Program-made: the position numbers and the translations under genes | The notes under the pieces: model-generated | Databases searched by the model: none | Told to the model about the DNA's origin: nothing | What the model saw: the letters and a program-made list of their open reading frames with translations, nothing else | Shown here: one piece after another, positions 1-52,696 of the stretch | Layout of the letters: the number at the start of each line of letters is the position of its first letter | How positions within the stretch are numbered: the first letter of the stretch is position 1 | From: Candidatus Saccharimonadota bacterium | Lineage (GTDB): Bacteria > Patescibacteriota > Saccharimonadia > Saccharimonadales > UBA4665 | Direction of reading: 5' to 3' | Length of the DNA: 52,696 nt | NCBI GenBank assembly: GCA_025927415.1 | Contig: JAICLK010000002.1 | Coordinates: forward strand, 1-52,696

Positions 1-1144
1 CCTCGACGCCGTCGATCTCCGAAAGAATCTGCGGAACGATGGTGTTCTCCACGTCCGAACTGATGCCACTTCCGCGGGTGCGGAAGATGGAGTCCATCTC
101 GTCGAAGAACACGATGACCGGCATGCCCTCAGAGGCCAGCTCACGAGCGCGCTGGAAGACCAGGCGGATGTGCCGCTCGGTCTCGCCGACGTACTTGTTG
201 AGAAGCTCCGGACCCTTGACGCTGATGAAGAAGCTCTTGCCCTTCCGCGGCGGGGCCTTGGTGGTATCGCTCTGCGCATCAGCCTTGGCCTTGGCAGCCA
301 CCTGCTTAGCGAGCGAATTTGCCACTGCCTTGGCGATGAGCGTCTTGCCACAGCCTGGCGGGCCGTACAGCAACACACCCTTCGGTGGCTTGAGCTGATG
401 CTCGCGGTACAGATCCGCGTGCAGATATGGTAGCTCGATGGCGTCCCGGATCTGCTCGATCTGCGAGGACAAGCCGCCGATGTCGGTGTATTCGATGTCC
501 GGCACCTCTTCGAGCATGAGCTCCTCGGCCTCGGCCTTGGGGATCTTCTCGTAGACGTAGCCGGAACGTGGCTCGAGCAGCAGGCTGTCGCCGACCTTCA
601 GCGGCACATTGGAGAGTGAGCCAGCAAGCCGCACCACTTGCTCTTCGTCGGCGCGGCTGATGATCAGGGCTCGCTCGCCGTCGTCAAGCAACTGCTTGAG
701 CATGACGATTTCGCCGATCTTCTCGAACCCCTGGGCGATGACGACGTTGAGCGCCTCGTTGAGGATGACTTCCTGGCCGGGCCGAAGCTCGGACAGGTCG
801 ACGTTGGGACTGACGTTGACGCGCATCTTGCGACCGCCGGTGAAGACGTCCGCGGTGTTGTCGTCGCACGCCTCGAGGAACACGCCGAAGCCGCTCGGTG
901 GCTGCGCCAGCCGATCGACCTCTTCCTTCAGCGCGGTGATCTGCTCGCGAGCCTCACGCAGTGTCGACGATAGCCGCTCATTCTGGCTAGTCACCGAAGA
1001 GAGGCTGGCCTCGGTCTCCCGAAGTTGCTCTTCCAGCCGACGAACCGTCTGCGGTGCGCCTCTGAGTTGCTCACGAAGCGTCGTCACCTCCTCCTTGAGA
1101 GAGGAAATCTCCGCCCGTAGCTCCTCTGGCTTGTTGTTTTCCAC
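1..1144 (-). CDS. mpa: Proteasome-associated AAA+ ATPase (Mpa/ARC family), partial: C-terminus lies beyond the left window edge
   Basis: Reverse-strand reading from GTG at 1144 (GGGGGTGG upstream) is an open frame to position 1: [27 protein letters not shown] (coiled coil), an OB-like region, then [26 protein letters not shown] (Walker A), [72 protein letters not shown]. Matches the Mpa/ARC signature. Absent from the ORF track because it is open at the edge. Confidence 0.93.
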
Positions 1145-1254
1145 TGTGATTCCACCCCCAAGAATGGATTGATTGGGAAGGTACGTTTTACAACTTCACA
1201 CTTTGTAAAGTCGTGGACTATAAACTATAACATAACCTTGAGGTTGTCGCCAGG

Positions 1255-1683
1255 CTATCGAGCTGCGTGTTGTTTGCGGGCTTCGTTCGCCCAATGGTCG
1301 GCCAGTTCGTTGCCCTCGTGCCCCACATGGCCACGTACCCATATGAGCATGGCTTTGCTTTGGCGGTACAGCGGGCAAACCTCGCGCACAATATCGAGGT
1401 TTTTTATCTCCCCACCCTTCTTTTTCCAGCCATTTTTCTCCCACGTAAGCGACCATTTGGTGATGACATTTATCCAAAACTCGCTGTCGGAGTAGATTTC
1501 GCATGGCTCGCCGTTGGCGTGTTTCAACGCCGCCATAATGGCAAAGCCCTCCATGCGAATGTTGGTCGTTTGGCCGCCGCCCGGCTCGCTGCCGAGCACC
1601 GCCGGTTTGCCGTCTAGAACTACCGAAAACCCGCCTGGACCAGGATTCGGGCTAGCGCTGCCATCGGTGTAATATTTGATCAT
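1255..1683 (-). CDS. rnhA: Ribonuclease HI
   Basis: MIKYYTDGSASPNPGPGGFSVVL...MEGFAIMAALK...IYSDSEFWINVITKW...WVRGHVGHEGNELADHWANEA. Start taken at 1683 (ATGA overlap with the upstream gene), not the ORF-track start at 1749. Confidence 0.93.
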   Translation of the reverse strand: MIKYYTDGSASPNPGPGGFSVVLDGKPAVLGSEPGGGQTTNIRMEGFAIMAALKHANGEPCEIYSDSEFWINVITKWSLTWEKNGWKKKGGEIKNLDIVREVCPLYRQSKAMLIWVRGHVGHEGNELADHWANEARKQHAAR

Positions 1684-2525
1684 TGAACGCCAACCAGCGC
1701 GTTGTAAGCGTCCGCTGCCTGGTGCTGTTGTTGCAAAATTTGCTGACAATTTGTCACATCTTGGTTATAGGTGGCAAGTTGTTGAAGGTTATTGGTATTC
1801 ACATCGCTACGTTCGGCGATCAATTTGTTTGAGCAATCTTTATACTCAGCGCTCAGCTGGTCGTACTTATGTTTCGCAGCCGCAATTTTACTGTGGTTGC
1901 CGACCATGTTGGTAAGCGCCGAAACGGATGGCGTCTTCACCGCAAAGCCGATGCCACAAAGCACAAGCAGTCCAAACGCTGTCGCCGTGACTATTCGTAA
2001 CTTGCGCGATGGCTTCAGGCGCAGGTGTAATTTGCCGGCGTGACGCGCTTTGCGCTCAACCGGCTCTGCCGTAGCTTGCATTTGCTGAGCCTCAGGTTGC
2101 GGCTGTTCAGCTTCCTGAACCTCCGCCCTTACCGGTGCAGCTGCCTGTTTGTGTGCGTGCATATTTGCAGCGTGGTGCGTCTGACTTCCCGCAGCTTGTC
2201 GTGCCGACAGATGTTCAGCAATGTAGTCGCGCAGCATCTTGGAATAAAGCCCGCTCACACTGCCCGCCTGGCGCACTGCTTCTTTCATGAACTCCAACGC
2301 TTTTTGTTCCTCGCCGCTTTCGCCATAGATAAGCGTCTGCGCCTCTAGCATCCGGCCATACACCGCACTATAAAACGGTTGGGTCTTATAATTTCTCTCG
2401 ATAGAATCAAGCTGATTTTGCACCGACCGCAACAGCGACTGCGTGAGCGAACGCGCCTCGATGTGCTTCTCAATTTCATCAATTATCCCCTGTATGTGCG
2501 TCGTCAAACGACCTTCTGTCCCCAT
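1680..2525 (-). CDS. Hypothetical protein, single TM segment (LRIVTATAFGLLVLCGIGFAV), helical N-terminal half
   Basis: Complete ORF with GAGGG SD-like element upstream; one hydrophobic segment. Confidence 0.75.
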   Translation of the reverse strand: MGTEGRLTTHIQGIIDEIEKHIEARSLTQSLLRSVQNQLDSIERNYKTQPFYSAVYGRMLEAQTLIYGESGEEQKALEFMKEAVRQAGSVSGLYSKMLRDYIAEHLSARQAAGSQTHHAANMHAHKQAAAPVRAEVQEAEQPQPEAQQMQATAEPVERKARHAGKLHLRLKPSRKLRIVTATAFGLLVLCGIGFAVKTPSVSALTNMVGNHSKIAAAKHKYDQLSAEYKDCSNKLIAERSDVNTNNLQQLATYNQDVTNCQQILQQQHQAADAYNALVGVQ

Positions 2526-2643
2526 ACTACTTTGCCCTCTTTTTTAAGTTTTTCTCTTAAGTTGTGTTTTTATTGTACGCGTATAAATTGCTTGTGTTAA
2601 GACCTATTTTTGCTAAACTGCAAAAATCTGTGGAAAACTCTAG

Positions 2644-4011
2644 CTAGCGATTATTGAGATCCTCGATTTTGACGCGCGTTTGCTCGGTAGTGTCGCGGTC
2701 GCGGACGGTTACGGTACCATCTTCCAACGTTTGGAAGTCGATGACGACACACTCCGGCGTGCCAATTTCGTCTTGGCGGCGATAGCGCTTGCCGATGTTG
2801 CCGTTGTCATCCCACATCACTGCACCGTGCTTTTGCTTCATCGCTGCATAGACTTCACGCGCCTTCTCCACCAGCTCCGGCTTGTTCTTGAGCAGCGGAC
2901 TCACCGCCATCTTCACTGGCGCTAAATCTTTGTGGAGTTTGAGCACCGTGCGCTCTTCGCCATTTTCCAACGTTTCGACGGTGTAGGCGTCGCTTAAAAT
3001 CGCCAGGAATACGCGGCCCATGCCCATAGAAGTTTCCAAAATCCATGGGATGTATTTTTCGTGACTGACTGGGTCTTGATAGTTGAGGTCGGTACCGGAG
3101 AATTTCATATGCTGCGAAAGGTCGTAGTCAGTGCGATCGTGCACGCCCTCCACTTCGTCGAAGCCGAGCGATGGGAAGTTGTATTCGATATCCCATGCAT
3201 CCTTAGCGTAGAACACTAGATTTTCGTGTTGATGCCAACGGAGACTTTCTTCCCTGACGCCAAGCGAGAGCCACCAATCCCAGCGACGTTGCTTGATGCG
3301 CTGAAACTCTTCCTCGTTTTCGTGCGGACGAATGAAAAACTGCGTGTCGGCCTGCTCGAACTCACGCGTACGGAACAGGAAGTTGCGCGGGCTGATTTCA
3401 TTACGAAAAGCTTTGCCGATCTGCGCAATACCAAACGGCACCTTCACCGGCATGGTGTCCACCACATTTTTGAAGTTCAGATAAATTCCTTGGCAGGCTT
3501 CACCCGGCAAATACACCGGGCGTTCATCTAGACCCGTAAAGTCGCCGAGGTTGGCTTTTACGAGTAAGTTGAATGCTTTAGCTTCGGTAAAAACTTGGGC
3601 ACCGCACTTCGGGCATTTGATTTTGCTACGGTTTTCATCGAAGAGTTTGTTCAGCTCCGCCTCGCTCATTTTCTCATCGGCCTGCACGCCGATGGCGCTC
3701 AGCTCTTTGTCCACGCGGATGCGTGTGTGGCAAACTTTGCATTCTGCCAGCGGGTCGGAAAAACCAGCGAGGTGGCCGGATGCTTCCCAGACCTTTGGAT
3801 TCTTAAACATTGCGGAGTCGACACCCACAAAATCATCGCGGTCGTAGACATTGGCCTTCCACCACGATTTTTTGATGTTGTTGAGCAGCTCCACGCCGTT
3901 CGGCCCGAAGTCATACAGCCCGGCCTCACCGCCATAAATGTCACTGCCCGGGTACACAAACCCGCGGCGCTTGGCCAAACTAACAATATCTTCAAGTGTT
4001 TTCTCTTTCAT
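2644..4011 (-). CDS. glyS: Glycyl-tRNA synthetase (class II, single chain)
   Basis: MKEKTLEDIVSLAKRRGFVYPGSDIYGGEAGLYDFGPNGVELLNNIKKSWW...GIAQIGKAFRNEISPRNFLFRTREFEQADTQFF; internal Met chosen over MLGR extension. Confidence 0.96.
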   Translation of the reverse strand: MKEKTLEDIVSLAKRRGFVYPGSDIYGGEAGLYDFGPNGVELLNNIKKSWWKANVYDRDDFVGVDSAMFKNPKVWEASGHLAGFSDPLAECKVCHTRIRVDKELSAIGVQADEKMSEAELNKLFDENRSKIKCPKCGAQVFTEAKAFNLLVKANLGDFTGLDERPVYLPGEACQGIYLNFKNVVDTMPVKVPFGIAQIGKAFRNEISPRNFLFRTREFEQADTQFFIRPHENEEEFQRIKQRRWDWWLSLGVREESLRWHQHENLVFYAKDAWDIEYNFPSLGFDEVEGVHDRTDYDLSQHMKFSGTDLNYQDPVSHEKYIPWILETSMGMGRVFLAILSDAYTVETLENGEERTVLKLHKDLAPVKMAVSPLLKNKPELVEKAREVYAAMKQKHGAVMWDDNGNIGKRYRRQDEIGTPECVVIDFQTLEDGTVTVRDRDTTEQTRVKIEDLNNR

Positions 4012-4022
4012 TCTGCCGAGCA

Positions 4023-4709
4023 TTATATCCTAAGCTGGGCGGCAAGCATAGTGCCCACCATCGGTGTGAGTGCGCGTGCCAGCTCAGTACTGCCCTGCAC
4101 TTTTTGCAAAACTGCCGGCGTGTGCTGGCCGAACAGCAGGCGCAAAAATTTGATGTGGTCGGCGCTGTACGCACCGTTTGGCGCAAATGCCATATGGTCG
4201 AAATCGAAAGCGTACGTTTTGTCGGCATCAAGTTTGGCACCCGTTTGCTCGGTTTGCAAGTTTGGCGAATGTCCGGCAAGCCGCAGCAGCTGCGTGGCAA
4301 ACCAGAGTTTGATAAGTTCCACGTTCACGTCCGCGTCGTCCAAAGCCTCAAACGCCCGCTGTAACAGATGAAAATATGCTGGCTCCGGCTCGTCTTCGGT
4401 AACTTTGTCGAGTTGCTTGATGAGTTCGTAGCCAAGCATGGTGCGATCGATATCCTCAACAATGTGGCGATAGTGTTTGGCCAGGCGCGTCGAAACAAGC
4501 GTGCCGATGTCACCCCTGCCCTTTATGAATGTGATGTCGCTGATGCTGAACAGCTCGATGCCGCCGGCCAGCTTGGACTTTATACGCCGCACGCCTTTGG
4601 CCATCAGCCGCAGTTTGCCCCGCTCTGGTGTGAGCAGGGTCAAAATTCGGTCGGCCTCGCCAAAGTCGGTGCGACCCAAGATGATACCTTTGGCAGTGAT
4701 TTGATTCAT
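4023..4709 (-). CDS. recO: DNA repair protein RecO
   Basis: MNQITAKGIILGRTDFGEADRILTLLTPERGKLRLMAKGVRRIKSKLAGGIELFSI: RecO N-terminal OB-fold pattern. Confidence 0.9.
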   Translation of the reverse strand: MNQITAKGIILGRTDFGEADRILTLLTPERGKLRLMAKGVRRIKSKLAGGIELFSISDITFIKGRGDIGTLVSTRLAKHYRHIVEDIDRTMLGYELIKQLDKVTEDEPEPAYFHLLQRAFEALDDADVNVELIKLWFATQLLRLAGHSPNLQTEQTGAKLDADKTYAFDFDHMAFAPNGAYSADHIKFLRLLFGQHTPAVLQKVQGSTELARALTPMVGTMLAAQLRI

Positions 4710-5089
4710 GCGACCTGCAGTACGCCCTCGACAGTTTGCAGCAATTTTTTAAGGCTAGTGCGCGGCTTGTAGCAATACGCGCTCACGCCCAGCTGCTTGG
4801 TAAGTGTGCTGGCACTTTTATGAAACTCCCCTGGCGGCACATAGCTAAGAATGACCACGGGAATATTCTGCCAGTCAGCGTACGAACGAAACTCGTATAA
4901 AAACTCCACGCCGCCGTGCGCGACAAGCTGGAGTTCGAGTAACACCAAGTCTGGCTGGGTTTCGTCTGCCGATTGGATGGCGTCTTGCGCGGTGGCGCTC
5001 ACCTGCACCGTATGCGCGGCTTGCGTGAGCGCATGCGCGTATGTGCTCGCGAGCTGTCTATCTGGTTCTATGAGCAAAATGTTCGCCAT
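4706..5089 (-). CDS. Response-regulator receiver-like domain protein (phospho-acceptor Asp replaced by Glu)
   Basis: MANILLIEPDRQLASTYAHALTQAAHTVQVSATAQDAIQSADETQPDLVLLELQLVAHGGVEFLYEFRSYADWQNIPVVILSYVP...AYCYKPRTSLKKLLQ; receiver fold with LLEL in place of LLD(L/V). Internal Met at 5089. Confidence 0.85.
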   Translation of the reverse strand: MANILLIEPDRQLASTYAHALTQAAHTVQVSATAQDAIQSADETQPDLVLLELQLVAHGGVEFLYEFRSYADWQNIPVVILSYVPPGEFHKSASTLTKQLGVSAYCYKPRTSLKKLLQTVEGVLQVA

Positions 5090-5093
5090 ATTG

Positions 5094-5825
5094 CTATACC
5101 AGCTGGAGTTGTTGGCTCGACAGCAACGTGACGGCAAAGCCTGGCAGTTTGCGATGACGACCGACACGCAACTGCGCTTGCATAGCGTTTAGAATTGCGT
5201 CAGCAATGAACACGCCGGCGGCGCTGCCTGGCAGTTCGTTCACAAATGGTTGGCGTGTGTGGCCGGCAAGCCGTTTGCCGCGGCGAAGCGATTCGGGCGT
5301 GAGCTGTTCGGCATCAAAATACATACCGGTTACAATGCCGGCTTTCGTACGGTGCGCACTCAAGCGCAGCTGTTGTTGCCCGGTACCAAGTGCCGGCAGT
5401 GCTTCGATAACAGAGTAGCCCAGGCTGATGAGGGCCGCCGTGAGCGCGCGAGCATTCGCCACCACCGGCTCGTACCGGCCGCCAATATCGATCTGCACCT
5501 CCACGCCATAGTCGCGCGCCACACTCATGAGGGCCGCCTGCGTTTCGTACAGCACCGCACCCACCGACACCGGCTGCGTGGCAAACGCCGCCTGCGGATC
5601 ACGTGCCAAATGTAAACTGAGCAGATACCCATCCAAGAGTCGCAGACTTGCATCGGCATGCATTTGCATACCACGCAGCTGTTGCAGTGGCGCGCCGTCG
5701 CTGTTCATTGCCAGCAACTCGGCCTGGCGTGCAATCCGCAACATAGGCGACTTCAAACCTTCAGCCAATGACATAAAAAGCTGATCGAACGCACCTAACA
5801 CCAGCTTGTCCTCGGTTGATTGCAC
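5094..5825 (-). CDS. Degenerate cytosolic histidine-kinase-like protein (HisKA/HATPase-like)
   Basis: FDQLFMSLAEGLKSPMLRIARQAELL resembles an H-box helix; ANARALTAALISLGYSVIEAL resembles an N-box region; directly upstream of the receiver gene; GTG start. Confidence 0.6.
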   Translation of the reverse strand: MQSTEDKLVLGAFDQLFMSLAEGLKSPMLRIARQAELLAMNSDGAPLQQLRGMQMHADASLRLLDGYLLSLHLARDPQAAFATQPVSVGAVLYETQAALMSVARDYGVEVQIDIGGRYEPVVANARALTAALISLGYSVIEALPALGTGQQQLRLSAHRTKAGIVTGMYFDAEQLTPESLRRGKRLAGHTRQPFVNELPGSAAGVFIADAILNAMQAQLRVGRHRKLPGFAVTLLSSQQLQLV

Positions 5826-5892
5826 TGTTTTACCCTCGCCTTTACCTACAGCCAGTATAGCACTCGCCGCGTATCAGCGACTACTGCTTAAC

Positions 5893-6576
5893 CTACGGTG
5901 TAAAGGTGAAGTTCGGCAAAATAATTTTGGTGAAATCCGGCAAAAACTGCGTTCCTTCGGTCCAGATTTCCAACGTTTGGCCGCGTACCGGTAAGACGAT
6001 AAGCGTACCCGTTTTTTGGTCTTGGATTTGCCCCGTAAGTTCTGACCCAACAACGCTCGGCACTTTGGGCAAGGTGTACGGCTGGATCTGCACCTGCCCA
6101 GCCTGCAGTTGAGCCTGGTATTGTTGCAGGGTGGCAGCGTAGCTTGTCTGCTCAATTTGTATACGCAACGCAAAGTTTACCGTGGTCTGATTGCCACTAT
6201 TGTTCTGGCCCGTGTCTGGCACCACGTCCGGGTAGAAGTAGCCATCGACTGGCGGATCGTTTCCATCAACCACAGCGATATAAGAACTCCATGTTTTGGG
6301 ATAGATAACCTGAAAACTGCCATACGTCGGCGTAGCCGTGAAGGTTTTATAGGGCTTTTTCTCCTGCTCTGCAAATTGGGTGTTGAGCTGGGTAGTAAGC
6401 TGTGCGTTAGCCGCTTTCACTGCGTCGGCTGCCACTTTGTCGGCATGGTAGCGATATTTCGTCATATTGTTGTACGACCAGTACGCAAAGCCGCCAGTGC
6501 CAAACAAAATGAGCACCACCAAAATGAGCGGAATAAGCAGGATATTGAACTCGCCGCGCGCGTTCAGCTTTCTCAT
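5893..6576 (-). CDS. Membrane-anchored hypothetical protein, extracytoplasmic C-terminal domain
   Basis: MRKLNARGEFNILLIPLILVVLILFGTGGFAYWSYNNMTKYRYHADKVAADAVKAANAQL...; one N-terminal TM. Internal Met at 6576 preferred. Confidence 0.75.
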   Translation of the reverse strand: MRKLNARGEFNILLIPLILVVLILFGTGGFAYWSYNNMTKYRYHADKVAADAVKAANAQLTTQLNTQFAEQEKKPYKTFTATPTYGSFQVIYPKTWSSYIAVVDGNDPPVDGYFYPDVVPDTGQNNSGNQTTVNFALRIQIEQTSYAATLQQYQAQLQAGQVQIQPYTLPKVPSVVGSELTGQIQDQKTGTLIVLPVRGQTLEIWTEGTQFLPDFTKIILPNFTFTP

Positions 6577-6622
6577 ACTGATTATGGTAACTGAGAAATG
6601 GCCAGTTTGGCAAGCACTCATT

Positions 6623-7117
6623 TTACTTATATTCGTACAAATACACGCCGCGCCTGTCAGAACGCAGTGGTTTTTTGTGCGGCACGGTGAACGCAAAGCT
6701 CACCAACTTGACGGGCTTACGTGGCCATTGAGTAATAATGTTATCCAACTTTGACATGTGCTTCTGCAGGATAAATACAAAAATTCCATCTGTTTTGGGC
6801 CATTTTTCGCTCTGCCACAAATTACCCCAAACCACTCTAACCTGTTTGCGATATCGCCACGTCCGCAGCCAGCAAACTGCCACCAAAATGGGATTGAGTT
6901 CAATGCCAACGGCGTTCCAGCCACGCTGCGCAGCAGCAATTAAGATTTTGCCATCGCCGCAGCCAAGCTCCAGTAAGGTTTGGCCGGGCTTGAGATCTAT
7001 CAAATCCATGGCAATTTTGGCTTGGTTCGACAGCGTTGGCACATATGGTGCACCAAAAAGTAGCACAAAACCAAAACAAAGAATGACGATAATGACGGCC
7101 AGCAGCAGCCACTCCAT
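6623..7117 (-). CDS. Membrane-anchored class I SAM-dependent methyltransferase
   Basis: N-terminal hydrophobic segment MEWLLLAVIIVILCFGFVLLFG, then GQTLLELGCGDGKILIAAAQRGWNAVGIELNP (motif I and post-I). Confidence 0.82.
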   Translation of the reverse strand: MEWLLLAVIIVILCFGFVLLFGAPYVPTLSNQAKIAMDLIDLKPGQTLLELGCGDGKILIAAAQRGWNAVGIELNPILVAVCWLRTWRYRKQVRVVWGNLWQSEKWPKTDGIFVFILQKHMSKLDNIITQWPRKPVKLVSFAFTVPHKKPLRSDRRGVYLYEYK

Positions 7118-7123
7118 GCTCGT

Positions 7124-7327
7124 CTACTTTTCCCTGCCGAACTTGGCTTTCAGCTGTGTGATACGATTTTCGGCCTCATGCAAGTGCTTTTCCATTTGCT
7201 TCGTCAGCTCGAGTGCTTGCTCAAACAGCACAGTTGCTTCATCGATGTCCACATCCGGACTTTGTAACTTCGCCAGCACCTCGTCCAGGCGAGCGTTCAA
7301 GGCTTGATAGGTTTCTTTTTCCATCAC
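7124..7327 (-). CDS. xseB: Exodeoxyribonuclease VII small subunit
   Basis: 67 aa, TYQALNARLDEVLAKLQSPDVDIDEATVLFEQALELTKQMEKHLHEAENRI; overlaps xseA. Confidence 0.93.
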   Translation of the reverse strand: MMEKETYQALNARLDEVLAKLQSPDVDIDEATVLFEQALELTKQMEKHLHEAENRITQLKAKFGREK

Positions 7328-8439
7328 TCAATCTCCTTCACGGCGGCGCGCAAGCGCGAATCCGCCAGCTGTATTTCTATAATAGCACCTGGTTTCGTCT
7401 CTTTTGCACTGCGTAACAAGTGGCCATTTTCGGTATGAACAATTGCGTAGCCACGGCGTAAAGCAGCGTCTGGGCTGAGCACCTTGAGGAGTTCTCGCCG
7501 GCGCTGTTGCTCGTCTTTGGTACGTTGTATAAGTTGCTGAACGGTGGCCAGCAGATCGTCGCGGGTGGTTTGCAATGTGTCGCGTTCGGTAGCGAGCTTG
7601 GTTACGAGGAGTTCTGCGGCTGCTTCACGGCGCTCGCGCAAACGCGCCAGCATTTCTTTTTTGTCTGGCACCAGCAGTTCCGCGGCATTGCTAGGCGTGC
7701 TGGCGCGGCAGTCGGCGGCAAGCTCTGCCAGGCTAACGTCGACTTCGTGGCCGATGGCAACGAGCGTGGGGATACGGCTAGCGGCAACTGCGCGTGTAAC
7801 TTGCTCGGTGCTAAAAGCTTGCAAATCGTCGGCGCTGCCGCCACCACGGATTACCACCAGCACCGCTGGCTGCTCGGCCATTTGATTGAATTGTTCGATG
7901 GCTGCAACAATCTGCCCGGGCGCAGACTCACCTTGCACTTGCACGTCGATGAACCGAATATCCAGCCCGCACCAGCGTGCGTTCAAAATTTTGGTGAAAT
8001 CCGCGTACGCGGCCGACTCTTTTGAAGTTATAAGCCCGATTGTCTTCGGTGGATACGGCAACGGACGCTTGCGCACGTCGTCGAACAATCCCTCGGCCCG
8101 CAGTTTTGCCTCGAGCAAGTTCGCCGCCTTCTTAATGGAGCCTTCGCCAACTGGCCGGATGGACTGTACATTCACGCTAAAGCCGAACTGCTGGTGCAGG
8201 CGTGGGCTACCGCGAACTTCCAACATCATGCCGTCTTCCAGTGGCCCGGGCAGCGCATAGACGGTGCCGAAAAACCGCACGCTGGCGAACTCATCCTTGA
8301 GGTCGAAATACACCCAACGATTTTTGCTCACTTTAAAGTTGGCCAGTTCGCCAACGATAGCGACAAACGGATATGCATACTCAAACGTCTGGTTGACCAG
8401 CGCCACAAAATCGCTGACCGGCAAGGCAACCTCGTTCAT
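7324..8439 (-). CDS. xseA: Exodeoxyribonuclease VII large subunit
   Basis: VALPVSDFVALVNQTFE...VYFDLKDEFASVRFFG...GLITSKESAAYADFTKIL...VVIRGGGSADDLQAFSTEQVTRAVAASRIPTLVAIGHEVDVSLAELAADCRASTPSNAAELL. Confidence 0.96.
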   Translation of the reverse strand: MNEVALPVSDFVALVNQTFEYAYPFVAIVGELANFKVSKNRWVYFDLKDEFASVRFFGTVYALPGPLEDGMMLEVRGSPRLHQQFGFSVNVQSIRPVGEGSIKKAANLLEAKLRAEGLFDDVRKRPLPYPPKTIGLITSKESAAYADFTKILNARWCGLDIRFIDVQVQGESAPGQIVAAIEQFNQMAEQPAVLVVIRGGGSADDLQAFSTEQVTRAVAASRIPTLVAIGHEVDVSLAELAADCRASTPSNAAELLVPDKKEMLARLRERREAAAELLVTKLATERDTLQTTRDDLLATVQQLIQRTKDEQQRRRELLKVLSPDAALRRGYAIVHTENGHLLRSAKETKPGAIIEIQLADSRLRAAVKEIE

Positions 8440-9488
8440 ACTTGCGGCGCTTCAGGCTGATGCAATGTGCGATGATAGAAGTAGTAGCCCGGCGGCAACT
8501 GAATAAGCATGTTTAGCACGCGGTACATCACGGTTACGGGCAGGCTCACGGCGGCCGGCACACCGGTGGCTACCAATACACCGGTCATCAGCGCCTCGTA
8601 CACACCGACGCCGCCCGGCAGCACCGACACAAAGCCCGCAAAGTTTGCCACCGCATACGCCAAGATTACCGCGCCCGGATTCACCCAATGTCCAAACGCG
8701 ATATACACCACATACACCGCTGCAACTTCGGCGAGATTGGCACAAAAACCCCACCAGAACGGACCACGCAGCTGGTGATACTGTTGCTCGATAAGCTTAT
8801 AATTTTGATGCAACTCCTCTACCGCCTCGCGCGCGCGCCGCATGTTGATTGTCTCTGGATGGCGAGGCCGCACTAAATGGATAACTTGATTGAGTAGGCG
8901 CGTCAGGAAGGCGAATGTCGCCTGAATGCGCCGCTCATGCCCGATAATCATCACAAAGGCAAACGTGCCGACCAGCATCAACGTAGAGATAGTCGACGCT
9001 ACCAAAATCACGAAATCGCTCACATTACCGCCGATAGCAATGCACAGCAAGCCGAAAATCAGCAAAATTTCAAACGACAGCAACAGCAACGCTAACTTAA
9101 CAAGATGCACCAGCGTGGCGCGCCCGCCGGTAATCTTGTCGCGCTCGCTGCGCATGCGCATGGCAAAATACGAAATGCCCGACACGCCGCCGCTTGGAAA
9201 TACACTGTTCACAAAGTTCAACTCCAGTGAGGATTCAAACAAAAAGCGATATTTGAGTTTGTTACCCACCACACTAAACAACCCCTGGTACTGTTTGGCT
9301 TGCGCATGGTAGTTCAGCCACTCAATCGGAATGAGCAGCAGCAACACCCACACATTGACCTTTGAAAAGTTGCGGATGGTGTCGCCCAGCTGATGTCGCA
9401 CGGCAAACACCAACACAACCAACGCCACAACGGTGATAACATTAACAATCAGCTTCCACCGTCGTTTTAGCGTAGCTGAGTCATTCAT
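8436..9488 (-). CDS. Lysylphosphatidylglycerol synthase-TM-like / flippase-like integral membrane protein
   Basis: Multiple TM segments; FVNSVFPSGGVSGISYFAMRM and GFVSVLPGGVGVYEALMTGVLVATGVP motifs. Start at MNDSATLK (9488). Confidence 0.85.
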   Translation of the reverse strand: MNDSATLKRRWKLIVNVITVVALVVLVFAVRHQLGDTIRNFSKVNVWVLLLLIPIEWLNYHAQAKQYQGLFSVVGNKLKYRFLFESSLELNFVNSVFPSGGVSGISYFAMRMRSERDKITGGRATLVHLVKLALLLLSFEILLIFGLLCIAIGGNVSDFVILVASTISTLMLVGTFAFVMIIGHERRIQATFAFLTRLLNQVIHLVRPRHPETINMRRAREAVEELHQNYKLIEQQYHQLRGPFWWGFCANLAEVAAVYVVYIAFGHWVNPGAVILAYAVANFAGFVSVLPGGVGVYEALMTGVLVATGVPAAVSLPVTVMYRVLNMLIQLPPGYYFYHRTLHQPEAPQV

Positions 9489-9583
9489 GCCTACTAGCTT
9501 ACCACAAGAACCCCTGCCCTTGCTGGTCGCAGAATTGTGAGCGGCGTTTAGGATTGGGTTCGTTCCGCGGTATAATTGAGGCA

Positions 9584-10771
9584 ATGCCCGAGCAATCACT
9601 TCTTATTTTGGGCCGGCAGCCGGCGCTGGGACTGGCCGAGCTGGAAAGTTTATTCGGAGCCAGCGCCGTGCAGGCAATCGGCACGGACGCTGCCCTGCTT
9701 TCACGTGCGCCGAGTTCGGTACACTTTGACCGACTTGGCGGCTCGGTAAAGCTCTGCCGCGTTTTGACAGTGTTCGACACCATCAAATGGCCAGAGGTTC
9801 AAAAGCACGTTGAGCAAACCATGCCGCGCTCTTTGGCAAGCTCCGATAGCAAGCTACAACTTGGCCTCAGTGCGTATGGTTTGAGCTTTAAGCCGCAGCA
9901 GCTCACGGCTGCCGGATTGGAATTGAAGAAGATTTTACGCAAAGGTGGCCGCTCGGTCCGGCTCGTTCCAAACCAAGAGGCGGCACTCAATAGTGCGCAG
10001 GTGTTACACAACCGCTTAACTGGCGAGAACGGCTGCGAAATTGTGCTCGTTCGTGATGGCGCAAAAACCATCTGTGCCCAAACTGTAGCCGAACAAGACA
10101 TTGAAAGCTACACCCTCCGCGACCGCAGCCGGCCAAAGCGCGACGCGCGCGTGGGCATGCTGCCGCCGAAGCTTGCGCAGATTATCATCAACCTCGCCGC
10201 TAGTGAGCAAAATCCAACCGGCAACTTCACCGTGCTCGACCCATTCTGTGGCACTGGCGTGCTGTTGCAAGAGGCGCTCCTCATGGGCTTCAGCGCCTAC
10301 GGCACCGACCTCGAGCCACGCATGATTAATTACACCGGCGAAAACCTCGATTGGCTCGACAGCAATTTCCAACTTGGCGACGTGCAAGTTCGGTTCGAAG
10401 ATGGCGACGCCACCACCCACCTCTGGGAGCCACAGCCCAGCGCCGTAGCGTGCGAAACCTATCTCGGCCAGCCCTACATTGCCCAACCACCAGTCGATAA
10501 GCTCGCCACCAACGTCCGCACCTGCAATGTCATTCTCGAAAAATTCCTGCGTAACATCGGCAAGCAACTCAAACCTGGCACACGTCTGTGCCTCGCCGTG
10601 CCCGCCTGGCAAATTTCGCCGCAAAAATTTAAGCATGTACCTCTTATTGACCGACTGAACGATTTGGGGTATAATCGTACCAGATTTGAGCACATTCGGG
10701 ATGACCAGCTTCTCTACTACCGGGAAGACCAAATCGTCGCCCGAGAGTTACTCGTATTAACAAAGCAATAA
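9584..10771 (+). CDS. Trm11-like (tRNA guanosine-10 N2) RNA methyltransferase family protein
   Basis: TVLDPFCGTGVLLQEALLMGFSAYGTDLEPRMINYTGENLDWL; start MPEQSLLILGRQPALG at 9584, 7 nt downstream of TATAAT (9571-9576). Confidence 0.75.
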   Translation: MPEQSLLILGRQPALGLAELESLFGASAVQAIGTDAALLSRAPSSVHFDRLGGSVKLCRVLTVFDTIKWPEVQKHVEQTMPRSLASSDSKLQLGLSAYGLSFKPQQLTAAGLELKKILRKGGRSVRLVPNQEAALNSAQVLHNRLTGENGCEIVLVRDGAKTICAQTVAEQDIESYTLRDRSRPKRDARVGMLPPKLAQIIINLAASEQNPTGNFTVLDPFCGTGVLLQEALLMGFSAYGTDLEPRMINYTGENLDWLDSNFQLGDVQVRFEDGDATTHLWEPQPSAVACETYLGQPYIAQPPVDKLATNVRTCNVILEKFLRNIGKQLKPGTRLCLAVPAWQISPQKFKHVPLIDRLNDLGYNRTRFEHIRDDQLLYYREDQIVARELLVLTKQ

Positions 10772-10791
10772 GTTCGTCATCCACCGATAAG

Positions 10792-10908
10792 GCCTGTTGT
10801 AGGTGGATGCAGTGCAAGGCGCCGCCGAAGCGCGGACGGAAGCGTACATTATGTACGCTGGAGGAGCACTGGAGACGGCAACGCAGCAATGCGCCGCCTA
10901 CGACAGGC
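10792..10908. repeat. Long imperfect hairpin, copy A of a two-copy family
   Basis: Arms gcctgttgtaggtgg (10792-10806) and ccgcctacgacaggc (10894-10908), the two mismatches being G-U wobbles; central gcgtacat-t-atgtacgc palindrome. Core 10806-10895 is 90 nt, as in copy B. Confidence 0.8.
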
Positions 10909-10924
10909 TGCAAGGAGTCGATAG

Positions 10925-11197
10925 ATGTCACACGTAAAAGCTGGCGGTACAGCCAAAAACATCCACGATAGCCCGGGACAACGTCTCGGTGTTAAGCTAT
11001 ATGGTGGCCAAAAAGTTAAGGTTGGTCAGGTTATCGTACGCCAGGTTGGCATGACCAAGCGCGCCGGCAAAGGCACCACACTCAGCCGCAACTTCACCAT
11101 TCACGCCGCCAAAGATGGCGTGGTGAAATTCGGCCAGCGCAAGGTTCGCCTGTTCAGCGGCAAATCAGTTCGCCGCACCGAAGTCACCGTTGAATAA
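10925..11197 (+). CDS. rpmA: 50S ribosomal protein L27
   Basis: MSHVKAGGTAKNIHDSPGQRLGVKLYGGQKVKVGQVIVRQVGMTKRAGKGTTLSRNFTIHAAKDGVVKF; AAGGAG upstream. Confidence 0.96.
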   Translation: MSHVKAGGTAKNIHDSPGQRLGVKLYGGQKVKVGQVIVRQVGMTKRAGKGTTLSRNFTIHAAKDGVVKFGQRKVRLFSGKSVRRTEVTVE

Positions 11198-11213
11198 AAT
11201 CGTTCCTCGAACT

Positions 11214-11244
11214 TAAAAAAACCAGCCCGTTCGGCTGGTTTTTT
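11214..11244 (+). terminator. Rho-independent terminator after rpmA
   Basis: AAAAAACCAGCC-cgttc-GGCTGGTTTTTT. Confidence 0.9.
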
Positions 11245-11283
11245 GTGATAATTACCGATTCCCCGACAAACCAATCCTCGAAC

Positions 11284-11832
11284 TTATAATTCGACAGGCT
11301 CTGGTTGCTCAAAAGGAGCAAGAGTCGCATCAAGCTGCGCAAGTAATACTTCTCTGCCTTCCTGTACTCCAAATTGCTCTTCGAGTTGGTTTTCTCCCAC
11401 GACCGTAAACGCACCGCCACTTTTCGCGGCAACTTCATATACCGTTTTACTAAATAGCGATTCGTCATCAAATCCTGCTGAAGTTACATAGACTCGTGGC
11501 TTGTCATCCGTACTTTCGTTTGCCGGAGCAACTGTCACGCTGAGTGCTTCTGCTGGAATTTCCCCGCCCAGAAATACCGGCCGTATAGGAGAAGAACGAG
11601 TCGTCGCTGCCTCCGGCACAACAGCGGGCACCGCGCCAGCTTTCATTGCGTCAGCCAAAAACGCCGGCAGTTCAGTTTCTGCAACTCCCCTTCCCATAGC
11701 TTCTAGCACGAGGTGAGACTGTAACGAACCAGCAGTCTGCAACTTTTCCCAGATTCGAGTACGGTACTCCCGCTCATTCTCATTGAGAGAATTGCCTGAC
11801 ATAAGATGAGCGAGATCTTCATTGCCGTTCAT
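11284..11832 (-). CDS. Hypothetical protein
   Basis: Complete 182-aa ORF with a consensus-like promoter placed for a leaderless start. Confidence 0.7.
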   Translation of the reverse strand: MNGNEDLAHLMSGNSLNENEREYRTRIWEKLQTAGSLQSHLVLEAMGRGVAETELPAFLADAMKAGAVPAVVPEAATTRSSPIRPVFLGGEIPAEALSVTVAPANESTDDKPRVYVTSAGFDDESLFSKTVYEVAAKSGGAFTVVGENQLEEQFGVQEGREVLLAQLDATLAPFEQPEPVEL

Positions 11833-11839
11833 ACTTAAA

Positions 11840-11868
11840 ATTTAAGCATAAGCGTGCGGAAAAGTCAA
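11840..11868 (-). promoter_or_regulatory. Sigma-70-type promoter TTGACT-N17-TTAAAT, 7 nt from ATG
   Basis: Minus strand: TTGACT (11868-11863), 17 nt spacer, TTAAAT (11845-11840), preceded by TGC; ATG A at 11832. Confidence 0.7.
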
Positions 11869-12027
11869 TTAGATTTTAAGCCTAGCATATTGCACGCCAA
11901 TCTGCTGTTTTATGCGAAGCAACTATAGCAGCCGGAGTCGCAGGCGCTGCCGGCCGTGAGGCACAGGGGACGGATTACTGTGATGATTGTGGCGCAACAG
12001 CAGGTGCTCTCGCAGCTGGTTTTTTAT

Positions 12028-13476
12028 TTACCGTTGGGACGCTCGCAACACACCGTCGCCGAGTTTGCCGTGCCGCCTGCCAGCCAGCTGGCCAAATTGC
12101 ACCATGTACTCTTCACGCTCGCCAGGCCGGAAGTAGTCCCAGGCCTCTGGAAGCATGGTTGAATCTTCTAGCGTGCCAACGTAGCCCTGCGCCACATCTA
12201 TAATCCATACGCGACCCTCTGGAGTTGTGTAGCGTGCCCATTCGTGCGCAGCGTTGTCGGTGACCCGTTGATTCACATCGGCCGTCAGGCGACCCTCGAG
12301 CAACCCCATTGCCGCAGCCTCGCCGCCCAGCCAAGCAGCAGCAAGTGCCATGTGCCTGCAGACACCCTTACCCTCCGCCAAATACACGGAGAGGTTCACT
12401 TTTCTATGATCCGGCGATTCTATCGCAAGCTCAGCCGCCTTACCATCAGCAAATTGCAGACTATACTTCATTGCGCCACCGACAGTCTGATAAATTGCCT
12501 CTGTAACATCGTCCTCGGTCAGTTCCTGCTTTTTATTTATTCGTTGCAGGAACGAGGCACGAAGTTGGCCGTAATATTCTGGATCTTGGTTAGGGTCAAC
12601 CACCGTTGCTTCTCCCCCGCCAAGCCATGCCCGAATATCTACCGTGGCCTCGGGCTTGGATCCGCCTAGGGTCGTATCGCGTGTTACGATATCACGACCA
12701 GTAAATTTACCGTCTGGCGTGAGCAGCTTTCGCTCAGCCGCAAGGTTCTTGGCCAACATGGTGTGCTGTGCGACAAATGCAGGAGCGTTCTCGGGTGATA
12801 GAGTTGGCGCCGGAACCTGAGCTTGCATCTTGAGCTTTGTACCGTTTGCCGAATTCAAATCCCGGATATATGGCGAGACGCCAGCGTACGCTCCAATCTC
12901 AACCTGCCGCCGCGAAGCTTGTGAACTAAAGCGAATTCCCTGACCCCACAATTCTTCTGCGGCAACGTAAGCGGCGTCGGCTTCTCGTTCCGCCGGAACA
13001 TCTGCCAACCGTCCCAGTACGATTTTCTGTCCGGCTGGTAAAACTTGGACGTTATCCCCTGACTTCCTGATACTGGGACCGTGCATGAGATACGTGCGGC
13101 TGGCACCATTCACCACACGGGCAGATCCATCGGCCTGCGTTTCCAAACCCATAAGCGCAAACGCACTGGTGCCATCAGGATTCGTAAACTTTACAATGGC
13201 CGCATGGCCGACTCGTTCTTCATTGGTATCACGATCAACAATCGGTACGCCAATTTCGCCAACGACGCTAAGCCGTCGATCACCTTCTTGAGCAGACAGG
13301 CCAATCGCTTCGGGTGCGTAAATGTAGCCGTCTGGATTTATGCGCGCTTCCGCATCTTCTCCCTGGATAATTTCCATCCCCAGACGATCACCGCGTACAT
13401 CGGGCGGCGGTTCAACGGAAGTCTCAAGTGGTGTTTGTTCTTCAACTGGCATATCTTCTTTTTGTTTTAGCGCCAC
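12028..13476 (-). CDS. FHA domain plus transglutaminase-like (papain-fold) fusion protein
   Basis: FHA-like: GRLADVP...IRFSSQASRRQVEIGAYAGVSPYIRDLNSANGTKL. Transglutaminase-like triad: AEGKGVCRHMALAAAWLGG / DNAAHEWARY / RVWIIDVAQG (Cys, His, Asp). Confidence 0.75.
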   Translation of the reverse strand: MALKQKEDMPVEEQTPLETSVEPPPDVRGDRLGMEIIQGEDAEARINPDGYIYAPEAIGLSAQEGDRRLSVVGEIGVPIVDRDTNEERVGHAAIVKFTNPDGTSAFALMGLETQADGSARVVNGASRTYLMHGPSIRKSGDNVQVLPAGQKIVLGRLADVPAEREADAAYVAAEELWGQGIRFSSQASRRQVEIGAYAGVSPYIRDLNSANGTKLKMQAQVPAPTLSPENAPAFVAQHTMLAKNLAAERKLLTPDGKFTGRDIVTRDTTLGGSKPEATVDIRAWLGGGEATVVDPNQDPEYYGQLRASFLQRINKKQELTEDDVTEAIYQTVGGAMKYSLQFADGKAAELAIESPDHRKVNLSVYLAEGKGVCRHMALAAAWLGGEAAAMGLLEGRLTADVNQRVTDNAAHEWARYTTPEGRVWIIDVAQGYVGTLEDSTMLPEAWDYFRPGEREEYMVQFGQLAGRRHGKLGDGVLRASQR

Positions 13477-13519
13477 TACCCACGCGGTGAATGCTGGCTT
13501 TGTTTTTGCCTTTAGGCAA

Positions 13520-14173
13520 CTACGCTGTGCCGAGCTGGTATTTGATGCGGGCGATGACGTCGGCGATGACCACTTGCGATTTTACCAGATAATCGTCGGC
13601 GCCGAGCTTTTTGGCACGTTCTTTGTCCGTGTCTTGGCTGAGCGCGGTAAGCATAATGACCTTCAGATTTGCGGTTTCGGGCGTGTTACGGATGATGTCC
13701 AGCACTTCAAAGCCACTGACTTTCGGCATCATCACATCAAGCAGCACAAGGTCCGGATGGTATTGCAATGCAGTAACCAACGCGTCCTCACCGTTGGCAA
13801 CTCGGTAGATGTCGAAGCCTTCAGCTTCAAGCCGCATCATGTATACATTGGCGAGCGCGTCATCATCCTCGACCAACAAGATCCGTTTTGGCTTTTGGGC
13901 AGGCACAGCCGGAGCTGTAGGAGCTGCTACCGCTGGTGGTATTGGTGATGCCGTCGGTTGGGATGTAGGCACGGGAGCAACTGTAGGCACCGGCTGTGGC
14001 GCCGTTACTGGAGCGGACGTAGGTTGCTCAGCCACCGGAGTTGATGGCGCTGCTGACGCAGAGACTGGTGTTACGGCCGCAGCAGGTACTGGCAGAGCGA
14101 CGGACTGTGCAGCAGGAGCGCCTGCCGGGTCGGGCATAGGTGTAGCAGAAGGCGTGGCGGCTGTTGGTTCCAT
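13520..14173 (-). CDS. Receiver-only response regulator with about 95-aa Pro/Ala/Thr-rich N-terminal extension
   Basis: MEPTAATPSATPMPDPAGAPAAQ...PAQKPKRILLVEDDDALANVYMMRLEAEGFDIYRV...DLVLLDVMMPKVSGFEVL...IMLTAL...LGADDYLVKSQ; canonical EDD, D, T and K present. Confidence 0.92.
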   Translation of the reverse strand: MEPTAATPSATPMPDPAGAPAAQSVALPVPAAAVTPVSASAAPSTPVAEQPTSAPVTAPQPVPTVAPVPTSQPTASPIPPAVAAPTAPAVPAQKPKRILLVEDDDALANVYMMRLEAEGFDIYRVANGEDALVTALQYHPDLVLLDVMMPKVSGFEVLDIIRNTPETANLKVIMLTALSQDTDKERAKKLGADDYLVKSQVVIADVIARIKYQLGTA

Positions 14174-14188
14174 ACTTCTTACGCTAAC

Positions 14189-15802
14189 TTATTTCTCGCT
14201 ATTTTGCAACATGGCTTGAATAAAACCATTGAACATCGGGTGGGCCCGGTTAGGACGCGACTTGAATTCCGGGTGGAACTGGCTAGCCAGGAAGAACGGA
14301 TGATTTGTACCCTCAATGATTTCTACCAGATTATTTTCGGGATTGGTACCGGTTGCACGGATACCCCAATGTTCGTACTGCTGCCGATACGCATTGTTGC
14401 ACTCGCCGCGATGCCGGTGACGCTCCACGACTTTTTCGCTACCATACAGTCGCGCGGCCAGAGTGTCCGGCTCGAGATGGCAATTGTAGTTGCCCAGGCG
14501 CATGGTTCCGCCAGTATTTGCTTTGCTTTCTTGGCCGGCCATGGTGTGAATAACGAGATGATGCGATTCCGGGTTGAGTTCAAAGGTGGTAGCGTCGTGC
14601 ACACCAGCGTTACGTGCTGCCGCGATAACGCCCATTTGGAGACCCAGGCAAATGCCGAGATATGGTACCCGATTAGCCAGCGCGTGCTGCGCCGCCTTGA
14701 TTTTGCCTTCCAGCCCACGCTGGCCAAAGCCGCCGGGCACCAGCACGCCATCGTACTGCGCCAAATCACGCGCGATGTCGGCACCTGGATGGTCGTAGTC
14801 GCTAGCATCAATCCATGCAATTTCTACCGACGCGTCGTTAGCCCACGCCGCACTTTTGATGGCTTCAAATACCGACATGTACGTATCGGCATTGTCCATA
14901 TACTTTGCCACAAAGCCAACTCGCACCGTGCGCGGATGCGTTTTGGTAGCACGCTCTACCACGGCGCGCCAGTCACTGAGGTCGGGCTTGGCCGCGTCGA
15001 TACCGAGCCGCTCGACCAAAACCTCGGCGATACCGCTATCTTCCAGCGTCAACGGTACCCGATAAATCGTGTCGGCATTCGGCAACAGCGCAATAGCATC
15101 TTCAGACACACCGCTAAACAGGCTTAGTTTTTTCTTTACAGCTTCGTTGGCCGCCTGCTCGCTGCGGCCGACCAAAATGTCCGGTGCAATGCCAAGGCTG
15201 CGCAGATCTCGCACCGAATTTTGCGCCGGCTTGGTTTTGGTTTCGTTGCTGGCGCCAAGGTACGGCAAATACACCACATGAATATACGCGCAATTTTCCA
15301 GCCCCACGCGCACGCCCAGCTCGCGAATAGCCTCTATAAAACTCAGACTTTCGTAGTCGCCCACGGTGCCGCCGATTTCGACAATGTGCACGTCGTAACC
15401 CTCGGCAGCCTGCTTGATCCAATCCTGGATAGCGCCGGTAAGATGCGGGATGATCTGCACGTCGTCGCCATCGAACTTGCCTGCCCGCTCGTCCTGGATG
15501 AGTTTGAGCAGCACCCGGCCGCTCATCAAACTGCTGGAGCTGGTCATTTCGTTGTCGATGAAGCGTTCGTAGTGGCCCAGGTCGAGGTCGGTCTCGGCGC
15601 CATCTTTGGTCACAAAGCACTCGCCGTGCTCGCGCGGGTTGAGCAGACCAGCATCCACGTTGAGGTATGGGTCGCACTTTTGCATGTTCACGCGCAAGCC
15701 GCGCGCCTTCAAGAGGTTACCGAGCGAGGCGGCCGTAATACCCTTTCCCAATCCGGAAAGCACACCACCAGTTACAAAAACGTACTTGGTTTGTCCGTCC
15801 AC
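14189..15802 (-). CDS. pyrG: CTP synthase
   Basis: QTKYVFVTGGVLSGLGKGITAASLGNLLKARGL...GICLGLQMGVIAAARNAGV; likely GTG start (VDGQTKYVF) at 15802. Confidence 0.95.
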   Translation of the reverse strand: MDGQTKYVFVTGGVLSGLGKGITAASLGNLLKARGLRVNMQKCDPYLNVDAGLLNPREHGECFVTKDGAETDLDLGHYERFIDNEMTSSSSLMSGRVLLKLIQDERAGKFDGDDVQIIPHLTGAIQDWIKQAAEGYDVHIVEIGGTVGDYESLSFIEAIRELGVRVGLENCAYIHVVYLPYLGASNETKTKPAQNSVRDLRSLGIAPDILVGRSEQAANEAVKKKLSLFSGVSEDAIALLPNADTIYRVPLTLEDSGIAEVLVERLGIDAAKPDLSDWRAVVERATKTHPRTVRVGFVAKYMDNADTYMSVFEAIKSAAWANDASVEIAWIDASDYDHPGADIARDLAQYDGVLVPGGFGQRGLEGKIKAAQHALANRVPYLGICLGLQMGVIAAARNAGVHDATTFELNPESHHLVIHTMAGQESKANTGGTMRLGNYNCHLEPDTLAARLYGSEKVVERHRHRGECNNAYRQQYEHWGIRATGTNPENNLVEIIEGTNHPFFLASQFHPEFKSRPNRAHPMFNGFIQAMLQNSEK

Positions 15803-15878
15803 GCTCAACTCCCTTTCGCTTCCTTTAATGCTACCGCAAAATGCTTGCGTCTGCAAGACAAGTTATGTGCCAAAATTA

Positions 15879-17732
15879 CTAGAGTGGAGCAGTAAGCAAC
15901 GCTCTGCCCAAGCCACGAATCCTGGTGCGGCGGCGGGCATGCAGCTGGCGCGGCGACAAACCTTTTACTTCGTCATGTGTGCGCACCAGCGCTTCGCGAA
16001 CAAAAACAGCGGTGGCGTATGGGTCGTCGGATTCACCGACAATCTCGTCGCACAGGCCCAGCCGCACTTGGTCTTCGGGTGTGGCGCTCATGGTGGCCAG
16101 CGTCAGTTTTACATCTTCCACGGCTGGGCTACCAGTTTTGTACAAAATTGAGGTAGCAGAGCCTGGCTCGGCCACATACGATTGGCTCTCCTCGAGCATC
16201 ATAAAACGGTCGCCAAACGGCGCAACCGACAAGCCGCCGCCGCTACCAAGCGCGCCAATGACAAACGTTGCCAGCGGGTACCTATAGGTGTTGCCGCGAC
16301 GAATCGCTTCAGAAATCCAACGGCCTTGATCTTGCTGCTCTGCTTCAAGCGTTGGCTTGGCGCCGAGCGTGTCGGCAAAGTAGACGGCTGGAACTTTCCA
16401 GCGTTCGCCGAGATCGAGCATACGCGTGAGGTATCGATAGTCTGCCGGTGCCGGACTAGCCGGAATGCGGCGCACGCCATCGTAAGATTCTTGGTAGCTC
16501 GGCTGACTGCCAAGCGCCAAAAAACGCTGCACGCCAATGCGGCCAACGCTCGCGACTATGGCCGGGTTATGCAAGACGTTGTTGGCCACGTAACTGTTGT
16601 ACAGTGGTACGGCATCGTCAAACACTTCACTCATGAAAAACGCAGCGTCCGGGCGAGTGCCGCTACGGATAAATTCCTGATACTGGGCGTACAACTCTTC
16701 CTGGTTCGGTTTTTCGGTTCTGCGCCGACGCGGTGGCTTTTTTTCGGCAACAGTTGGAGACGTCGCCTTGTACCAAGGTGGCAAAATACCCGGTTTCGTA
16801 AGATTGAGCTCCTGCCGATTTTCGCTGACTACTGGCGTGACCATACCACTACTGTGCGTGGGCGCATCAGGCTTGCGCGGCGATTTTTCGGCCTTCGCAA
16901 CGCGCAAAAGCTGCTCTACATAGGCAAGAGCCTGCGGCACACCGTCCAGCACCATGTCTACATTGCGATGCATAAAGTGTGCTTCGGCACGCTGCGAGCC
17001 TGGCGCAACCGGCTTGTTCTCGTACGCTTCAATAACTTTCGGACCGGTAAAACCATACTCGGTTCCTTTAAGTGCCGCAATCACATCGCCCTGGGGCACG
17101 GTGCTGGCCGAAAGGCCGCCCCACACTTGGCCGTTTTCAATAACGATGTGTGGCTGCGTGGTACGCGTTTTGTGTTCATCCTGTGCATAGACGGCCCGCA
17201 CCATTTGCCAAAGACCGGCCGTGTTTTCCTGCTGGCGCACACCGCTAGATGAGATGATGCTGACGACCGGTAGCTTGCGGCGTACGGCCAAATCCATTGC
17301 CTGCTGAAATTTCTCGCCTGCCACTACACCAAATGAACCGGCGAAAAACTTCCACTCCATGGCATATATCACGACGTCTTGCTCGCCAATTTTGCCGAGG
17401 CCAAACGCCGCAGATTCGTTTTTGCCTTTGCGGGCTTCCTGGGCAAGTTTGTGATTGTAACGCTCCAGGCTGCCATCTGGCAAACGGCGCACCAGGCCAA
17501 TAAGGTCGCTTTCTATCCGCGATTCTGCGAAACGCTCGCGGAAGTTCATTGCCCACAGTAACTCGTCGTGTGCCCGAGTAATCGCTTCGCCGCGCATCGG
17601 TGGCGTTTCGGCGGTCAGTTGCTCGATGATGGTAGGTGGAGGCGGTGCGGGGCGCAAATCAAGGTCTGACCATTCGCCGACTGATGCCGCGTACTCGTCA
17701 TCAAACTCATCCTCAAGCCGTTCCGCACTCAT
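15879..17732 (-). CDS. Fused acetyl-CoA carboxylase carboxyltransferase (AccD-AccA type; crotonase-like CT domains)
   Basis: MEWKFFAGSFGVVAGEKFQQAMDLAVRRKLPVVSIISSSGVRQQENTAGLWQM (beta-like half), WKVPAVYFADTLGAKPTLEAEQQDQGRWISEAI...IGALGSGGGLSVAPFGDRFMMLEES (alpha-like half). Confidence 0.8.
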   Translation of the reverse strand: MSAERLEDEFDDEYAASVGEWSDLDLRPAPPPPTIIEQLTAETPPMRGEAITRAHDELLWAMNFRERFAESRIESDLIGLVRRLPDGSLERYNHKLAQEARKGKNESAAFGLGKIGEQDVVIYAMEWKFFAGSFGVVAGEKFQQAMDLAVRRKLPVVSIISSSGVRQQENTAGLWQMVRAVYAQDEHKTRTTQPHIVIENGQVWGGLSASTVPQGDVIAALKGTEYGFTGPKVIEAYENKPVAPGSQRAEAHFMHRNVDMVLDGVPQALAYVEQLLRVAKAEKSPRKPDAPTHSSGMVTPVVSENRQELNLTKPGILPPWYKATSPTVAEKKPPRRRRTEKPNQEELYAQYQEFIRSGTRPDAAFFMSEVFDDAVPLYNSYVANNVLHNPAIVASVGRIGVQRFLALGSQPSYQESYDGVRRIPASPAPADYRYLTRMLDLGERWKVPAVYFADTLGAKPTLEAEQQDQGRWISEAIRRGNTYRYPLATFVIGALGSGGGLSVAPFGDRFMMLEESQSYVAEPGSATSILYKTGSPAVEDVKLTLATMSATPEDQVRLGLCDEIVGESDDPYATAVFVREALVRTHDEVKGLSPRQLHARRRTRIRGLGRALLTAPL

Positions 17733-17748
17733 GTCGCTTAAGTATACA

Positions 17749-18966
17749 CTACTGTTTTTGGAGCCAGTCGATGGCCGCTTGCTGCTGCGGGTCTTGGCCA
17801 GTTTTCACCTCGGCAGCGGTAATTTGCACCACTTCGTCGGGCGTAATACCCTTGTGGTTGATGTTCTGGCCGTCCGGCCGGTACCAGCTGGCAACCGTCA
17901 CCTTCAGCTGAGCGCCGCCTGGCAGATTCTCGAGCGCCTGCACGACACCTTTGCCGTAAGTCTGCATACCGATAATCTGTGCTGCCTTGTTGTCGTGCAA
18001 TGCGCCTGCGGTGATTTCCGACGCGGACGCGCTCCCGTCGTTCACCAACACCACGGTTGGGATGCCATGCAAAACGTTATTGCCAGTGGCGCTGTATGTT
18101 TGCACCACTTGGCTACCACGCTTTTCCTGCATGATGGTTGTGCCGTCGGGTAGCCACAGGCTGGAAACACTTTGGGCAGCATCTACCAAGCCACCGGGGT
18201 TGTTGCGCAAGTCGAGAATCACACCCTTCACATGGTCGTTCGCAAATTGCTGCGCTGCTTTGGCGGCAAGGTCGGCTGTATCATCGGCAAAGGTACTGAT
18301 CTGCATATAACCAATGTTGCCCGGCAAAACCTTGGTCGTCACGCTTGGCACCGTAATATTTGCGCGAGTGATGACAATGTCCAGCTGTTGCTGCCCACGG
18401 ATGATACCGAGCGTCACCCGAGTTCCGGCCTTGCCACGAATCTTCGTCACTGCCTCGTCCGGCGACATGCCGCTGGTGCTTACGCCGTTAATCGTTGCGA
18501 TGATGTCCTTCGGCTGCAGCCCAGCCTTGGCCGCCGGCATGCCGGCAATCGGCGCGATGATTTCCACGTCGCCGCTACTGTCTGCGCCCAGCTCTGCACC
18601 AATGCCACTGAACGAATTATTCAGCTGGCTGTTAAAATCTTGCGCCTCTTGCGGTGTAAAGTATTCGGTATACGGATCGGCCGTTGCCTGGGCCAATCCC
18701 TGTTTCAAACCATTGAGCAGTTGTGTAGTCGTAAGTGTGCCATCGTAGTTATTCTTTAGCACCTGGTAAACCTGGTTCACACTTGCGTAGTTCAGTGTGT
18801 CTGGCAAACCCCTATTGAGACTGTGCGAGCCGAACATGATTCGTCCCTCGCCCACGCCAACTCCCAGGCCAAAAATTAACACCACTACAAGTACGCTGAC
18901 GGCCGCACGTGCCCACACATTCTTCCGCAGCCACTGCAGGGGCTTCGCTACCCTCACTTTTTGCAT
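17749..18966 (-). CDS. ctpA: C-terminal processing peptidase (S41 family, PDZ)
   Basis: PDZ GIGAELGADSSGDVEIIAPIAGMPAAKAGLQPKDIIATINGV; GVILDLRNNPGGLVDAAQSV; VVLVNDGSASASEITAGALHDNKAAQIIGMQTYGKGVVQ. Confidence 0.95.
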   Translation of the reverse strand: MQKVRVAKPLQWLRKNVWARAAVSVLVVVLIFGLGVGVGEGRIMFGSHSLNRGLPDTLNYASVNQVYQVLKNNYDGTLTTTQLLNGLKQGLAQATADPYTEYFTPQEAQDFNSQLNNSFSGIGAELGADSSGDVEIIAPIAGMPAAKAGLQPKDIIATINGVSTSGMSPDEAVTKIRGKAGTRVTLGIIRGQQQLDIVITRANITVPSVTTKVLPGNIGYMQISTFADDTADLAAKAAQQFANDHVKGVILDLRNNPGGLVDAAQSVSSLWLPDGTTIMQEKRGSQVVQTYSATGNNVLHGIPTVVLVNDGSASASEITAGALHDNKAAQIIGMQTYGKGVVQALENLPGGAQLKVTVASWYRPDGQNINHKGITPDEVVQITAAEVKTGQDPQQQAAIDWLQKQ

Positions 18967-19025
18967 ATGCTAAATATTATACCGGACAAAGCCTGGAGTC
19001 CAACTGTGTATTATCGACAACCGAT

Positions 19026-20240
19026 TTACGTACCCGGGAAATGGATGAACCTAAGTCCCGATGGATCCATATTGAACTGCTCACTGTACGCGCCTGGCAC
19101 CACATTGTACTGGCTTACGTCAATCGTGCCATTGCTATTGACCGCTTCAACAAACATGACATGCCCCTGCCCGCCGGCAACGCCGCCAAGTACTGCTGCA
19201 TCATGCGCTCGCGGTCGATGGTCGATCCAACTGCCCGGTACACTGCTGGGCCAGTCGGCCGCATTGCCAAGACCATACAGGTCACTGCTGATATTCGGGG
19301 CACTTGAGATACTGTTTATCTTCCATGCAACGTAGCTGGTGCAGTTACGATATTCGTAGGCCCATGGATCCCAAGGACCAGTCGGTGCGCCATATGGTAC
19401 CGAGCTGCCCGATGGATATCCCCAGTCGTAGTTACCGCAATCCGGGCCGGAGCCTGGACCATCCAAGCAAGGCGCGTTTGACCAGGGATAGCCACCGGTG
19501 CCGCCATAGCGTGTCGTACCGCCAAGCGATGCAAGCTGTGCCGCCAACTCGGCCTGAAGCTGCGTCACCTTTGATTCATTAGCTTTAATCTGTGCGTTGT
19601 AGTCGGCTTGCTGACTCTGATTGTACGCCAACAGCGCACTCTGCTTTTGTTGGTCAGCAGCTAGTTGCTGGTTCTGGAGCTGCTGCGAAGCCAGCAGGGC
19701 TTTCACTTGATTTTGCTGGTCTTCCAGGCTATTTTGCAGAGCTGTAATCTTATCAAGCGTCTGCTGAATTTTACCCTGCACCGCACTGCCATACGTCTCG
19801 GCATCAACAAAGTCGCTCAGGTTTTTGCTGCTTGCCAGCATTTCCATAGAACTCATCTGACCACTTACGTACATTGCCTTCAGGTCTTCGCCCAACACCT
19901 TTTTCTCTTGGTCGAGCTTGGCCTGGTCGGCATTAATCTGCTGTTGCAACTGGGCTTGCTTGGCTTCGCTCTGCGCAATTGCAGCTTGTATGGAAGCAAT
20001 TTGCTGTTGCAACCGATTAATGGCATCCTGATAACTACTAGCCTGCAGCTGCAGGCCACTCACTTTTCCCTGCTTTTGAGCATTCTGCTGGTTGAGTGCA
20101 TCAATCTGTGCCTGCAAGTCGTCGGCATGCACAATTGCGGCCGATGCGCCACTCACCACCATCAAAACCATCGCAGCCAAAACCGGCACCGTTTTTAGGC
20201 GACGAAACAGGCTTGGCATGTGACGATTAGTTTTTTTCAT
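19026..20240 (-). CDS. Secreted coiled-coil CHAP-domain peptidoglycan hydrolase (PcsB-like)
   Basis: Signal-like N-terminus, long coiled coil, CHAP motif EYRNCTSYVAWKIN...GGQGHVMFVEAV; downstream of ftsEX. Start MKKTNRH at 20240. Confidence 0.9.
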   Translation of the reverse strand: MKKTNRHMPSLFRRLKTVPVLAAMVLMVVSGASAAIVHADDLQAQIDALNQQNAQKQGKVSGLQLQASSYQDAINRLQQQIASIQAAIAQSEAKQAQLQQQINADQAKLDQEKKVLGEDLKAMYVSGQMSSMEMLASSKNLSDFVDAETYGSAVQGKIQQTLDKITALQNSLEDQQNQVKALLASQQLQNQQLAADQQKQSALLAYNQSQQADYNAQIKANESKVTQLQAELAAQLASLGGTTRYGGTGGYPWSNAPCLDGPGSGPDCGNYDWGYPSGSSVPYGAPTGPWDPWAYEYRNCTSYVAWKINSISSAPNISSDLYGLGNAADWPSSVPGSWIDHRPRAHDAAVLGGVAGGQGHVMFVEAVNSNGTIDVSQYNVVPGAYSEQFNMDPSGLRFIHFPGT

Positions 20241-20372
20241 GGTTTTTATCTTGCTTATGCCTATAAGAATGTTAGCACGAATGTGCATAGTTGTAAATTA
20301 CCCCTCCCCAAGAGCTTATAGTTTTTTTGGCGAGGTTTTTGTTTTTGTGAAAGTCCGAGAATTTTACGGAAA

Positions 20373-21323
20373 CTAGCTCGGTTTTTTAAACTTCAGATAA
20401 CGCCGCGTGGCAACATAGGACGATACGGCACCAATCACTATGCCCGCACTAAGTTGCAATGTCAAGAGCACCAGAAAATTATGCCGGAAATACGCATTGG
20501 CGTAATTAATATCTAACAAACCAAGGCTGCTAGCCTGTAAACCAGACGACGCTACCACGAACAGTGCGTTTACAAGCAGCACCGAAATGAGCGCCGACAG
20601 CACGCCGTAAATAACACTCTCCACCACGAACGGCCCACGGATATACGACGTGCTGGCGCCGAGCAGACGCATGATGGTCAGCTCGTCGCGGCGGTTGAAG
20701 ATAGCCATTTGGATGGTGTTGAAAATAATAAGCATAGAGATGAATGCGAAGACTACTACCGCCACCACGCCAATGCGCTTCAGAATATCGGTTGCGTGCG
20801 CAATCTTGTCGATGGCCGCTTTGCGATCACCGGAATACGACGTGCCTGCCTGTGGATCTTCAAGTGCCTGCGTAGACGACTGGTTGAGCAGTGCTTGAAT
20901 TTGATCAATCTTGGCTGGGTCAACGGGGTCAACCTGAACCGAAGCCGGTAATGGGTTGCCTGCTTCGTTAATCGCCGTCAGCAAATCCTTGTTGTTGGCA
21001 TTTGCTGCTTTGTATTCGGCCAGTGCCTGATCTTTCGATAGATAATTCACACTTTTTACTTCGGACAAGCCACGCAATCGGCCCATCAAATCGTTGCGCT
21101 GTTGGTCGGTTACCGAATCATTCAGGTAAATCGAAATGTTAATTTTGTCGGCAATCTGCGCGATGCTGTGGTTAAAAGCCGCACTCGTGACCAAGGAAAA
21201 CAGAATAATAGTCAGCGTCACCACCATCACCGCCATGGCAGCCATGGCCAGCCACGTGTTGCGTGCAAAGTTTTTTACGCCCGTCTCGACAATGCGAATA
21301 AATGTTATAAATTTACGTTTCAT
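20373..21323 (-). CDS. ftsX: Cell division protein FtsX
   Basis: VETGVKNFARNTWLAMAAMAVMVVTLTIILFSLVTSAAFNHSIAQIADKINISIYLND...AIFNRRDELTIMRLLGAS. Confidence 0.94.
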   Translation of the reverse strand: MKRKFITFIRIVETGVKNFARNTWLAMAAMAVMVVTLTIILFSLVTSAAFNHSIAQIADKINISIYLNDSVTDQQRNDLMGRLRGLSEVKSVNYLSKDQALAEYKAANANNKDLLTAINEAGNPLPASVQVDPVDPAKIDQIQALLNQSSTQALEDPQAGTSYSGDRKAAIDKIAHATDILKRIGVVAVVVFAFISMLIIFNTIQMAIFNRRDELTIMRLLGASTSYIRGPFVVESVIYGVLSALISVLLVNALFVVASSGLQASSLGLLDINYANAYFRHNFLVLLTLQLSAGIVIGAVSSYVATRRYLKFKKPS

Positions 21324-21332
21324 GACAATACT

Positions 21333-22016
21333 TTAAATTTTATAGCTAGCATTAGCTCGGTCACTGGCAATCTTGCCATGCTGAATAGTTACAACACGTC
21401 GTTTCAGCCGGTTCACAATTTCCTGATTGTGCGTTGTCAGGAGTACCGTAGTGCCGTAGCGGTTAATTTTCTCCAAAACTTTGATGACATCCCAAGCGTG
21501 CTTTGGGTCAAGGTTGCCAGTTGGCTCATCGGCAATCAGAATCTTCGGCTGCCGCACGATGGCACGCGCAATCGCCACGCGCTGGCGCTCGCCGCCGGAC
21601 AGTTCCATGGGCATACTCTTTTCTTTACTCTTCAACCCAACGATGTCCAGCACGCGCGGCACAGTGTGGCGAATTTCTTTGTTCCCCATGCCCACAATCT
21701 CTAGTGCGAAGGCCACATTTTCGAACACATTTTTGTTCGGCAGCAATTTAAAGTCCTGGAACACGACGCCAATTTTACGGCGCAAGAGCGGAATGTCGTG
21801 GTCTTTCAACTTGTCGTAGTCAACGCCGCCAACGATAATTTTGCCGCTGGTTTGCCGCTCCTCCCGCGTAAGCAAACGCAACAGTGTAGTTTTGCCAGCT
21901 CCGCTCTGCCCCACCACAATCACAAATTCTTTTGGCTCCACGTGCAAGCTAATCCGGTCGATCGCCGCCGCACCACTCTTGCCATACGCCTTGGTTACCC
22001 TGTCCAAAAGTATCAT
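21333..22016 (-). CDS. ftsE: Cell division ATP-binding protein FtsE
   Basis: GQSGAGKTTLLRLLTREE (Walker A), LSGGERQRVAIARAIVRQPKILIADEPTGNLD; adjacent to ftsX. Confidence 0.96.
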   Translation of the reverse strand: MILLDRVTKAYGKSGAAAIDRISLHVEPKEFVIVVGQSGAGKTTLLRLLTREERQTSGKIIVGGVDYDKLKDHDIPLLRRKIGVVFQDFKLLPNKNVFENVAFALEIVGMGNKEIRHTVPRVLDIVGLKSKEKSMPMELSGGERQRVAIARAIVRQPKILIADEPTGNLDPKHAWDVIKVLEKINRYGTTVLLTTHNQEIVNRLKRRVVTIQHGKIASDRANASYKI

Positions 22017-22049
22017 TAGCTTTATTATAGCAAACTAAGCGAAGGCATG

Positions 22050-23135
22050 TTAGGCTTGCAGATTTTGGTCGAGGTAGGCGTCGATGAACGGATCAAGGTC
22101 GCCGCCCAGCACCGCATCGGGATCAGATGATTCATGGCGGGTGCGCAGATCTTTTACCTGTTTGTACGGATGCAACACGTAGCTGCGGATTTGATTGCCC
22201 CAAGCCGCTTGTTCACTCGGCCCCTTCAACTCGCTGATTTTTTCGGCGTGCTGCTCTGTTTGGAGTTGGGCGAGACGCGAGCGCAAAATAGTCATGGCCG
22301 TTTCTTTATTTTGGAGCTGGCTTCGCTCGTTTTGAATACTGACCACAATGCCCGTCGGCAGGTGTGTCACCCGCACTGCGCTGTCGGTCGTGTTGACACT
22401 CTGGCCGCCGTGACCGCCGCTGCGAAACACATCAATTTTCAGATCTTTCTCGTCTATCTCCACTTCGTCTGGTTGGTCGATTTTGGGCAGCACTTCTACC
22501 TTGGCGAAGCTGGTTTGGCGCAAATGATCGGCGTTGAATGGGCTCAAGCGAACCAGCCGGTGCACACCATGCTCGCCCTGTAACTTGCCGTATGCGAAGT
22601 CGCCATCAAGCTCAAAGGTGGCGCTTTTGATGCCAGCTTCCTCGCCCACGGATTCGTCGATCATGCTCACCTTCCAGCCGTTCTTTTCGGCGTAGCGCAC
22701 GTACATGCGCAGCAGCATTTGCGCCCAGTCCTGCGCATCGGTGCCACCGGCGCCGGCGTGGATGCTGACAATCGCCGCATTGGCATCATGCGGCCCAGTA
22801 AATTTCAAAGCCTCTTTATCTACTTCAAAAAGTTCTGTAATAGCTTGGAGCTTCTCGGTCAGTTCAGCTTGCAAACTTTCGTCGTTGAGTCCCAAAAGTT
22901 CTACCAACTCTTTTGCGTCGGCTAGACGTTTCCGCCATGGTTCCAGCCGTCGCTCTAGACTGGCCTGCTCGCGCAAAACAGCTTGCGCCTTTTCCGGATC
23001 TTGCCAAAGGTTTGGGTCGGCGGCACGCACGTCAATTTCTGCCTTTTGCTTTTCCAGCTTGGTAATACCAAGCCGTGTTACCGCATTGTTGATTTGCTTT
23101 TGCAACTCCAAAGCCTCGGTCAGAAGTGGATCCAT
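22050..23135 (-). CDS. prfB: Peptide chain release factor 2
   Basis: RLSPFNADHLRQTSF (SPF motif), [25 protein letters not shown]. Uninterrupted frame. Confidence 0.96.
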   Translation of the reverse strand: MDPLLTEALELQKQINNAVTRLGITKLEKQKAEIDVRAADPNLWQDPEKAQAVLREQASLERRLEPWRKRLADAKELVELLGLNDESLQAELTEKLQAITELFEVDKEALKFTGPHDANAAIVSIHAGAGGTDAQDWAQMLLRMYVRYAEKNGWKVSMIDESVGEEAGIKSATFELDGDFAYGKLQGEHGVHRLVRLSPFNADHLRQTSFAKVEVLPKIDQPDEVEIDEKDLKIDVFRSGGHGGQSVNTTDSAVRVTHLPTGIVVSIQNERSQLQNKETAMTILRSRLAQLQTEQHAEKISELKGPSEQAAWGNQIRSYVLHPYKQVKDLRTRHESSDPDAVLGGDLDPFIDAYLDQNLQA

Positions 23136-23156
23136 AGACTACACTTTAACAGATGG

Positions 23157-24446
23157 CTAGCGCTTGTTCCACAGTGGAGTGAGGCGGGACTGTAGCTCTA
23201 CGGCAAAGTCCTGACCGCAATTCCCGAGCGCGCCCAGGCCCCACACGCCGTCGGCGAACAACTCGCGCGTAATATCGACGATGCGCGTTTTGGTAATTTC
23301 GCGGATACGTTTGGGAATTTGATAATAATCGTCGATGGTGCCGTCGAAGAAATAGCGTTCGCTGTAACCACTGGCCGTACCACCAACGGTTTGTGCACTA
23401 CGTTGGAACCGCCCGAGTGCATACTGCTTGGCGGCGTCGATGTCTTCTGCCGGCAGCTCGCCGTCAAAAATTTTACTCAACTCTTCCACAATGATATCTG
23501 CAAGGGGCAATGCATTCTTGGGCGACACCTGCGCGCCAATCCACCAACCGCTGCATAGCTTCGCCTCGTTCACACCGGAACTCATGCCATATACCAAACC
23601 ACGCTCGCGCGCTTTGCCCAAAACTTTAGAGTGCAGTGTTTCCGTAAGCACGGTGTTGATAAGGTTCAGTGCGTCGGCTTCGGCGTCATCCAATCGACGC
23701 TTCAGAAATGTATCAGCATAAAAGTAAATGTTCTTCACGGTGGAATTTTTGAGATATAGCGGCTTTTCGAGCAAGTGCGGCCGCTCATCCGGCAACGCAA
23801 ATCGCCGGCCGCGCGACAAGCTGATGCGCTCCAGCATTTCTTCAATTTGCGGCGCTCGACCTGGCGTGATGTTGCCCGCAATCACGAAACGCATATTGCC
23901 GGTGCGGTGCGTCTTTTCGTAATGCTCGCGAATATCTTTGAGTTTAACGTTCTTCATGAGTTTGAGGCGCTCTTGGTCGGTACGCGCCAGAAAGCCGTAC
24001 TCTTTGCGCAGCGCTAAACTAAGGTGACGGAAGTGATTGTTGCCGCGTGCAGCCAGCTCTTCGCGAACGTTGCCGGACTCGGCCGTAAATTCATCACGCA
24101 AAAACAGCGGCTTGCTGATAGCGACGAGCATGAGTTCCAAAATTCTATCCCACTCAAAATCCGCACACTCTGCCTCGTACGTAATGTCATACACACCGGT
24201 GCTGGCGTTGCTGTATGCGCCGTTTTTCTCCAGCTCGGCCTGGAAGTCGCGGGCCCGCGGGATCAGTTCGTTAGCACCCAGAAGCACATGCTCCATAAGA
24301 TGCGGCACCTCCCACTTTTTGGGGTCAACCAAATATTCACCGGCACGGAAGCTGATCTCAAACGTCATCACTTCGGCCGTCGGCACATACACCAGCAAGC
24401 CACGGGCACCATTTTTCAAAACCAGTTCGGAAACCGTGTGTCTCAA
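23157..24446 (-). CDS. M16 family zinc metallopeptidase
   Basis: HXXEH motif EVPHLMEHVLLG with downstream NVREELAARGN; M16 C-terminal domain-like second half. TTG start likely. Confidence 0.9.
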   Translation of the reverse strand: MRHTVSELVLKNGARGLLVYVPTAEVMTFEISFRAGEYLVDPKKWEVPHLMEHVLLGANELIPRARDFQAELEKNGAYSNASTGVYDITYEAECADFEWDRILELMLVAISKPLFLRDEFTAESGNVREELAARGNNHFRHLSLALRKEYGFLARTDQERLKLMKNVKLKDIREHYEKTHRTGNMRFVIAGNITPGRAPQIEEMLERISLSRGRRFALPDERPHLLEKPLYLKNSTVKNIYFYADTFLKRRLDDAEADALNLINTVLTETLHSKVLGKARERGLVYGMSSGVNEAKLCSGWWIGAQVSPKNALPLADIIVEELSKIFDGELPAEDIDAAKQYALGRFQRSAQTVGGTASGYSERYFFDGTIDDYYQIPKRIREITKTRIVDITRELFADGVWGLGALGNCGQDFAVELQSRLTPLWNKR

Positions 24447-24521
24447 CTCCGTCCTTCTCTTATCACCCTACAGAAATCGTTTCTTTACTGTACCACAATC
24501 TTGCGCAAAATTCATTGCGAT

Positions 24522-25112
24522 TTACACTTCCCTGAACGCGCTGACACTGCCAGCACCAATAGTAAATGTCGCCAAGAAGTCGTGAGCATACCCCTGGCTG
24601 ATGTGATGATTGCCGAGATCTTGGCCAGTGTGAGCGCAATGGAGTGCAGCCATTACGCCCTCATGCGCCACTATGAGCACTGTTTGGCCGGCATGTTTGC
24701 CATTTAGTTCACCCAGCGTTTCCACTACGCGCGCTTGCATTTGTTGCAGCGATTCACCACCCGGTGGCGCAAAATGCGTGTCGCTGTCCAGCCCCGGATA
24801 CATTTTGTATGCAAGCTCTTTCTTCATATTGTTAGCTTCGCCATAACCAACCTCACGCAAACCCCGTAACCGTACAATTTCATCTGGCCACTTCATACCA
24901 CGCGCAATGGTATATGCCGTAATAAATGCACGGCCGAGGTCGCTAGAATACATTGCGTCCAGCTTTATGTAACGCAATTTTTCGATAACATTTTGGGTTG
25001 GCTTGAGTCCATCTTCAGTAAGTGGCGAATCAATCCAGCCTTGCAGCCGTCGGGCACGGTTATGCTCCGTCTGCCCATGGCGGCAGATGTAAAATGTCGC
25101 CCCGTCGGCCAT
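24522..25112 (-). CDS. Histidine phosphatase (phosphoglycerate mutase-like)
   Basis: FYICRHGQTEHNRARRLQGWIDSPLTEDG; VLIVAHEGVMAAL. Start at 25112, not the extended ORF at 25271. Confidence 0.93.
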   Translation of the reverse strand: MADGATFYICRHGQTEHNRARRLQGWIDSPLTEDGLKPTQNVIEKLRYIKLDAMYSSDLGRAFITAYTIARGMKWPDEIVRLRGLREVGYGEANNMKKELAYKMYPGLDSDTHFAPPGGESLQQMQARVVETLGELNGKHAGQTVLIVAHEGVMAALHCAHTGQDLGNHHISQGYAHDFLATFTIGAGSVSAFREV

Positions 25113-25113
25113 G

Positions 25114-27720
25114 CTATTTTCGCTTTCGGGCTTTGGTTTTGCGCTGGCGCTCGGCTTTGCGTGCTTTTTTGCGCTTGTCTTCGGCTTGTTTTTTGACCTG
25201 TTGTTCCACTTTCTTGGGTTTGAAATCGGTTTCCTCGAACTCATCCAAATCTTCGTTGATGCGATCGACATTGTCGACAGAGTTGCGCGCGGCCAGCGTC
25301 AGCTCTGTTTCAATTGGACGCTCTAGCTGTGCAGGGTCAACCGGTTCGGCGTGGAAAAGTGCACGCACGATGTCGTGACGCAACGTAAGTTGCATTTCAT
25401 CAAATAACCGCTGGCCTTGGCGACGGTACTCTACCAATGGATCCTGCTGGCCGACGCTCATCCAGTGAATACCCTCTCGCAGATGGTCCATGTTTTCGAG
25501 GTGCTGCATCCAAAGGTTGTCGAGAATTTGCAGATAGACGTCACGTTCCACTTTGCGCATAATTTCGGACGTAAACGCTTCTTCGCGGCCAGCGTACAGT
25601 TCGCGGGCTCCAGTAAGTAGTCCTCCTTCGAATTTGTCGGTGGTGGTGTCGAACAAGCGGTCGAGTGTTTTCTCGTCGAACGGAAATACTTCGCGAATAA
25701 CGTCTTCAAATTGGTCGGTTGTCGCCAGCGGCGAACCCGCCAAGGCGCGCACTTCGTCCTCTACAAACAGCTTGATACGCTTGCTGATATCCTGCGATTT
25801 CAATATTTCGCGGCGCATGGCGTACACGGCCTTGCGGTGACGGTTCATCACGTCGTCGTACTGCACCACGTTTTTACGCTGGTCGAAGTGAAAGCCTTCT
25901 ACCTTTTTCTGTGCGCTTTCAAGGCTCTTGGAGATAATGCGGTTTTCGATGGGCGTTTCATCGTCAACTTTCAGACGCTCCATGATACTGCCGATACGGT
26001 CGCCACCGAAAATACGCATAAGGTCATCTTCGGTGCTCACGAAGAATTGCGTCACACCCGGATCGCCCTGACGACCGGAACGACCACGCAGCTGGTTGTC
26101 TACGCGGCGACTTTCGTGTCGCTCGCTACCCAACACGAACAAGCCACCCAGGTCTTTTATTCCCTGGCCGAGCACGATATCTGTACCACGGCCGGCAATG
26201 TTAGTTGCTAGCGTTACGGCACCTTTTTCGCCTGCTTTGGCAACAATGGCGGCCTCGCGTTCGTTGTTCTTGGCGTTCAACATTTGGTGCGGCACACCAG
26301 CTTTGGTAAGTGCCGTGCTCAACTCCTCGTTTTTCGCAATCGACGCGGTACCCAGCAACACTGGCTGGCCTTTGGCGTACAGCATTTTTACTTCTTTTAC
26401 GATGGCGCGAAACTTGCCGGCTTCGGTTTTGTAAATTCGGTCCGGACGGTCGTTACGCACAATTTTGCGGTTCGGCGGAATTTCCACCACATCTAGTTTG
26501 TAAATTTGGTGAAACTCTTCACTTTCGGTTAGCGCGGTACCGGTCATGCCGGACAGCTTCTCATACAAACGGAAGTAGTTCTGGAACGAAATGGTCGCTA
26601 GCGTCATGCTTTCTTGCTGCACTTCTACGCCTTCTTTGGCTTCGATGGCCTGGTGCAAACCTTCGTTGTAGCGCCGTCCTGCCAGCAAACGGCCGGTATG
26701 TTCGTCCACAATTACCACTTCGCCATCTTTCGTCACCACGTAATCTTTGTCGCGTTTAAAGAGTGCGTGCGCTTTTAGTGCCTGCTGCAAATGGTAAATA
26801 GTGCGGATGTTGCCGCCGGCGTACAGGTTTTCGATGCCCAAAATTTTCTCGACTTTGTCGGTGCCGTCGTCGGTGAGGATTACCGTTTTACGTTTCTCGT
26901 CGGTCTCGTAATCCTTGTCTTTGGTAAGCTGGCGAACTACCTTTGAGTACTGCGAATAGGCGTTGCCAGGCGTAACGCTTGGTGCGGAAATAATCAGTGG
27001 TGTGCGAGCTTCATCGATAAGAATCGAGTCCACCTCGTCGACGATAGCAAAGTTGAGATCGCGCTGGCGCAGCTGGTCTTCCTCGCGCACCATGTTGTCG
27101 CGCAGGTAATCGAACCCAAACTCGTTGTTGGTCCCATACGTAATGTCAGCCTCGTACGCTTCGCGGCGACTGCACGGCTTGAGGTGTCGCATGCGTGGGT
27201 CATCGTGATCTTTGTTCGTGAATTCTGGATCATAAATGTACGAATGATCAGGCAAAATTACACCGCTGCTAAGGCCCAAAAAGTGATAGACCTGCGCCAT
27301 CCAACCAGCGTCACGCTGTGCCAGATAGTCGTTAACGGTGACGACGTGCACGCCCTTTTCGCTCAGAGCGTTGAGGTACACCGGCAGCGTAGCCACAAGC
27401 GTCTTACCTTCACCGGTTTTCATTTCGGCTACGTTGCCTTCATGCAGTACCATGCCGCCGATCAACTGCACGTCATAGTGACGCTGGCCGAGCGACCGTG
27501 TAGCAGCTTCGCGAACCACTGCAAACGCATCGGGCAAAATAGCATCCAAGCTCTCTTTGCCTAAACGCTTTTTGAGCACAGCAGTTTGCTCGCGCAATTT
27601 TGCGTCGGACAATTTTTCATACTTTGGCGCGAGCTTGTTTACTTCCGCCACGCGCTTGCGCAAACGCTTGATAGTTTTGGCCTGCGGATCACCTAGAACT
27701 TTTTTGAAAACGGTATGCAT
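25114..27720 (-). CDS. secA: Preprotein translocase subunit SecA
   Basis: GGMVLHEGNVAEMKTGEGKTLVATLPVYLNAL; YGTNNEFGFDYLRDNM; DEVDSILIDEARTPLIIS; GRGTDIVLGQG. C-terminus is basic with no zinc-binding SecB motif. Confidence 0.98.
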   Translation of the reverse strand: MHTVFKKVLGDPQAKTIKRLRKRVAEVNKLAPKYEKLSDAKLREQTAVLKKRLGKESLDAILPDAFAVVREAATRSLGQRHYDVQLIGGMVLHEGNVAEMKTGEGKTLVATLPVYLNALSEKGVHVVTVNDYLAQRDAGWMAQVYHFLGLSSGVILPDHSYIYDPEFTNKDHDDPRMRHLKPCSRREAYEADITYGTNNEFGFDYLRDNMVREEDQLRQRDLNFAIVDEVDSILIDEARTPLIISAPSVTPGNAYSQYSKVVRQLTKDKDYETDEKRKTVILTDDGTDKVEKILGIENLYAGGNIRTIYHLQQALKAHALFKRDKDYVVTKDGEVVIVDEHTGRLLAGRRYNEGLHQAIEAKEGVEVQQESMTLATISFQNYFRLYEKLSGMTGTALTESEEFHQIYKLDVVEIPPNRKIVRNDRPDRIYKTEAGKFRAIVKEVKMLYAKGQPVLLGTASIAKNEELSTALTKAGVPHQMLNAKNNEREAAIVAKAGEKGAVTLATNIAGRGTDIVLGQGIKDLGGLFVLGSERHESRRVDNQLRGRSGRQGDPGVTQFFVSTEDDLMRIFGGDRIGSIMERLKVDDETPIENRIISKSLESAQKKVEGFHFDQRKNVVQYDDVMNRHRKAVYAMRREILKSQDISKRIKLFVEDEVRALAGSPLATTDQFEDVIREVFPFDEKTLDRLFDTTTDKFEGGLLTGARELYAGREEAFTSEIMRKVERDVYLQILDNLWMQHLENMDHLREGIHWMSVGQQDPLVEYRRQGQRLFDEMQLTLRHDIVRALFHAEPVDPAQLERPIETELTLAARNSVDNVDRINEDLDEFEETDFKPKKVEQQVKKQAEDKRKKARKAERQRKTKARKRK

Positions 27721-27809
27721 ACTAAAAATTATCCCTCTTTTGCCACCCGAAGTATTTGTATCTATTGTACCCGGTTACGCGACAAAACGCGAACGGCTTC
27801 GCCAACTTT

Positions 27810-28175
27810 TCAGGCAGCCTGGCGCTTCACGCGCGCGATAAGTCGCTGATGCAGTTTTGGATTGTCGTGCAGCTCGTTATATTTTTTGAGCCGATACCTC
27901 ATTTTTGCTTCGACAATATCTACGGCGGCATAGAGATTAAGCGTTGCCTCTTCGACCCGCAACACTTCGTGGGGCAAGTGCAAAATTATCTCGCAAGCAA
28001 ACGATGCTTTATTACCTTTTGATTCTTTTCTCTTGAGCAACACTTCCGCGTGCGCGCTTTTACGGGCGTGGTACGACATGTAGCTATCGAGTTTGCCGAT
28101 CTTTTTGGTGACATACCGCTGTAGCTTTTCGTCGACATTCACATGCACGCCGCTGATTTCGAGTTTTTGAATCAT
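27810..28175 (-). CDS. hpf: HPF/RaiA-family ribosome-associated protein
   Basis: MIQKLEISGVHVNVDEKLQRYVTKKIGKLDSYMSYHARKSAHAEVLLK...; AGGAGG SD upstream. Confidence 0.88.
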   Translation of the reverse strand: MIQKLEISGVHVNVDEKLQRYVTKKIGKLDSYMSYHARKSAHAEVLLKRKESKGNKASFACEIILHLPHEVLRVEEATLNLYAAVDIVEAKMRYRLKKYNELHDNPKLHQRLIARVKRQAA

Positions 28176-28236
28176 GTCTCCTCCTGGTAATTTTTTGGTC
28201 AAATAGACGGCGACCTACCATCTATCCCTCTATTTA

Positions 28237-29547
28237 TTATAGCTCTGATTGTCCACCCATGTATGGGCGAAGTACTTCTGGCACGATAATATGGCCGTCA
28301 TGAGTTTGGTAATTTTCCATGATTGCCTTGAGGGTGCGACCGAGCGCAAACGCCGTGGCGTCGTTGGTGTGAACGAGCTCCACTTCGCCGCCGCCGCGAC
28401 GCACACGCACTTTGAGGTCGCGCGCCTGATAGTCGGTCATGTAGTCGGCGGTATGGGTTTCGCGGTACTTGCCCTGGCCCGGGAACCAGCAATCGATGTC
28501 GATACCGCGCGCATTCGGCTTGCCGATGTCCGCTGTGCATTTTTGAATCACACGGTACGGTAGCCCAAGCTGCTGCACTAAATATTCTTGAATGGCCACC
28601 AATAACAAATGCTCATCTACGCCGGTTTCTGCCGTGCTGAACACTTCCATTTCCAGTTTGTCGAACTGGTGCATGCGGAAGATGCCTTCGGCGTCCTTGC
28701 CATATGTGCCAGCTTCGCGGCGGAAGCTGGTGCTGTAACCGATGTAGCGGATGGGCAGCATATCTTCCGGCAAGATTTCGTTCCAATACATCGTGCACAG
28801 GGTGTGCTCGGCACTGGCGTTCAGCCATAAATCATCTTCCGGCTGGCCGGCGCGGTACGTTACCTCTTCGGCATTCAAGCGCGCACTGGCAACATACGGT
28901 TCGGTGCGCAGCATGGCTGGCGGCAAAACTGGCGTGAATGGCTTGGCTACAAGGTTTAAATTATTTTCCTGGATGAGCTTCTCGAGCACTTTTTCGTCGC
29001 CCAGCGTTTGCAGCACGAACTGCACGATGGCGAACTGTAGCTTTACCAAATCGCCTTTAAGGTATGCAAAACGGCTGCCGGCAATTTTGGCGGCGCGTTC
29101 TTTGTCGATAAGGTTTTTCGGCTCGGCCAATTCCCACTCGTGCTTTGGTTTAAATTCAAATTCTTTCGGTTCGCCAACGGTTTTGGCAACCACGTTTTCA
29201 TCTTCGGTCGCACCGACTGGCACGTCATCCAGCGGCATATTTGGCACAGTTCGCAGCAACTTATCAAGCTGCTCTTCCACACCACCCAATTGCTCCTCAG
29301 CTTGCGAGAGTTCCATCTTTAAGAGCTGGCCTTGCTTGATGAGCGCTTCATCTGGCTTGCCGCCAGCGTTCTTTACTTTTGCGGCATTTTCGTTACGTTG
29401 TTGGCGCAGCGCCTCGATGCCCGGAATAAGATTCCGGCGCTCTTCGTCTAGCTGCAACAGCTGCGACACGTCAACAATGTAACCCTTTTGCTTGGACTTC
29501 TCTGCCACAGCCTCAGGATTGTCTCGAATAAATTGAATATCTATCAT
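28237..29547 (-). CDS. serS: Seryl-tRNA synthetase
   Basis: MIDIQFIRDNPEAVAEKSKQKG...TSFRREAGTYGKDAEGIFRMHQFDKLEMEVFS; ATG at 29547. Confidence 0.97.
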   Translation of the reverse strand: MIDIQFIRDNPEAVAEKSKQKGYIVDVSQLLQLDEERRNLIPGIEALRQQRNENAAKVKNAGGKPDEALIKQGQLLKMELSQAEEQLGGVEEQLDKLLRTVPNMPLDDVPVGATEDENVVAKTVGEPKEFEFKPKHEWELAEPKNLIDKERAAKIAGSRFAYLKGDLVKLQFAIVQFVLQTLGDEKVLEKLIQENNLNLVAKPFTPVLPPAMLRTEPYVASARLNAEEVTYRAGQPEDDLWLNASAEHTLCTMYWNEILPEDMLPIRYIGYSTSFRREAGTYGKDAEGIFRMHQFDKLEMEVFSTAETGVDEHLLLVAIQEYLVQQLGLPYRVIQKCTADIGKPNARGIDIDCWFPGQGKYRETHTADYMTDYQARDLKVRVRRGGGEVELVHTNDATAFALGRTLKAIMENYQTHDGHIIVPEVLRPYMGGQSEL

Positions 29548-29561
29548 TGTCAATAATTATA

Positions 29562-30362
29562 TCAGTTATTTTTTATGGTAGGCTGGAGTTTATCCCGTAA
29601 GGCCTGCATGGTGAGTTCGGTGCGCGCGCGGGCGTAGGTGCAAAATTCGCACGGGCCGCCCATGATGGAGTCGCCGACTGGTGGCATTTCGCCGTCCATG
29701 CAAGCTTTCATTGCCGCAACAGTCGGCTCAATCCAATCGGCGTTGCCTTTGTACGGAATGAGTTTGGTTTTGAACTCTACACGGTTATTGAAGCCGTCCA
29801 AATCCATGCGACCGTTGGCGTACACGAAGTATGCCATGTCGCTCACCAGCAGGTCGTTTTTGCGCAGCAGCCACTGGTATACCTCCACTTGACGTTTGTA
29901 GCTGATTTGCCAGCCGCTGTCGATGCTCACCTCTTTATCTTTGGCCGTTGCTTTGTAATCCACCACCATGAGCTCGCCCGTTACATCGTCAATCCATACA
30001 TCGTCAATACCCCCAAACACCAGGAGGTTGGTCGGCTCGTGCAGATGTTGGATTCCGACAAACGTTTCGCGCCAATCATCCAGTTTTGCGTGGCTGTACG
30101 GAATGGCCTTTAGCCCATTTTCCACCATGATCGGATGTGGCGCTTTTTTGGCACGGTAGACATCGAACTCTTTTTTAAATAGCTCGTCGATAGCTTTGTT
30201 AATGTTGAACGGCGGACTGTTTGGCCGCGTAATCTTCAACCGAGCATCCAGCCAAAAACAGCGCGGGCACTGTTTGAACAACTCTATTTTGCTGCGGCTG
30301 ATTTTGAACGCCGTTTTTTGGCCAGGCTTGTACGGCTGGCTGCGCTCCCTCCAATAATTCAT
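29562..30362 (-). CDS. PD-(D/E)XK nuclease superfamily (RecB/Cas4-like) protein
   Basis: SRSKIELFKQCPRCFWLDARLKI; GIDDVWIDDVTGELMVVDYKATAKD; KRQVEVYQWLLRKN; CEFCTYARAR. No CRISPR array or other cas gene seen. Confidence 0.8.
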   Translation of the reverse strand: MNYWRERSQPYKPGQKTAFKISRSKIELFKQCPRCFWLDARLKITRPNSPPFNINKAIDELFKKEFDVYRAKKAPHPIMVENGLKAIPYSHAKLDDWRETFVGIQHLHEPTNLLVFGGIDDVWIDDVTGELMVVDYKATAKDKEVSIDSGWQISYKRQVEVYQWLLRKNDLLVSDMAYFVYANGRMDLDGFNNRVEFKTKLIPYKGNADWIEPTVAAMKACMDGEMPPVGDSIMGGPCEFCTYARARTELTMQALRDKLQPTIKNN

Positions 30363-30448
30363 TGATAAAGTATAGCCTACGGATATACTTTTCGATACCC
30401 GAAAGCAAAGCAGACGTGCTCAATTCCCTGCCGTGACTCGAATAAACT

Positions 30449-31075
30449 TTAGAGCTTGCGAAGAATTTTTAACAGCTCTTCCGGGTCGTGCGCAATGGCT
30501 ACTGGATGCTGCACTTTCAGCCGCTCCTCGCTGTTGTAGCCCCATGTCACCGCCACGGCTAGCACCCCGACTTTGTGTGCGGCCTTCAGGTCGCCAGCTT
30601 CGTCACCAATATATACACAATCTTCGGGCTTCAGGTTGTTACGGCGTAGCATCTTGCGCAAACCGTGCGCTTTGCCCAAGATGCTGGCATCGCCCTGCAT
30701 GTCGGTAAAGTATTGGTCAAGATCATTTCCCTCAAGAAACAGGCGGATGTTTTTCTTACGATTGGAGCTCAGCGCAAAGAAATTTTTATCGCCCTCTTTG
30801 TGCAAGCTCTGCAAGAGCTTGTCGATACCCGCAAACGGCTTTATCTCGGTAATGTGTTCGCCCATGGCTTTGCGCCCGTCAATAAACAACGACAAGAATC
30901 GCCGCTTAGGAATGCGCAACTCTTTTGCCATGCCGCGCATCGACATGCCGCTTAAGGTTTGGCTCAGCCCCGGCGTCATTTCCCGACCTGCCTTCTCGGC
31001 CAAAAAGGATGTAACAAAATCAAAGCTGTTGGCGAGCGTTCCGTCAAAGTCCCAAATGATTGTCCGCTTGGTCAT
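30449..31075 (-). CDS. HAD-family hydrolase (phosphoglycolate phosphatase-like)
   Basis: TIIWDFDGTLANSFDFV; FFALSSNRKKNI; KAHGLRKMLRRNNLKPEDCVYIGDEAGDLKAAHKVGVLAVAVTWG. Confidence 0.93.
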   Translation of the reverse strand: MTKRTIIWDFDGTLANSFDFVTSFLAEKAGREMTPGLSQTLSGMSMRGMAKELRIPKRRFLSLFIDGRKAMGEHITEIKPFAGIDKLLQSLHKEGDKNFFALSSNRKKNIRLFLEGNDLDQYFTDMQGDASILGKAHGLRKMLRRNNLKPEDCVYIGDEAGDLKAAHKVGVLAVAVTWGYNSEERLKVQHPVAIAHDPEELLKILRKL

Positions 31076-31082
31076 TACTCAC

Positions 31083-31895
31083 TCACGGCCGTAAGCTGCC
31101 GGCAAATATTTGCCAAGCGAATGCTGATTCCATCACAAAAATCAAAATCAGATAGACAAACTCGGCGTGCATATAGTCTGCCCAGTGACCGAGCTTTCGC
31201 ATACTAACGCAAGCGTTCGCTACAATGAGCAGCATTAACACAAAGACACTACCGATAAGCCACGTAACATGCGCCGGCACACCGGCACCATATAGGTGAT
31301 CACTTACCGCATATATTACCACCGCCAGCCACGGCAATGCGCCCGCAAGGCAACTTATGGCACACGTCACCCAGTGTGACAACTGGCTGGCCTGATTTTG
31401 CGTTTCCATAATGATACCAAGCAAGCTACTCACCGCCATCAAACCAAATAGTAGTATGAGTGTCGAGACATCTTGCACGCCCACCAGCATGCCAATAGCC
31501 ACTAACGCCAAGCCGCCGACCAGCGCCAATTCGATCCAGCGAATTACATTTTGACTTTTCTTCAAATTCTTTTCGTAAAATCCGCGCAGTTTTGTTGCCA
31601 CGAGTACATGGGTAACTGCCGAAACCAGTAATACGGCCGCCACAACGTACGCCAAATTCAGATCAAACAGATTACGGGTGCCCAGGGCCAACACAGTGTG
31701 GCCTTGCGCCTGTGATAACAGCGTGTCCACACCCAGAAAGTTCGTCGTGACCATAAAGGGTCGATTGGCGCTTAAAATGAGGATGGCAATAGCTTGCAAC
31801 GCGAACAGCCCACCGAGCCACAGGTTCAGACGACGCATGGTTTCAACCTTTATTTTTTTGCGGGGCTTTTCGGTAAAAATTGTAAGCACACTCAT
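31083..31895 (-). CDS. Heliorhodopsin homologue lacking the canonical TM7 retinal-binding lysine
   Basis: 270 aa, about 7 TM. Heliorhodopsin-like motifs: KSQNVIRWIELAL (TM3 counterion Glu retained), SCLAGALPWLAVVIYAV, KLGHWADYMHAEFVYLILIFVMESAFAWQIFAGSLRP; the Lys of the AKSALAWQ(V/I)F motif is Glu (codon 31130-31128 = GAA). Confidence 0.88.
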   Translation of the reverse strand: MSVLTIFTEKPRKKIKVETMRRLNLWLGGLFALQAIAILILSANRPFMVTTNFLGVDTLLSQAQGHTVLALGTRNLFDLNLAYVVAAVLLVSAVTHVLVATKLRGFYEKNLKKSQNVIRWIELALVGGLALVAIGMLVGVQDVSTLILLFGLMAVSSLLGIIMETQNQASQLSHWVTCAISCLAGALPWLAVVIYAVSDHLYGAGVPAHVTWLIGSVFVLMLLIVANACVSMRKLGHWADYMHAEFVYLILIFVMESAFAWQIFAGSLRP

Positions 31896-31942
31896 TGCTT
31901 AAACTATAGCATCCCTTCGTGCCCGAACACAATTTTGACGCG

Positions 31943-32632
31943 TTACTCGCAGGTGGTGTTGTTCTGCGGTACGCTGAGCCATCCAGACTCAAGCGATACG
32001 GCACCCGTAACATGGAGACGGAACTGATACGTCGATACGCCATCACCCGAGAAATTCAAGAGCATTTGGGAATTGTCCGATGGAATAGTGATAGTCGTGT
32101 CGCCGGTGGCGATGTTTGTCACGGTAGCCGATTGCTGCGTATCAGTAGTGGTACCATTGTTTGCCGCCTGTACTTCCCAATACCAACTTATGGCACCGGC
32201 CGTTGTCACTGCGCTCCGAAAAGTAATTTGTGCAGACTTCAAGGTATACAATGGCTGGCCGGATGCTTGCGTGCATGCAGTGATTTGGCCAGGGCTGAAT
32301 GCCAACTGTGGCGCAGGCGTCTGGCCTGTAGGCATTGGCGCCGGCATTATCACCGGTTTGTTTCTGCCCTGTTTCGGCTGAACGCTTTTTGGAGTGGTTG
32401 GCGAATTACCATTCAGCATAGAGAGCGGCGAAGAAGTCGCAGCGTTGTGCGTAATGCTCGCAAGTGTTTGTTTTGCACCCTCCGACGAGTGTACAAGTGG
32501 ACCAGCATCAACATGGCTTGCAACCACAAGAATAGCGACGCCCAGCGCCACCGCGCCAACAGCTACCAAGCTGATAGTTCGTCGAAGGCCCTTCCAGGCA
32601 TTCATGAACAAGATACTAAAAAGCCGCTTCAC
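31943..32632 (-). CDS. Membrane-anchored/secreted hypothetical protein
   Basis: N-terminal TM (ISLVAVGAVALGVAILVVASHV), Pro/Thr-rich linker, beta-rich C-terminus; GTG start. Confidence 0.7.
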   Translation of the reverse strand: MKRLFSILFMNAWKGLRRTISLVAVGAVALGVAILVVASHVDAGPLVHSSEGAKQTLASITHNAATSSPLSMLNGNSPTTPKSVQPKQGRNKPVIMPAPMPTGQTPAPQLAFSPGQITACTQASGQPLYTLKSAQITFRSAVTTAGAISWYWEVQAANNGTTTDTQQSATVTNIATGDTTITIPSDNSQMLLNFSGDGVSTYQFRLHVTGAVSLESGWLSVPQNNTTCE

Positions 32633-32718
32633 TTACGTCCTCTTTAACCTTGCAAGTATAGCACAAAAACAAGAAAATTTGCAATTCCTTTAGAATTATT
32701 TTAATATTTATTTAAGAA

Positions 32719-33021
32719 TTACTCCTCTACGGTCACATCACGCCAAAAAGCAACGTAATTACTGAAGTCTTTCTTCACAATGTCGATAGCCGAGGGCTTT
32801 GGCTTGGGATAACTCCAAGCGCTGTCTTTGCTCCAATTTTCGCCTTCGCCCACGTCAAAGTATTGGCACACGCCCTTCCATGGGCAGGTGTAGGGCGTCG
32901 GGCTTTCACGTAAGAAAGCCTTCTGCACGCTTGATGGTGGGAAATACCAATTCTGCTCGATATAAATCACATCATCTTTTGTTGCCTCGGCGATAACTTT
33001 GCCATTCCAAATTGCTTTCAT
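32719..33021 (-). CDS. DUF427 family protein
   Basis: MKAIWNGKVIAEATKDDVIYIEQNWYFPPSSVQKAFLRESPTPYTCPWKGVCQYFDV; start at 33021. Confidence 0.9.
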   Translation of the reverse strand: MKAIWNGKVIAEATKDDVIYIEQNWYFPPSSVQKAFLRESPTPYTCPWKGVCQYFDVGEGENWSKDSAWSYPKPKPSAIDIVKKDFSNYVAFWRDVTVEE

Positions 33022-33040
33022 TTGAACTCCTTTTAATTTC

Positions 33041-33475
33041 TTACCAGAGCCAGCGCCAGCGCGCCACATTACGGCGCCACCATGCGCCAATACTTAAAAC
33101 TTGGTGCGGATAGCCAAAGAAAATTATCCACAACAGGACAATGTATACAAGATAGCCGCCAGTGCGCATAGGTGTCATGCCTGACAGCGATTTAGCCCAT
33201 GCCAGCGCTAATAATAGACTGCCGACGGCAGTGACGAGACGTACTAGTATGCCGAGAACCATGGCCGCTCCAATGACGGCACAAAACCACACGGCAGGTG
33301 CTCGCCAATCATGAAAGCGGGTGCGCTCGTTGAAGAATATCCACAAAAAAATAGCGCCCAAGATGAAACGTGCAGCCGCAATGGCATACCAAACACCAAT
33401 GTCTGATGCAGTTTGGTTCGATTTTGTCCGTGTCATATGCATATCTATTATGGCGCACGGATGTTCAAACAACAA
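33041..33475 (-). CDS. DoxX-like small integral membrane protein
   Basis: AAARFILGAIFLWIFFNE...WFCAVIGAAMVLGILVRLVTAVGSLLLALAWAKSLSG...; exact start uncertain (33475 or MHMTRT at 33442). Confidence 0.65.
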   Translation of the reverse strand: MLFEHPCAIIDMHMTRTKSNQTASDIGVWYAIAAARFILGAIFLWIFFNERTRFHDWRAPAVWFCAVIGAAMVLGILVRLVTAVGSLLLALAWAKSLSGMTPMRTGGYLVYIVLLWIIFFGYPHQVLSIGAWWRRNVARWRWLW

Positions 33476-33477
33476 GC

Positions 33478-35016
33478 TTATGAAGCTTTGGGCGCGTCCA
33501 ACTTGAGTTCGGGATATATCACCTTGGTACCTTCGTCTATGTCTTGGCGAAGCTGTGGAAATGGCACGCCTTCGCGAGCTGTTACGCCTTCCAGCAACCA
33601 GAACAAACGCTCGCTATGGCCATAACCGCAGGCGGGCGGCATGCCGTACTCCAGCATTTCGACAAAGTCGATGTCGAGCATCATAGCTTCGGCGTCGCCA
33701 GCATTACGCATCTCTTGCTGCTCTACAAAACGGCCAAGCTGATCCACTGGATCGTTCAGCTCGCTGTAAGCTTTGCTTGCCTCGGTACCACCAAGTAACA
33801 GGTTGAATTGCTCGGTGAGTCGATGGTCATTCGGCTGCAGTTTTGCTAGCGGCTGCAAAAAGGTTGGAATATCTACGAGAAATGCCGGACCGGCGATTTC
33901 CACGCGAATTTTCTTCCAAAGCTTGTCGATGACACGCGAACGGTTGTCGATCTTCTCTACCTCGCCGCCAATTTTCTTGAGCTGCTCAACCGCATCTTCT
34001 AGGGTGCAATCGAACACATCCAGGCCATAGCGCTCGCGGATAACGTCCACGAAACTCACGCGCGGCCAGTTTTCGCCGTCGTTGCCAAAGTCCACCGCTT
34101 GCCCATTCGCCAGCTTGAACTGGCGCGTGCCCCACGTTTTGTCGACGGTAGCGCGCACCATTTCTTGCGTAAATTGCATGCCTTGTTCCCAGTCGGCGTA
34201 TGCCCAGTACCATTCCATTGCCACGTGCTCGGGCAAATGCTCGTCGGAGTAATTTTCGTTTCGGAAGCGCGGACCGATGTCGAAAACTTTTTCGTAACCG
34301 GCGCCGATGAGTCGCTTCAGCGGCAGCTCGTGACTAATACGCAGGTAAAAATCCTGATCCAGCGCGTCCATGTGCGTGACAAACGGGTTGGCGTCGGCAC
34401 CGCCGGTAGTGTGTTCGAGCACCGGAATGTTGATTTCAATAAATCCGTGGTCGATGAGATACTGACGCGTGGCTTGCCAAAAGTTGCTGCGGCGAATAAA
34501 ACGCTCGTACACCTCGCGGTTGACGTTCATGTCGATGTAACGGCGACGCAGACGCTCTTCTTTGTTGGTGAAACTTTCATGCGTCGTCGGCATGGGCCGC
34601 AGACTCTTCGTGAGCAAACGCAGACGCTCCACGCCCACTGAAATTTCGCCGGTTTGGGTTTTAATAACTTTGCCGTGTACTTCAACAAAATCCCCACTGT
34701 CGAGGAGTGGCAATTGCTCCATGCCGAGCTGGCTGTTAGCAGCGTCCAACCCTGCAACTTCGCCCTCCCGGAAAAACAACTGCACAGTGCCACTGGCATC
34801 ACGGATAGATACAAACGCAATTTTGCCAAAGCGGCGAATATTCATGATACGCCCAACCACGCTCACCGCTTGATTTTCGAGTTCACCAAATTTTTCGGTA
34901 ACGTCAGCCAACATATGACTGCGCTCGACATGTGCCGGATATGGGTCAACACCTAGCTTTTTCAGGTCTTCCAGTTTGCGAACGCGCTCGTTGCGATAGT
35001 CTTTTAGTGTTGCCAT
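33478..35016 (-). CDS. lysS: Lysyl-tRNA synthetase (class II)
   Basis: RLRRRYIDMNVNREVYERFIRRSNFWQATRQYLIDHGFIEINIPVLEHTTGGADANPFVTHMDALDQDFYLRISHELPLKRLIGAGYEKVFDIGPRFRNE. ATG at 35016, 7 nt after TATAAT; extended ORF start at 35154 rejected. Confidence 0.97.
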   Translation of the reverse strand: MATLKDYRNERVRKLEDLKKLGVDPYPAHVERSHMLADVTEKFGELENQAVSVVGRIMNIRRFGKIAFVSIRDASGTVQLFFREGEVAGLDAANSQLGMEQLPLLDSGDFVEVHGKVIKTQTGEISVGVERLRLLTKSLRPMPTTHESFTNKEERLRRRYIDMNVNREVYERFIRRSNFWQATRQYLIDHGFIEINIPVLEHTTGGADANPFVTHMDALDQDFYLRISHELPLKRLIGAGYEKVFDIGPRFRNENYSDEHLPEHVAMEWYWAYADWEQGMQFTQEMVRATVDKTWGTRQFKLANGQAVDFGNDGENWPRVSFVDVIRERYGLDVFDCTLEDAVEQLKKIGGEVEKIDNRSRVIDKLWKKIRVEIAGPAFLVDIPTFLQPLAKLQPNDHRLTEQFNLLLGGTEASKAYSELNDPVDQLGRFVEQQEMRNAGDAEAMMLDIDFVEMLEYGMPPACGYGHSERLFWLLEGVTAREGVPFPQLRQDIDEGTKVIYPELKLDAPKAS

Positions 35017-35053
35017 TGCCAAAATTATAACAGATTGAGAAAACTTTCGAGCA

Positions 35054-35177
35054 GACAACCTCAGCAGAATGATGCAGTGTGGTTGAAATGCGAGCACCGT
35101 AAAGGAGCCGTACTTACGGTACGGAGCGTGCGGAGCGCAGCAGTTCGGCCGCAATGCGCCGTTCTGCTGAGGTTGTC
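35054..35177. repeat. Long hairpin, copy B of a two-copy family
   Basis: Perfect 16-bp arms gacaacctcagcagaa (35054-35069) and ttctgctgaggttgtc (35162-35177). The 90-nt core 35071-35160 starts GATGCAGTG and ends GCAATGCGCC, as in copy A. Confidence 0.85.
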
Positions 35178-35639
35178 CTAAGAAACTTCGACGATTTTGT
35201 ATGTAGCGGTTTCAGCTGGCGTTTTGATTTCTACTTCTTCGCCAACTTTTTTGCCCAGCAACGCTTTGCCAATCGGCGATTCATCGGAGATCTTGCCATT
35301 CAACGGGTCAGCTTCAACGGTTCCAACCACTTGGAATTCTTTGGTTTTGCCATCGTTTCCCAGCTTCACGCTACTGCCAAGCACCACTTTGCCGGCACTC
35401 TTCGGCGCCTTGATAAGCTCTACGTTTTGCAAGATATGCTCAATTTCAGCAATACGCGCCTCGTTCTTGTCCTGCTCCTGGCGGGCAGATTGGTATTCAG
35501 AATTCTCTGCCAAGTCGCCGAGTTCGCGCGCAGTTTTAATACGATCGGTTACGGCGGCGCGCTGACTAACCAAGTTCTTCAACTCGGCCTCAAGTTCAGT
35601 CACGCCAGCTTTGGTCAAACGAAATTGTTTGCTTATCAT
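35178..35639 (-). CDS. greA: Transcription elongation factor GreA
   Basis: LTKAGVTELEAELKNLVSQRAAVTDRIKTARELGDLAENSEYQSARQEQDKNEARIAEIEHILQNVEL; AAGGAG SD. Confidence 0.97.
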   Translation of the reverse strand: MISKQFRLTKAGVTELEAELKNLVSQRAAVTDRIKTARELGDLAENSEYQSARQEQDKNEARIAEIEHILQNVELIKAPKSAGKVVLGSSVKLGNDGKTKEFQVVGTVEADPLNGKISDESPIGKALLGKKVGEEVEIKTPAETATYKIVEVS

Positions 35640-35695
35640 ATGTTTCTCCTTTTCAGCAGCACCTGATTGGCACTCGTACGCATACGCCCACGAGC

Positions 35696-36946
35696 TTATG
35701 CGAACAGCTTCATCAAATTTTCTTTGTCTAGAAGTTGCGAGTCGGATTTGTCACGTGCCTTAACTTCAAACTTGTTTTCGGCAATCGTCCTGCTACTTAC
35801 CACTACCCTGTACGGGATGCCCATGAGATCGGCGTCGGCGAACTTCTCGCCAGGACGTTCGTCACGGTCATCATATAGTACCGCAACACCATTTTCAGTC
35901 AAGTCATTATAGAGTTTATCCGCAGCTTTTGTTACGTCAGCGTCGTTGCCGAGGCGGGCCAGGTACACGTTGGCTGGCGCCACAGCAGCCGGCCACACAA
36001 TGCCCTTATCATCGGCGAAATGCTCAGCAATCATACCCATGAGACGGCTTATGCCAATGCCGTAGCAGCCCATGACAATCGATTGTTGATGGCCGGTTTC
36101 GTCCGCGTAATACAAACCCAGCGCGTCGGAATACTTGCTCTCCAGCGGGAAAATGTTTCCTACTTCCACCCCGCGCTTTTCGACCAGCTCTTCCCGCTTG
36201 AGGCCGAGTTTGGCGAGATTTTCATCCGTGAAGATTTCTTTGTTCACGGCAATTTTTTTGCCTTCGTGCACATAAATGGTATCTTCGCCGACATCGCTGA
36301 GGGTTTGGAACTCATCACTAAAACGCGTGGTAAAAATGCCACCGTCGGCATAGGTGCGATAGGTAATGCCGCCCAAGCCTAAACGGTCGTACACCTTAGC
36401 GTAGGCCAGCGCTGCCTTTTCATACAGCTCGTCGTGCTCTTGCTGGCTGCGCGCAAACGAGTACATGTCTTTCATGATGAACTCGCGGCCGCGCAAAAGA
36501 CCACTCTTGGCGCGCAGCTCATTACGGAACTTGGTTTGAATCTGATATGCATAAATTGGCAAGTCTTTGTACGAGTTCACGAAAGCCTGGAGTATGTCGA
36601 CAATCGGCTCTTCATGCGTGAGGCCAAGCCCAAGCTCGGTGCCATTTTTCAACTTGGTTTTAAACCAGTTGTCTACTTTCGCATCGTCCCAACGATCGGT
36701 TTTCTCGAACAACTCTTGCGGCTGGAGCGCTGTCAGCATTACCTCTTGGCCGCCGATGGCATTCATTTCCTCACGCACAATTTGCTTGATGTTTTCGAGC
36801 ACGCGCAAACCCAGCGGCAAATACGCATAGACGCCGGCCATTTCTTTATGTACAAAACCAGCCTGGATAAGCAGCTTAGCGTTTTTGGACGTCTCGCCCG
36901 CAGGTTCGGTTCTGCTCGTTTTGGTGAATAGTGAGCTCATCCTCAT
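35696..36946 (-). CDS. proS: Prolyl-tRNA synthetase (short bacterial form)
   Basis: LLIQAGFVHKEMAGVYAYLPLGLRVLENIKQIVREEMNAIGGQEVMLTALQP; RGREFIMKDMYSFARSQQEHDELY; VMGCYGIGISRLMGMIAE. Confidence 0.96.
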   Translation of the reverse strand: MRMSSLFTKTSRTEPAGETSKNAKLLIQAGFVHKEMAGVYAYLPLGLRVLENIKQIVREEMNAIGGQEVMLTALQPQELFEKTDRWDDAKVDNWFKTKLKNGTELGLGLTHEEPIVDILQAFVNSYKDLPIYAYQIQTKFRNELRAKSGLLRGREFIMKDMYSFARSQQEHDELYEKAALAYAKVYDRLGLGGITYRTYADGGIFTTRFSDEFQTLSDVGEDTIYVHEGKKIAVNKEIFTDENLAKLGLKREELVEKRGVEVGNIFPLESKYSDALGLYYADETGHQQSIVMGCYGIGISRLMGMIAEHFADDKGIVWPAAVAPANVYLARLGNDADVTKAADKLYNDLTENGVAVLYDDRDERPGEKFADADLMGIPYRVVVSSRTIAENKFEVKARDKSDSQLLDKENLMKLFA

Positions 36947-37066
36947 GGTGTGTTTCCTTGTTTAAAATAGAGCGGTTCTTGTCAGCAAAAGGTACGCGGC
37001 TGACACGCCGGAATTTGGAGTGGATTTGCAAGCAGCGGAACGCGTTTCATTGGCATTCATTGTAGC

Positions 37067-37888
37067 CTAGTGCTGGAGAAAACGAAACATCTGGACGAAT
37101 GCCAGCAGATTCACCATGCCGTGCACGCCCATAGATGCATACAGCCGGCCCGTCTTTTCGCGCAGGAAGACGAGCACCAGCGACAGGACGAATGTGTCGG
37201 CCGCACCAATCCACAACGGGCCGGAACCGCCATTTTCTGGCAAATGCGCTGCGGCAAAAATCAAACTTGTCAGCAGCGCCGCACCAACTTTGGGCAAACT
37301 CTTTTTGAGGCTGGTGTACAAAAATCCGCGCATTAAAATCTCTTCAACCACCGGTGGTATGATAACCAGACTCACCGCTGTAAGTACCAGCTCGCTGGCA
37401 CCATGTGCAGTTTGAAAGCCAACGTTCTGCTGCTCGCTATTGAGTGATGGGAAGATACTGGTGAGTGCACCAAATAGGATAGCCCACGGCACAAAATACA
37501 GCGCAAAACCGGCAAGCGCGTACAAAATATCCTCCGCCTTTGGCCGCTTCAGCCCAATGCCGCGAAAGCTGAATTTGTAATGCCGCAGAAACTGCCAGAG
37601 TCCCAGCACCGTCAGTCCTTCCGCAAGTAGGGTAAAAACAAACTGAGCCATGACGGAGTTCGTTAGCCAATCGTTAGCGGCCGATGTCGTCCAGTGGTGC
37701 GTTCTGGGATAGATGGAGACGAGCATTATGGCAATAAACTGCGCCGCGAAGTACAAAACCACTGCGGCCAACACGGCAACAAACGGGCTCCAGGGCACTG
37801 ATTTTTCGTGAGAGACAACCGATTTTGCCTGCCCGATTTTTTTCGGCTCGGCAACGATGTTTTTAGAAGAATCGTTTGACATCGACAA
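37067..37888 (-). CDS. CPBP family intramembrane metalloprotease
   Basis: PPVVEEILMRGFLYTSL, SLIFAAAHLP, MGVHGMVNLLAF motifs; multi-TM. Confidence 0.9.
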   Translation of the reverse strand: MSMSNDSSKNIVAEPKKIGQAKSVVSHEKSVPWSPFVAVLAAVVLYFAAQFIAIMLVSIYPRTHHWTTSAANDWLTNSVMAQFVFTLLAEGLTVLGLWQFLRHYKFSFRGIGLKRPKAEDILYALAGFALYFVPWAILFGALTSIFPSLNSEQQNVGFQTAHGASELVLTAVSLVIIPPVVEEILMRGFLYTSLKKSLPKVGAALLTSLIFAAAHLPENGGSGPLWIGAADTFVLSLVLVFLREKTGRLYASMGVHGMVNLLAFVQMFRFLQH

Positions 37889-39053
37889 TCGTGATTAACC
37901 CGATTAACAGTAGTAAAAACACAAAGCTGCCACCATATACCCAGTTCTCAAATTCTTCAGTCAGCGGCTTTCGCAACAAACGCGAAAGGTAGGTCAGGAA
38001 GATTTTGCCGCCGTCCAATGCCGGAATAGGCAAGACATTCATAATCGCTAGGCTCAGCGAAATCACCGCCACAATCATCAACATAAACTGGTAACCCAAA
38101 CTACTGCCATCTTTGAGCACCACGAAGATACCAACCGGGCCGGAAACCTGACTGCTGGCCGCAGTTTGCCCAGCTTCGCGCGCGGCATGGTTGCGGGTGA
38201 GCGCGCCGGCAACGATATCCGCCAAGCCGTGCACTGCTGTCCAAAGCCCCTTGAGTGTCAGCACGGTAAGCTGTTTCGCAACCCCTACGGCAACAATCGG
38301 TGCCGACCATGTCGAGCGCTGCAGCGTAAATTCTGACGGCTCTATGCCCAAATAACCTTTGGGATTACTCGTATTCCGACTAGCCGCGACTGCTTTCTCG
38401 TTCAATAATGTCACCGTTGCCGTGCGTGTTGCACCATTACGCACATATGACAGCATGATGGTTTGGCCGGCCAGACTTTTGGTGACATTCGGCAGCTTGT
38501 TGGCCTGCGAAAGTTTCTGGACTTTTTGCGGGTTATTAGCTGGCGCGAGGCTCAACAGCTCGTCCCTTCCCTGCAAGCCAATCTTTGCGGCTGGCGAGCC
38601 AGGCTGTACATTGCCAACTAAAACTTCGTCTTTGACAATTTTCGTGTCGCTTTTGACCGTGAACTGATTATCAACCAGCTGCGGCATGCCAGCCCACGCA
38701 AGGATCATGAACAGCACCAACGCCGCCAACAAGTTCATGCCCACGCCGGCAGCCATGATTTTGGTCTTTACCCAAGTGCTGGCCGCGCCGAACGTTCCGG
38801 GCTCTGTGTCGCTATCGTGCTCACCTTTCAGACGCACAAAGCCACCCAGCGGCAGCGCGTTGATACTAAACTCAAAACCTTTGCGGCCTTTTTTGCCTTT
38901 AATTTTGCGGCTCCAAATTTTTGGCGGGAAAAAAATGCCGAACTCTTCGGCTTCTACGCCGTTGCGGCGCGCCACCAAAAAATGCCCCAGCTCATGCACA
39001 ACCACAAGACCGAGGAACAAAACGATGCCAACAATCAGGAGCAACACTGCCAT
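37863..39053 (-). CDS. rseP: Site-2 protease RseP-like (M50), with PDZ
   Basis: VVVHELGHFLVARRNGVEAEEFGIFFPPKIWS; NVLPIPALDGGKIF. ATG at 39053; ORF-track start at 39065 uses TTG. Confidence 0.93.
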   Translation of the reverse strand: MAVLLLIVGIVLFLGLVVVHELGHFLVARRNGVEAEEFGIFFPPKIWSRKIKGKKGRKGFEFSINALPLGGFVRLKGEHDSDTEPGTFGAASTWVKTKIMAAGVGMNLLAALVLFMILAWAGMPQLVDNQFTVKSDTKIVKDEVLVGNVQPGSPAAKIGLQGRDELLSLAPANNPQKVQKLSQANKLPNVTKSLAGQTIMLSYVRNGATRTATVTLLNEKAVAASRNTSNPKGYLGIEPSEFTLQRSTWSAPIVAVGVAKQLTVLTLKGLWTAVHGLADIVAGALTRNHAAREAGQTAASSQVSGPVGIFVVLKDGSSLGYQFMLMIVAVISLSLAIMNVLPIPALDGGKIFLTYLSRLLRKPLTEEFENWVYGGSFVFLLLLIGLITIVDVKRFF

Positions 39054-39099
39054 ACTATCTGCCAAAAACCCGCTTCATTACTTATGATTATAACAGAAG

Positions 39100-39663
39100 C
39101 TAAACCGTCATCAGTTCGGCTTCTTTAGCTTTGGCCAGCTGGTCTACAGCCTGTTTTTGCTGAGCCATCTGCTCATCAATTTGCTTTTCGATGCGCTTTA
39201 CGTCGTCTTCGGTGAGGCTCTTGTCTTTTTTACCAGTTTCAGCCAGTTTTAGTGCGTCGTGGCGAACGTTGCGCATGGCAATCATGCAGTCTTCGACCTT
39301 CTGACCAATTTGCTTGGCTAGGTCGCGGCGACGTTCTTCGGTAAGCGCCGGAATAGGCACGCGCACGACGTGGCCATCGTCGGTGGGGTTGAGACCGAGC
39401 GACGGGTTATTACGGATTGCCGCGGCAATCGCCTGCAGGTTGTTCGGGTCAAATGGCGAGATTTGCAGCAGCTGCGCCTCTGGTGCCGTGACGGTCGCCG
39501 TCTGGTTCAACGGCATTTGCGTGCCGTATGCCTCGACCATCACACTGTCCAACATACTGGCGTGCGCCCTGCCCGTGCGAAGCTTTTTCAGTTCACCCTG
39601 CAGGTGTTCTACCGAGCCGGTAAATTTAGTTTTTGCTTCATTGATAATGTCATTTGGTTGCAT
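39100..39663 (-). CDS. frr: Ribosome recycling factor
   Basis: GSVEHLQGELKKLRTGRAHASMLDSVMVEAYGTQMPLNQTATVTAPEAQLLQISPFD...VVRVPIPALTEERRRDLAKQ. Confidence 0.97.
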   Translation of the reverse strand: MQPNDIINEAKTKFTGSVEHLQGELKKLRTGRAHASMLDSVMVEAYGTQMPLNQTATVTAPEAQLLQISPFDPNNLQAIAAAIRNNPSLGLNPTDDGHVVRVPIPALTEERRRDLAKQIGQKVEDCMIAMRNVRHDALKLAETGKKDKSLTEDDVKRIEKQIDEQMAQQKQAVDQLAKAKEAELMTV

Positions 39664-39698
39664 GGTTATAAGTATAGCAGCAAAAGTGAGGTTTTGAG

Positions 39699-39727
39699 TT
39701 GACTTTATAACGCTAAAATGCTATTGT
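39699..39727 (+). promoter_or_regulatory. Sigma-70-type promoter TTGACT-N17-TATTGT with TGC extended -10
   Basis: TTGACT 39699-39704, 17 nt spacer, TATTGT 39722-39727; upstream of ORF at 39750. Confidence 0.75.
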
Positions 39728-39749
39728 ATATTTGAATTGAATTATCGAA

Positions 39750-40484
39750 ATGAAACACACAAATCCCGAAAACCAGCCTCGTCCTCGTAGATCTCTAGCA
39801 CTTATAGCTGGTCTGACTGGAGCAGCCGCGCTTGCTGGCGTTGGCGCCTCTCTGGCCACCAGTCATGTCGGAGCAGCCCCTAGTTCTATAGAACAGGCGC
39901 CCGCAGGTACGGCACAGGCCAACAAAGCTGACCCCTACATAACTATCAACACTGCAAAAAGTGCCAACCTCGCAGCAAATACTATACTTGGCATGGCAAC
40001 GACCCTGCCCTCAGCTGAGCAGCACTGGGACAACGGCAAGCTGCAGGTACACACTCCACAAGGTACAGATATTGCTGTTTCGGTCACCCAGGATATGGTA
40101 GATCTCCGCGCATCCGAAAAGACACCAGCCGGTTATGACTATATGGATGTCACCTATCAACTAACTCCTGCAACGCAGGCGATGACAGCAACCAATCTAC
40201 AAGGAGTTTTTCAGAGTGCGCCGGTTGAGCGTTTCACGCTTACGGCAGGTAGTGACATGACGCATAGCCAAACACTACTCGCAAACCAAGACGGCGGATT
40301 TTCAGTGTATGAAGGTTCTGCTGTGGCACAAGCCAGCACCGAAACCTTAGAGCAAGAACGGCAAGACGGTACCCTTGCACCAGGTCACAGCCTAACTGAT
40401 GATGAGATGTCTCAGATCATCGAAGCAGCAGCCGGGACAGGCGAAGCTCTCCAACTGGGTTCGGACGCAGCCACATCAGCTTAA
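39750..40484 (+). CDS. Secreted/membrane-anchored hypothetical protein
   Basis: MKHTNPENQPRPRRSLALIAGLTGAAALAGVGASLATSHVGAAPSS; complete ORF between promoter and terminator. Confidence 0.75.
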   Translation: MKHTNPENQPRPRRSLALIAGLTGAAALAGVGASLATSHVGAAPSSIEQAPAGTAQANKADPYITINTAKSANLAANTILGMATTLPSAEQHWDNGKLQVHTPQGTDIAVSVTQDMVDLRASEKTPAGYDYMDVTYQLTPATQAMTATNLQGVFQSAPVERFTLTAGSDMTHSQTLLANQDGGFSVYEGSAVAQASTETLEQERQDGTLAPGHSLTDDEMSQIIEAAAGTGEALQLGSDAATSA

Positions 40485-40497
40485 TAAAGCACACATT

Positions 40498-40532
40498 AAA
40501 AAATGGCGAGCCAGATGGTTCGCCATTTTTGT
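40498..40532. terminator. Bidirectional rho-independent terminator between the 39750 gene and tsf
   Basis: AAAAATGGCGAGCC-AGAT-GGTTCGCCATTTTT. Confidence 0.9.
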
Positions 40533-40547
40533 TGGTCGCTTAAGAAA

Positions 40548-41144
40548 TTACGCGACTTCGCCGAGCACCATGCGGCTAAAGCGGCGAATGACAATGTTTT
40601 CGCCAAGTTTGCCAATGGTTTCTTTGGTGTAGTCGGCAATGGTTTGGTCTGGGTTTTTGATGAACGGCTGTGCAACCAGCACGCGCTCCGAGAAATATTT
40701 TTTGAGCTGGCCTTCGACAATCTTCTCTGCCATGTCGGCCGGTTTGCTCTTCAGCGCGTCGCTTTCGAGTAATTCCTTCTTTTTGGCTTCGCGGACGTCT
40801 GCGGGAATGTCTTCAACAGTCACAAATTCCGGAGCGGCAGCTGCAACATGCAGTGCGATATCGTGCGCGAATTCGCGGAAGCCCTCACTGCGAGCCAAAA
40901 AGTCGGTTTCGCAGTTTACTTCTACCAGCACGCCGATGCGGTCGCTGTGCACGTAGGCCTCAATGACACCTTCGCGCGCTTCGCGCTCGCCCTTTTTCTC
41001 GGCCTTGGTCAGGCCTTTTTTGCGCATTGCTTCCAGCGCTTTGTCGAAATCACCAGCGGCTTCTTCCAGCGCTTTTTTGGCGTCGGTCATGCCCACGCCA
41101 GTTAGCTCGCGCAAGCGCTTAATTTCGGTAATGTCTACAGCCAT
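40548..41144 (-). CDS. tsf: Elongation factor Ts
   Basis: VDITEIKRLRELTGVGMTDAKKALEEAAGDFDKALEAMRKKGL; VEVNCETDFLAR; ends GENIVIRRFSRMVLGEVA. Confidence 0.97.
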   Translation of the reverse strand: MAVDITEIKRLRELTGVGMTDAKKALEEAAGDFDKALEAMRKKGLTKAEKKGEREAREGVIEAYVHSDRIGVLVEVNCETDFLARSEGFREFAHDIALHVAAAAPEFVTVEDIPADVREAKKKELLESDALKSKPADMAEKIVEGQLKKYFSERVLVAQPFIKNPDQTIADYTKETIGKLGENIVIRRFSRMVLGEVA

Positions 41145-41887
41145 TATTTTTCCTCTACCTTTTTGGCTTCGTCCTTGTCCGGAGCAGCCTTGGCACGCTT
41201 TGCCTTGCCAGCTTCAACTGCCTTCTGGAAGTAGTCGGCCATGAGCTGCAACGTCTTGATCGCGTCGTCGTTGCTTGGAATCGGATAAGTTACAAGCGAT
41301 GGGTCGGCGTTGGTGTCTACCAGCGCAACAATAGGAATGTTGAGCTTTCGAGCTTCGCGAACCGCATTAGCGTCGTTAATAACGTCAAAAACAACTATTG
41401 CGCCCGGCCGGCCGTTCAGCTCTTTGATGCCACCATATAGTACATTCATCGCGTCAATTTCTTCTTGGAAGCGCTGTACCTCAAGCTTGTTGTACTTGTT
41501 GGCCAGCTCGCCGTTAGCCATCTTGGCCTCTAGATCTTTTAGGTGCTTCACGCGACCACCAATAGTCGGCACGTTGGTCAGCATACCGCCAAGCCAACGG
41601 TTGGTAACAAATGGCATGCCGGTGTCTTCGGCCAGCTTTTGCACGATTTCTTGCGCCTGGCGCTTGGTGCTCACAAACAGCACTTGCTTACCTTCGCTCG
41701 TAGTCTTTACCACGAACTCCAGTGCTTCCTCGAGTCCCTCAACCGTTTTAGTGAGGTCGATAATGTGGCTGCCGCCACGTTTGCTATGAATATACGGCGC
41801 CATCTTCGGGTGCCATCGCTCAGTTTTGTGCCCAAAATGTGCACCGCTCTCCAGCAATTGTTTAATGTCTACATCAACTGTAGCCAT
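41144..41887 (-). CDS. rpsB: 30S ribosomal protein S2
   Basis: MATVDVDIKQLLESGAHFGHKTERWHPKMAPYIHSKRGGSHIIDLTKT...NRWLGGMLTNVPTI; start at 41887, not 41962. Confidence 0.97.
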   Translation of the reverse strand: MATVDVDIKQLLESGAHFGHKTERWHPKMAPYIHSKRGGSHIIDLTKTVEGLEEALEFVVKTTSEGKQVLFVSTKRQAQEIVQKLAEDTGMPFVTNRWLGGMLTNVPTIGGRVKHLKDLEAKMANGELANKYNKLEVQRFQEEIDAMNVLYGGIKELNGRPGAIVVFDVINDANAVREARKLNIPIVALVDTNADPSLVTYPIPSNDDAIKTLQLMADYFQKAVEAGKAKRAKAAPDKDEAKKVEEK

Positions 41888-42146
41888 AGTTAACGTCCTT
41901 TCTCTTCGATTGGGTGCTCGCCCGCGCCTACATGGCACTCGCGCAAGAGGATTTTCTCCCAACCTGCTTAATTAGTTGATGCCCCAATTTTACCAGATTA
42001 GAACTTCTCATTCAAGAGGGCCTAGTGGCTGCTCGCTAATTCGCTTCTTTGAACGGCAATTCTTAATCTGCCTCCAGATGCATAGCCTTCATCAATCCCG
42101 TCCATCGCATATTTTAGAGACCTCGACTTTTTTCTATCAGAAACGA

Positions 42147-42202
42147 GCGAAAACATCGTGGTTGGCTGCTTCAACCGTATGGTCCTCGGCGAAGTTGCGT
42201 AA
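42147..42202 (+). pseudogene. Remnant of a tsf (EF-Ts) 3' end, inverted relative to the intact gene
   Basis: gcgaaaacatcgtggttggctgcttcaaccgtatggtcctcggcgaagttgcgtaa encodes ENIVVGCFNRMVLGEVA*; intact tsf ends ENIVIRRFSRMVLGEVA*. Roughly 79% identity over 56 nt by hand alignment. Confidence 0.85.
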
Positions 42203-42212
42203 GCTTGTCTTT

Positions 42213-42253
42213 ATTAAAACCCCTGATAGTTTTTTGGTACCAGGGGTTTTAAT
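42213..42253. terminator. Bidirectional rho-independent terminator
   Basis: 13-bp perfect stem ATTAAAACCCCTG (42213-42225) / CAGGGGTTTTAAT (42241-42253). Confidence 0.88.
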
Positions 42254-42273
42254 ATGTATATACTTCTACTGAC

Positions 42274-42951
42274 CTAAAGTTCTGGTGGATACTCGCTTAA
42301 GTCACTAGCAATCTTATCTACATTGCTCACGTTTTCTGGTTGGTAAGGAGGATTGGCACTACGCGGATCAGGAAGGCCAATATCTTTCATAGTTTCTATA
42401 TATCGTTTCTCCGTGGGTGGGCTTGCCGTATCTAGGGCTGATTCGCCTAGTGTTTCTTGCGCTTGCCAGCCCGTAGTATTGTAGCCGTCGTCTTGCGCCC
42501 ATTTCTCTCCACCCTGAGCAACCATTTTAACTTCATGACGTGTAGAGTAACCATCAGCTAGAGTGCCCTCACTACTGAAGTATAAAGGTTTTCCTGGATC
42601 TACCTCGCCATCCTTCTTAGTACCCATTACCCCAAACGTCTTAGCTTGAGCATCAGTAATTTTTACGGCGTACATGCCATTCGGCGTTTCTCCTACGTTA
42701 GTGAGGTGAAAGCGGGCTGGATCTTGCTTTTGGTGGGCGACCAGCTGTTCATCCAAGCTTGTCATAGCGGGTTTTAGAACGTCTTTGGCGTACTGTTGTG
42801 TAGTGGTGCCTGTTGGTACATCGGTAGCTTCATAGGCACTCGCGCCACCCACTCCTGCAAGTACGCCGGCAGCAAGTAACAGCCTACCTGCTTTGTGTCC
42901 GGCGCTAGTAGTTGATTGGCGCGGTTTATTGGTTTCGTGTAGTTCACTCAT
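42274..42951 (-). CDS. Secreted/membrane-anchored hypothetical protein
   Basis: MSELHETNKPRQSTTSAGHKAGRLLLAAGVLAGVGGASAYEA...; complete ORF with promoter upstream. Confidence 0.75.
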   Translation of the reverse strand: MSELHETNKPRQSTTSAGHKAGRLLLAAGVLAGVGGASAYEATDVPTGTTTQQYAKDVLKPAMTSLDEQLVAHQKQDPARFHLTNVGETPNGMYAVKITDAQAKTFGVMGTKKDGEVDPGKPLYFSSEGTLADGYSTRHEVKMVAQGGEKWAQDDGYNTTGWQAQETLGESALDTASPPTEKRYIETMKDIGLPDPRSANPPYQPENVSNVDKIASDLSEYPPEL

Positions 42952-42999
42952 TTATTGATTCCTTTGTTTTTGTTTTTGTTTTAGGCTAACTTGTTTAAA

Positions 43000-43028
43000 A
43001 TATTAGCACTTTATCGTCGAAAAGTCAA
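43000..43028 (-). promoter_or_regulatory. Sigma-70-type promoter TTGACT-N17-TAATAT with TGC extended -10
   Basis: Minus strand TTGACT (43028-43023), 17 nt spacer, TAATAT (43005-43000). Confidence 0.8.
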
Positions 43029-43081
43029 TACCAATCACCTGCCTGAACCTAGCCCGAGAGATGCGGCTTGTTTATCGCAAG

Positions 43082-43564
43082 CTAACTTTGCTCAAGCGCG
43101 TCACGAAGTTTTTGCGCGTAGCTTGCACGTAGTTCCGGTGCGGCCAAATGTTTTTGTTCGGGCTTTAACATATTGTAGCCGTCGTCTTTGTAGCGCGGCC
43201 AGACATGGAAGTGGAAGTGGAACGCGTGTTGATCGCCCTCCGGTTCGTTATTCTGGCGTGTTGTGATGCCATCGCAACCATATGCCCGCTTCATGGCAAT
43301 CGCTACTTTCTGCGCCACTTCAAAAATTCGATGGCCACACTCTGTCGACAGCGTGTAGAGATTTTCAAAATGTTCGTTCGGTACCACAATCGCAAAGCCA
43401 TCGTTGTTGTGTCCCGAAAAGAACGAGTTAACAAAGACCGTCACCAGCTCGTCCGTATATACAACGTCGGTTCGTTTCATAACAGTGTCATCGTTCTCTA
43501 CTCCCTGAATGCCTAGGCAAATTGGACAAATATAATCTCGTGGCGCTCTGCTTGGAAAAGTCAT
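43082..43564 (-). CDS. HIT family protein
   Basis: YICPICLGIQG...GDQHAFHFHFHVWPRYKDDGYNML (HxHxH). Confidence 0.93.
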   Translation of the reverse strand: MTFPSRAPRDYICPICLGIQGVENDDTVMKRTDVVYTDELVTVFVNSFFSGHNNDGFAIVVPNEHFENLYTLSTECGHRIFEVAQKVAIAMKRAYGCDGITTRQNNEPEGDQHAFHFHFHVWPRYKDDGYNMLKPEQKHLAAPELRASYAQKLRDALEQS

Positions 43565-43596
43565 AACCTACAGCATACACTAGACTTAGCGCTTTG

Positions 43597-43625
43597 TTGA
43601 CGGATAGCCAACAGATGTGTATAAT
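43597..43625 (+). promoter_or_regulatory. Sigma-70-type promoter TTGACG-N17-TATAAT for rpmE
   Basis: TTGACG 43597-43602, 17 nt, TATAAT 43620-43625; ATG at 43638. Confidence 0.85.
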
Positions 43626-43637
43626 ATCGGCAAGATT

Positions 43638-43991
43638 ATGAAGAAAGACATTCACCCTAAGAACTACCGTGCGGTCGTGTTTCAGGACCTGAACAACGAC
43701 TTCAAATTTTTGACGCGTTCCACTGTCGCCAGCGACGAAACCATCAAGTGGGAAGACGGCAACGAATACCCACTGGTTAAAGTACACATCACCAGCCAGT
43801 CTCACCCATTCTTCACTGGCGAAGAACGCATTATGGACATCGAAGGTCGCGTCGACAAGTTTAAGGCACGCACCAAGGCTGCCGAAGACGCCCGCGAGCG
43901 TGCTGCCAAGGCTGCCAAGAAGCAAGCTGCACGCAAAGCTGCACGTGTCGAGCAAAAGGAAGCCAAGAAAGTTACCCCAAAAGCTCGTTAG
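43638..43991 (+). CDS. rpmE: 50S ribosomal protein L31 (type B, zinc-free), with Lys/Ala-rich C-terminal extension
   Basis: [78 protein letters not shown]; no CxxC. Confidence 0.95.
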
Positions 43992-44007
43992 CTACCTTGC
44001 CCCGCCT

Positions 44008-44040
44008 AAGGCCGTTCGATTATCACTCGAGCGGCTTTTG
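44008..44040 (+). terminator. Rho-independent terminator after rpmE
   Basis: GCCGtTCGA-ttatcac-TCGAgCGGC followed by TTTTGTTTT. Confidence 0.85.
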
Positions 44041-44068
44041 TTTTACACTAAAGTAAGCTGAGAATATT

Positions 44069-45127
<1,059 letters not shown>

Positions 45128-45643
45128 ATGAAAGTACTAATTACCGGATTGCCCGGAGCCGGAAAAACGACCATTATACGAGAACTGCAGAAACGTGGAT
45201 ATAACGCTCACGAAACCGACGAAAATGGTCTGACTAGTTTTTATGAGTTGAGAACTGGCAAGAAATTGGATAAAGCTCCACCGAGCCCAATAGATTTCAA
45301 CCGTTACGCCTGGAATTGGGACATCCCCACCATCAAGCGCCTCATGACCCACACTCAAAAGCCAATCTTCTTTGGTGGTATTGCCAGTAATACCGCCGAT
45401 TATCTGGACCTCTTTGATAGGATCTTTGTACCTCATCCGAGTTTAGAAGTTATAAAACATCGAATAATGACACGAACCAATAACGACTTTGGCAAACATC
45501 CAGATGAACTGGCAGATATTCTCAAAGAGCACTCCGAAAATGATAAGTGGTGGTTGGCAAAAGGCGCCATCATCCTCGACGGCAATCAGTCCGTCAGTAA
45601 AATCGTCGACAAATTGCTGAGCTACCTCGATGACCGTAAGTAA
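45128..45643 (+). CDS. P-loop NTPase / small-molecule kinase-like protein
   Basis: MKVLITGLPGAGKTTIIRELQKRGYNAHETDENG (Walker A); lies between prfA and prmC. Confidence 0.8.
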   Translation: MKVLITGLPGAGKTTIIRELQKRGYNAHETDENGLTSFYELRTGKKLDKAPPSPIDFNRYAWNWDIPTIKRLMTHTQKPIFFGGIASNTADYLDLFDRIFVPHPSLEVIKHRIMTRTNNDFGKHPDELADILKEHSENDKWWLAKGAIILDGNQSVSKIVDKLLSYLDDRK

Positions 45644-46439
45644 TTGGCTTCACGAAGCACAGCAAAAACTTGAAGGTGCTGGCATCGAAACTGCCCGTCT
45701 AGACTGCCTTGTGCTACTGGAAAACTGTTTGAACAAAAATCGTACTCAGCTGCTCGCACATCCCGATCTCGAAATCAATACTGAACAACAAAATTACTTA
45801 TGGAGGCAGATTGAACGTCGTACGGGACATGAACCACTTGCTTACATCCGTGGTAAGGTTGAATTTTATGGCCGCGATTTTCTTGTCGACAAGCATGTAC
45901 TTGTGCCCCGCCCAGAATCCGAGACTATCATAGACCTGCTTAAGACAGCGCGGCTTCCCGAGCATCCACATATTGTTGATGTAGGTACTGGCAGTGGCGC
46001 GCTTGGCATTACTGCAAAGCTAGAGCTGCCGAATGCAGCAGTTACGTTACTCGACATTGATCGGCAAGCATTAAAAGTAGCTGAAAAAAACATTAACAAG
46101 TTTAGCGTCGATATCGCGCACATTTTAAGCGATTTATTGCCAGCCGATACATTGTGCGACGTGGTAATTGCTAACCTGCCCTATGTTCCAGATGCTTTTT
46201 CTATTAATCGAGCAGCTCAAGCTGAACCCCGCTTAGCAATCTTTGGTGGCCCCGACGGTTTAGAGCACTATCGGCGTATGTTCGTGCAATTGCAATCGTT
46301 TAGTAAGAAGCCGCAATTTATTCTCACCGAGTCTTTACCCCAGCAACACGCAAAGCTTATAGAAATTGCTGGCCAGGCTGGATTTATGCTTACAAACTCG
46401 GAAGATTTTATTCAGCAGTTTGAACCGATAGAATCCTAG
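45630..46439 (+). CDS. prmC: Peptide chain release factor N5-glutamine methyltransferase
   Basis: EPLAYIRGKVEFYGRDFLVDKHVLVPRPESETIIDLL; VDVGTGSGALGITAKLELP; VVIANLPYVPDA. Confidence 0.93.
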   Translation: MTVSNWLHEAQQKLEGAGIETARLDCLVLLENCLNKNRTQLLAHPDLEINTEQQNYLWRQIERRTGHEPLAYIRGKVEFYGRDFLVDKHVLVPRPESETIIDLLKTARLPEHPHIVDVGTGSGALGITAKLELPNAAVTLLDIDRQALKVAEKNINKFSVDIAHILSDLLPADTLCDVVIANLPYVPDAFSINRAAQAEPRLAIFGGPDGLEHYRRMFVQLQSFSKKPQFILTESLPQQHAKLIEIAGQAGFMLTNSEDFIQQFEPIES

Positions 46440-47665
46440 TTTCCAGCTGAACCCAGTGTTGCGTGAATATTCTGCGTTTTTCCACCTCTTAAAACCTGGA
46501 GAGTAACCGTATCACCTATGGCATGTTGGTCAAGCAGCGCCGTCAAACTGTGACTATCGTCAATGTTCGTGTTATCGACAGCGGTGATAACGTCACCTTC
46601 TTTCAGTCCGGCTCGAGCAGCAGGACTACCCGAAACAACACCCGCTTGACCGCCAGCTTTATCGGCAGGAATGATGTATGCGCCGCGCGTTATGCTCAGA
46701 TGTAATTGTGTGGCAGTATCGTTAGTGAGAGAAAGATACCGTACACCGAGATATGGTTGCTGGAACTTGCCAGTTTGCAAAACTGTCTTAATGAGTCCAC
46801 TTACATCATTAATTGGAATAGAAAAACCGATATTCTGTGCACCGCTAGCCGTTGCCGTGTTAATGCCGACCACTTGCCCATCTATATTAACGAGTGGCCC
46901 ACCAGAATTGCCCTCGTTAATGGCGGCATCGGTTTGGAACAAGTCCTCGAGATTTTCGCTATTAGAGCCGCCCGCACTGTCCGCCTGCACACTTCGGCCA
47001 TAACCAGAGATTATGCCGCTAGTCACAGTGTTTTGGAACTGGCCAAGAGCGTTCCCAATGGCAATAACGCTATCACCAACTTTCATTTTGCTTGAATCAC
47101 CCAATGTTACCGGTACCAATTTGTGCCCTTTAGCGTTGGAGAGCTTGAGGAATGCTACGTCCAGGCTGTCAGCCTCGCTGGTACGACCAACCACTTGCAC
47201 ATTGTTCAGCCGCGTGCCATCAGAAAGTGTTATGCTTACACTTCTAGTACCGACAGGAACAACATGGCGATTAGTAACAATCAAACCGTCGGACGAAATA
47301 ATAATACCGGTACCGGCAGCCTGCTCCTCTGTTGGTTGCGTGATACCAAAGAGACCACCCCCGATATTCTGTTGGCTCGTAAGGGTAACGTTGACCGACA
47401 CAACGCTCGGTCCCACTTTTTTAGCGATACTACTAATAAGCTGGCTTTCGTTCTCAACAACTTCTTTCTGCACGGCCACGGACGAATTTGATTGCGTCCC
47501 TTTGCTGGTTGCACCCAACCAGCCACCCAAGAAACCAGTTGCAAGACTTGCCATTAATACCAATGCCACACTGAATGTCTTGACCTTTTGTACGTGCCCC
47601 CATTGCAAATGTAGATTTCCCTGGTGGCGCGGTTCAGTTTTTTTAATGTTGTCCGTATCGTCCAT
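46436..47665 (-). CDS. htrA: HtrA/DegP-like serine protease with PDZ domain
   Basis: GLIVTNRHVVPVGTRSVSITLSDG; DSLDVAFLKLSNAKG; DAAINEGNSGGPLVNIDGQVVGINTA; PDZ AARAGLKEGDVITAVDNTNI. Confidence 0.95.
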   Translation of the reverse strand: MDDTDNIKKTEPRHQGNLHLQWGHVQKVKTFSVALVLMASLATGFLGGWLGATSKGTQSNSSVAVQKEVVENESQLISSIAKKVGPSVVSVNVTLTSQQNIGGGLFGITQPTEEQAAGTGIIISSDGLIVTNRHVVPVGTRSVSITLSDGTRLNNVQVVGRTSEADSLDVAFLKLSNAKGHKLVPVTLGDSSKMKVGDSVIAIGNALGQFQNTVTSGIISGYGRSVQADSAGGSNSENLEDLFQTDAAINEGNSGGPLVNIDGQVVGINTATASGAQNIGFSIPINDVSGLIKTVLQTGKFQQPYLGVRYLSLTNDTATQLHLSITRGAYIIPADKAGGQAGVVSGSPAARAGLKEGDVITAVDNTNIDDSHSLTALLDQHAIGDTVTLQVLRGGKTQNIHATLGSAGN

Positions 47666-47683
47666 CTCTACTCCCCATCCAAT

Positions 47684-48433
47684 TTAGACAATTTTATTTC
47701 CCCAATTCGATAGCGCCAACACAATTACCACAATTGCCCCCATCACAAATATAAATTGCCGCTGAAGCATAGTGGTTAGTTTGTCGAAATGATCAAGATA
47801 ATACAGCGTTGCCAGTCCGTAGCCAACCGCAAGAAGTAAAACGGTCGGCTGCGCAATAGCGCCATAAAATAATAGCCAGTGTCCGAGCACCCACATGAGG
47901 GCGGCACCAAAATAGCCCCAAAGATAACCCAGCAGCTTGGAGTACGGCTCTTCAAAGCTATCGAAAAAGTGGCGAGCAGTAAGATAACAAATAATCCCCG
48001 TCACAAACACGAGTCCGTACAACGGTGCTCCGCCCCAAGCTGCCGTGAGTGCGCTGAGCCCAGCCAAAAAACCAATAGCCGCCTGCACAGAGGTCATAAG
48101 AATAGAAGATTTCGGCTTGATGACAATCAGCCACACTGCATACAGGAGTGCCCAGATCGCTTGTAGTCCTGGACTCGTTGTTTGCAGCATAAGCGCCAAG
48201 CCTGAGAAGCCCACTATCATGTCCACCGCATTGGCGCGAATGTTGACTGGCCAAAATCGAAAGCGCACTGCAAACATACGCCACTTACTTAACACAATTA
48301 GGATGAATGCCAGCTGAACAAAATGAATTCTGATTAATACGAACAGCACGAATGGCAACACTACCAGCAACACCAGGTGCAGTACATTTGCAAAACCGGT
48401 TGCCGGTTTTATTTTTGCAACGAGTGGTCTCAT
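47684..48433 (-). CDS. Polytopic membrane protein of unknown function
   Basis: Multiple hydrophobic segments across 249 aa. Confidence 0.7.
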   Translation of the reverse strand: MRPLVAKIKPATGFANVLHLVLLVVLPFVLFVLIRIHFVQLAFILIVLSKWRMFAVRFRFWPVNIRANAVDMIVGFSGLALMLQTTSPGLQAIWALLYAVWLIVIKPKSSILMTSVQAAIGFLAGLSALTAAWGGAPLYGLVFVTGIICYLTARHFFDSFEEPYSKLLGYLWGYFGAALMWVLGHWLLFYGAIAQPTVLLLAVGYGLATLYYLDHFDKLTTMLQRQFIFVMGAIVVIVLALSNWGNKIV

Positions 48434-48506
48434 GCTCCCTCAAGTATAGCAAAAATATCGTTTTAGTTAGCCATGCAACAAAATATACGATATAGTTAGT
48501 GATTGA

Positions 48507-49166
48507 ATGACTCCGGAAAATCCAAACACAGCAGCTGGCCCGGCACAGCCCACAGAAGAGCAGCCGCCAGTCCATCAGCCCACTGATCGGCACCAAGGGT
48601 TACGTGATACCTTGTCTATTGTTGCTGTTTTTGTGACGGCACTTGTTTTAGCATGGGGCCTTATTTCTTTTGTTTTTCAGTCGTATGAAGTTAATGGCTC
48701 TAGTATGGAAACGACGCTACAAAACAACGATCACCTTGTGGTTTGGAAAGTGGCACGTACGTGGGCGCGCATCACTAGACATCCTTACGTGCCAAACCGT
48801 GGCGACATCATTATCTTTAATGAACCGAATCTGGAACAATATGGTCAAGGTAACGATAAGCAGCTCGTTAAGCGCGTGATCGGACTACCCGGCGAGCGTG
48901 TAGTTGTGAAGAATGGTGAGATTACTATATATAATAAAGTCGACCCCAAAGGCTTTGACCCGGATAAGACGCTCGCTTATGGCAAGGTTATCCCGATGAC
49001 CTCTGGTGATATAAACCTCACCCTTGGGACAAACCAGATTTTTGTCTGCGGCGACAACCGGCCAGATTCACTTGACTCACGCGTCTTTGGGCCGGTAAAC
49101 CTCAATAATGTTGTTGGTAAACTCGCCGTGCGTGTACTGCCGCTAAATAACGCAAAAGTTTTCTAG
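48507..49166 (+). CDS. lepB: Signal peptidase I
   Basis: YEVNGSSMETTLQNNDHLVVWK; KQLVKRVIGLPGERVVV; FVCGDNRPDSLDSRVFGPV. Confidence 0.96.
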   Translation: MTPENPNTAAGPAQPTEEQPPVHQPTDRHQGLRDTLSIVAVFVTALVLAWGLISFVFQSYEVNGSSMETTLQNNDHLVVWKVARTWARITRHPYVPNRGDIIIFNEPNLEQYGQGNDKQLVKRVIGLPGERVVVKNGEITIYNKVDPKGFDPDKTLAYGKVIPMTSGDINLTLGTNQIFVCGDNRPDSLDSRVFGPVNLNNVVGKLAVRVLPLNNAKVF

Positions 49167-49168
49167 AA

Positions 49169-50020
49169 CTATTCGCCAAGTAGCTCAATAATTTTATTGA
49201 GCTGTTCATCTGACGTAAAAATAATTTCGAGCTTGCCACCCTTGGCCGTACGGCGGATTTGTACCGGTGCACCAAATCGCTTACTGAGTTTTTTGGTAGC
49301 CGGTGTTTCAGTACGCATACGCTCGCGCGTAGCTTTTGTTTCGCGAAAACCATCCTTCACCGACACTGCGAACTGCTCCGCCTGCCGCACGGTCCAACCA
49401 TGTGACAATACATTATTAAGTAGTATTGTTTGTTTATCGGGCCAATCTTTCAGCGCTAAAATAGCGCGCGCATGACCTTCAACAATTTGTTGTCGGCGTA
49501 ACGCCGTCTTTGCCCGCTCCGGCAACTGCAACAACCGCACGATATTGCTAATGGTCGAGCCAGCTTTGCCAAGGCGCTCGGCAATTTCCTCATATCCGAC
49601 CCCGAATTGCTGGTGCAGATATTCAATGGACGCTGCCTGTTCCAATGGTGATAGATCGACACGTTGCACATTTTCAATTAGCGCAATTTCCAACTGCTCT
49701 AACTCCTTGGTGGTTCGCACAATTGCCGGTACCGTTTCCAGGCCAGCAACTTGTGATGCACGCCATCGCCGTTCGCCGGCAATAATCATGTAGCCTTGGT
49801 CTGTTTTGGTTACAACCAGTGGCTGTAAGATACCGTATTGCTTTATAGATGCAGCCAGCTGCTTGATGGCCTCTGTATCAAACTCCTGCCGTGGCTGGTA
49901 ACGGTTCGGCGTAAGTTTTCCGAGTGGAATTTTTTCTACTCTGTCGGTTGCGGCAAGCAGCAGGCTATCATCAAAATCTTTTGGCAGTAGCGAGTCAAAA
50001 CCACGCCCAAGGCCGGTCAT
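49169..50020 (-). CDS. parB: Chromosome partitioning protein ParB
   Basis: MTGLGRGFDSLLPKD...NRYQPRQEFDTEAIKQLAASIKQYGILQPLVVTK...YMIIAGERRWRASQVAGL...ENVQRVDLSPLEQA. Confidence 0.97.
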   Translation of the reverse strand: MTGLGRGFDSLLPKDFDDSLLLAATDRVEKIPLGKLTPNRYQPRQEFDTEAIKQLAASIKQYGILQPLVVTKTDQGYMIIAGERRWRASQVAGLETVPAIVRTTKELEQLEIALIENVQRVDLSPLEQAASIEYLHQQFGVGYEEIAERLGKAGSTISNIVRLLQLPERAKTALRRQQIVEGHARAILALKDWPDKQTILLNNVLSHGWTVRQAEQFAVSVKDGFRETKATRERMRTETPATKKLSKRFGAPVQIRRTAKGGKLEIIFTSDEQLNKIIELLGE

Positions 50021-50030
50021 TTTTTTTCCA

Positions 50031-50789
50031 TTAGGCACGTTCCGAAACCTCCTTGGCAAGCTGTTTATAGGCACGAGCGCCTTTGCTCCAGCGATCGTGC
50101 TCAAATATGGTCTTGCCGAAGCTTGGCGCTTCGGCCAGACGCACATTGCGCGGAATCACCGTTTTAAATATCTTATCGCCAAAATACGTTTTGATTTCTT
50201 GTTTCACCTGTTCGGACAAACTGGTTCGCTTGTCATACATCGTAATTACTACGCCCAGAAGTTCGAGCGATGGATTTACCCCTTGCCGCACTCGCTGGAT
50301 GGTGTGGAGCAACTGCCCCAAACCTTCAAGCGCATAGTATTCTGCCTGCACAGGAATCAGCACGGAGTGCGCTGCGGCCAGCGCATTAACTGTTAGTAAT
50401 CCGAGTGAGGGTGGGCAGTCAATGATGACATACTCGTATACCGCGTGTTCCAAGGCCTCGCGCAGTCGGTACTCACGGCGCAATTCGCCAACAAGCTCCA
50501 CTTCCGCGCCAGCCAGGTTGGCATTTGTCGGTAAAACCAACAGACCGGGTGAGTTAGATTCATGCACCGCATCCACTAACGGTACTTTTCCGCTCAACAC
50601 TTCATAGGTGCCGGCACCCAGATTTTCTTTCGGTAATCCCAACCCACTCGTCACGTTACCCTGTGGGTCGAGATCAACCAGGAGCACGGGTTTTTTAGGT
50701 GTAGCTAGCTGTGCGGCTACATTCTCGGCAGTAGTCGTTTTGCCCACGCCACCCTTTTGGTTTACCACGGCAATAATTTTTGTTGGCAT
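50031..50789 (-). CDS. parA: Chromosome partitioning ATPase ParA/Soj
   Basis: MPTKIIAVVNQKGGVGKTTTAENVAAQLATPKKPVLLVDLDPQGNVTSGLG; start at 50789. Confidence 0.97.
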   Translation of the reverse strand: MPTKIIAVVNQKGGVGKTTTAENVAAQLATPKKPVLLVDLDPQGNVTSGLGLPKENLGAGTYEVLSGKVPLVDAVHESNSPGLLVLPTNANLAGAEVELVGELRREYRLREALEHAVYEYVIIDCPPSLGLLTVNALAAAHSVLIPVQAEYYALEGLGQLLHTIQRVRQGVNPSLELLGVVITMYDKRTSLSEQVKQEIKTYFGDKIFKTVIPRNVRLAEAPSFGKTIFEHDRWSKGARAYKQLAKEVSERA

Positions 50790-51171
50790 GTTCCCTCTTT
50801 CACCAAACAGTATACCATCTTGCCATAAGCGCACGAAAGACTAAGGTCCGTTGCATTGCACGTAGCCAAGGCCAGACTATAGACCAGGAGAACCAGCGAG
50901 CCTTATACTACCTACTGTGTGGTCCTTGCGTTCCACGCATAACTTAGATGGTTTGAGTTTATGAAAAATTTAAAGGCATAAAACAACTCCCTGTCAGCGA
51001 CGGTACCATTGCTACCAGCTATTTTTTAACCCTGCACTTTACTGCGCTAACTGTATTAAATAATGACTTTGTGTCGTTGCAACCTTGCTCGTGGGGTTAG
51101 CGCGATACACGGATGAGCTACTTGAGCAGACCAAGATGCCAGCAGCACCCTGCCTCACAAAACTAATAAAG

Positions 51172-52696
51172 TTAGTTTGTTTGCGTCTGTCCGGTGAGAC
51201 GCTGGATGGTGAGCGTCGTAAGAGTCGCACTATCACTAGCACTACTACCACTTATCCAGCCAAGCCCTACGCCGAGGTCGAGCGTGCCAGTGCCACCACT
51301 CCACGTATTTCCCGAAAAGTCAGACGTAAAGCCACTAATCGCGGCCGCGTTCGTAGCGGAACCTGTAGTTACACTAGAGGCATCTAGAGATAATATAACG
51401 TATCCATTCGTCAGTACTGTGGTGCTAGACGTGCAAGTAATGGTTGCCGATAAATTCCATGAGGTGGCTCCAGCGGCTCCCGTACCTATATGGGAAGTGG
51501 CTACTAGTGAGTCGGTTTGCGCATTCGTGCCCGAATGGCCATTATTGCCTTCGTAAATATTGAATATTGCCTTATCGTTGGCACCACCAAGTCCACTAAA
51601 CCAACCGCCGGCAGTTATCTGATATGACACGCCTCGCTGGCAATCGTTTGCCGGCAATGTAGTGTAGCCGGTGCTGAAGCCTGTTATGTTTACTCCTCCG
51701 GCTGCACCAGAAAGTTGATTCGAAGTATGGACGGCAGCATACATCAGGCCGTCACACCCAATCCATTGACCATTCTCCGCGCACTCGAAAGAATCGTCGT
51801 CGGTATTGTAGTACATGCCACCCTCCGTATTGTACGTACCACCACTGCCTGTTGGCACTGTTGGAGATGTACCGCTGACACAAAGGTGGTTTGTACCACC
51901 AGTACCACATGTGCCATACAGAGTAAGGATTGGATTAGTGTTGTTGCTTGAGCTACCGATGGTTAGGCTGCCATTGGAAGAAATGCTATCAAGCAAGTTG
52001 GCAGATGCATCTTGTACTTCAAACAAATCAGCAGTAGCCGTGCTGTTTTGTTTTGTTACGAGGGTTGCTGTGGTATTGGAAGAGCTGGCCGACTGGAAGA
52101 GGCCGGAGATACCACCGGTACCTTGGCCATACACACCAACACTACCCGCGGCTGACGAAGAGCTTACACCATAGACACCGTATGTGTTACCACTAGCACC
52201 GGCCGCCTGACCGTATACACCAATGGCCGCATTAGTAATGGAAGCAATTTGACCCCAAACACCATAGTTGACACCACTAGTAGCAGTCTCTTGGCCAAGC
52301 ACACCGGCAGCACCACCTGCCGTCGAATTAGTAGCCCCTTCTGCGCCGGCACCGGCACCAGTCCCAGTGTACTGGCCAAATACACCGAGGGAACCGGTAG
52401 TATTAGAACTATTCACGCCATGTACACCGGCAATGCTCCCACCACCCGAGGTGGTAACGCCGTAGACACCATCGGCAGTAACACTGGCGCCCTTTACCCC
52501 AATACCGCTTCCCGTGTTGTTGCCATACAATGCGATGGAGCTAGCAGAACTCGAGGAGTTCGTGCCTTGAATCGTAACCGTAGCGCCACTACCACCGCTA
52601 GTTCCCGTTACGACCGTGCTCGTAGCACTGGCAGACCCGAGCGTTGCACTCGTTGCGGTTAGTCCACCCTGGACGGTGACCGCACCGGCAGTTTGC
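51172..52696 (-). CDS. Large repetitive surface/adhesin-like protein, partial: N-terminus lies beyond the right window edge
   Basis: Gly/Ser/Thr-rich G-V-(Y/F/W)-G repeats (GVYGVTTSGGGSIAGVHG...GVFGQ...GVLGQ...GVWGQ...GVYGQ...), then NTEGGMYYNTDDDSFECAENGQWIGCDGLMYA. Frame stays open to 52696; the ORF-track start at 52530 is an internal TTG. Confidence 0.85.
   Translation of the reverse strand, partial: QTAGAVTVQGGLTATSATLGSASATSTVVTGTSGGSGATVTIQGTNSSSSASSIALYGNNTGSGIGVKGASVTADGVYGVTTSGGGSIAGVHGVNSSNTTGSLGVFGQYTGTGAGAGAEGATNSTAGGAAGVLGQETATSGVNYGVWGQIASITNAAIGVYGQAAGASGNTYGVYGVSSSSAAGSVGVYGQGTGGISGLFQSASSSNTTATLVTKQNSTATADLFEVQDASANLLDSISSNGSLTIGSSSNNTNPILTLYGTCGTGGTNHLCVSGTSPTVPTGSGGTYNTEGGMYYNTDDDSFECAENGQWIGCDGLMYAAVHTSNQLSGAAGGVNITGFSTGYTTLPANDCQRGVSYQITAGGWFSGLGGANDKAIFNIYEGNNGHSGTNAQTDSLVATSHIGTGAAGATSWNLSATITCTSSTTVLTNGYVILSLDASSVTTGSATNAAAISGFTSDFSGNTWSGGTGTLDLGVGLGWISGSSASDSATLTTLTIQRLTGQTQTN

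Follow-up and report, generated by a model that had tools for sequence, protein, structure and literature searches.

P0001, a protein encoded in the 52,696-nucleotide stretch of Candidatus Saccharimonadota DNA analysed here (the window), is a heliorhodopsin homologue in which glutamate occupies the position of the Schiff-base lysine. We estimate at roughly 0.7 the probability that it is a retinal-free heliorhodopsin that arose by recurrent loss in place and whose gene has been kept for a light-independent role. The retinal-free part of this reading is well supported, the absence of retinal itself being deduced from the residues present; continued function, partner and ligand we infer.

P0001 is a heliorhodopsin homologue

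The P0001 gene occupies positions 31083..31895 on the minus strand, runs from ATG to stop with no internal stops, and encodes 270 amino acids with seven transmembrane (TM) helices and a Lys-rich N terminus. Its assignment to the heliorhodopsins in the original prediction was borne out by profile searches and by the fold. The protein matches Pfam PF18761 Heliorhodopsin over residues 20-268 (8.1e-54, 183 bits against a cut-off of 26.7) and NCBIfam NF038020 HeR (1.7e-51, 175.1 bits against a cut-off of 100). Archaeal TaHeR (6is6), the best solved relative, was aligned by phmmer at 1.6e-41; identity is about 33% to TaHeR and 43% to the nearest relatives. An AlphaFold (AF2) model built with 12 relatives (pLDDT 82.6, pTM 0.81) was matched by Foldseek to TaHeR 7u55 (E 9.1e-17, TM 0.83/0.91) and to heliorhodopsin structures including bacterial 48C12 (9e-17 to 9e-12), whereas the best type-1 rhodopsin reached only 1.7e-3. 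The model agrees with the family originally named; the retinal pocket was judged by residue mapping. With type-1 structures at only E ~2e-3 and no Bac_rhodopsin match in the Pfam search, P0001 as a type-1 opsin-related protein (ORP) was ruled out. The N terminus of heliorhodopsins lies on the cytoplasmic side, and the Lys/Arg-rich N terminus and B-C loop in the P0001 sequence fit this N-in arrangement by the positive-inside rule.

Loss of the Schiff-base lysine and of pocket residues

In the phmmer alignment Glu256 sits gap-free on the lysine of the TaHeR segment VAKSALAWQ (K238). The residue map places it at codon GAA, 31128..31130 (minus strand), confirming the glutamate predicted for this TM7 position. 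Sequence matches, gap-free TM7 alignment and fold therefore firmly establish both the family and the site of the lysine. The SxxxK motif with the retinal lysine is absent from TM7, which reads I252...E256: Ile252 (codon ATT, 31140..31142, minus strand) stands in place of the SxxxK serine (TaHeR S234). By the definition that demands the SxxxK lysine, P0001 does not count as a functional heliorhodopsin, although it is a homologue and positional orthologue of heliorhodopsins.

The Schiff-base cavity of heliorhodopsins contains H23, H82, S78, E108 and R105/E227, with a Q26/W243 network (PMC9385722, PMC10238734). Pocket residues have been named for AbHeR as Y106, F204, F207, Q211, S109 and S235 (PMC9529153), from which we mapped the pocket set Y109, F203, F206, M210, S112 and S234 in TaHeR numbers. 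In P0001 the cavity histidine H23 is replaced by Phe31 (codon TTC, 31803..31805, minus strand), and the further losses are Y109 to L123, S112 to V126, F203 to M221, F206 to I224, M210 to A228, S234 to I252 and K238 to E256. The TM3 counterion glutamate E108 (Glu122, codon GAA, 31530..31532, minus strand) and the TM2 histidine H82 (H96) are kept, as had been predicted. So are S78 (S92), R105/E227 (R119/E245) and Q26/W243 (Q34/W261), as well as N102, W106, E150, P174, W175, W220, Y223 and Y230 (TaHeR numbering).

We compared these losses with the rest of a conserved set of 42 columns at >=95% in 88 canonical rows, split into 10 cavity/pocket columns and 32 others. P0001 is changed at 7 of the 10 near-invariant cavity/pocket positions (H23F, Y109L, S112V, F203M, F206I, S234I, K238E) against 10 of the 32 others, a modest difference (one-sided Fisher p 0.036). 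Eight other lysine-less rows had lost 53/72 cavity/pocket cells against 108/255 others (p 2e-6, with cells that are not independent). M116, M142, G167 and A237, among the ten lost 'others', may also line the pocket. The lysines of P0001 are K10, K13, K14, K16, K102, K109, K112, K113 and K234, none of them in a predicted helix core; therefore the protein has no alternative Schiff-base lysine. With the lysine, the SxxxK serine, H23, S112 and three pocket aromatics all lost, the retinal-free state first suggested from the glutamate alone is supported.

Lysine-less orthologues in Saccharimonadales

Heliorhodopsin homologues were detected in 113 of 393 genomes of the order Saccharimonadales. Across 107 heliorhodopsin-proper rows the lysine position is Lys in 92, not covered in 4, and another residue in 11. 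One row (L135) was too divergent to trust and was left out of the lysine-less count; ten genomes remain. The position reads Glu in G000 (the source genome of P0001) and G028, Ala in G011 and G004, Val in G063 and G184, Leu in G133, Ser in G147, Gln in G022, where the gene is split over two contig ends, and Trp in G019. The loss is not confined to P0001, with lysine-less orthologues in nine other Saccharimonadales genomes. The counterion is lost in all nine (G, T, V, S, Q or N), and P0001 alone keeps Glu.

Other Patescibacteria gave 49 heliorhodopsins with a legible site, every one of which has Lys. A few rows of this control stem from broken genes or from Saccharimonadales itself, and, as the query was canonical, the control leans towards canonical sequences. 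When P0001 was the only query, DNA pattern scans of genome contigs and viral contigs revealed no close relatives. An alignment query gave 13 named loci in genome contigs, mostly of Saccharibacteria, and no relatives in viral contigs.

The survey also revealed several unusual rows. G019 has, besides its lysine-less (Trp) gene at the conserved locus (L045/L153), a lysine-bearing 48C12-type heliorhodopsin elsewhere (L043). The reverse case is L016 (G068; also L164:4001-4780, JANWIN010000006.1), in which Lys is kept, the counterion Glu is replaced by Thr and pocket residues are lost. A very divergent heliorhodopsin-like Saccharimonadales clade of 23 rows (support 98) comprises L039, L044, L048, L049, L052, L054, L055, L058, L059, L061-L065, L127, L133, L136-L139, L141, L144 and L145; in these proteins the counterion position is often Asp and the lysine position Lys, Arg, Gln or Leu. 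Because several of its rows (L048, L055, L058, L062) adjoin the same PDDEXK/SerS anchors as described below, they may be positional orthologues too. L166 (CAJCIR010000062.1), titled 'Chlamydiae bacterium', carries the heliorhodopsin locus of Saccharimonadales and matches genome G022; its name or its binning appears to be wrong. In other Patescibacteria, the heliorhodopsin genes L286 (G670) and L287 (G500) look frame-broken, with Lys still read at the retinal site; decay here goes via frameshift, unlike the open lysine-less genes.

The lysine-less genes share a conserved locus

In the window the genes of this housekeeping cluster stand in the order ProS, GreA, LysS, a membrane-type protein, DUF427, an exported-type protein, heliorhodopsin, HAD, PDDEXK, SerS, HPF and SecA. 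A HAD-superfamily phosphatase gene (30449..31075, minus strand; Pfam HAD_2 3.5e-25) lies 7 bp downstream of the heliorhodopsin gene and is followed by a conserved locus anchor, a PD-(D/E)XK nuclease-like protein (29562..30362, minus strand; Pfam PDDEXK_1 6e-12). The downstream side of the locus continues with SerS, an HPF-like S30AE protein and SecA (25114..29553, minus strand). On the other side, 47 bp upstream of the heliorhodopsin start, is the gene of a 229-aa protein with one N-terminal hydrophobic segment (31943..32632, minus strand), for which we found neither a Pfam match nor a relative near the heliorhodopsin genes of related genomes. The upstream side consists of DUF427, a 144-aa membrane-type protein, a class II Lys-type tRNA synthetase, GreA and ProS (32719..36946, minus strand), the names LysS and ProS being based on sequence similarity and context.

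ProS/GreA and PDDEXK/SerS/HPF/SecA flank the heliorhodopsin gene, with local variations, both in the window and in the lysine-bearing G034. Both anchor sets also flank the lysine-less genes of G011, G004, G063, G028, G022 and G019; the downstream anchors are present in G147, while the flanks of G184 and G133 were read over a short distance only. This common order indicates that the lysine-less genes are positional orthologues rather than a separate paralogue family. In 12 lysine-bearing and 5 lysine-less rows the next gene after heliorhodopsin, in the same orientation, is a HAD gene. The two need not go together, since HAD genes persist in genomes where heliorhodopsin is gone. G016, G023, G039 and G005, for example, keep HAD-PDDEXK with no heliorhodopsin-like ORF in the upstream stretch that was read. 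In those genomes of the family that lack a heliorhodopsin match, no hidden, extremely divergent copy was seen ahead of the HAD gene.

The lysine was probably lost more than once

On a SecA species tree of 30 genomes the ten lysine-less ones are scattered and require a minimum of 10 changes. Constraining them to one clade was strongly disfavoured (dlnL 351, p 4.8e-63); a single ancient loss is thus rejected on this tree, provided that inheritance was vertical. In the heliorhodopsin gene tree of all rows, 8 of the 9 lysine-less rows used fall outside the main canonical clade (100/97). This grouping speaks against repeated loss; we attribute it to long branches and regard a single ancient lysine-less lineage with gene replacement as less likely. 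When rows were added singly, L030 (Val) joined the lysine rows of its own family (98/99), and P0001, L014 and L122 were compatible with those of theirs (p 0.41, 0.28 and 0.32). In the gene tree L098 (Ser) is nested among canonical lysine rows of its own family, and L102 (Leu) and the lysine-keeping L016 are sisters. Independent loss is well supported for at least three families (f6, f11 and f37), and ten losses would be the reading if inheritance was vertical.

Weighing the alternatives

That the lysine codon is wrong through faulty sequencing, assembly or binning, the caveat attached to the original prediction along with a recent mutation, hardly seems credible. GAA is one transition from AAA, and the source genome, a MAG-like assembly in 51 contigs, is 76% complete; yet a single-base error cannot explain the change, because P0001 carries many independent pocket substitutions and nine other genomes are without the lysine. 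The contig also has consistent housekeeping genes. The coordinated losses, the ~57% divergence from the nearest lysine-bearing relatives and the nine other lysine-less genomes answer the recent-mutation caveat as well. It is also quite improbable that retinal, another carotenoid or an aldehyde is bound non-covalently or via another residue and that light is still sensed, the other possibility raised at the outset. The heliorhodopsin fold and the counterion are kept, and, according to work cited in PMC4915679, lysine-less type-1 and bovine rhodopsins can work with aminated retinylidene compounds. Against such binding, Y109, F203, F206, S112, S234 and M210 are all replaced, pocket aromatics among them, and no other lysine lies in the membrane core. 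No type-1 rhodopsin or Blh-type retinal enzyme was matched in the source genome, but control genomes gave none either, so this does not count as an absence.

The main rival is a relaxed photoreceptor in decay, whose lysine and pocket would drift, with no light or retinal, before the gene is deleted, and which gains no new function. We regard this as unlikely, although lysine loss could be a step towards gene loss: a heliorhodopsin match was found in only 24 of 93 genomes of P0001's family, several genomes keep the HAD-PDDEXK neighbours with no heliorhodopsin-like ORF upstream, and the lysine-less rows lie on long branches. All ten lysine-less genes are nevertheless open, with 0 internal stops (that of G022 being cut by contig ends). 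When neutral drift was simulated until P0001 had 0.92 non-synonymous changes per codon, 7 stops arose on average and 0 of 200 runs stayed stop-free; therefore selection kept the reading frame over most of the branch. This refers to the branch as a whole, not necessarily to the time after the lysine was lost, and a search of the families to which G147 and G063 belong gave no sister lysine-less species for dN/dS. The concentration of losses in pocket columns, with other invariant columns holding better, also speaks against decay.

Proposed mechanism

A retained, retinal-free P0001 would descend from a heliorhodopsin that had the lysine, was photoactive and lay at the same place in the chromosome. 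Its Schiff-base lysine and pocket would have been lost in place, repeatedly and independently in Saccharimonadales, and the gene retained owing to a light-independent role of the seven-helix protein. Most likely this role would be that of a membrane-bound regulator or scaffold acting through the retained cytoplasmic-side network (R119/E245, W120, E164, W238, Y241, Y248 and Q34/W261), with the HAD phosphatase encoded by the neighbouring gene as a plausible target. The former Schiff-base cavity of P0001 would have two carboxylates, E122 and E256, near H96; this trio could act as a proton sensor, or hold a small cation where the protonated Schiff base would otherwise be. A more tentative proposal, which we would put at somewhat less than even odds, is that Saccharimonadales heliorhodopsins have a light-independent core function, such as membrane regulation of a cytoplasmic enzyme, to which light sensing is an optional, repeatedly lost layer, and that E122/E256/H96 forms a new proton or cation site in P0001.

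If the gene does survive repeated loss of the chromophore site, part of the heliorhodopsin job cannot need light, and the surviving residues point to where that part is done. The lysine-less members would then offer natural 'light-off' versions for studying what heliorhodopsins do independently of photochemistry. The same lysine loss in about nine related species suggests that the receptor family can do a light-free job in these bacteria.

Comparison with known rhodopsins

No report of a lysine-less type-3 rhodopsin was found among open-access published papers. One survey counted only proteins with the TM7 lysine as bona fide rhodopsins (PMC9601134) and another checked candidates for SxxxK (PMC9166423); because of such filtering, lysine-less heliorhodopsins would have been set aside. 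With the present group, lysine loss would be known in all three rhodopsin types.

Among type-3 proteins, TaHeR (6is6) and 48C12 (6su3) share with P0001 the fold, full-length homology, R105/E227, Q26/W243, E108, H82 and the extracellular A-B hairpin. P0001 differs in having no Schiff-base lysine, SxxxK serine or H23, and in its replaced pocket aromatics. The haloarchaeal ORPs, of type 1, have likewise replaced the lysine and lost the pocket while keeping other functional residues, and were proposed to be non-light sensors (PMC4915679). They form one monophyletic clade and often lie beside HAMP/MCP transducers (PMC4915679), whereas the P0001 group is type 3, with scattered losses and no transducer gene among the immediate neighbours. 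In freshwater FArhodopsins and Rh-noK, also type 1, the lysine is reported as Q, T, L or R (PMC10308929; Yamauchi 2019 cited there), and FArhodopsins are suspected to be retinal-less (PMC10308929). Marine FArhodopsins and Rh-noK are described in PMC10308929 as paralogues accompanying a normal proteorhodopsin; a lysine-less type-3 gene, in contrast, is a positional orthologue and usually the only heliorhodopsin found in its genome. Animal gluopsins (type 2) have the same Lys-to-Glu replacement at the retinal site as P0001 (PMC9368030), but they belong to an unrelated GPCR family and form a single clade, mainly of insects (PMC9368030). AbHeR binds and regulates, in a light-dependent manner, a soluble glutamine synthetase encoded next door (PMC9529153). 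The neighbour of P0001 is instead a HAD phosphatase, for which a partner role is proposed by analogy, and the AbHeR-glutamine synthetase pair would provide the model for P0001 acting on the product of its neighbouring gene.
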